Assembly (NCBI GenBank): GCA_017448455.1
Contig: JAFSLL010000210.1
Coordinates: forward strand, 1 to 34,288
Length of the DNA stretch: 34,288 bases
Direction: 5' to 3'
DNA from: Oscillospiraceae bacterium
GTDB taxonomy: Bacteria; Bacillota; Clostridia; Oscillospirales; Oscillospiraceae
Shown here: positions 1 through 34,288 of the stretch, one piece after another
Layout of the letters: each line of letters begins with the position of its first letter
Position numbering within the stretch: the first letter of the stretch is position 1
The notes under the pieces: model-generated
What the model saw: only the letters and a program-made list of their open reading frames with translations
Told to the model about the DNA's origin: nothing
Database searches by the model: none
Made by a program: the position numbers and the translations under genes

Positions 1-1
1 C

Positions 2-670
2 ATGGTGATTGCAGACCTGTCCGCGGAGCAGGAAGGTGCCTTCATCGTTCAGAAGACCAAATCCATCTATCAGGAGATGCGCAAGACTCATCCCTGGCTG
101 ACTTTGCAGGACGACATGCCCTTTGCCGCACTGATGGCAATCAGCGGAAAAGACTGTTCCGCCGTATACGAGGAGGCCGAGAAGGTCTACGAAAACCTGA
201 AACAGAGCCTGCGCGCGCCGAACGACACCCGTCAGACACTCAGCCATATCCTCGCTATCTATCCGGGCTTCGCGGACAGCAAATGCGAAAAAATCTGCCG
301 GATTAACGAAGAGCTGAGGAAGAACAAACATGCGCCCGGAAGAGAACGTTACCTCTCCATCCTTGGAACGCTGGCCGGATCCTCTCTGCCGGCGGAAGAG
401 CTCGCCCGCATGATCGGTGAGGCCGATGATTATTTGAAATCATTCAAACCGTTCAGAGGGATTTTCGGGGTCGGAACGAATGTCAGAAGAATGATCGCTG
501 TCCAAATGGTCGAGGCAGTTCTGAACGACGGCGGGCGTTCAACCGGCCCCATCGACAGTGTTGCCGTGTCATCCGTCATCAGTATATCCATTGAAGTTGC
601 GATCATCACTCTGATTCTGATGTATGCCGTCATTGCAAGCACAAGTGCCTCTTCCGGCAGCCACAGCTGA
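2..670 (+). CDS. DUF4003 family protein, 5'-truncated by window edge
   Basis: C-terminal part of a DUF4003 protein, a family of unknown function found in Bacillota and usually about 320 residues long. About 222 residues are visible. The pattern fits the family: repeated helical units of the type 'Y..M...HP.LT..DD...AALMA', then 'LSHILAIYPG' and 'CEKICRINEEL', ending in a hydrophobic segment (about residues 186-212) and a small Ser/Ala-rich tail. The family is normally 90-100 residues longer, so the ATG at base 2 is probably internal and the true start lies upstream of the window. The next gene follows after 58 bases on the same strand, so the two may be co-transcribed. Cellular role is unknown; the hydrophobic C-terminus could be membrane-associated, which is inference. 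Confidence 0.75.
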   Translation: MVIADLSAEQEGAFIVQKTKSIYQEMRKTHPWLTLQDDMPFAALMAISGKDCSAVYEEAEKVYENLKQSLRAPNDTRQTLSHILAIYPGFADSKCEKICRINEELRKNKHAPGRERYLSILGTLAGSSLPAEELARMIGEADDYLKSFKPFRGIFGVGTNVRRMIAVQMVEAVLNDGGRSTGPIDSVAVSSVISISIEVAIITLILMYAVIASTSASSGSHS

Positions 671-728
671 TGGAGGGCCTCTGCTTCTGAAGCAAAACGG
701 AAATCTGACGAAAGGCTGATGTTGACCA

Positions 729-1616
729 TTGAACGCAAGAGAGTTTCTGGATATTCTGCATGTGGCGGAACGGCTGAAGGACACTCCACGTCACTGTACC
801 ACCTCCCAGGGGAGAACCGAAAGTGTCGCCGAGCACAGCTGGCGGCTCTCACTGATGGCATTCCTGCTGCGGCATGAATTCCCGGAACTGAACATGGACA
901 AAGTCGTCGACATGTGCCTGATTCACGATCTGGGAGAATGCTTTACCGGGGACATTCCTACATTTATGAAAACGAACACGGACAGAGAGACCGAAGATAC
1001 GCTGCTTAATCAGTGGGTTGCTTCCCTCCCGGCAGACGTATCGGAGGATCTCCGCGTACTGTATTCGGAGATGGAAGAGCAGCAAAGCCCGGAAGCCAGA
1101 CTATACAAAGCGCTGGATAAACTGGAAGCGCTTATCCAGCACAATGAGTCTCCTCTTCACACCTGGTCGGAAAATGAATATGAGCTGAATATGACCTATG
1201 CAATGGACACAGTCGCTTTTTCGGACTGGCTGACTGCCCTGAGGAAGGAAATCCTCGCCGATACACTGGAAAAAATCAGGACAGAATCCGCTTTCACGTC
1301 CGAGAACGTTTCTGTCCCGGCAAACAGCAGGACAGCGGAAGAGGAAGAAGCCGTTCGTAGAATTGCGTACTACGAGCAGCTTCTTGATGAAGTGCAGCAG
1401 GTGATTGACAGACCCGGTGTCAGTCCGGCAGAGCTTCTGGAAGTTCTGGATCAGGTTCGCAGTTTGGAGACTTATTATGACAGTCCGGTTTGGAAAGAAG
1501 ATTTTGCCGCCGATGAGGCAGGACTTTTCCCGCAGGACCTGAAGCGAGGGGTGCTCTCGGAAGACGGCATCTACAATGTACTGGAGCGCTACCGGGAATT
1601 GATCGGTACAGAATAA
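729..1616 (+). CDS. HD-domain phosphohydrolase (YfbR/HDDC2-like) fused to a DUF4298 domain
   Basis: Residues 1-190 form a metal-dependent HD domain of the 5'-deoxynucleotidase YfbR/HDDC2 type. H36 ('AEHSW'), H66-D67 with E70 ('IHDLGE') and D130 ('ALDKLEAL') supply the metal ligands. In the family this fold removes phosphate from deoxynucleoside 5'-monophosphates. Residues about 206-293 match DUF4298: 'RIAYYEQLLDE', then 'LETYYDSPVWKEDFAADEAG' and 'GVLSEDGIYNVL', a domain of unknown function. The start must be TTG at 729, because an in-frame stop (TGA at 723-725) lies just upstream and the next Met is inside the HD domain. The Shine-Dalgarno match is weak (AAAGG, 13 bases away). Substrate is not shown by the sequence. 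Confidence 0.85.
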   Translation: MNAREFLDILHVAERLKDTPRHCTTSQGRTESVAEHSWRLSLMAFLLRHEFPELNMDKVVDMCLIHDLGECFTGDIPTFMKTNTDRETEDTLLNQWVASLPADVSEDLRVLYSEMEEQQSPEARLYKALDKLEALIQHNESPLHTWSENEYELNMTYAMDTVAFSDWLTALRKEILADTLEKIRTESAFTSENVSVPANSRTAEEEEAVRRIAYYEQLLDEVQQVIDRPGVSPAELLEVLDQVRSLETYYDSPVWKEDFAADEAGLFPQDLKRGVLSEDGIYNVLERYRELIGTE

Positions 1617-1648
1617 CAGAGCAACAGCAATGAAAGGACAGGCTGACA

Positions 1649-1770
1649 ATGTTTGGAAGAAGGCCGGACGGCAGACGAATTGACGGGATCGATCCCGTGA
1701 TGAAGATTACCCCCTACGTTATGCCGATGCGCTGCGACGCGCAGGTTTTTCTGAAACACCGGAAAAACAA
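1649..1770 (+). pseudogene. N-terminal remnant of a 2-oxoacid dehydrogenase E2 acyltransferase-like gene
   Basis: An ATG at 1649 preceded by AAAGGA opens a frame beginning 'MFGRRPDGRRIDGIDPVMK' and continuing 'ITPYVMPMRCDAQVFL'. This resembles the N-terminus of the short catalytic-domain-only E2 acyltransferase-like proteins of Clostridia, which run near 300 residues. After about 35 recognisable residues the similarity ends in a basic stretch and the DNA enters a rho-independent hairpin; the frame runs on through it to 1924 with no recognisable content. No later part of the acyltransferase (HxxxDG motif) is present in this window. I infer a gene truncated by an internal deletion that kept its ribosome-binding site. 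Family assignment is from memory of the N-terminal motif. The alternative is a real small protein of about 90 residues. Confidence 0.5.
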
Positions 1771-1772
1771 GA

Positions 1773-1806
1773 GACGGGAGTCTGATGATGGATTCCCGTC
1801 TTTATT
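1773..1806 (+). terminator. Rho-independent terminator
   Basis: GACGGGAGTC and GATTCCCGTC form a 10-bp stem with one G-T pair around an 8-base loop, followed by TTTATT. It would end transcription from the DUF4003/HD genes and the E2-like remnant. Confidence 0.75.
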
Positions 1807-1934
1807 CTCTCATACCTGTAAATTGTCTGCGTGTCGGTCAGTGCTGCCTGTTTTTACGGTTTCCGCTCAGATCGTCAACCGACACTGTCTGCCGCAGAAG
1901 ATGCGAAGCGTTTCGGTCTTTTAAAAAAGGTTGA

Positions 1935-1963
1935 TTGCCTGATTCACGCATCTGTGCTACAAT
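1935..1963 (+). promoter_or_regulatory. Sigma-70-type promoter for the serine-rich membrane protein gene
   Basis: TTGCCT (1935-1940), 17 bases, TACAAT (1958-1963), about 50 bases upstream of the chosen start at 2017. It lies after the preceding terminator, so the gene below is likely its own unit. Confidence 0.5.
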
Positions 1964-2016
1964 ATCAGATAAAGAATTCTCAATCCATCACATCAGAAAG
2001 AAATGAGGGATCGTCC

Positions 2017-3159
2017 ATGCCGCCCAGAGGACACAGCTCCAGCTCCCACTCGTCCAGCTCCCGTTCCTCCAGCTCCCGCTCTTCCAGCTCCCGTTCCTCC
2101 AGCTCCCACTCGTCCAGTTCCCGCTCGTCCAGTTCCGGCAGCCGGTCCTCCTATTCCCGCGGTCCCAGTTCGCATTCTTCCTCCAGCCACAGCAGCCGGC
2201 CTTCTGCCTTTGGGAACTCCTATTCCCGCGCCAACCAGCCAGCCCCGCCCTCCGCGCCAAAACGCAACCGGGTCAATCAGCCTTCGGGATTCCAAATCAT
2301 CGGAAACAGAAGACCTTCCTATTTCTACGGCCGCAGGCATGAGTATATCTATTACCCGATCGCCTGGACAGACACGATGACCGGTACCAGATATGAACAG
2401 GGCTACTATGATGAAAACGGCCAGCGGTACGATAACGTGGCTTTTGAAAAGGACGGGAAATATGAGAACGTGCTCTGTCACTGCCCTTACTGCGGACAGG
2501 ACTCCATTCTGAACCTGGACGCGGAGACTGTCGCGGCGCGGAGTCTGCAATGCCCCCACTGCAGCGGTCCGATGGAGATCAAGTCCCAGCTTGATGAGGC
2601 AATCAACAGCAGCACCGGCAGCAGCTATTCCGGAAGCAGCTATTCCGAAGCTGTCAGAAGTTCCCGGAAGAAGAGGCGCGGCTGGCTGATCGCGCTGATC
2701 ATCTTCGCTGTTCTGTGGCTGATCGGCAGCTGCAGTGAATCGCGAAGCGAGCAGCTGATCTCTCACGAAGATTATAATGCTCCCGCACAGCAGGTGACTG
2801 TTCTTGATAACGATTACGCTTCCAATCTGGAGCTTTTCGGGGAGGTCGTCTCCCTTGTCTCCTCTGACGGAACCGCGTACACCATTGCTTCCGAAGGACA
2901 GGCTGCGGATCGGCAGATGACCTGGGATGACAGTTTCGACAGCTACTACGAGCCTGAGTCGGAATGCTGGCTCTGGTACAACTCGGATGTGGATCCCGGC
3001 ATCTGGCAATACTGGTATGAAGGCATCTCCTCCGACTACGGCGACTATGGGTGGATGGAGCACGAATCCACAGGCTGGTATATCGAAACATCCGACGGAA
3101 ACTGGATTCCGCTTCCCTCCGACTACAGCACGGACGGGCTGTGGTATATCGCGGGCTGA
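2017..3159 (+). CDS. Serine-rich, zinc-ribbon, single-pass membrane protein of unknown function
   Basis: 380 residues from the ATG at 2017, chosen because GAGGGA lies 6 bases upstream; the open frame extends further 5' without a site. Three regions are visible. Residues about 5-85 are almost all Ser/Arg/His in a repeating RSSS/HSSS pattern and probably disordered. A Cys4 zinc-ribbon-like region follows, with two CxxC pairs about 28 residues apart ('CHCPYCGQD' and 'CPHCSG'). A single membrane helix ('GWLIALIIFAVLWLIGSC') then precedes an acidic, Trp/Tyr-rich C-terminal region. With positive residues before the helix, the zinc ribbon is probably cytoplasmic and the aromatic domain outside. Similar Ser-rich zinc-ribbon proteins occur in Clostridia without known function. 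It has its own promoter and terminator. Confidence 0.7.
   Translation: MPPRGHSSSSHSSSSRSSSSRSSSSRSSSSHSSSSRSSSSGSRSSYSRGPSSHSSSSHSSRPSAFGNSYSRANQPAPPSAPKRNRVNQPSGFQIIGNRRPSYFYGRRHEYIYYPIAWTDTMTGTRYEQGYYDENGQRYDNVAFEKDGKYENVLCHCPYCGQDSILNLDAETVAARSLQCPHCSGPMEIKSQLDEAINSSTGSSYSGSSYSEAVRSSRKKRRGWLIALIIFAVLWLIGSCSESRSEQLISHEDYNAPAQQVTVLDNDYASNLELFGEVVSLVSSDGTAYTIASEGQAADRQMTWDDSFDSYYEPESECWLWYNSDVDPGIWQYWYEGISSDYGDYGWMEHESTGWYIETSDGNWIPLPSDYSTDGLWYIAG
2032..2160 (+). repeat. Degenerate 12-base coding repeat (Ser-Ser-Ser-Arg/His)
   Basis: About ten copies of a roughly 12-base unit, AGCTCCCRYTCSTCC-like in overlapping form, encode the SSSR/SSSH array of the membrane protein at 2017-3159. Such tandem arrays are prone to copy-number change. 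Confidence 0.7.
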
Positions 3160-3182
3160 ACCGAATCCAACCGAAAAACGAA

Positions 3183-3227
3183 CCCGGAGGGTCTGATCAC
3201 TGTTCAGATCCCCCGGGCTTTTTTTGC
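3183..3227 (+). terminator. Rho-independent terminator, probably bidirectional
   Basis: CCCGGAGGGTCTGA pairs with TCAGATCCCCCGGG across a 7-base loop and is followed by CTTTTTTT on the plus strand. On the minus strand the stem is followed by a T run within 10 bases, so it may also end the M16 peptidase transcript. Confidence 0.8.
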
Positions 3228-3304
3228 TTATATTTTCTTCTGCTGCTGTCTTTTCTATCTGACTTTGTCTGTCAGGCCGATTGACAGCTCCTTCTGCCGG
3301 ATGC

Positions 3305-6300
3305 TCATCCCAGATAGGACATCAGAATTTCCGCCAGTTCTCCTCTGGTAACGATTCCCTCAATTGTAATCGGATCCGGAGCAGTCTCATCCGCGACAGC
3401 CTCGCTGAAGTTTGACAGGATCTCATCCGCATCAGAACCTCTTAACTCTGTATCCGGAGTCAGCGCGGCAGAAACAATCCCATAAGACTGAAGGAATTCC
3501 ACCGCTTCCTCCGGAGCGTGACTCTCTCCTCCAACCAGAAGATACAGCGCCGCAGAGAAATCCCCGACTGTTGCCGGTTCTTCCACGCCGAAATTCTCTT
3601 CCTCAAGAGGCAGCATCAGCCCGTTTTCAAAGACAAAGCGTACCGCCTCATACTGCGGATGGTCCTCCGGCACGTCCTGCAGCGCAATTGCCGTCAGATC
3701 CTCCGCACCAAAGGGATTCAGGATAACATCATACCGGTCCGCTTCCGCGGCAATCGCTGTCGCACCACCTGCTGTGAAGCGCACGCCATCTTCGGTCAGT
3801 TTCGCACAGACTGCGCCGTAATCGGCAAAAAGCTCCGGCGTCAGGGTTTTCAGGTCGCGCATGTACTGCAGGTCGGCATCGACCGGGTCTCCGGTCAGCA
3901 CATTCAGAGCAGTGGTCATGCCGCCTGAAAGCTCTCCTTCCGGCATGGCATAATTCGAGTAAGCGGAAAGAATATATCCGTCCAGATCCTCCTGCGTGAC
4001 CTCGAGATTCTCAATAAACGCAGGCATCGCCTCATAGACCGCGAAGGTCTCGGCAATGTTGGGGTCACGGTAGGAAACCATATAGATCCCATAGTCCTCT
4101 ATGAAGCTCGCCATCACACCATAGGCGCCGTATCCGTCACGGAGACTGGGATACAGATAAGCGTCACTCAGCAAGGCGGAAACCGCATCCATCTCTCCGG
4201 AGAAGTTCTCGAGGCCGAGCGTTGCGTAATCCGAAACCATGCCGTTATACTGTACCGTGCTGTCGACGACCAGCGCTTCATTTGCCGCGGGGGCCGGCAG
4301 GTCATACTCGACCGGCACCACCGGCTCTGTATCCAGGCGCGCCATGAAGCCGTCCACCAGGTCCGCATTCAGAGCAATTCCGTCCTCGCTGCCGACATAA
4401 ACCGCCACAGCGTTGGTACGGTTGCGGAAGTATTCCTGAACGGACTGCAGCTTCGCGGCAACCTGTGCCGGGTCGGACGCGGCAAGCTGTTCAGCCTGTT
4501 CCAGGAAGGCGTAGTATTCCAGCCCATTTATATAGCTGTAGTAACGGTAGAGCGGCGCGTAGTAACCAAGCGCGCGATTCAGCATCGTGCTGTATGGCGC
4601 CGAGACAATACTGCTCTTCAGGGAAGCCTTCTCTCTGCTGATCAGGCCAAGAACGGTATCGGCGTCTGAAAAGTCTGTCTCAAAGAGGACTTCATACATC
4701 AGGTCATAGCCTGCTGCCAGATCTTCCTCCGCGGAAAGCCATCCGGCGCGCAGCCGGGGGATGAAGCCCCCGTTCTCCCGGTCTTCTGCCAGCGAGAGGC
4801 GAATATCACAGCCATAGAGCAGGCGCGTTGTCCGAACCGCGAGCGTCTCACGATCCGTCTCAGCAGTATCCAGATTTCCTACCAGGGAAGTGTACAGGGA
4901 GAACCAATGCAGATCCTCCTGCGCAATTCCGGAAGCATCGAAAAAGAGACCTGTCTGCCCGACCCCGTCAACTTCCGCCGTCACATCGATCCGGCGAACA
5001 CCATCGTCCCCGATCACATCCGTATACGGGAAGCTGCGAATCTCTTCCGGCAGTGTTTCTACTGTTTCCGCCTGGAGCTGTGCCACGAACTGAGCGGCAT
5101 CGTCCTCTGTCTCTTCCGCATTGCTGGCGGCGACAATCGCCTGGATTTCTTCCTCGCTCATTGCCGCCTTCACATCCGCAAGGCGCTCCGCTTCGGCTGC
5201 ATCCAGCTTTTCACGCAGCCCCGCTTCCGGATAAGTCAGAGTCGTGGCAGTAACGGCATCCTCAAGCAGCCAGTCGGAAATCGCCTCGCGGTATCTTCCT
5301 TCACTGTACCAGTCGCCGATCTTCTCCATGCCGTCCACATAAGCGGTAAAACCGAAGGGATCACCCGATGAGGCATAGTAAGACGCCAGGTTTTCAATAA
5401 TCTCCACACCATATCCGCTCTGCTCCGGAAGCAGACGCAGCGTCATCAGAAGATTGGCCGAAACACTGTCAACGAGCTCTTCACTGAAGTCCTTTTCTGC
5501 CAGTTCCTTCAGCACCTCGTCCACGGTGGCACGGAAGGTGTCGGCGTCATCCGGATTCAGGTCAAAGCCATAGAAGACAATCGCGTCATCCGGCGCGTCA
5601 ATCTCGATATAGGAACCGAAATCGCCCTGCGGCAGCACTGTCCTCAGCTTCTGCATCAGCGGAGACGCGTCAGCTCCCAGCAGATCCGTCAGCGTATTCA
5701 TGAGCGTTTCCTCTTCGGGATCCTCACTCAGGCCCGGGCAGAGAAAAGCATAAAACACCGCAGAGGTGTTCTCGGTATTCGAACCGGTCTCCACAGGGAA
5801 AGCGAAGGACGCTGCCACCGATTCCTGCAGCGGTTCGTAGTCTGTGTCCTCGAAGCTGAACTCCCGCTTTTCATACGGGGAAAAGGCTTCATCCAGCAAG
5901 CGAAGGAAAGCGGTATAGTCCTCAAAACTGCCATAGAGATAGGCGATGCAGTTTGAGGGGTGGTAATACAGGTCATGGTAGGCCCGCAGACTCTCAAAGG
6001 TCATTTCCGGAATGTTTTCCGGCAATCCGCCGTGCTCATTCCCGATCACGGAACCGGGGAACGCGCAGCGATAGGCATTCATATAGGCTGTCGAAGTCAG
6101 ATCCATCACACCGAGCATCTCGGAATAGACGGTTCCTTCGATGGTCAGCGGATCCTCCGGTGTATTCATGCGGTAGCGCCATGCTTCTTCCCGGAAGATG
6201 CTCTCATCCTCCAGCACCATGGGGTGCAGGCAGCTGTCCGTATAATAATCGGCATACTTCAGCAGCTGGGCTTCCGAAAGACTTGCCACCGGATAGGTGG

Positions 6301-6793
6301 TCAAAAGCGCCTGGGTCTGGGCGTTCATATAGGTGTTGTATGTCTGATAGGACAAATTGAAAAAAAGCGACTTGGACGGGTACTTTTCTGAGCCATCCAG
6401 CGTGGAATGCTCAAACACATGCGGGAGTCCCGTATTGTCAATCGCGCGGGTAAAGAAAGTCAGATCAAAAACCCGGTCTGTATCGCTGTTGGCGATGTAA
6501 AGCAGCTCCGCGCCGGTTTTCTCATGTTCGAAAAACACCAGCTGTCCTCCGACCAGTGGAAAATCGCGTACTTCCTTTACCGCAAAGCCTTCTACAACAT
6601 CCCCGACCGCAGGAAGTTCCTGCTCCTCAGCCAGCTCCCCGGACTGCTCTTCCACAGCTGTATCAGGCGTGTTTTCCGGCTCGGACCTCTCTTCCGGCAT
6701 TTCCCGTGTCGTTCCGGTGTCTGTCTGCCCGCCGCAGGCGGCCAGTGAGAAGAGCATCGCCAAAGCAAGAATCCAAGCGAACAGTTTCTTCAT
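3305..6793 (-). CDS. M16C (PreP/insulinase-type) zinc metallopeptidase lipoprotein with SLH-like C-terminus
   Basis: 1162 residues. The N-terminus is a lipoprotein signal (MKKLF, hydrophobic core, LAAC lipobox, lipidated Cys about 20), so it is exported and membrane-anchored. The inverted zinc motif HxxEH is present as 'LPHVFEH' (H125, E128, H129), with the downstream glutamate region 'FREEAWRYRM' near 202. Length and 'SLFFNLSYQTYNTYMNAQT' fit the M16C presequence-protease subfamily, which degrades unfolded peptides. The last 135 residues resemble two S-layer homology repeats ('DVPEDHPQYEAVRFVFENGLM', ending 'VTRGELAEILMSYLG'). I chose the ATG at 6793: GGAGG lies 7 bases upstream of it, but only 1 base from the ATG two codons earlier. 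It is preceded by its own promoter. Confidence 0.88.
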   Translation of the reverse strand: MKKLFAWILALAMLFSLAACGGQTDTGTTREMPEERSEPENTPDTAVEEQSGELAEEQELPAVGDVVEGFAVKEVRDFPLVGGQLVFFEHEKTGAELLYIANSDTDRVFDLTFFTRAIDNTGLPHVFEHSTLDGSEKYPSKSLFFNLSYQTYNTYMNAQTQALLTTYPVASLSEAQLLKYADYYTDSCLHPMVLEDESIFREEAWRYRMNTPEDPLTIEGTVYSEMLGVMDLTSTAYMNAYRCAFPGSVIGNEHGGLPENIPEMTFESLRAYHDLYYHPSNCIAYLYGSFEDYTAFLRLLDEAFSPYEKREFSFEDTDYEPLQESVAASFAFPVETGSNTENTSAVFYAFLCPGLSEDPEEETLMNTLTDLLGADASPLMQKLRTVLPQGDFGSYIEIDAPDDAIVFYGFDLNPDDADTFRATVDEVLKELAEKDFSEELVDSVSANLLMTLRLLPEQSGYGVEIIENLASYYASSGDPFGFTAYVDGMEKIGDWYSEGRYREAISDWLLEDAVTATTLTYPEAGLREKLDAAEAERLADVKAAMSEEEIQAIVAASNAEETEDDAAQFVAQLQAETVETLPEEIRSFPYTDVIGDDGVRRIDVTAEVDGVGQTGLFFDASGIAQEDLHWFSLYTSLVGNLDTAETDRETLAVRTTRLLYGCDIRLSLAEDRENGGFIPRLRAGWLSAEEDLAAGYDLMYEVLFETDFSDADTVLGLISREKASLKSSIVSAPYSTMLNRALGYYAPLYRYYSYINGLEYYAFLEQAEQLAASDPAQVAAKLQSVQEYFRNRTNAVAVYVGSEDGIALNADLVDGFMARLDTEPVVPVEYDLPAPAANEALVVDSTVQYNGMVSDYATLGLENFSGEMDAVSALLSDAYLYPSLRDGYGAYGVMASFIEDYGIYMVSYRDPNIAETFAVYEAMPAFIENLEVTQEDLDGYILSAYSNYAMPEGELSGGMTTALNVLTGDPVDADLQYMRDLKTLTPELFADYGAVCAKLTEDGVRFTAGGATAIAAEADRYDVILNPFGAEDLTAIALQDVPEDHPQYEAVRFVFENGLMLPLEEENFGVEEPATVGDFSAALYLLVGGESHAPEEAVEFLQSYGIVSAALTPDTELRGSDADEILSNFSEAVADETAPDPITIEGIVTRGELAEILMSYLG

Positions 6794-6860
6794 CTTCATT
6801 CCTCCATCCCTTTCGTCTGACTTCCGCCGGTGCGAGCGGTTCAGCCGTCATTGTGCGGCT

Positions 6861-6889
6861 ATTATACCAAATTTCCGCTCCGGAAGCAA
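6861..6889 (-). promoter_or_regulatory. Sigma-70-type promoter for the M16C peptidase
   Basis: On the minus strand TTGCTT, 17 bases, TATAAT (perfect -10), with TG one base before the -10 (extended -10). The 5' leader would be about 60 bases. Confidence 0.65.
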
Positions 6890-6920
6890 TGGAGAAACGC
6901 TTAAGACTGCCCTGCGCTTC

Positions 6921-8708
6921 TTATTCTGCCTCTCTGTTCATCACACGCCAGAGCGTCGCGCGGCTGATGCCCAATCTGCGCGCTGTCCGACTGCGGTTCA
7001 TGTTTTCTTCCGCGAGCACACGCAGCACGACCCGCCTGCTGATATCCTCCAGGGTTCCGCTGAGACTGATGCTCTCCTGACTCTCCGGATAAAAGCTGAT
7101 CTTCGCCTTTTCCGACTCCAGCACGGTCTGAATCTGCTCACCGGAGATGGTTTCCCTGCCGTCCGCGATCAGCTGGGTCATGACGCGGTACAACTGCTGG
7201 TAATTCCTCGGCCAGGAAAATTCCGTGAGGAGGCGCAGGCCATTTTCCTCAATCCGGGGAGCACGGATCCCCATATCCGCACAGACCGCGGTCACGCAAT
7301 TTTCAATGACGGACTTAATCGCTTCTCCCCGTTTGCGCAAAGGCGGAAGGTTCATCACGACACAGTAAAGTCTGTCCCGCAGAAGCTTGATCACCGCGTT
7401 CTCCCGCGCAGGATATACACCGGCCGTAATGACAAAGACCATCCGGAGCTGGCGACTGATATCTGACGACTGCAGGAAGTCGATCAGGTCTTCAAGCTCC
7501 CTGTCCGCCGTTTCCATAACCTGGTCAAACAGCACGGTGCTGCCTGTCTGGAAGGAAAGAAGTCCGGAATTCCCCAGAAGCTTGCTCCAGCCCTTCGCGG
7601 TCACAGCAGAGCAGTCAATGATGCAGCAGTCCCGCTCCGAGAGAAGGCCATTCATCGCGATATACCCTGCTACCGATTTCGCGAGCGTTCCCCTTTCCCC
7701 GGTGACAATCGTCGGAAGTCCCGACTGCGCGATTTTTTCCGCCTGTTCCATAATTCTGGAACCTGGCTCGCCATAATGGCGGGACACGCGCATCATGTCA
7801 GCTTCAGAAGAATCATAAAAGCGAACTCCGGGGGTGCTGACCGGAAGGCGCTGACCTTTCCCGCAATACCGGAAGGCAGCGCAGGCTTCTCCTTCGTAGG
7901 AAATCGCATTTGCCTCGATCGCATATTCGGTATTGCCAGCGGGTCTTGATACCTGAATTTTCCCATCGTTCAGCACAGCCGGGACCATCCTGCACAGGAC
8001 TTTTCGCAGGGCAGGAGGAATGGAAGGATTCGGCGAGGCAAAGAGGGTCTGTCCTCCCGCGTTCAAAACGGCAAGGTTTTCCCCTTTTGCCAACAGTTCC
8101 GCTTCATAAATGGCCGCCGCCAGCTTGGCGCGTCCATGGCTTGAATAATACAGGACAGCCTTATTCAGTGCCGCTGTAATCCCCTTGGCCCCCGAAGTGA
8201 TCAGCACAGCAGACAGGTCCAGTTCTGACGCTGCCTCCATGCCCACCATGTCACACAGGAACAGTTCGATCCCTTCCTCTGCCATGTGCCGCAGCAGCGG
8301 TTTTGCTTCAGAGGCTTTGTGAATTGTCGCGGTCTCCACCGCAATCCCGAGAATATCACACAGAGAGGCCGCGGCCTCAACAATGCTCGGGAAGCCCATT
8401 ATGGCGATTCTCTTGCCGCTTCCGGAGACTGCCGCAAGTGCGCTGCGAATATCATAAGGTGTCAGCTCAATCTCGATTACGGGAATTCTCGCATACTCCT
8501 GGATCATCTCGGCGGTGCCGCCTCTGGAGATAATCACATCAAAGCTGCTCTGGTCGCAGTGTCGGACATAGGATACCGCCTGTTCAGAGTATGATACCAC
8601 CGTAGTAAGGTCGATATCATCGCGCGCAGCCACGATCGAGTCAAGAACGATCTTCATATTCTCATATGGTACAACCGCGAGCACTTTCACTTTTTCCAAT
8701 TGCAACAT
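6921..8708 (-). CDS. PrpR-N / degenerate AAA+ / Fis-HTH transcriptional regulator
   Basis: 595 residues. Residues 5-190 resemble the PrpR N-terminal sensor domain ('VKVLAVVPYENM', 'FDVIISRGGTAEMI', 'IPVIEIELTPYDI'), which binds small ligands in propionate-type regulators. A middle segment (about 195-290) is PAS-like. Residues 310-520 follow the sigma-54 activator AAA+ fold, but Walker A reads GERGTLAKS (337-345) rather than GxxGxGK[ST], and no GAFTGA loop is visible. The last 25 residues are a Fis-type helix-turn-helix ('RTARRLGISRATLWRVM'). I infer a DNA-binding regulator that no longer works as a sigma-54 activator. The start is ambiguous: GGAG abuts the ATG at 8708, while a TTG three codons later (8699) has 9-base spacing. 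The target is not evident. Confidence 0.8.
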   Translation of the reverse strand: MLQLEKVKVLAVVPYENMKIVLDSIVAARDDIDLTTVVSYSEQAVSYVRHCDQSSFDVIISRGGTAEMIQEYARIPVIEIELTPYDIRSALAAVSGSGKRIAIMGFPSIVEAAASLCDILGIAVETATIHKASEAKPLLRHMAEEGIELFLCDMVGMEAASELDLSAVLITSGAKGITAALNKAVLYYSSHGRAKLAAAIYEAELLAKGENLAVLNAGGQTLFASPNPSIPPALRKVLCRMVPAVLNDGKIQVSRPAGNTEYAIEANAISYEGEACAAFRYCGKGQRLPVSTPGVRFYDSSEADMMRVSRHYGEPGSRIMEQAEKIAQSGLPTIVTGERGTLAKSVAGYIAMNGLLSERDCCIIDCSAVTAKGWSKLLGNSGLLSFQTGSTVLFDQVMETADRELEDLIDFLQSSDISRQLRMVFVITAGVYPARENAVIKLLRDRLYCVVMNLPPLRKRGEAIKSVIENCVTAVCADMGIRAPRIEENGLRLLTEFSWPRNYQQLYRVMTQLIADGRETISGEQIQTVLESEKAKISFYPESQESISLSGTLEDISRRVVLRVLAEENMNRSRTARRLGISRATLWRVMNREAE

Positions 8709-8802
8709 CTCCGTTTTGTTTCAGATATAAACGTCTCAAATAGAGTCATCATCCCGTTGTATTCTACAGAATCTTCCGATATGACAATACAGCGTTTTTC
8801 AA

Positions 8803-8830
8803 ATAGTATCACACACGCCTATTTTTACAA
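8803..8830 (-). promoter_or_regulatory. Candidate promoter of the PrpR-like regulator
   Basis: On the minus strand TTGTAA, 16 bases, TACTAT with an upstream TGA giving an extended -10. It lies about 95 bases from the start codon in AT-rich DNA. Confidence 0.35.
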
Positions 8831-8913
8831 TCATAAAATCATATATAGTTGTCTTAAAAATAAACAATTTGCATCTTTGTTTATACCCGCGGCGCCTCGA
8901 CAGCAAGATTTGA

Positions 8914-8931
8914 ATCATTATTCATAATGAT
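8914..8931. repeat. Perfect 18-bp dyad, candidate operator
   Basis: ATCATTATTCATAATGAT has 8-bp arms around a TC centre. It sits upstream of the PrpR-like regulator's candidate promoter and directly beside a larger hairpin. It could be a regulator binding site; there is no direct evidence. Confidence 0.45.
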
Positions 8932-8969
8932 CAGCTCCTGCCATAGAATGAATCTACAGCAGGAGCTGA
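8931..8969 (-). terminator. Hairpin after the DUF4037 gene, possible terminator
   Basis: TCAGCTCCTGC and GCAGGAGCTGA form a perfect 11-bp stem around a 17-base loop. On the minus strand it follows the DUF4037 stop by about 65 bases. The downstream bases are AT-rich but lack a clean T run, so termination is plausible, not certain. Confidence 0.45.
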
Positions 8970-9033
8970 ATGATTTCTCTGTATATACCGGGAAACGGCA
9001 GCCTCTCTCTTTGGAAGATAGGGCACTGATTTG

Positions 9034-9975
9034 TTATACCGCTGTCAGAATGTGCATATTCCGCAATGACGGATCCTGAACATGGTCGTTTACGGCATAA
9101 GCCTGACGCTCCAGTTCACTGCCGGAAAGAGCAGTCAGGTTCTGTTCCCGCAGGGTGTTCGCAATCTCTGTCGCAAGCGTTTCGATCCGAGCTTCCTTCT
9201 CTGTCTGCAGCTCCGGACTGTTATCCGAGGTAATCAGAAACTCCAAAGGTTCCGCGGCACCGCTGAGGAGAGGGAGCGAGCGCAGTGCCCGAAAGCCCCA
9301 TTTATAATAAGGCTGATACTGTCGGTTCAGCAGAAACACGACAGACATACAGCTCTTCACGAATTCGAAGACCGCCATCTGTGCGGCGGCGGATTCCCCA
9401 TGGCAAAGGCAGCGCCGGTAGTTGTACTGGCCCGCCTGTGCCATCAGGAGAAGATGGCCTGCCAGACGCTTCCTGCGTACGTCCTCCGGGAAGAAGGAGA
9501 GATTCTCGCGAATTCTGCTGACTTCACCCCAATTGTCAAAAAAGAGTCTGCCATTGGTCGCTTCCGCCAGCGCCTGCTCCGGGATCGTCAGCCACTGCTG
9601 CAGATCCAGATTTCCGTCGGAAGTGCCGACGGTTTTGAGAAAGAATTCCTCTGTCCGCAGGACACCGTGCCGTGCCCCTCCCACGGGCAGCATCAGCGAA
9701 CGCCGGAAGCCGCGAAAGCTCTTCGGCAGCTTCGCGTAGGCCCGCTCCAGAAGAAAGGCGCTCCGGCGGTCCACAATCTCCTCTCCGGGCAGAAACAGGC
9801 AAAAACAGGGTTCAAAATCGTGATCCTGCGAAATGCTGTCATCAAAACCAAAGCACTCCGAGCCGCTGCCAAAAAAGCCGGCCGCCAGATAGGGAAGCAG
9901 ATCCGGGAACTGTTCTTCGAGCATCGGCTTCCCGCATTCTTCATAGAAAGCCTGTGCCAGTTCAAGCCCGTTCAT
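9034..9975 (-). CDS. DUF4037 protein with nucleotidyltransferase fold
   Basis: 313 residues. The N-terminal third carries the DUF4037 signature: GSGSE at 36-40, two aspartates at 45-46 and SQDHDFEP at 49-56. This resembles the GS...DxD active site of nucleotidyltransferases such as kanamycin nucleotidyltransferase-like proteins. The rest is helical ('RIRENLSFFPEDVRRKRLA', 'QYNYRRCLCHGESAAAQMA') and fits an accessory helical domain seen in such enzymes. No membrane segment. Its start overlaps the end of the upstream TPR gene by 14 bases, so the two are probably translationally coupled and may act together. The substrate is unknown; nucleotide or protein modification is only inferred from the fold. 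Confidence 0.8.
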   Translation of the reverse strand: MNGLELAQAFYEECGKPMLEEQFPDLLPYLAAGFFGSGSECFGFDDSISQDHDFEPCFCLFLPGEEIVDRRSAFLLERAYAKLPKSFRGFRRSLMLPVGGARHGVLRTEEFFLKTVGTSDGNLDLQQWLTIPEQALAEATNGRLFFDNWGEVSRIRENLSFFPEDVRRKRLAGHLLLMAQAGQYNYRRCLCHGESAAAQMAVFEFVKSCMSVVFLLNRQYQPYYKWGFRALRSLPLLSGAAEPLEFLITSDNSPELQTEKEARIETLATEIANTLREQNLTALSGSELERQAYAVNDHVQDPSLRNMHILTAV

Positions 9976-10831
9976 AGATTTCCTTTGCTTCCTTCCGAAG
10001 CCTTTCCGCTACCGTAAAATACCCGTACCAGTCAAAACTCGGCGCGCATTTCTCGCAGACGAAGGCATAGTATCCGTCATGCGGGGCCGAGTCGTCCTGA
10101 AGCAGGGCATCCGCCTGATCCAGCAGTGCAAAAACACGGGATTCTCCCTGCTCCATCCCCTGCTCCGCGACAACCGCGTCCGCCATGTTCAGGCAGGTAA
10201 TCGCCTGTTCCAGAACCCCTCCCGGTACTTTCGCCATCTGCTGCATCGCCTTTTCGTAGTATTGAAAGGCATCCGTATAGCGTCCGAGCGTCTGGAAAGC
10301 GAGAGCCATGTTGTTGTACAGTCCGCCAAGAAGGTGAGGCTGCACAGCGGAAGCCGACTCATAAACTGCTCTGGCTCTGTCAAAGAGCGCGAGCGCCTCT
10401 TCCTGCTCACCGAAAGCACTGTGGGCCGTCGCGCAGTTGACATAGGTCGTTCCGGCACTGATGCTGTCCTCGAAATCCATCTCTTCCAGCAGTTTCAGTG
10501 CTCTCCCGCAGTATTCAAACGCCTTGTCCCTCTGTCCTGTCTTCCGGAAATGGCCAATCAGCTCGTTGCAGACCAGCAGCAGACCCCGCTGATCGTTTCC
10601 CCTTTCCGCCTCCTGTTCCCAGTAGAGCAAATGCCGCTCCGCGCCTTCGTAGTCGCGCCGGCTCATATAGCTGTCCAGCTTATCCAATATCCGTTTCTGC
10701 GGTACCGGGGTCACATTGGAAGGCTTCCCGGGAGAGCCCATACAGAGCGGGCAATCCGGCTCGAGATAGTCTTCCGGACGGAGAGCGTTCAGATCCCGTA
10801 TTCTGTTTTTTTCATTCTTTAAAGATTCCAT
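9962..10831 (-). CDS. Tetratricopeptide-repeat protein, partner of DUF4037
   Basis: About 289 residues. Several TPR units are visible between residues about 60 and 230 ('ALALFDRARAVYE', 'LYNNMALAFQTLGRYTDAFQ', 'YYEKAMQQ'), a scaffold for protein binding. One CxxC lies near the N-terminus (DCPLC) and one near the C-terminus (CEKC); together they could bind a metal if the ends meet, which is inference. I placed the start at the ATG 10831, where AGGTG lies 5 bases upstream; a GTG six codons earlier at 10849 also has a GAGG site. The gene lies 89 bases after the GGDEF/EAL gene stop with no clear terminator between, so read-through from the signalling operon is possible. Confidence 0.75.
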   Translation of the reverse strand: MESLKNEKNRIRDLNALRPEDYLEPDCPLCMGSPGKPSNVTPVPQKRILDKLDSYMSRRDYEGAERHLLYWEQEAERGNDQRGLLLVCNELIGHFRKTGQRDKAFEYCGRALKLLEEMDFEDSISAGTTYVNCATAHSAFGEQEEALALFDRARAVYESASAVQPHLLGGLYNNMALAFQTLGRYTDAFQYYEKAMQQMAKVPGGVLEQAITCLNMADAVVAEQGMEQGESRVFALLDQADALLQDDSAPHDGYYAFVCEKCAPSFDWYGYFTVAERLRKEAKEIYERA

Positions 10832-10920
10832 TCCCTCACCTGCATGCACGATACCTCTGATCGCAGTTTCAATTCCTCATTCACTATTCAACGCAGTTCC
10901 GATTCCCAGTCCCATTGAAG

Positions 10921-13900
10921 TCACCGATCGGAGTCGAAGCCATACACGGCGCAGCCGCACCGTCCGGATTGCTTTACACGGTAGAGTGCCGTATCCGCAT
11001 CCTTGAAGAGATCTCCGGAAGGATTCTCACGATCGGAAAAAGCAACACCGACGCTCAGCGAGACCGGCGGCAGGCCGTCTTCCGGCGTCTGGAGCAGTTC
11101 ATTCGTGTGGGCGATCTTGTTCAGAACCAGCTGCCGCATGGAAGAGTTCGCGCGCGTCATCACGATGGCGAATTCGTCCCCGCCCAAGCGGCAGACTGCG
11201 TCGACGGAACGGAAGCTCTGCATCAGCACGTCCGCCACCCGCTTCAGGATTCGATCTCCCGTGTCATGTCCGTAGGTGTCATTGATGGATTTGAACTCAT
11301 CCACGTCCGCAATCATCAGCGCCAGGTGCTCCTGGTCCGCCATGCCCATAAAGAGATCATAACCGCTGCGGTTCAGCAGCCCCGTCAGGGGATCATGGGA
11401 AGCCTCATAGCTCAGTTTGCGGTTCGCACGCTGACTCTCTCTCAAAAAGTCATTATACGTCTGAGTAACAAAACGAAGCTCCGCAGCGCCGGCAGACGGT
11501 ACTTCCTTCTCCTCGCGCATCAGCTCCACCATCTGTGTCAGCGGAATCCAGATCTGCGTCATGATGAAGATGACCTCACCAAGTACGGCAGCTACCAGGA
11601 TAACCAGGAGGATGCTCTGAAGCAGGAGGAAGCGCGACATATTGTTCCTGGTCGCGAGCACCTGCTGCCGCGAGGTTTCAATCAGCTGGTCGGCGCACTG
11701 GGAAACACTTTCCCGGATTCTTTCCTTATAGGCATTGTAGCTGTCTCCGAAAGCCAGAGCCTCCGCTGCGGCCTTCTGCCTGTCCGGGCTCAGCGCGAGC
11801 TCTCCGGGGCTGAGAACAACAGCCGAGACTTTTGCCGGAACCGATTCATCCGGATAGCCAAAGGCAAGCTGCGTCAGCCGCATCGCGTGATATTCCAGCT
11901 CCATCAGTTCGTTGGAATAGTCCAGAGCAGTTGAAAGGCTGCCATACGCGCCGCTCTCATTGCCCTCCAGCAGCTCTTCCAGATTCTCCAGTGCCTTATC
12001 CCGCCGTTTGGTCACATTCGCCTCTTCAAAGAAATTCTCCAGGTGCTGCAGATCTCCCGTGACGACGAACAAGCGGACGCTTTCCGTCAGGTAATCGGAA
12101 CCTGCCTCGAGGTCGTTGGCCGAGTTTTCCGCCAGCAGGTATCGGCTGCTGGCCTCTTCCATTTGCCGGTATCCCCGGTTGATCATGATATCGGATACCG
12201 CCAGCGCTGCTACGATAAGGATTGCGAGGGCTACAAAGATGTAGTTTGTAATACTGAGGCGAACCGCACGCCGTTCCTTGGGCGTTGCCGCCGCGGGCGC
12301 TGCCGGCTCTTCGGCAAGCGGTTTCTGCTCCGGCTTCAACGCTTCCGGATGCAGATCTCTCCGGAGAGTCAGAAAGGGTTCGAACTCCGCCGCCGGTAAG
12401 GGTTTTGAGAAATAATACCCCTGCGCGATATCACAGCCCAGATCCTTCAGCGCAACCATCTGCTCTTCCGTCTCAACGCCCTCAGCAATAACCGGAACCG
12501 AGAGATGGTCGGCAATATCGATGATCACCTCCAGCATGCGGGTATCCTGCTGATCCTGGAACGCGCTCCGGACGAACATCATATCGAGTTTCAGCGCGTC
12601 GATGGGCAGTGTGGAGATCATATTCAGGGATGAGTATCCCGTACCGAAGTCATCCATTTCGATTTTGAAGCCCATTTCCCGCAATCTGTTTACAGTTTCA
12701 ATAATCTGTTCGGAATCCTGCGTATAAGCGGACTCCGTAATCTCCAGAATCAGTTTGGAAGGCTCCAGTTCGTTTTCCCGGAGAATCTGCTCCAGTTTTT
12801 CAGGCAGAGCAGGATCATACATGTCAACCCGGGACACGTTGACAGAAACAGGAATACTGAAGCCCAGACACTCTTTCCACTCCCGAATCTGTCTGGCCGT
12901 TTCGCTCCAGACAAAATGATCCAGTTCCCGAATCAGTCCGTTATCTTCAAAAAGCGGGATGAAAATCCCCGGGCTGATCAGTCCCCTTTCCGGGTGCTGC
13001 CAGCGAACCAGCGCCTCTGCGCCGCACAGGGCTGCCACTTTGGGGCGAATATCAAACTTTGGCTGATAATAGACCTTGAACTGCTTCTCCTGAATAGCCT
13101 GCTGGAAATCGTCAATCAGCTGTTCGGCATACAGCTCCCGCTCATGCATCGTCCTGTCATAGATTCCAATTGTTTTTGTAAAGCTGTTGCGTACCATATC
13201 CGCCGCAATCTTCGCCCGGTCAAAGCGGCGCTCAACATCCAGTGTCTTATCCGCATTGGCATAGACGCCGAGGCGCAGGCGAACCCGGCTGTTGACAGCC
13301 TCATCACCGGCAAGTCCGATGGTGGCATTGTCCAGGATGGCTTTATAGTCCTTCCCGTGCGGGCAGTAAACCAAAAAAGTGTCCGCTTCACGCCGGCAGA
13401 CAATTCCACCGGTATCGGCAACCACCTCGCGAATGCGCTCCCCGATCCGACGGAGCACTTCATCCCCGTAAGAAGTACCGAAGCGCTCATTGATCATATG
13501 GAAGTGGTTAATATCCACGACCATGGCATCCATTTCCAGCTCTTTATGATGCTGGTCGAACTGTTCGGCATAGCGGTAGAAGTACTCCCGATTGTACAGC
13601 CCAGTCAGGGGATCCCGCTCGGTGGACTGGATAATATCACGGTCTTCGCTCAGCTCAATCGCCCGGAGAATACGCGCCTGAATAATCCCCGCCTGCGGAT
13701 AGGGTTTGGGGATATAGTCGATCGCGCCGAGACTCAGGCTTTCCACCTCGGCACTCTGGTCCGCGGTGAGGACAATCACCGGCAGATTCTTCAGCGCCGG
13801 ATCCGCCTTCAGTTCACGCAGGACCTCCATCCCCGGCTTGACCGGCATCATCAGGTCCAGCAGCAGCAGAGACAGTTCGTCCCGATGGCTGTAGACCTGG

Positions 13901-14052
13901 TCGAGTGTCTCCTGCCCGTCGGCGGCATAGATTACTTCATAATCGTTCTCAAGAATGATTCCCAGAAGCTCACGATTGACAAACTCATCGTCCGCAACGA
14001 GGATCAGTCGTTTTCCATTTGCAGAGTGGAATTTCTCATGGCTTTTCAGCAT
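10921..14052 (-). CDS. REC-GGDEF(degenerate)-EAL-TM-sensor-TM-GGDEF cyclic-di-GMP protein
   Basis: 1043 residues. The order is: receiver domain (phosphoacceptor D66, T96, K116); a GGDEF domain whose active site reads EADTF (222-226), so probably inactive; and an EAL phosphodiesterase domain (EAL at 346-348, 'DDFGTGYSS', 'AEGVE' and 'QGYYFSKPL' all kept). Then follow a first membrane helix (about 602-621), a helical extracellular region of about 185 residues, a second membrane helix (about 808-831) and a second GGDEF domain with intact GGDEF (957-961). That last domain has the RxxD inhibitory site (RSVD) exactly five residues before it. It should both make and hydrolyse c-di-GMP. GGAGG 8 bases upstream selects the ATG at 14052 rather than the one at 14067. 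Two hybrid kinases lie just upstream in the same direction. Confidence 0.92.
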   Translation of the reverse strand: MLKSHEKFHSANGKRLILVADDEFVNRELLGIILENDYEVIYAADGQETLDQVYSHRDELSLLLLDLMMPVKPGMEVLRELKADPALKNLPVIVLTADQSAEVESLSLGAIDYIPKPYPQAGIIQARILRAIELSEDRDIIQSTERDPLTGLYNREYFYRYAEQFDQHHKELEMDAMVVDINHFHMINERFGTSYGDEVLRRIGERIREVVADTGGIVCRREADTFLVYCPHGKDYKAILDNATIGLAGDEAVNSRVRLRLGVYANADKTLDVERRFDRAKIAADMVRNSFTKTIGIYDRTMHERELYAEQLIDDFQQAIQEKQFKVYYQPKFDIRPKVAALCGAEALVRWQHPERGLISPGIFIPLFEDNGLIRELDHFVWSETARQIREWKECLGFSIPVSVNVSRVDMYDPALPEKLEQILRENELEPSKLILEITESAYTQDSEQIIETVNRLREMGFKIEMDDFGTGYSSLNMISTLPIDALKLDMMFVRSAFQDQQDTRMLEVIIDIADHLSVPVIAEGVETEEQMVALKDLGCDIAQGYYFSKPLPAAEFEPFLTLRRDLHPEALKPEQKPLAEEPAAPAAATPKERRAVRLSITNYIFVALAILIVAALAVSDIMINRGYRQMEEASSRYLLAENSANDLEAGSDYLTESVRLFVVTGDLQHLENFFEEANVTKRRDKALENLEELLEGNESGAYGSLSTALDYSNELMELEYHAMRLTQLAFGYPDESVPAKVSAVVLSPGELALSPDRQKAAAEALAFGDSYNAYKERIRESVSQCADQLIETSRQQVLATRNNMSRFLLLQSILLVILVAAVLGEVIFIMTQIWIPLTQMVELMREEKEVPSAGAAELRFVTQTYNDFLRESQRANRKLSYEASHDPLTGLLNRSGYDLFMGMADQEHLALMIADVDEFKSINDTYGHDTGDRILKRVADVLMQSFRSVDAVCRLGGDEFAIVMTRANSSMRQLVLNKIAHTNELLQTPEDGLPPVSLSVGVAFSDRENPSGDLFKDADTALYRVKQSGRCGCAVYGFDSDR

Positions 14053-14104
14053 TCGGTTTTCCTCCATCCTGTCTGGCTAAAATCAGCACCCGAACTGCAG
14101 GGTA

Positions 14105-17100
14105 TCATCGCCGGATCAGTTCCTCCAGCGTAGCAAAAAGATTTTCCGGTTCCACCGGTTTGGAGAGATGGGCGTTCAGTCCGGCCTGCATACTGCGCTG
14201 TACGTCCTCGTCAAAGGCGTTTGCCGTAAGCGCGATGATGGGGATCCTCCGCGAATCCGCACGGTTCCGGGCCCGGATGGTTTTGGTTGCCTCCAGACCA
14301 TCCATTACCGGCATGCGCATATCCATCAGAATTGCGTCATAGTATCCCACTTCCTGTTCATCGTATTTTTCTACCGCAACCTGTCCGTTCTGGGCGTAAT
14401 CCACTTCCATTTCCCGCATGGAAAGAAGCATCATAATGATTTCAGCATTGATGTCCACGTCTTCCGCGAGCAGAATCCGTTTCCCCTTCAGGTCCGTCTT
14501 CGCATTCCTGCCGAGCTCGTTCTTCTTTCGGAAAGCCTCCCGGAATTCATCCATCACCGTCGCAGCAAACAGCGGTTTCGGAGCAAAGGTATCCACGCCG
14601 GCATTTTTTGCCTCTTCCGCCACATCATCCCAGTTATATGAGGTCAGGATAATAATCGCGGATTCATAGCCGACGACATTCCGAATCTGTCTGGTGGTTT
14701 CAATGCCGTCCATCTCCGGCATTCTCCAGTCTACAAGGATCAGATGGTATGGCTCCATCCTGGCATGGCGGAGTTTGACCATCTCCAGCCCTTCCGCTCC
14801 GGACAGTGCGATATCGCAGCTGATTCCGACCTGGTTCAGCACCAGTTTCGCGTGTTCGCAGGCCACAGGGTCATCATCAATGACGAGAACTGCCATCTCA
14901 TGGGGATGCATAGCATTGTCACTGTCTCCCTGGTTTTTACGGTCCGATATGCCAAGTGTCACCGCAACGGTAAAGGTGGAACCCTTGCCTTTTTCACTCT
15001 CGACCTCTATATTGCCATTCATCAATTCAACAATGCTCTTCGTAATTGGCATACCGAGGCCGGTGCTGCCGTATTTGCTGGTTGTTGAGGAGTCCTCCTG
15101 GCTGAAGGTATCAAAGAGTCTGGGGAGATAATCCCGACTCATGCCGATCCCGGTATCCCGGATGGTAAAGCGGAGCGTAGCCTTGTCGTCAAACCTTGCA
15201 GTCTCTTCAATCAGGAAGCTGATTTTCCCGCCGGGCGGGGTAAACTTGACCGCATTGCCGAGGATATTGATCATCACCTGTCGGAGCTTCATATCGTCGC
15301 CGATATAATAATCCTGTACATGGCCTTTGATTCTGCACTCGTACTCCAGCCCCTTCTCCCGGCACTGGCCCTGGATCATTGTGTTCACCTGTTCCAGTGC
15401 TTTGGCAAAGGAGAATTCTTCGTTGTTGATCGTCATGCGTCCGGATTCGATTCTGGACATGTCAAGAATGTCGTTGATGATCCCAAGCAGATGCTTTGCA
15501 GAGTCTCCGATCTTCACAAGGTATCCACGTGTTTCCTCCGAAAGATCGGGGCTGTTCAGCGCGATATTATCCAGTCCGATAATGGCGTTCATCGGTGTAC
15601 GGATTTCATGACTCATATTGGACAGAAACGCGGTTTTTGCCCGGTTGGCATCCTCTGCCGCCTCCAGCGCATTGCGCAGCGCCTCATTCCTTGCCAAAGT
15701 CTCACGCATTTCCTGATCGATATCCGTGAAGCCCACGCCGACGGCATGGACAAAATGGTCCTCGCGGTCTTCCGGGCGCCGGACACCGGCCATGCGGAGC
15801 ATCTCATAGGACTCTTCTCCGTCCCGAACCCGCAGGTAACGGTAAGTAATAATCAGTTCCTTTGCAAGCCTTTGGCGGATGTTATCCGGATCGATAAACC
15901 GCAGGAACCCCTCGCGGTAAGGCTCCGCGACCTGGTTCTGCGCATAGGCGGCAAAGGTTTCGTAAAAGGGGAAATGCTCTCCCACAGAAACCGCATCCTT
16001 GAAAGACCGGTCGGTCCGATAACAGATCCCCTCATCCGTATCCAGCGTCACATAGTAAACACAGCGGTAATCGGATGCCATGGCTGTGATCATCTGCGAC
16101 TGCTGCTCGCTCTCCTTCTGCTGCTCCAGCAGTTCCTCCTGCAGCCGGATCTTCTCCGCGAGCTCCTGCTGTCTGGCCTCTGCGGCCTTGATCCTGGTCA
16201 TTTCCGTCACATCGACGCACATACCGAGGGTACAGAGCCGCCCGGCACCATCTGTAAACTTCATCTTTGTCGTCTGGAGATTCCGGAAAACGGTCCCGGT
16301 TGCATCCGCTACATCTTCAAAGAAGATATACGGCTCATCCATCGCCAGCGCTTTCCGGTCACTCTCCACGAAATGGTCCGCGGTATCTTTATCAAAAATC
16401 TCATGATCCGTCAGGCCAATCACGCCCTCCGGTGTCTCTTTTCCCGCATACTCGGCAAAAGCCTGATTGCAGGCGAGGTACTGTCCGGTTTCCGCGTCTT
16501 TGGAAAAGCTCATCGCCGGCATATTCGACAGGAGCGAAGCAACCGAGCCCATCAGGCCGGCAAGCTTTGCCGCAGACTCGACCTCTTCCATCAGGCGACG
16601 GTTTTCTTCTTCCGCACGCTTTGCCTCCTGCAGAGCCTTTTGAACGCGCTGACCTTCCCGCACATCGTCATCCACATCCTTAAAGCCGCAGACAACGCCC
16701 ATTTTCCCGCCCGGCATGTTCACGCGGGCGAACTCAATGCGGAAGTAGCGCTCGCTCCCGTCATTCATGGTGCGGAGATAATTGATATTAAACTGCGGCT
16801 TCTCTTCCAGTCGCCGCACAATGTTCGCTAGGGCCAGCTCTTCATTCAGGCGTGCCTGATCCGAAGGCGCAACGGTCGTGCGGATATAGTATTCTTTAGC
16901 CTGGGAATACTTCATCTGGGTGAGCGCATCGCGGATTGGCGCGGCGTGAGGGGTTTCCCCGGCCACGTCGCCGCGATAAAGGGAAAAGCTTTCCGTCTCC
17001 ACGTCGTTGATCAGCCAGACCGTATGATAGGACTCACTGAGCGCCTCAATGACCGCCTGCCGGACCGCCATGTCGGATTCCATCCGCTCGCGTTTCCCGG

Positions 17101-17497
17101 TAATATCGGAGATGAAGACATAATAGATCCCGCCGTAAGCCTCTGTCTCCGTATAGTGGCCGTAATCATCCACCCAGCGAACGGCTCCGTCTTTGCGGAC
17201 GACACGGTACTCCACGTAATCCATGCCGTCTTCGCCAGTATCGATCTGATCCACAATCGACTGGGATATCACCGCATAATCTTCCGGATGTACCATGCCC
17301 CGGAACGTAAAACCGGTCAGGGATTTGAATTCTTCGAGACTTGCGCAGCCGAAGATGTCCAGGACCACCTTGTTGACATACAACAGTTCTTCGTCTCCGC
17401 CGGCCCGGTAGATAAAAAAGCCTCCCGGCATATGGCTGCCGATCTCTTCCACGACAGGCAGCGTCTCTGCATTCAGTTCAAACTGCTTTCCAAACAT
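14105..17497 (-). CDS. Soluble multi-PAS hybrid histidine kinase with two receiver domains
   Basis: 1130 residues with no membrane helix. PAS-like domains occupy about 20-135, 155-275 and 320-435. A coiled linker (435-470) is followed by another PAS-like module (470-595, 'MITAMASDYRCVYYV') shared with the upstream kinase. The HisKA domain has the phosphorylated H630 in 'NMSHEIRTPMNAI'. The ATPase domain has N748, 'DTGIGM' and 'STGLGM'. Two receiver domains carry D923 and D1059. No HPt domain is present, so relay onward would need another protein. Start supported by AGGAGG 7 bases upstream. It lies 29 bases after the upstream kinase and 52 bases before the GGDEF/EAL gene start, so co-transcription is likely and the REC domain of that protein is a plausible target. 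Confidence 0.92.
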   Translation of the reverse strand: MFGKQFELNAETLPVVEEIGSHMPGGFFIYRAGGDEELLYVNKVVLDIFGCASLEEFKSLTGFTFRGMVHPEDYAVISQSIVDQIDTGEDGMDYVEYRVVRKDGAVRWVDDYGHYTETEAYGGIYYVFISDITGKRERMESDMAVRQAVIEALSESYHTVWLINDVETESFSLYRGDVAGETPHAAPIRDALTQMKYSQAKEYYIRTTVAPSDQARLNEELALANIVRRLEEKPQFNINYLRTMNDGSERYFRIEFARVNMPGGKMGVVCGFKDVDDDVREGQRVQKALQEAKRAEEENRRLMEEVESAAKLAGLMGSVASLLSNMPAMSFSKDAETGQYLACNQAFAEYAGKETPEGVIGLTDHEIFDKDTADHFVESDRKALAMDEPYIFFEDVADATGTVFRNLQTTKMKFTDGAGRLCTLGMCVDVTEMTRIKAAEARQQELAEKIRLQEELLEQQKESEQQSQMITAMASDYRCVYYVTLDTDEGICYRTDRSFKDAVSVGEHFPFYETFAAYAQNQVAEPYREGFLRFIDPDNIRQRLAKELIITYRYLRVRDGEESYEMLRMAGVRRPEDREDHFVHAVGVGFTDIDQEMRETLARNEALRNALEAAEDANRAKTAFLSNMSHEIRTPMNAIIGLDNIALNSPDLSEETRGYLVKIGDSAKHLLGIINDILDMSRIESGRMTINNEEFSFAKALEQVNTMIQGQCREKGLEYECRIKGHVQDYYIGDDMKLRQVMINILGNAVKFTPPGGKISFLIEETARFDDKATLRFTIRDTGIGMSRDYLPRLFDTFSQEDSSTTSKYGSTGLGMPITKSIVELMNGNIEVESEKGKGSTFTVAVTLGISDRKNQGDSDNAMHPHEMAVLVIDDDPVACEHAKLVLNQVGISCDIALSGAEGLEMVKLRHARMEPYHLILVDWRMPEMDGIETTRQIRNVVGYESAIIILTSYNWDDVAEEAKNAGVDTFAPKPLFAATVMDEFREAFRKKNELGRNAKTDLKGKRILLAEDVDINAEIIMMLLSMREMEVDYAQNGQVAVEKYDEQEVGYYDAILMDMRMPVMDGLEATKTIRARNRADSRRIPIIALTANAFDEDVQRSMQAGLNAHLSKPVEPENLFATLEELIRR

Positions 17498-17526
17498 CTC
17501 TTATCCTCCTGCGTCTTCCCATTCCC

Positions 17527-20500
17527 TTATTCCGTGATCAGGCTCTCCAGTGTCTCATAGAGCACTTCCGGCTGAACCGGCTTTGAGAGATGAGCATTCA
17601 GCCCTGCCTGCATGCTGCGCTGCACGTCTTCATCAAAGGCATTGGCCGTCAGCGCAATAATCGGGATTGTTTTCGCATCCTCCCTGTCCATCGCCCGGAT
17701 CTGCCGTGTCGCTTCCAGTCCGTCCATCTCCGGCATGCGCATATCCATCAGGACCGCCGCGTAGTACCCGGCGGGGTGTTCCGAAAACAGTTCCACCGCC
17801 CGTCTGCCGTTGACAGCGAGGTCTGCCTGTATCTCTCTTGCCTGCAGAATCATCATCATGATTTCGGCATTGATCTGCACGTCCTCCGCCAGCAGAATCC
17901 GTCTGCCTTTCAGCTCTGCTCTGTTTTCCGCCTGCCTGTTCAGAATACCTTTTCTGCTCATCGCCGAGCGGAACTCCTCCATGACCGTAGCCGCGAAGAG
18001 AGGCTTCGGCAGGAAGCTGTCCACCCCCGCCTCGAGTGCTTCCTCGAGCACATCATCCCAGCGGTAAGCCGTCAGGATAATGATGGCGGATTCATGGCCG
18101 ACAATGCTGCGAATCTGACGGGTGGTTTCCACGCCGTCCATCTCCGGCATCTTCCAGTCCACCAGAATCAGGTTATAGGGATCCATCCTCGTATGACGCA
18201 GCTGAACCATCTCGACCGCATCCCTGCCGGACGTGGCGATTTCCGACGCGATACCGACTTTCTCCAGGACGAGTCGGGCATGCTCGCAGGCGACCGGGTC
18301 ATCATCGACAATCAGCACGCTCATCTCCTGCGGGCTGAGATCATCGTCGCGCGGGTCATCCTCTCTCCGCTCGGAATCCATTAGGGTTACTGTCACGGTA
18401 AAGACAGAGCCTTTTCCTTTTTCGCTCTCCACCTGAATGGTACCGTTCATCATTTCCACAATGTTTTTGGTAATCGCCAGGCCGAGTCCGGAGCTGCCAT
18501 ACTTGTTTGTGGTAGACGAATCCTCCTGCGCGAAAGCGTCGAAGATATGCGGAAGGAAGTCCGGACTCATACCGATGCCGGTGTCCGAGACAACGAACCG
18601 GAGCGTTGACTGCCCGTCATACTGTGCCGTCCGCTCCACGGCAAGTTCCACATTCCCGCCTTCGGGCGTAAACTTCACCGCGTTACTCAGGATATTCACC
18701 AGCACCTGGCGCAGTTTCATATTGTCGCCGATATAGCAGTCGTCAATCTCGCTGTTGATGTGGCACTGGTAGTCCAGATTCTTCTCCGCGCATTGGCCGC
18801 TGACCAGTGTATTGATCGCCTCCAGCAGCTTCTGGATGGAAAACTCTTCATTTCTCAGCGTCATCCGTCCGGATTCAATGCGGGACATATCCAGAATATC
18901 ATTGATCAGGTTCAACAGATGTTCCGCCGAACTGCCGATCTTCGTCAGATACTCTTTTGTTTTCTCCGGTGTTTCCGGGTCGTTCAGCGCAATACTGTCA
19001 AGCCCGATAATGGCGTTCATCGGGGTACGGATTTCATGGCTCATATTGGACAGGAATGCCGTCTTCGCTCTGTTGGCCTGTTCCGCCTGCGCCAGCGCGT
19101 CACTGAGCGCCTGCTGCTGAGCCCGTGTCTTCCGCGTCTCCAGATCCACATCGGTAAAACAGGCGCCGACATTGTTAATCTCGGCGACATCCGCTTCGCA
19201 GGGCTGATGGACGCCAGCAAAACGCACCATTTCGTAGGATTCCTTTCCATGGCGGAACACCTTGTAAGTATAGGAGATGACACGGCTGGTCTTCAGGCCT
19301 TCCCGGATGGAGTCCGGCTGGATAAAACGGAGGAACTCTTCCCGGTACTGATCCGTAATATAACGGTTAGCATAGGAAGTCACCGCTTCCAGATACGGAA
19401 AGCGATCACCGACCTTGAATCCGTCATCCACATCCGAGTGTGATTGATAACAGATGCCGGCATTCTTATCCAGCTCCAGATAGTAGACGCTCCAGTAATC
19501 CGCCGCCAGCGCCGTGATCATCCGATCCTGCTGTTCGCTCTGCTTCTCTTCCCTGAGCAGCTGTTCCTGAAGCTGAAGCCGATGTTCCAGCTCCTCCTGC
19601 TTGACGCGGCTTTCCGCATCCGCGGTCTCTTTTTCCAGCAGGAGCTGCGCGTTTTTTCGATTCTGAAAAATGGTATAGGCAAAAACGGCAATCAGGGCAG
19701 CCACTGTCAGAACGGACTGCAGGACCCCACGCCAGATGATGCCGCGCGTGATCGTGCTGATCTCCTCGGTGATAACGCTCTCCCGAATCAGATAGGTCAG
19801 CATCCAGTCCGTTCCCTGCACCGGGACATAGCTGAGGGTCTCCCGAATTCCGTTATAGGTAAAGGATACTTCCCTGCTGTTTCCATTCCGGAAATCGTCG
19901 AGAAGTTGTTCATAGGAATATCCCTTTTCAAAGACTGCCTGTTTCATCGCCTCCAGCAGATTATCTTCTACCGCCAGACCGCCAAGAACCGTGTTGCTCA
20001 GCGCGATGCCGTCACAGGTATAGATGTTGCAGAATGTTGCCCCGTCTTCCTGCGACTGCATAGAGAGTCCGGACAGCATTTCCCGCATGTCGATCTCCGC
20101 GAAGCAGGCAACCAGCGTCTCCCCCGCATAGTTGATCGGCTCGACGGGAATTGCGATAATCACCTTTTTCTCCGCACTCTCCAGATCCCGAATGGAGATA
20201 TCCGGCTCGGAGATCGTGCGGTAGTCAAAGTGATACTGTTCAATACCATGCTTCAGACCGGAAGAAGTGTAAATGATCCCCTTTGTGTCAACAAACGCGA
20301 ATTTCTCCAGCTGGAAGAGGCTTTTAATTCTGGTCTGATAATCCTGAAGATATTTGCTGCCGCTCAGATCATCCACCGTCATCAGGTTAACCGCAGTCTG
20401 CAGATCCGCGATCCGATCCCGGAGGTTTTCCGCAACAACCTGTTCGCGCCTGCCAGCCAGCTCATCCAGGTAAAAGCGGCTGACCGAGCGGACTGCCGAT

Positions 20501-20616
20501 TCCGTATCCCTTCTGGCGCGGTCTCCCGTCCAGATGGTAAAGAACACCAGTATGATCATCACAAGCACAACGCCGGTTACCGCGAACAGCGTGGTGTTTT
20601 TTTTCCTGAAATTCAT
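17527..20616 (-). CDS. Membrane hybrid histidine kinase with extracellular sensor and two receiver domains
   Basis: 1029 residues. A first membrane helix (about 9-31) and a second (about 297-318) enclose an extracellular region of about 265 residues. Its content ('FAFVDTKGIIYTSSG', 'YVPVQGTDWMLTYLIRE') is typical of dCache-type ligand sensors. A coiled linker, the PAS-like module 'MITALAADYWSVYYL' and HisKA (H527) follow. Next come the ATPase domain (N645, 'DTGIGM', 'SSGLGL') and two receivers (D820, D958). It is a close paralogue of the downstream soluble kinase from the PAS-like module to the C-terminus. The start at 20616 is chosen because GGAGG lies 8 bases upstream; the ATG at 20631 is formed by the GGAGG motif itself. 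First gene of the block, with its own promoter. The ligand is unknown. Confidence 0.92.
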   Translation of the reverse strand: MNFRKKNTTLFAVTGVVLVMIILVFFTIWTGDRARRDTESAVRSVSRFYLDELAGRREQVVAENLRDRIADLQTAVNLMTVDDLSGSKYLQDYQTRIKSLFQLEKFAFVDTKGIIYTSSGLKHGIEQYHFDYRTISEPDISIRDLESAEKKVIIAIPVEPINYAGETLVACFAEIDMREMLSGLSMQSQEDGATFCNIYTCDGIALSNTVLGGLAVEDNLLEAMKQAVFEKGYSYEQLLDDFRNGNSREVSFTYNGIRETLSYVPVQGTDWMLTYLIRESVITEEISTITRGIIWRGVLQSVLTVAALIAVFAYTIFQNRKNAQLLLEKETADAESRVKQEELEHRLQLQEQLLREEKQSEQQDRMITALAADYWSVYYLELDKNAGICYQSHSDVDDGFKVGDRFPYLEAVTSYANRYITDQYREEFLRFIQPDSIREGLKTSRVISYTYKVFRHGKESYEMVRFAGVHQPCEADVAEINNVGACFTDVDLETRKTRAQQQALSDALAQAEQANRAKTAFLSNMSHEIRTPMNAIIGLDSIALNDPETPEKTKEYLTKIGSSAEHLLNLINDILDMSRIESGRMTLRNEEFSIQKLLEAINTLVSGQCAEKNLDYQCHINSEIDDCYIGDNMKLRQVLVNILSNAVKFTPEGGNVELAVERTAQYDGQSTLRFVVSDTGIGMSPDFLPHIFDAFAQEDSSTTNKYGSSGLGLAITKNIVEMMNGTIQVESEKGKGSVFTVTVTLMDSERREDDPRDDDLSPQEMSVLIVDDDPVACEHARLVLEKVGIASEIATSGRDAVEMVQLRHTRMDPYNLILVDWKMPEMDGVETTRQIRSIVGHESAIIILTAYRWDDVLEEALEAGVDSFLPKPLFAATVMEEFRSAMSRKGILNRQAENRAELKGRRILLAEDVQINAEIMMMILQAREIQADLAVNGRRAVELFSEHPAGYYAAVLMDMRMPEMDGLEATRQIRAMDREDAKTIPIIALTANAFDEDVQRSMQAGLNAHLSKPVQPEVLYETLESLITE

Positions 20617-20668
20617 CCGCACTTCCTCCATCTATCTGCAGCCGAAAGGCATACTATCCGATGTTATG

Positions 20669-20697
20669 ATTCTACCACACTCTCCGTCTGTTTTCCA
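20669..20697 (-). promoter_or_regulatory. Promoter of the hybrid kinase / c-di-GMP operon
   Basis: On the minus strand TGGAAA, 17 bases, TAGAAT, with TG one base before the -10. It lies about 55 bases upstream of the kinase start and is divergent from the aconitase X promoter. Confidence 0.5.
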
Positions 20698-20749
20698 CCC
20701 GTTTTTCACAAAAGAACAAATGGAAAACCGGCGAATTTTATGCATAATA

Positions 20750-20778
20750 TTGCATGCAGGGCTCCAATATGCTACAAT
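20750..20778 (+). promoter_or_regulatory. Promoter of the aconitase X genes
   Basis: TTGCAT (20750-20755), 17 bases, TACAAT (20773-20778), giving a leader of about 50 bases. A second TATAAT at 20784-20789 lacks a good -35. Confidence 0.55.
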
Positions 20779-20834
20779 AATTATATAATGTACAAAAATG
20801 TATATGCACAAAATCATGAAAGGAAGTGGTTCCC

Positions 20835-22115
20835 GTGGTATTAACTCCCGAGCAGCAGGCGCTGCTGGACGGCAAGGAAGGAGAAGTCATGGCCAAGATC
20901 GTCAAGACCCTGGTCATGTACGGCGAAACCTTCGGTGCCGAGAGGATGGTCCCCGTCACCAGCAAGTACGGTCACACGGTGATCTCCTTTGGTCTGGAAG
21001 TCATGAAGCCCGTTTACGACCTCTATGACACGCTGATCGAAGCCGGGCTTCCGGAAGGGCAGAAGTTCACCGCCGACCCCAAGCCGCTTGATCCAAAGGT
21101 GCCCTCCAGCCTGCTGGACGACCTGGTGTTCAAAAAAATCATGTATACGCAGCAGAAGCGCTACGAAGAACAGGTTCGCAAGCTGGGCATCACGGATGAT
21201 GACGACTATACCTGTGCCTGTTATCTTGACCAGGTCGGCAACATTCCGCAGAAGGGCGATGTGCTCTCCTGGGCAGAGTCCTCTGCAGTTGTGTATGCCA
21301 ACTCCGTTCTCGGCGCCCGCTGCAACCGCAATTCCGGCATGCTTGAGCTCATGGGTTCCATTGCCGGGTTTGTTCCGGAGTTTGGTCTGCTGACGGATGA
21401 GGGGCGAAAGGCAGGCTGGATTGTCGAGGTCCAGTGTAAAGATAAGCCGGAAGCGCAGCTTCTCGGCTCGGCAATCGGCATGAAGGTTATGGAGGATGTC
21501 CCCTATGTGCGCGGTCTGGACAAGTGGCTCGGAACCGAGCTGAACGATGAAGTAAAAGCCTGGCTGAAAGACTTCGGTGCGGCAACCGCTTCCAACGGTG
21601 CGGTCGGGCTTTACCATATCGCCGGTCTGACGCCGGAGGCAGTCGAGCAGGGTGAGAGCCTCATCCGGGAAGGGGCACAGGTCTATGTCATCGATGACGC
21701 TGAACTGGAACGCGTCAAGGCAAATTACCCCGTTATCTGGAAAAATCCCGACGCCAGGCCGGAGCTCTGCTTTGTCGGCTGCCCTCACATGACGCTGAAG
21801 CAGCTGCAGGACTGGACCAGGGTCATCGGAGAGGGTCTGCGGAAAAACGGACGCACGAAGCTCGCTGTTCCCACTGTTTTCACCGCCCCGGTGCCGGTCA
21901 TCCGGGAATTTGAGAAAACCATGGACGGCTATAAACTGCGGAAGTATGGCGTTGTACTCAGTTATATCTGTCCGCTGATGTATATGAACAACCCGCTGTG
22001 TAAGAAGAAAGCCGTTATCACGTCATCCAACAAGCTGCGCACCTATACCAGCGCACGTTACTACACCGAAGCGGAGATTCTTGACATCATCACCGGAGGG
22101 AGGGCATCGGCATGA
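20835..22115 (+). CDS. Aconitase X catalytic (large) subunit
   Basis: 426 residues, a two-subunit form of aconitase X (AcnX, formerly DUF521). The core signature is clear: 'TCACYLDQVGNIP', then 'SWAESSAVVYANSVLGARC'. Cysteines at 127, 129, 163, 312 and 316 ('CFVGCPHMT') are candidates for the Fe-S ligands. Characterised AcnX enzymes are dehydratases: cis-3-hydroxy-L-proline dehydratase in bacteria, and phosphomevalonate dehydratase in archaea. No proline or mevalonate gene lies nearby, so the substrate here is open. I chose GTG at 20835 because AGGAAG lies 8 bases upstream; the GTG at 20826 overlaps that site. The stop overlaps the ATG of the swivel subunit (ATGA), indicating translational coupling. 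Confidence 0.9.
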   Translation: MVLTPEQQALLDGKEGEVMAKIVKTLVMYGETFGAERMVPVTSKYGHTVISFGLEVMKPVYDLYDTLIEAGLPEGQKFTADPKPLDPKVPSSLLDDLVFKKIMYTQQKRYEEQVRKLGITDDDDYTCACYLDQVGNIPQKGDVLSWAESSAVVYANSVLGARCNRNSGMLELMGSIAGFVPEFGLLTDEGRKAGWIVEVQCKDKPEAQLLGSAIGMKVMEDVPYVRGLDKWLGTELNDEVKAWLKDFGAATASNGAVGLYHIAGLTPEAVEQGESLIREGAQVYVIDDAELERVKANYPVIWKNPDARPELCFVGCPHMTLKQLQDWTRVIGEGLRKNGRTKLAVPTVFTAPVPVIREFEKTMDGYKLRKYGVVLSYICPLMYMNNPLCKKKAVITSSNKLRTYTSARYYTEAEILDIITGGRASA

Positions 22116-22552
22116 AACAGTTTCACGGACGCGTCGTCGTTCCGGGCGAATGCACCGCGGAGGCGCTGGTCAGTCACGGCGGCTTCAACACCCTGGCAAG
22201 CTATCAAATGGCGCTGATGTTCGGAGACAAACAGGTGAAATGCGGCGATCAGAACAATCCGGATCTCTATAAAAAGTCCATGCTGGGCAAGGCGCTCTGT
22301 CTGCCTCAGACGATCGGCTCCACCACAGGAGGCATGGTACTCTTTACCGTGTGCGCGCACAACAAGCAGCCCGCCTGTATGCTCTTTTCCAAACCCATTG
22401 ATTCTCTGGCGGCATCCGGCGCAATTCTCGGCGACGTATGGACGGAGAGCAAAATGCCGGTCATTGACCAGCTGGGCGATGAATTCCTGGCGTATGTTCA
22501 GGATGGAATGAAGATCTCCGTCTTGTCGGACGGAACAGTCAGCGTAGAATAA
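22112..22552 (+). CDS. Aconitase X swivel (small) subunit
   Basis: 146 residues, formerly DUF126. It corresponds to the mobile swivel domain that closes over the AcnX active site and is fused to the catalytic domain in many bacterial homologues. Visible motifs are 'FHGRVVVPGECTAEALVS' at the start, the substrate-loop sequence 'QTIGSTTGGMVL' near residue 70, and 'DSLAASGAILGDVW' near 100-113, which matches the family's GAI-D motif. Its ATG overlaps the catalytic subunit stop by 4 bases, so equal expression and a heteromeric enzyme are expected. A strong terminator follows 25 bases after the stop, so the operon is just these two genes. Confidence 0.9.
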   Translation: MKQFHGRVVVPGECTAEALVSHGGFNTLASYQMALMFGDKQVKCGDQNNPDLYKKSMLGKALCLPQTIGSTTGGMVLFTVCAHNKQPACMLFSKPIDSLAASGAILGDVWTESKMPVIDQLGDEFLAYVQDGMKISVLSDGTVSVE

Positions 22553-22577
22553 ACGCAAATCATCCTCCATACGCAGC

Positions 22578-22619
22578 ACCGGCACAGACGGGATCAAACC
22601 GTCTGTGCCGGTAATTTTT
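22578..22619 (+). terminator. Rho-independent terminator of the aconitase X operon
   Basis: ACCGGCACAGACGG and CCGTCTGTGCCGGT form a perfect 14-bp stem with a 7-base loop, followed by AATTTTT. It also lies just beyond the convergent YhhN-like gene stop and may serve both sides. Confidence 0.9.
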
Positions 22620-22634
22620 CTGATTTGGTTCTCT

Positions 22635-23798
22635 CTACTCTTTTGCAGCCGGATCCTGATCCGGCCGGAGAAAGGAGAGGATTTCGTCCTCCTCCGATAC
22701 CGGGAAAAGACAGGGAATCGCGTTGCCAAGAACATGTACCGTATGGAAGAAGTCCGGATCCATGGGAATGCCTTCCGATTTGCCGCTCAGCCAGAGAACA
22801 CTGCCCTCATCGTCGTGCCACAGGCCGTGCAGAATGAGGCTTCCGTAACGTTCGCTGTAAAGTTCCGCCTCGACAGGCAGGTTATTCCGAACATACTCAA
22901 AGCCGAGCCAGTTGGTCAGAACCGAGAGCATCGCGTCCCGCTGGGTGACATCGTAGGCGAGCTCATAGTTCTTCTCCTGCCGGTCATAGCGCTTCACCGA
23001 GAGATTCAACGCCCATTTGCCGTAGAGGCAGTAATAGACGCCGACTTCCCGCAGTTTGCGGTTGATATCCGCCACGTCGAAGAACGTGACAACTTCCTTC
23101 TCCCTGCAGGCAAACGCGCTCAGCGCGTAAAACATGATCCCCAGAAAATAGCAGGGAACATCAAAATACGGCACTTCCGGAAGAATCGAAATAACCCGGA
23201 AAGCTGCCAGTACGTCGGAGGCAATGAACAGGATGGCGCTGGCAAGGTAGTATCGGTTTCGAAGGGAAAAGGAGAGCTTCGACCAGAGAATCCACATATA
23301 GAAGATCCATACGCCGATGATCAGATGCCGGATCCCGGCAACACTGCTGAAATTCTCCTCAATCGCGGCGGTAATCTGCCGATTGAAGATCATCAGAAGA
23401 AGGATGCCGAAAGCCAGCAGGGCGAAAACCAACCGATGCTGTCCTTTGGTGATCATCCCTGTCTGGGTCAGATTATAGATCAGAACCAGATGCCCGATGA
23501 CATAGATCGGCGCGCTCCAGACAAAATTCACTGCTGCGAGCGCATCAGCAAGCGCGTAAAACACCAGAGAAATAAACAGCAGCTGGTTCCGTTTCCTCCT
23601 GTTGTGATAGCCGGCGAAAGCCGTGACGGCCAGCAGGAGGGCGTCAAGAACCCCTTTGACCAGGACATCCAGCCAGGATCCCCGGGCGATGATGTCCGTA
23701 TAATTATATACATAGATCTGGATCAGGACGAGCGTAAGGCCGACCGTTATGCCAATTACACAGCGGTCAGTCAGACGGAGCGCGCTTCTGTTCTCCAT
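22635..23798 (-). CDS. YhhN/TMEM86-like membrane protein with degenerate nucleotidyltransferase-like C-terminus
   Basis: 387 residues. Residues 1-235 hold about eight membrane helices and resemble YhhN/TMEM86, the lysoplasmalogenase family. The family's two intramembrane aspartates appear as D85 ('YALADALAAV') and D195 ('FIASDVLAAF'). Known members cleave the vinyl-ether bond of lysoplasmalogens, releasing an aldehyde. Residues about 240-375 are soluble. They follow the lincosamide/aminoglycoside nucleotidyltransferase pattern ('YGKWALNLSVKRYDRQEKNYEL', then 'RYGSLILHGLWHDDEG'), but the GG and DxD catalytic positions read GK and YEL, so this part is probably inactive. It ends a four-gene lipid operon, 12 bases after the PlsC gene stop. 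Family calls are from motif memory; the C-terminal assignment is the less certain. Confidence 0.6.
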   Translation of the reverse strand: MENRSALRLTDRCVIGITVGLTLVLIQIYVYNYTDIIARGSWLDVLVKGVLDALLLAVTAFAGYHNRRKRNQLLFISLVFYALADALAAVNFVWSAPIYVIGHLVLIYNLTQTGMITKGQHRLVFALLAFGILLLMIFNRQITAAIEENFSSVAGIRHLIIGVWIFYMWILWSKLSFSLRNRYYLASAILFIASDVLAAFRVISILPEVPYFDVPCYFLGIMFYALSAFACREKEVVTFFDVADINRKLREVGVYYCLYGKWALNLSVKRYDRQEKNYELAYDVTQRDAMLSVLTNWLGFEYVRNNLPVEAELYSERYGSLILHGLWHDDEGSVLWLSGKSEGIPMDPDFFHTVHVLGNAIPCLFPVSEEDEILSFLRPDQDPAAKE

Positions 23799-23810
23799 TC
23801 TGAACTCCCG

Positions 23811-24467
23811 TTATCTGTCAGACTGCAGAGCAGCCAGCTTGTGCAGTCTGTCTCGCAGATAATAAAAGCGGTTCTTGATCGTATTGCAGAGTTTGTCGGC
23901 GTTCTGTTCGCTGTATGCTCCGGCGGGAAACTCGCTGGCACGGATCGGATCACCAACGATGACCCGGTTGATATGAAAGGGTCTGAGCTTGCCGTCAATG
24001 TATACCGGAATCAAATCCGCTTTCTGACGCATGGCGAGAAGCGCCACTCCTTTTTCCACCTTCTCCATCAGGTTTTCCAGTTTTCTGGTTCCCTCCGGAA
24101 AGATACAGAGGACATGACCCGCTTTCAGCGTCTGGATGCAGGAGCGCATCGCCTGCAGGTCAAAACTGTGTCTGGCAACCGGAATCATATGGAGCTGTTT
24201 TTCCAGCAGCCAGGAGCTCAGCTTATTCTTGATGAGCTCTTTCTTGCCAAGACAGCGGAGCTCATAGGGGCACAGCAGACCCAAAACTCCCGGATCGAGC
24301 GCGCTGTTGTGATTGGCGATCAGGATATAGGGAGCCTTCAAATGCTTCAGCCCGTCTCTGTTGATGACCCGAAGCGGAAAGATGACCGTATACATCAACC
24401 AGCAAAACGGCCGGAGAAACGTATACAGCGCGGTTTTCGGGATGCTCAGCTTATTCGTTGCTTCCAT
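23811..24467 (-). CDS. PlsC-type 1-acyl-sn-glycerol-3-phosphate acyltransferase
   Basis: 218 residues. It carries the two catalytic motifs of the PlsC/LPLAT family: HX4D as 'ANHNSALDP' (H53, D58), and 'FPEGTR' at 123-128, which binds the acceptor phosphate. A hydrophobic segment near residues 17-33 probably sits at the membrane. Family members move an acyl chain from acyl-ACP or acyl-CoA onto a lysophospholipid. It lies 18 bases after the acyl carrier protein gene and 12 bases before the YhhN-like gene, so the donor is likely the operon's own acyl-ACP. It need not be the cell's main PlsC; a remodelling role is inferred from context. Confidence 0.88.
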   Translation of the reverse strand: MEATNKLSIPKTALYTFLRPFCWLMYTVIFPLRVINRDGLKHLKAPYILIANHNSALDPGVLGLLCPYELRCLGKKELIKNKLSSWLLEKQLHMIPVARHSFDLQAMRSCIQTLKAGHVLCIFPEGTRKLENLMEKVEKGVALLAMRQKADLIPVYIDGKLRPFHINRVIVGDPIRASEFPAGAYSEQNADKLCNTIKNRFYYLRDRLHKLAALQSDR

Positions 24468-24485
24468 GCAGCCTCACCTTATTTC

Positions 24486-24710
24486 TTAGGCAATTGCCTC
24501 CAGATAGTTTACAAGATCCTGAACCGTTTTCAGGTTCTTTGCGGCATCATCCGGAATCTCAATCCCGAACGCGTCTTCCAAATCGAAAACAATGGAAAAA
24601 TAACTGACGGAATTCAGGCCGAGATCCTCCACCAGCAGCAGATCCGGCTTGATGGCGCTGCCTTTCAGCTCGGTATACCCTTCCAGAATCTGAACAACTT
24701 TCTCATACAT
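24486..24710 (-). CDS. Acyl carrier protein
   Basis: 74 residues, the normal ACP length. The phosphopantetheine attachment site is 'DLGLNSVSY' with S34. The usual DSL is replaced by NSV, which suggests a dedicated rather than the general fatty-acid ACP. A good ribosome-binding site (AAGGGAG) precedes the ATG. It sits 14 bases after the acyl ligase stop and 18 bases before the PlsC gene. The arrangement indicates that the ligase loads this ACP with a free fatty acid and the acyltransferase unloads it. Confidence 0.92.
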   Translation of the reverse strand: MYEKVVQILEGYTELKGSAIKPDLLLVEDLGLNSVSYFSIVFDLEDAFGIEIPDDAAKNLKTVQDLVNYLEAIA

Positions 24711-24724
24711 GGCAGTTCTCTCCC

Positions 24725-26329
24725 TTATTTGAGTACTTTATGGCGCAGGATTTTTCGGGATGTGCTCTTGGGGAACTCTTCCTCGCGGAGCTTCACATTC
24801 CGGATCCGCTGCGCGGGGGGCAGTGTCTCGTTATACTTTTTGATCTGTTCCTCAAACCAATCCTGACGGCCCGCAAACGCTTCTTCCGGGAAAATCTGCA
24901 CATCGATGGCATCGCCTTGCTGGTACACCATCACTTCCGAAACCCCTTCGATCCGGGCAATCCCGGCTTCCAGCTTCTCCGGAGAGACATTTTCCCCGTC
25001 GCTGAGAATGATCAGATTCTTTTTGCGTCCAGTGAGGAAGAGGAAGCCGTCCTCATCCAGATAGCCGATATCCCCCGAGGCGTACCAGCCGTCATGCATC
25101 GCCTGGGCCGTCCCTTCTTCGTCCCGGTAATAGCCCATCATGACGTTCTCGCCACGGATCATGACCTCGCCGTCATCGGCAATCCGGAGCTCGCAGCATT
25201 CGATGGCCCGCCCGCAGGAACCGGAACGGTGATGGAAATTCCGGTTTGCCGCAATGCCCGGGGAACACTCCGTAGCGCCGTAGGCAGTAATCAGTTCAAT
25301 GCCCCAGGCACGGAATTCGGTCTCATAGTACGGATCCAGGGCAGCACCGCCGACGAAGATATACCGCAGATCGCCGCCGAAGGCTTCCCGGATTTCTCCC
25401 ATCAGTTTGGCGCGGACATCGATCCCCAGGGAATACAGGAAAAGAGAGAGCTTCATCCCTGTCCGGAGCTTTTGGTACTTCCCTGTTTTCTTCGCGTTTT
25501 CCATGATCATCTTGTGGAAGGTCTGAATATGCAGGGGAACCAGCATGGCCGTGATGGGCTTCGCGTCCTTGAAGTCCATCATCAGATAGCGGACACCGGT
25601 GTTAATGAAAACACTGACTTCCCAGCACATGTACATCAGCAGCGAGACAACCAGGCCGAAAGTGTGATGATACGGCAGAACTGACAGGGAGCGCCCTTCC
25701 GGGTTGAAGGTGTGGCAGCCGCTGTTACAGTCTGCGACCAGGTTCGCCTGGTTCAGCATGACCCCCCTGCTCGCCCCGGTTGTGCCGGAGGTGTAGACGA
25801 TCATGGCGAGCCTGTCCACATCCTGGACGACATCCAAATAGTCTCTCTCTCCGTTTTCCATCATTTCTGTGCCTGCGCGGATGATCTCATCCAGATCGGA
25901 AAGAGAATGGATGGCCGTATCCGGAATGGCCTCCCGCAGTTCACCCGCCAGTCCGGCTGAGGTAAAGACGTGGGTGCTCTCGCTGTGCGCAATCAGCTGG
26001 AGCATTTCTTCGCGGTTCAGATCCCGGTCGATGGGAACAATGACATTTCTGCTGGTAATCACAGCAAAATACACGACCGGCCACGCATAAGAGTTGTGGT
26101 CAATCAGTGCCACGTGGCAATCCCGGATGTTCTCGTGGTACAGCCAGGTCCCGACCGCATTGACCTCGGCAAGGAACTGGGAGATGGACTTGTCGATGAT
26201 GGTTTTTCCCTTCCGATAGCGAAAAGCGATCCTGTCCGGGTCTCTCTCCGCAGAGCTCTCGATCATCTGTTTCAGGTCATAGACTCTGGGTACCTCATAT
26301 AATGGATACGGCTGATTTTTCGGTTTCAT
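24725..26329 (-). CDS. AMP-forming acyl-ACP/acyl-CoA ligase
   Basis: 534 residues of the ANL superfamily. The P-loop is 'YTSGTTGASRG' (179-189). 'YGATECSPG' is the A5 motif and 'YASGDIGYLDEDGFLFLTG' the A7/A8 hinge. The C-terminal 'STSRKILR' holds the A10 lysine near residue 524. These enzymes activate a carboxylic acid as an acyl-adenylate and pass it to CoA or a phosphopantetheine arm. Because the next gene is a dedicated ACP, acyl-ACP formation (AasS-like) is the likeliest job. It is the first gene of the lipid operon, with a candidate promoter 35-65 bases upstream and a terminator separating it from the oxidoreductase. The acyl chain is unknown. Confidence 0.88.
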   Translation of the reverse strand: MKPKNQPYPLYEVPRVYDLKQMIESSAERDPDRIAFRYRKGKTIIDKSISQFLAEVNAVGTWLYHENIRDCHVALIDHNSYAWPVVYFAVITSRNVIVPIDRDLNREEMLQLIAHSESTHVFTSAGLAGELREAIPDTAIHSLSDLDEIIRAGTEMMENGERDYLDVVQDVDRLAMIVYTSGTTGASRGVMLNQANLVADCNSGCHTFNPEGRSLSVLPYHHTFGLVVSLLMYMCWEVSVFINTGVRYLMMDFKDAKPITAMLVPLHIQTFHKMIMENAKKTGKYQKLRTGMKLSLFLYSLGIDVRAKLMGEIREAFGGDLRYIFVGGAALDPYYETEFRAWGIELITAYGATECSPGIAANRNFHHRSGSCGRAIECCELRIADDGEVMIRGENVMMGYYRDEEGTAQAMHDGWYASGDIGYLDEDGFLFLTGRKKNLIILSDGENVSPEKLEAGIARIEGVSEVMVYQQGDAIDVQIFPEEAFAGRQDWFEEQIKKYNETLPPAQRIRNVKLREEEFPKSTSRKILRHKVLK

Positions 26330-26364
26330 GGCTCACCCCGCAAGCGCAAACTTTCACAATTGCT

Positions 26365-26393
26365 ATATTACACGAATATTTGCAAATCTGCAA
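26365..26393 (-). promoter_or_regulatory. Candidate promoter of the ligase-ACP-PlsC-YhhN operon
   Basis: On the minus strand TTGCAG, 17 bases, TAATAT, starting just after the preceding terminator. Spacing is ideal; both boxes are imperfect. Confidence 0.4.
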
Positions 26394-26407
26394 CAAAGAA
26401 AATGCAA

Positions 26408-26437
26408 AAAGAGGCTCTCCGAGCGGAAAGCCTCTTT
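26408..26437 (-). terminator. Rho-independent terminator of the oxidoreductase gene
   Basis: On the minus strand AAAGAGGCTTTCCG pairs with CGGAGAGCCTCTTT (one G-T pair, very small loop) and runs into TTTTTGCATTTT. It begins 20 bases after the oxidoreductase stop. Confidence 0.9.
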
Positions 26438-26457
26438 CCTGATTTCTGATATGCCGG

Positions 26458-29070
26458 TTACTGCTGCTGTTCCCGGATTTTCCGGATCGCGATATTCTTC
26501 TCGCGCTGCGCGATAAACTCCGGCAGCACCTTGGGACGGTCAAAATAATCAATGCTCTCCACAAAGGTGCGCTTCTTCAGATGGATGGCATCGAACTTGC
26601 AGCGGGTTGTGCAGACGCCGCAGCCAAGGCACTTGTTGGGATCGACATAGGAGGCGCCGCAGCCGAGGCAGCGTGCGGTTTCAATCTTCACCTGCTCTTC
26701 GGTGAAGGTCCTGCGGTCGTCTTTGAAGGTCGACGCCTTCGCGGCATCCTTGGCTGGGACCTGACGCTGAGCCGGGTTATAGTCGCGCTTTACGGTATCG
26801 AAGTCGACATTGTCCTTGTCGAAAGCCCGATAGGTCAGGCGATCACGTCCGATGGTCAGGCTGTGGCCCTCATGGACGAAACGGTGAATGGAGATCGCCG
26901 CCTGCTTGCCCTGGGCAATGGCGTCAATGGCAAACTTCGGGCCGGTATGCGCATCACCGCCGACAAAGATATCCGGCTGCGCTGTCTGATACGTTACCTC
27001 ATCCGCGAGGACGCGGCCCTTTTCATCGCACTTGAGTTCACCCAAATCCAGGCCGCCGAGGTCGATGCGCTGACCGATGGCAGCAAGAACCGCGTCGCAT
27101 TCGATCCGTCCCGCTTCACAGACAAGTGCGGCAACCTTTCCGTCCTTGCCTTCCACTTCCACCGGCTTATGCTCGAAGAGGAAGTGAACACCCTCTTCCC
27201 TGGCTTCCGCGACTTCCGCGGGATCCGCCGGCATGTCGCTCTCTTTTCTGCGGTAGGCAACCGTTACATCCGCACCGAGGCGGACCGCCGTACGGGCAAC
27301 ATCCATCGCGACGTTGCCGCCGCCGACAACCACGACCTTTTTGCCGACATCCGGCTTCGCGCCGGCGTTGACTTCACGCAGGAAATCGATGCCGCCCCAG
27401 ACTCCCGAAAGATCCTCGCCCGGGATGCCGAGAGAGGCGGACTTCTGCGCGCCGACTGCCAGATAGAAGGCGTCAAAGCCCTGCTCGCGAAGCTCCTGAA
27501 TCGTTACGTCTTTCCCGACTTCCACACCGCAGCGGAAGATCACGCCGAGCTCCTTGAGCACGTCAATTTCCGCATCCAGAATGGGCTTTTCCAGACGGAA
27601 GGACGGGATGCCGTAGCGAAGCATGCCGCCGGGCTGTTCGTTCCGGTCAAACACGGTAACGCGGTAGTTGTCGGCAGCCAGATAGTATGCGCAGCTGAGG
27701 CCGGCAGGCCCCGCGCCGATGACCGCAACCTTCTTATCACTGAAGTCATACAGCTTCTTCGGCACAAAGCGCTTGTCACGCTCAAGCTCTCTGTCAGCAA
27801 TGAACTTCTTCACTTCATCAATGGCTACCGCTCTGTCGACATTGCCGCGCGTGCATTCATCCTCGCATCTGCGGTTGCAGACACGGCCGCAGACTGCGGG
27901 CAGCGGGTTTTCCTTCTTGATAAGCTCCAGCGCTTCCAGATATCTGCCCTGCGCTGCCAGCTTCAGATAGCCCTGAACGGCAATGTGCGCGGGACATGCG
28001 GTCTTGCAGGGAGCGGTTCCTTCCGGCGCGACATATTCCCGGTTGGTGCGGTGTTCCGGATTCCAGTGTTCCGGTGTCCATTCGATCTCATCCGGCAGTT
28101 CTTTGCGCGGATGCTCAATCGGGGTCTTGGAGCAGAGCTTCTGGCCCATCTGGATGGCGTTGTTGGCGCAGCGGTCGGTGCACTGTCCGCAGGCGACGCA
28201 CTTCTCCTTGTCAATCTCGGCCACATAGTTGCTGCGGGAAGTCGCGGGCGTATTGTAGTACTGTGTCACGCCCAGCGCCAGGCAGCTCTCGGGCATGCAG
28301 TTGCAGATGGCGAAAGTCTCACCCTGGTGAAGTGTGGTGATCTGGTGGACACAGCCACGCTCATCACACTTCTGTACCAGCGCTTTTGCCTCCTCGACGG
28401 TAGCGGGTCTGCCTTTGCCGGTCCGGTTGAACATATCCGCAACGTGGCCCATGAAAATGCAGAGGCCTTCATCCAGGTCACCGCTGCCCTCGCCCATCAT
28501 GATCCGAACCCGGCGGCACTGGCAGGGCGTAATGCTGATGTGTCCGTCGTTATCTTCGATATACTTGCTGCAGCGCTCATTGTCAATCTGCTGAGCGTCC
28601 GCGGGGATCGCGCTTTCAACCGGAATGACACGCATGATGCCAGCACCCATCGGCGTATTCGGCGCGTGCTCTATCTGGCTGGTCGTGGCATGCTGATGGA
28701 AGGCATAGGCAATCTCGGGATGCGCGAGGCAGAACTTCTTGTTGATCAAAAGGAACTCAAAGATACCTGGGGTATACGGCGGGAGGAGATAAATCTCCAG
28801 GCCGACTTTGGGTACAACCACCTGCACGACAAGTCCGATATCCGTAATCTCGTGCAGAACTTCCCGCGTTCTCTTCACGGACAGCTTCGCCTTTTTGGCA
28901 ATGACAGGCACAAATGCCGGCTTCATATCGGTCATCGCCAGCATAACCGCAATCTGCTCATCGGTGATCCACTTCTCGAAGACCCTGTACTCCGCGCAGT
29001 CCGGCGTAATCTTATAGTGTCCGCCGTTGATCTTCTCGCAGAGTCGAATCAGGTTTTCTCTAACTTCCAA
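26458..29070 (-). CDS. Iron-sulfur flavoprotein: winged-helix/ferredoxin region fused to GltD-like NAD(P)H oxidoreductase
   Basis: 870 residues. Residues 30-85 look like a winged helix ('LSVKRTREVLHEITDIGLV'). A Cys-rich module follows ('CQCRR' at 183-187, 'CNCMPESC' at 256-263), then a 4Fe-4S ferredoxin motif (CVACGQCTDRC, 291-301). From 350 on it matches the glutamate synthase small subunit/NfnB family: Fe-S helical domain ('CKTACP', 'CGRVCNRRCEDEC'), FAD site 'GAGPAG' (452-457) and NAD(P) site 'GGGNVAMDVA'. A second ferredoxin-like region (CLGCG...CLGCGVCTTRC) lies near the C-terminus. It should move electrons between NAD(P)H and ferredoxin-like carriers; the partner is unknown. The start is TTG at 29070 with AAGGAG 8 bases upstream. 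It is a single-gene unit with its own promoter and terminator. Confidence 0.88.
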   Translation of the reverse strand: MEVRENLIRLCEKINGGHYKITPDCAEYRVFEKWITDEQIAVMLAMTDMKPAFVPVIAKKAKLSVKRTREVLHEITDIGLVVQVVVPKVGLEIYLLPPYTPGIFEFLLINKKFCLAHPEIAYAFHQHATTSQIEHAPNTPMGAGIMRVIPVESAIPADAQQIDNERCSKYIEDNDGHISITPCQCRRVRIMMGEGSGDLDEGLCIFMGHVADMFNRTGKGRPATVEEAKALVQKCDERGCVHQITTLHQGETFAICNCMPESCLALGVTQYYNTPATSRSNYVAEIDKEKCVACGQCTDRCANNAIQMGQKLCSKTPIEHPRKELPDEIEWTPEHWNPEHRTNREYVAPEGTAPCKTACPAHIAVQGYLKLAAQGRYLEALELIKKENPLPAVCGRVCNRRCEDECTRGNVDRAVAIDEVKKFIADRELERDKRFVPKKLYDFSDKKVAVIGAGPAGLSCAYYLAADNYRVTVFDRNEQPGGMLRYGIPSFRLEKPILDAEIDVLKELGVIFRCGVEVGKDVTIQELREQGFDAFYLAVGAQKSASLGIPGEDLSGVWGGIDFLREVNAGAKPDVGKKVVVVGGGNVAMDVARTAVRLGADVTVAYRRKESDMPADPAEVAEAREEGVHFLFEHKPVEVEGKDGKVAALVCEAGRIECDAVLAAIGQRIDLGGLDLGELKCDEKGRVLADEVTYQTAQPDIFVGGDAHTGPKFAIDAIAQGKQAAISIHRFVHEGHSLTIGRDRLTYRAFDKDNVDFDTVKRDYNPAQRQVPAKDAAKASTFKDDRRTFTEEQVKIETARCLGCGASYVDPNKCLGCGVCTTRCKFDAIHLKKRTFVESIDYFDRPKVLPEFIAQREKNIAIRKIREQQQ

Positions 29071-29121
29071 AAATCTCTCTCCTTTATATTCGTTTTCATA
29101 GGGCTCCCGCCCATTAGTGAC

Positions 29122-29150
29122 AGTTTATCCTTTTCCCCGCCCGTTGTCAA
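29122..29150 (-). promoter_or_regulatory. Promoter of the iron-sulfur flavoprotein gene
   Basis: On the minus strand TTGACA (perfect -35), 17 bases, TAAACT. The leader is about 45 bases. Confidence 0.65.
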
Positions 29151-29152
29151 TG

Positions 29153-29180
29153 ACTGCAAACCACAGACTGCGAACCACAG
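29153..29180. repeat. Tandem 14-bp direct repeat
   Basis: ACTGCAAACCACAG is followed directly by ACTGCGAACCACAG (one mismatch). It lies between the TldE stop and the flavoprotein's -35 box, so it could be a regulatory site or a chance duplication. Confidence 0.5.
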
Positions 29181-29205
29181 TTCCTTCACGGGACCAGGGG
29201 ATCCT

Positions 29206-30507
29206 TTACTTTCCCGAAACGGTCAGACCGTCAAAAGCGATATAGGGCAGGCCGAGGAAACCATCCAGAAGGCGGTCACTGCTGATCTCCCGGATATGGT
29301 TGAGCATGTCAGGAATACACCCGCTGATCATGGTCTCTGTCAGCGCGTTGCTGACGCGCCCGTTCTCTATGAGGAAGCTGTTCTTCGCTACGCCGGAAAA
29401 CTCCCCGCTGGAAGCCGGATCTCCGCCGGAAAAGCGCATCACCAGCACGCCGCGGTCAATGCCCCGGATGATCTCCTCCAGGCTCTTCTCTCCGGCGGGA
29501 ACAAACATGTTCCAGGAATTGTTGCCCGCGCGTTTCCCGCCGGTCTTGTTTGCGCCATACTGCGACAGGGCAAAGCTGACCAGTCTGCCGTCGTGGATCA
29601 GGTCATAATCCTCTGCGGGATAGCCTTCACCGGTCAGATGCGTCCTGTCGACCACCTCGTCCGCGTTGGGCGCAAAGCGAAGGGAAAACCGCGGATCGGC
29701 AACCGACTGACCGAGCTTGTCTTTCCAGATGCTGCTGCCGTCGATGAGGCTGCTGTCCGATACAAACTTCCCGATGACTGTCGAGAGGACAATCTCAAGA
29801 AGCGCCGACGGTGCCAGCAGCACCGTTCCGACGAACTTTCCCTGAAGGGGAGACGGATCCAGCTGATTCTCGATTGCGCTGAGTTCGCGCTCGAACAGGG
29901 CGGTTTCAATCACCGGCCGGTCCAGGGTCTTCAGTGTCACGTCACTGCTGAAGAAGGAAGTGCTCTTCTCCCCTTCATGGCCGGAGTACATCAGAGAGAA
30001 GCGGTAGCTGCCGGATTCCGTGCGGCAGCATACGCCGTTGGAGTTCCGGTAAAGAGATCTCTCCGCGTCATGCTCGGTAATCATCTGCTCCAGGAGGATC
30101 TTCGGATGACGTTCCCGGATCATATGCAGGAGTTCTTCCGTCCGTGAGAAAAGAAGATCGGTATCACAGGACGGAGAGCCGTCGGTGTATGCCGTTTCCG
30201 AAGGTTCATCCGCAAACTGCCAGGCAGGATCCGACTCCGCGCCGGCGCAGGCTTCCAGACAGTCGGCAATCGCGCCGCGGATTGCCGCTTCCTCAAAGCG
30301 GTTCACATGGACGGTTCCTTTTCTCTGATCCTTCAACAGCGTAATCACGACATCGCGGTCAAACAGTGTCCGCATCAGGGAGAATTCCCCGCCGTCCACA
30401 TTAAATTCTTTCTTCTCGCTTTCGCTGACAACGCACTGGGCATAATCCGCCCCCATGGTCTTTGCTTCATCCAGGACAAAGCGGGACAGTCTGTTCAGTT
30501 CCTCCAT
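29206..30507 (-). CDS. tldE: TldE/PmbA-family protease subunit
   Basis: 433 residues, the non-metal partner of the TldD/TldE protease. Family features include the N-terminal 'AKTMGADYAQCVVSESEKKEF', the central 'PLQGKFVGTVLLAPSALLEIV', and a C-terminal 'FSGVAKNSFLIENGRVSNA' followed by 'ISG'. No HExxxH motif is present, as expected. In Enterobacteria the TldD-TldE complex degrades unfolded peptides and matures microcin B17. GGAGG 8 bases upstream marks the ATG at 30507 as the start (a TTG at 30522 overlaps the site). It begins 1 base after the TldD stop, so the pair should be made together as a heterodimer. Confidence 0.9.
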   Translation of the reverse strand: MEELNRLSRFVLDEAKTMGADYAQCVVSESEKKEFNVDGGEFSLMRTLFDRDVVITLLKDQRKGTVHVNRFEEAAIRGAIADCLEACAGAESDPAWQFADEPSETAYTDGSPSCDTDLLFSRTEELLHMIRERHPKILLEQMITEHDAERSLYRNSNGVCCRTESGSYRFSLMYSGHEGEKSTSFFSSDVTLKTLDRPVIETALFERELSAIENQLDPSPLQGKFVGTVLLAPSALLEIVLSTVIGKFVSDSSLIDGSSIWKDKLGQSVADPRFSLRFAPNADEVVDRTHLTGEGYPAEDYDLIHDGRLVSFALSQYGANKTGGKRAGNNSWNMFVPAGEKSLEEIIRGIDRGVLVMRFSGGDPASSGEFSGVAKNSFLIENGRVSNALTETMISGCIPDMLNHIREISSDRLLDGFLGLPYIAFDGLTVSGK

Positions 30508-30508
30508 C

Positions 30509-31897
30509 TCATCTGCCTCCAATCATCACTCTGCAGCGGAGCGCCGGACCGCCCATGCCCACCGGCATCGGCTGTTTTTTCCCGCAGAAACCGGAGCTGG
30601 ACCAGACGACGGTATCGCTTACCATATCCACCGTTTTGAGCATATCGAAAGCAACGCCGGAGATGGTGGTGTCCAGCAGGGCTCTGCCGAGCCTGCCTTT
30701 TTTGATCTCATATCCCATGGTTACGCCGAACATGAATTCTCCGGTCGTATCCGCCTGTCCGTTGCCGGAATCGATCAGATAGTATCCGTCCTCCACCGAG
30801 GCGATCATATCCTCCAGTTTGTCTGTTCCCGGATGAACGGCGGTGTTCCGCATGCGGATCAGCGGCTCATCCGAGAACTCCCACGCTCTGGCATTTCCGC
30901 CAGGCTGCATGCCGAAGCGCAGGGCGCTCTCCCGGTTGTTCATATAGCCGGTCAGGATCCCGTTTTCAATCAGCGGCACATCCTGTGCCGGCGTTCCCTC
31001 ATCATCCACAAAAACCGGAAGCGGGCAGCGCTCCCCGAAAGCTGTGTGCGCAAAGTCGGTCAGCGTCACTTTCTCACTGGCTACCTGCCTGTGCAGACTG
31101 TGCGCCGCCACACTGCCGCCGAGCACCAGATCCGCTTCCACCGTGTGGCCGACCGCTTCGTGGGAGAGCATCCCTGTCATGATTCCGCCGAGAATGACGG
31201 TTGTTTCTCCGGCATCGGCGTAAACGCCTTCCCGTTTTTTCATCAGATTCTCATAGAGTCTGTCGATCTCGCCGTACAGATGCGCAGGATCTGCAAAATT
31301 GAGGTCAAAGGTGCCCTCTCCGCCGAACGCGCGGAAGACCTCCACCGGCGCCCCGGTCGGCGTTTCCGCGGTAAGAATCACATAGCAGTAGGAACGCGGC
31401 AGCGCCGTATGCGCATCCATGCCGTCCGATGTGCACAGCAGTTTTTCCATCGAATCTTCCGTCGCGACAATTCTTCGGCTCAGGAGATTCGGGCAATGCT
31501 CCGCAACATAGGCATCCAGCATTCTGGCTGTATCCAGGTACAGCTTCTGCGCCGGATCGTGGTAGTCTTCGGGCAGCCTGCGGCAATCATAGGGCAGACG
31601 CAGAAGCGACGGTTTTTCTGCCTTAACATGGCGATCCATAAAGTCCGCATTGTCTGAAGCCGCACGGAGCACCATCTCCGCAGCATCCGAAGAATACTCC
31701 GCCATGGAGGAGAAGCCCCAGGTTCCGTTGCGGTAAACCCGTGCAGAGACACCGGAAACATTGGAACGCGTGTTGGAAACAACGCTGCCGCCAAGCAGCG
31801 TGACCCGGCGGTTACGGTTCAGCTGTCCGCGCAGCTCCGTGTGCGTACCGGTCGAAAACAGCGCTTTCTTCGCGCTCAGTATATCTTCTAACATCAT
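30509..31897 (-). CDS. tldD: TldD-family metalloprotease subunit
   Basis: 462 residues. The zinc motif HExxxH is present as 'SHEAVGHTVEADL' (H246, E247, H251), with a metal-ligand Cys expected near the C-terminus. N-terminal 'SGVSARVYRNGTWGFSS' is typical of the family. The first two codons are both ATG; AGGAG lies 6 bases before the second (31894) and 3 before the first, so the start may be one codon in. The upstream in-frame extension to 31960 has no site of its own. A strong extended -10 promoter lies about 40 bases upstream. No recognisable peptide precursor gene is nearby, so the natural substrate in this organism is unknown. Confidence 0.92.
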   Translation of the reverse strand: MMLEDILSAKKALFSTGTHTELRGQLNRNRRVTLLGGSVVSNTRSNVSGVSARVYRNGTWGFSSMAEYSSDAAEMVLRAASDNADFMDRHVKAEKPSLLRLPYDCRRLPEDYHDPAQKLYLDTARMLDAYVAEHCPNLLSRRIVATEDSMEKLLCTSDGMDAHTALPRSYCYVILTAETPTGAPVEVFRAFGGEGTFDLNFADPAHLYGEIDRLYENLMKKREGVYADAGETTVILGGIMTGMLSHEAVGHTVEADLVLGGSVAAHSLHRQVASEKVTLTDFAHTAFGERCPLPVFVDDEGTPAQDVPLIENGILTGYMNNRESALRFGMQPGGNARAWEFSDEPLIRMRNTAVHPGTDKLEDMIASVEDGYYLIDSGNGQADTTGEFMFGVTMGYEIKKGRLGRALLDTTISGVAFDMLKTVDMVSDTVVWSSSGFCGKKQPMPVGMGGPALRCRVMIGGR

Positions 31898-31936
31898 GAT
31901 CTCCTTCAACTGCGTGTGTTTTATTTGTTTCCATGG

Positions 31937-31965
31937 AGTATACCACAAAAGCAAACACATAACAA
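31937..31965 (-). promoter_or_regulatory. Promoter of the tldD-tldE operon
   Basis: On the minus strand TTGTTA, 17 bases, TATACT with TG one base before it (extended -10). The -35 box touches the end of the preceding terminator hairpin. Confidence 0.65.
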
Positions 31966-31966
31966 T

Positions 31967-32008
31967 ATCGCCCTGAACCGGATTTCTAAAAAATCCGGTC
32001 AGGGCGAT
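31967..32008 (-). terminator. Hairpin terminator after the cytidylate-kinase-like gene
   Basis: An almost perfect stem of 18 bp with one bulged base (ATCGCCCTGA, bulge, CCGGATTT) and a 5-base loop lies about 70 bases past the kinase stop. The T content after the stem is modest (ATTGTTATG), so efficiency is uncertain. Confidence 0.65.
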
Positions 32009-32075
32009 GCTTCTTACTCAGAATCGGCTGCTCTATGGCCTGCTTTATGACGAATGAATGGCAAATAACGGAACC

Positions 32076-32693
32076 TCACGCCGTTTCCTTCCACAGGCGA
32101 TAATACGCGGCGATTGCCGGGACGACCGACTTGATCACCGTATTGCTGGTATTGATGCAGAGGTCATAGGCATCCTTTTCTCCCCACTGATGATCCGAGA
32201 TGGTATCGTGGAAAAAGGCGCGTGCGCGGTCAATGCGCTTCATCTCATGAAGGATCTCGCGGTCTGTCAGATTCTCCCCGCTCGGCGCTCTCTGCCTGCA
32301 GCGCTCCAGCTTGGATGCCTCGTCCGCACATACAAAGACACGGAAGGGGTGGTACTCTTCCAAAATGGAATCTGCCGCACGGCCGACAATTACACAGTCA
32401 CCCTTCTCGGCAATTTCCTTGATCAGCTTTGTCTGAAGAGCCAGTATATTTACGGATGTGTCCGGCGCGAAACTCAGCTGGGAAAAGCTCTGCGCAAAAT
32501 GGAACGGAAAATTTGCCTGAACGCCCTGTTCCAGCTCCTGTTCCAGAACATCCGCGTCCATCCCGGTTTCCTTTGAGAGCGTTGTCACAATCTCCCGGTC
32601 GTAGTAGGCAAAGCCCAGCGCGTCGGCAAGACGTTTTCCCAGTTCACGTCCGCCGCTCCCAAACTCTCTGCTGACAGTAATGATATTCGCCAT
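32076..32693 (-). CDS. Cytidylate kinase-like P-loop protein
   Basis: 205 residues. It begins 'MANIITVSREFGSGGRELGK', the P-loop of the cytidylate kinase-like family (PF13189), in which GSGGRELGK replaces the classical GxxGxGKS. Further family features are 'GFAYYDREIV', 'DCVIVGRAADSIL' (Walker B area) and 'RVFVCADEASKLERC' near residues 115-132. Relatives of this family are common in Clostridia alongside the true Cmk; their substrate is not established. A phosphotransferase role is inferred. AGGGG lies about 7 bases before the ATG. It is divergent from the ribbon-helix-helix gene, with a dyad in the shared upstream region. Confidence 0.85.
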   Translation of the reverse strand: MANIITVSREFGSGGRELGKRLADALGFAYYDREIVTTLSKETGMDADVLEQELEQGVQANFPFHFAQSFSQLSFAPDTSVNILALQTKLIKEIAEKGDCVIVGRAADSILEEYHPFRVFVCADEASKLERCRQRAPSGENLTDREILHEMKRIDRARAFFHDTISDHQWGEKDAYDLCINTSNTVIKSVVPAIAAYYRLWKETA

Positions 32694-32743
32694 CTGGATC
32701 CCCTCTCTGTCATTCTATGATCAAAAACACTGCGTGCATGGTT

Positions 32744-32749
32744 ATTATA
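32744..32749 (-). promoter_or_regulatory. -10 element of the cytidylate-kinase-like gene
   Basis: A perfect TATAAT on the minus strand, about 50 bases before the start codon. No recognisable -35 lies at 16-18 bases; instead a 19-bp dyad begins 21 bases upstream, which could mean regulated transcription. Confidence 0.4.
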
Positions 32750-32770
32750 TCTTTCCTGCGCGCCGCTTTT

Positions 32771-32789
32771 TGTGAACAAATTGTTAACA
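32771..32789. promoter_or_regulatory. Near-perfect 19-bp dyad, candidate operator
   Basis: TGTGAACAAATTGTTAACA has 9-bp arms around a central A with one mismatched pair. It lies between the divergent kinase-like and ribbon-helix-helix genes, centred near -43 of the kinase-like gene. Its TTGTGAAC edge (32770-32777) recurs at 32834-32841 near the other promoter. Confidence 0.45.
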
Positions 32790-32877
32790 GAGTTCGGTTG
32801 TTTTCTCCGTTATCGAAGGATTTCTTAGCGCAATTGTGAACTTTTATATTTTTTGTTATAAAATTTATATATAGCTA

Positions 32878-32906
32878 TTGACAAATTTTCTGGTTTGCCG
32901 TATAAT
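32878..32906 (+). promoter_or_regulatory. Perfect consensus sigma-70 promoter
   Basis: TTGACA (32878-32883), exactly 17 bases, TATAAT (32901-32906). An AT-only stretch upstream, including the dyad TATAAAATTTATA at 32857-32869, could act as an UP element or operator. It drives the ribbon-helix-helix gene and probably clpB. Confidence 0.9.
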
Positions 32907-32950
32907 GCAGACATGAATCAGGATGAATACCTGTGAAGGGAATGATCGTT

Positions 32951-33598
32951 ATGAAAAAGACTTTATATAGCCTGATGCTGAATGACGAGGTCGTCCGGGA
33001 GGTTGATCTTCTGGCACACCGGATGGGCACGAACCGCTCGGCACTGATTAACCAGATTCTGGCAGAGTATGTCAACTACACCACCCCGGAGCGGCGCATC
33101 AACGATGTCCTCTCCGCAATTGAACAGCTGATGGGGCCGAGCAGCGATCTTGTTCCTTTCTTCGCGCCGAACACCTACAGCATGTCGCTGAAAAGCTCGC
33201 TGGAATATAAGTACCGGCCGACCGTTAAGTATGAGGTGGAGCTTTTCCGTGGGGAAGAGGAAAACATCGGCGAGCTCTCCGTGGTTTTCCGCACACAGTC
33301 CCGGGCCCTGATCTCCGTGATGACGGAGTTTTTCCGTCTCTGGAAGAGCATTGAAGACGCACATCTGGCTCCGCTGGTTGGGCACAAGCCGCGTTTTGCC
33401 CTGTATGACGGCCGCTTCACGCGCAGCATCTCGGCGCCGGATCACGACTGCACCACCGACCAGCTTGCATCCGCGCTGTCGGAGTACATTAAGCTCTTCG
33501 ACAAGCTGATGAAGGCCTATGTCAGCGGGCGGCTGAGCGCGCATGAAGTGGAAGCCGCCTACTATTCCCAGATGATCAACAGTCCTATCCACATCTGA
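32951..33598 (+). CDS. Ribbon-helix-helix DNA-binding protein with unknown C-terminal domain
   Basis: 215 residues from the ATG at 32951, chosen because AAGGGA lies about 9 bases upstream; earlier in-frame GTG and ATG codons overlap that site. Residues 1-45 ('MKKTLYSLMLNDEVVREVDL' then 'AHRMGTNRSALINQILAEYV') have the strand-helix-helix pattern of CopG/Arc-type DNA-binding proteins. The remaining 170 residues are not recognised; they are mixed alpha/beta with no Cys pairs or membrane helix. clpB follows 94 bases downstream on the same strand with no promoter seen between. I infer a regulator, possibly of its own promoter and of clpB; neither a CIRCE nor a CtsR box was seen. Direct evidence for the target is absent. 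Confidence 0.8.
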   Translation: MKKTLYSLMLNDEVVREVDLLAHRMGTNRSALINQILAEYVNYTTPERRINDVLSAIEQLMGPSSDLVPFFAPNTYSMSLKSSLEYKYRPTVKYEVELFRGEEENIGELSVVFRTQSRALISVMTEFFRLWKSIEDAHLAPLVGHKPRFALYDGRFTRSISAPDHDCTTDQLASALSEYIKLFDKLMKAYVSGRLSAHEVEAAYYSQMINSPIHI

Positions 33599-33625
33599 CT
33601 TTTCTTTTCTCCTTCTCTTTTTCCC
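33599..33625 (+). other. 27-base homopyrimidine tract before clpB hairpin
   Basis: An uninterrupted C/T run begins directly after the stop codon of the ribbon-helix-helix gene and leads into the stem-loop at 33618-33647. It may affect transcript processing or protein binding; no function can be shown. Confidence 0.5.
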
Positions 33626-33647
33626 GCCCTCTCGAGGGCGGGAAAAA
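33618..33647 (+). repeat. 14-bp perfect stem-loop between the RHH gene and clpB
   Basis: TTTTTCCCGCCCTC and GAGGGCGGGAAAAA pair around TC. The T run is on the 5' arm and an A run ends the 3' arm, so it is not a standard terminator for rightward transcription. It could tune clpB read-through, processing or stability. Confidence 0.6.
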
Positions 33648-33692
33648 CACGAAAGCAAAGTTTTAAACAGTAACACCAAGGAGGTCTGACAT

Positions 33693-34288
33693 ATGAACGC
33701 ACAGAACCTGACACAGAAAAGCCTGGAAGCCATCCAGACCGCCCAGGCTATGGCAAGTGAAAACCGCAACAATTATATTATGCCGGAGCATCTGCTCTAT
33801 GCCCTGATCGACCAGGACGGCGGTCTGATTCCGTCCCTGTTCGAGAAGATGGGTGCCGACTGCAACAGCATGCTCGCGGAACTGGATACCGCCATCTCCG
33901 CCTTTCCGAAAGTCGGAAATGCCGGCGAAGTTTACCTCTCCTCAGAGACCAACCGCATTCTGACCGCAGCCGAGAAAGCCGCCAAAAGCATGGGAGACTC
34001 CTATGTCTCCGTCGAGCACCTGATGATTGGAATTTTCGCGTCCCCCACGGCAGCGATCAAGAGGCTGTTTTCCGATCACGGGATTACCAAAAACGGCTTT
34101 ACCGCAGAACTCTCCAAGGTAAAGTCCTCCCCTGTCACGGGTGACAATCCTGAGAGCACCTATGACGCGCTCGGCAAATACGGCACCGATCTTGTCAAGC
34201 GCGCCCGCGAGAACGAACTGGACCCGGTAATCGGACGCGACAACGAGATTCGAAATGTCATTCGGATTCTCTCCCGCAAGACGAAGAA
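33693..34288 (+). CDS. clpB: ClpB disaggregase, N-terminal part (cut by window edge)
   Basis: The visible 198 residues start '[20 protein letters not shown]' and contain the double Clp-N repeat ('[15 protein letters not shown]', '[11 protein letters not shown]'). They then reach the beginning of the first AAA+ module ('[20 protein letters not shown]', '[20 protein letters not shown]'). The Walker A motif lies just past the window end. ClpB with DnaK rescues aggregated proteins after heat stress; the full protein is normally about 860 residues. A perfect AAGGAGGT ribosome-binding site lies 7 bases upstream, predicting high expression. ClpB rather than ClpC is preferred because of the N-terminal sequence and the '[18 protein letters not shown]' junction. 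Expression probably depends on the consensus promoter upstream of the ribbon-helix-helix gene. Confidence 0.93.

Follow-up and report, generated by a model that had tools for sequence, protein, structure and literature searches.

How is the disaggregase gene clpB controlled where it follows a gene for a ribbon-helix-helix (RHH) protein and none of the familiar heat-shock boxes lies in front of it? The question is raised by the last part of the window, by which we mean the whole 34,288-nt stretch that was analysed. A sequence-only reading of this DNA had described a 215-residue RHH protein with an unrecognised C-terminal domain, a perfect promoter in front of its gene and a clpB gene without CIRCE or CtsR box, and it had put the protein forward as a candidate heat-shock repressor of clpB. 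These descriptive points were borne out by our analysis. The proposed role as a clpB regulator also gained support, from the conservation of the gene pair and from the candidate operator that both genes carry where they have been split, while "heat-shock" and "repressor" are the more conditional parts of the proposal. We consider that the RHH protein very probably regulates clpB through a 42-bp site upstream of its own gene. The features concerned are the following.

32951-33598, + strand: RHH regulator gene, putative (215 codons, 215 aa; ORF call and Pfam).
33693..34286, + strand: 5' part of clpB (198 codons, the rest beyond the window end; Clp_N domain, best NCBIfam model ClpB).
32878-32906, + strand: sigma-70 type promoter TTGACA-N17-TATAAT (exact, 12 of 12 matches).
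32848-32889, no strand: proposed operator, 42 bp, palindromic and conserved across species, found on the detached clpB promoter in two genomes too.
32848-32855: left arm of the operator, ATTTTTTG, followed by 8 nt.
32864-32873: centre of the operator, TTTATATATA, followed by 8 nt.
32882-32889: right arm of the operator, CAAATTTT, overlapping the -35 box.
33618-33647, no strand: perfect 14-bp inverted repeat between the RHH gene and clpB, no T-run after it.
32769-32787, no strand: 19-bp dyad of the sequence-only reading, not conserved and considered to lie outside the system.

Pfam RHH_1 (PF01402) matched residues 10-42 of the protein above its cut-off (E 2.8e-5, 24.3 bits against 20.5), and it was matched at E <= 1 in all 24 members scanned. 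This match would place the protein among the ribbon-helix-helix (CopG/Arc/MetJ) transcription factors and predicts binding of a dimer to a palindrome. The chain consists of the N-terminal RHH part (about residues 1-42) and a C-terminal domain (about 46-215), with invariant residues spread over both. Beyond the RHH part, no domain was recognised by Pfam or NCBIfam in the whole protein or by Pfam in the domain alone, and the domain had no significant sequence match to PDB structures. AlphaFold2 with 32 sequences gave the whole chain a pLDDT of 82.8 (66-83 over five models) and a pTM of 0.75, with residues 1-8 poor, and residues 46-215 a pLDDT of 88.5 and a pTM of 0.87. The predicted C-terminal domain begins with a helix and three or four strands, continues with a second helix and two further strands and ends in two helices; its topology is alpha-beta3-alpha-beta2-alpha. 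Foldseek returned nothing at E <= 0.001 from the PDB or the viral structure library. The PDB matches of highest probability that recurred in the whole-chain and C-terminal searches were InvB, Spa15, ExsC and DR1245 (TM 0.30-0.54; with the C-terminal domain, E 0.038-0.46 and TM 0.35-0.54). The whole-chain list also had the chaperone VecA and 2plg, a YbjN protein, its top row by E-value being the unrelated endonuclease I-DmoI (probability 0.41, TM about 0.2). Type III secretion chaperones bind their partner polypeptides in extended form, so the C-terminal domain could conceivably bind non-native protein or ClpB. The predicted domain weakly resembles the folds of these chaperones and of YbjN, and we treated this as a lead: the topology is alike, as stated for the YbjN/DR1245-class I type III secretion chaperone fold in the part of PMC3575483 consulted, and no sequence similarity was found.

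The pairing with clpB was far from rare in related genomes. In a public-genome scan, the best 80 of 89 relatives of the RHH protein were taken as named loci; they are titled Oscillospiraceae, Ruminococcaceae, Clostridiales, Eubacteriales and similar, nearly all are metagenome assemblies, and a ruminant sample is given for many. clpB was the next gene on the same strand in 78 of them, with a gap of -1 to 659 bp (<=170 bp in 69 of the 78), and the two exceptions were L100 and L103. Five homologues from other families, with 33-44% identity, all had clpB next. In the order-wide sample, the RHH protein was present in 66 of 394 genomes with 12 family codes, and among the 65 carriers besides the window's own genome clpB was next in 63 (gap -4 to 113 bp, one at 547 bp), the other two being cut by contig ends; these 63 testable genomes, all positive, include the five other-family homologues. 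Outside the order the protein was scarce: a phylum sample of 398 yielded four carriers. Three of them belong to the order, the window's genome included; the fourth comes from outside it and again had clpB next (gap 69 bp) with an operator recognisable by eye. Closer to the window, the protein was found in 51 of 99 genomes (own included) and in 46 of the 61 genomes of its genus. None of the 15 same-genus genomes without the RHH gene had a ClpB N-terminus match (E <= 1e-30), and several of these assemblies are incomplete. Since many genomes are metagenome assemblies, with a completeness of 55-100% among those listed, "absent" may mean "not assembled". The assembly of the window's own genome holds a second rhh-clpB copy (G000:C74:5558-6199, L002) with a 72% identical protein. 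In its upstream DNA this copy hardly differs from a locus in a genome of another family (G309:C103, L232); with a reported contamination of 7.29%, one of these two contigs has probably come in by contamination.

Where might such a regulator act? The sequence-only reading had pointed to a 19-bp dyad and a repeated TTGTGAAC in the upstream DNA. Both are present, the former with 8 of 9 arm positions paired, which was equalled by 2.6% of 500 Markov shuffles, and the latter at 32770 and 32834, a repeated 8-mer of the kind that arises in 43% of shuffles. As an operator they did not hold up: among 10 near-relative loci (7 distinct, three duplicated), none had TTGTGAAC in the 250 bp upstream, and the closest dyad match differed at 5 to 8 positions. 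The same stretch (32769-32841) contains three TTGTKAAC units, two directly repeated 11 bp apart and the third 53 bp on; they lie upstream of the divergent cytidylate-kinase-like gene that is the RHH gene's upstream neighbour in the window, and none was seen in near relatives. This neighbour was not found at the other loci of the 80-locus set. On the - strand, paired TldD/PmbA-type metallopeptidase genes (29206-31960) adjoin it. Further away on that strand lie three large adjoining signalling genes (10921-20631); one encodes a receiver-EAL-GGDEF protein, the others hybrid histidine kinases that carry receiver domains and, in one case, PAS domains. The sequence-only reading had missed both the 42-bp element and the 14-bp hairpin. 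The arms of the latter, TTTTTCCCGCCCTC and GAGGGCGGGAAAAA, are U-rich on the 5' side and A-rich on the 3' side, the reverse of a terminator. We rejected it as a conserved attenuator or terminator because it lacks a T-run and its sequence was not common to seven folded near relatives; other predicted stems were present in some of these, and no Rfam RNA element was found at gathering thresholds.

The conserved block upstream of the RHH gene has the symmetric 42-bp consensus ATAATTYG-N8-TTTATATAAA-N8-CRAATTAT. It stands out across species from flanking DNA that is otherwise little conserved: the mean information was 1.00 and 0.95 bit per column inside the block (78 and 63 regions, respectively), against 0.23 and 0.10 upstream and 0.34 and 0.24 downstream. 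The exact consensus was fixed before the DNA of the order sample was examined, with L112-L116, the five other-family loci within the L001-L116 set, common to both sets. Of the distinct upstream regions, 77 of the 87 in the L001-L116 set and 58 of the 65 in the order sample fitted it with no more than 6 mismatches over 26 defined positions; Markov shuffles did so in 1 of 1740 and 3 of 1300 cases, respectively. The other 7 of the 65 (e.g., L231 and L221) exceeded this limit. These 87- and 65-region counts, like those for CIRCE below, omit L016, L050, L105, L109 and duplicate upstream regions. The 8-nt spacers are fixed, and the G and C of the arms are strongly conserved. In nine genomes of the genus, the half-pattern matched both strands 18 bp apart at one site. 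The complementarity of the outer arms was highest at the block centre (0.65 and 0.69; means, 0.29 and 0.30), a result that is favoured by locating the sites with a symmetric consensus. The gene pair and the palindromic site are thus both conserved in the genomes compared, and binding of the RHH protein to the site would be the natural reading of the two. A further GTTCA/TGAAC-type element, no more than 30 bp upstream of the operator, was set aside because only 17 of 78 and 11 of 63 aligned regions had it (L168, L171, L186 and others).

The position of the operator bears on the polarity of the control. The majority of loci have it overlapping the -35 box of a promoter close to consensus; in L100 and L103 it lies over the -10/+1 region (promoter assigned by reading), and in three genomes of one genus (L182, which is L116, L184 and L197) downstream of the -10 box. 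An overlap with the -35, the -10 or the start region suits blocking of transcription, and we think that the RHH protein probably acts as a repressor. However, in L002, L099, L106 and L107 the -35 box is displaced and weak, and the operator lies upstream of the shifted box with its right arm kept. Such a site makes the polarity ambiguous in this lineage, where activation is possible, and the protein might be an activator or dual regulator of rhh-clpB instead of a repressor; for the family this seems unlikely in view of the overlap in most loci. The occurrence of the operator away from -35 in some lineages also means that the element is separable from the promoter.

Whether clpB itself is a target can be judged from G099 and G100, the genomes of L100 and L103, which were the only ones found with the RHH gene apart from clpB. 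The distant clpB gave the only ClpB N-terminus match in each genome. A pattern search with <=2 mismatches gave 21 matches in both genomes against 20 and 21 for the reversed control, which is background. However, pairs of matches on opposite strands 18 bp apart (0-2 mismatches) occurred at exactly two places: at the RHH gene and at the distant clpB promoter. At the detached clpB, the copies have the sequence TTATTTTG-N8-TTTATATAAA-N8-CAATTTAT and lie over a TTGACA box (L152/L153, read as the reverse complement). A third pair, with two mismatches in each half, lies before a small ORF (L164, G100:C6:30556-30599; G099:C4:138337-138380) and was rejected as a further target because of its spacing of 20 bp instead of 18 bp. 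G099 and G100 are close relatives and the split was probably one event. The operator kept at the detached clpB makes this gene look like a target in trans, so that the two exceptions to synteny strengthen the case for a regulator. Could the protein regulate only itself and serve mainly as an adaptor or cofactor of ClpB, the operon securing stoichiometry? The tight rhh-clpB coupling and the long C-terminal domain with its weak likeness to client-binding chaperone folds would fit such a protein; however, the detached clpB keeps an operator copy of its own, and we regard this reading as quite improbable, though an adaptor role may exist in addition to regulation.

In the genus, the pattern (<=1 mismatch) had 69 matches in 61 genomes, of which 51 were at the RHH gene, in 41 of the 46 carriers. 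The other 18 compare with 15 for the reversed-pattern control and represent no excess of further targets in these genomes; the regulator therefore looks dedicated to the rhh-clpB operon, and we take it as likely that the RHH protein is a dedicated clpB regulator acting at the 42-bp site. These results also bear on another explanation, in which the RHH gene is a bystander and the conserved block no more than an AT-rich UP element joined to the -35 box that a strong housekeeping promoter would have. The block is indeed AT-rich and usually ends in TTGACA, and UP elements lie at just this position. However, an UP element would account poorly for the symmetry, the fixed 8-nt spacers and the strongly conserved G and C of the arms, for sites downstream of -10 in one genus and over it in L100/L103, for a right arm that persists where the -35 box has moved, and for sites that concentrate at the RHH gene (and at clpB in the split genomes) with chance levels elsewhere; this explanation is very unlikely. 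Antitoxin models (BrnA, MazE and VapB) matched the protein weakly and below their cut-offs, which hints at an antitoxin-like member of a toxin-antitoxin pair. This reading is hardly credible, since the downstream neighbour is clpB and not a toxin gene in 78 of the 80 named loci and in all 63 testable genomes of the order sample, so that the adjacency typical of type II systems was not found there, and since the 215-aa protein is longer than typical antitoxins.

If the RHH protein controls clpB, what has become of the HrcA/CIRCE control? ClpB was found in 145 of the 394 order-sample genomes, 60 with and 85 without the RHH gene. The DNA upstream of clpB was examined in 77 of the 85 regulator-free genomes (in the other eight, the gene start was missing or the row not listed), and CIRCE, whose consensus is TTAGCACTC-N9-GAGTGCTAA, was present with <=2 mismatches just before clpB in 61 of them (21/24 and 40/53). 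Among the 65 distinct order-sample regions at RHH-clpB, in contrast, no CIRCE was found upstream or between the genes even with five mismatches, and the best match had at least 6 mismatches in all of these and in all 87 distinct regions of L001-L116. A scan of 116 loci including the window (<=300 bp upstream and the gap; the L105 slice held coding DNA) gave no CIRCE with up to 5 mismatches against 3 in shuffles, and 6 CtsR-like boxes with up to 3 mismatches against 14.6, that is, no excess. Thus, a separate clpB promoter with CIRCE or an above-chance CtsR site was found neither before nor within these operons. PF05848 had no match in the window's own genome, and CtsR_C (PF17727) was found in 2 of 16 genomes (G159 and G336) and in none of eight from the window's genus; the control panels for CtsR were positive only in Lactococcus, so its absence is weak evidence.

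CIRCE itself was present in each of the 16 genomes checked, whether or not they carry the RHH gene, and in the window's genome it stands before groES, hsp20, htpG and hrcA (assigned by Pfam), with one more site near a contig end. Of the 16 regulator-free clpB genes without CIRCE, five directly follow an hsp20 gene (Pfam HSP20) on the same strand (L254, L260, L269, L275 and L291), which suggests hsp20-clpB operons; in L254 and L260, the two checked, CIRCE lies before hsp20 with 1 and 2 mismatches, respectively. In three genera, the species with CIRCE at clpB had one more CIRCE site than the species with RHH-clpB (4 in G336 vs 3 in G159, 3 in G260 vs 2 in G425 and 3 in G249 vs 2 in G078), and in the former one site fronts clpB. 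An extra CIRCE in G078 was considered as a relic of a lost clpB and discarded, as it fronts an hsp20 gene. G168 and G311 have a clpB without RHH gene, CIRCE or operator and are close to RHH carriers on the ClpB tree. By raw count, the RHH gene and CIRCE are mutually exclusive at the clpB genes surveyed, in counts that rest on related genomes. A phylogenetic sign test had 4 usable well-supported pairs (p = 1), too few for power.

The ClpB tree suggested how the exchange may have happened. It was a quick tree of 94 rows (58 with and 36 without the RHH gene) in which 35 of 91 inner branches had a support <80; short or cut clpB loci, the 198-codon window copy and many regulator-free genomes were omitted, and G138, with CIRCE at 3 mismatches, carried no CIRCE label. 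The RHH label changed 12 times on this tree, against 28.6 times when shuffled, and well-supported branches alone force 4 changes. One well-supported clade of 13 mixes families, G159 falling beside the window's genus and apart from its congener G336, suggesting that rhh-clpB units moved between families or that old paralogues were sorted. If they moved as a unit, the replacement may be a whole-operon exchange and not a rewiring of the promoter in place.

Compared with known systems, the arrangement is familiar in kind. HrcA is a repressor encoded with chaperone genes under its own control, and the system described here resembles it in its palindromic operator at the promoter, with CIRCE on most of the examined RHH-free clpB genes of the order; it differs in the RHH family of the protein, the unrelated AT-rich 42-bp operator and the single visible target operon, and CIRCE stays elsewhere. 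CtsR is dedicated to clp genes, heads an operon under its own control and has a direct heptad operator. The RHH gene likewise heads a clp operon; however, its product has no CtsR domain and its site no direct heptad repeat. In actinobacteria, HspR (with HAIR) is a MerR-type autoregulatory repressor of a chaperone operon with clpB among its targets, whereas the clpB-linked protein here is of the RHH type, and Pfam matched no MerR family at E <= 1 in any of the 24 members scanned. Regulators of the NikR type combine an N-terminal RHH with a C-terminal regulatory and oligomerisation domain and use a split palindrome. The RHH protein has a C-terminal domain and a split palindromic candidate site as well; its target would be a chaperone and not nickel uptake, and its C-terminal domain has no significant sequence match to a solved structure. 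In the literature, an RHH protein with clpB did not occur among the matches listed, as titles and abstract openings (preprints and most subscription journals lay outside), nor did such a regulator appear in the parts consulted of PMC2965109 and PMC3933415. As far as these searches show, an autoregulatory chaperone-operon repressor is a known kind, while the protein family, operator and dedicated target are undescribed.

In our proposal, the RHH protein serves as a transcription factor dedicated to its own operon, rhh-clpB, and thereby regulates its own synthesis. Its N-terminal part would bind as dimers to the symmetric 42-bp element that covers the -35 box, and the bound protein would most likely keep RNA polymerase from this near-consensus sigma-70 promoter. 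Upon protein-damage stress, the C-terminal domain would loosen the hold on DNA, directly or via a partner; ClpB and its repressor would then be produced together, and newly made repressor would shut the operon off again. We lean slightly towards proteotoxic or heat stress as the signal, and direct sensing by the C-terminal domain is a tentative idea that we would not favour. In this way, RHH control would replace HrcA/CIRCE at clpB while CIRCE still fronts groESL, hsp20, htpG and hrcA. At its most speculative, and with limited expectation that it will prove right, the proposal would be one of an undescribed class of chaperone-gene repressors, in which an RHH part is joined to a YbjN/T3SC-type domain that binds non-native polypeptide or ClpB and so couples the load of misfolded protein directly to clpB transcription, with rhh-clpB spreading as a self-regulated disaggregase unit that displaces HrcA/CIRCE-controlled clpB.

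The heat-shock control of bacteria is usually taught as the work of a few repressors and sigma factors. Part of a large gut and rumen order seems to have given its disaggregase ClpB a regulator of its own, one that belongs to another protein family. The regulator's family, which Pfam and NCBIfam see only through the RHH part, could then be named in annotations. With its readable operator and the natural experiment of the split genes, the system also offers a case in which the exchange of regulators within an order can be tested. The RHH protein is also a possible direct sensor of misfolded protein.
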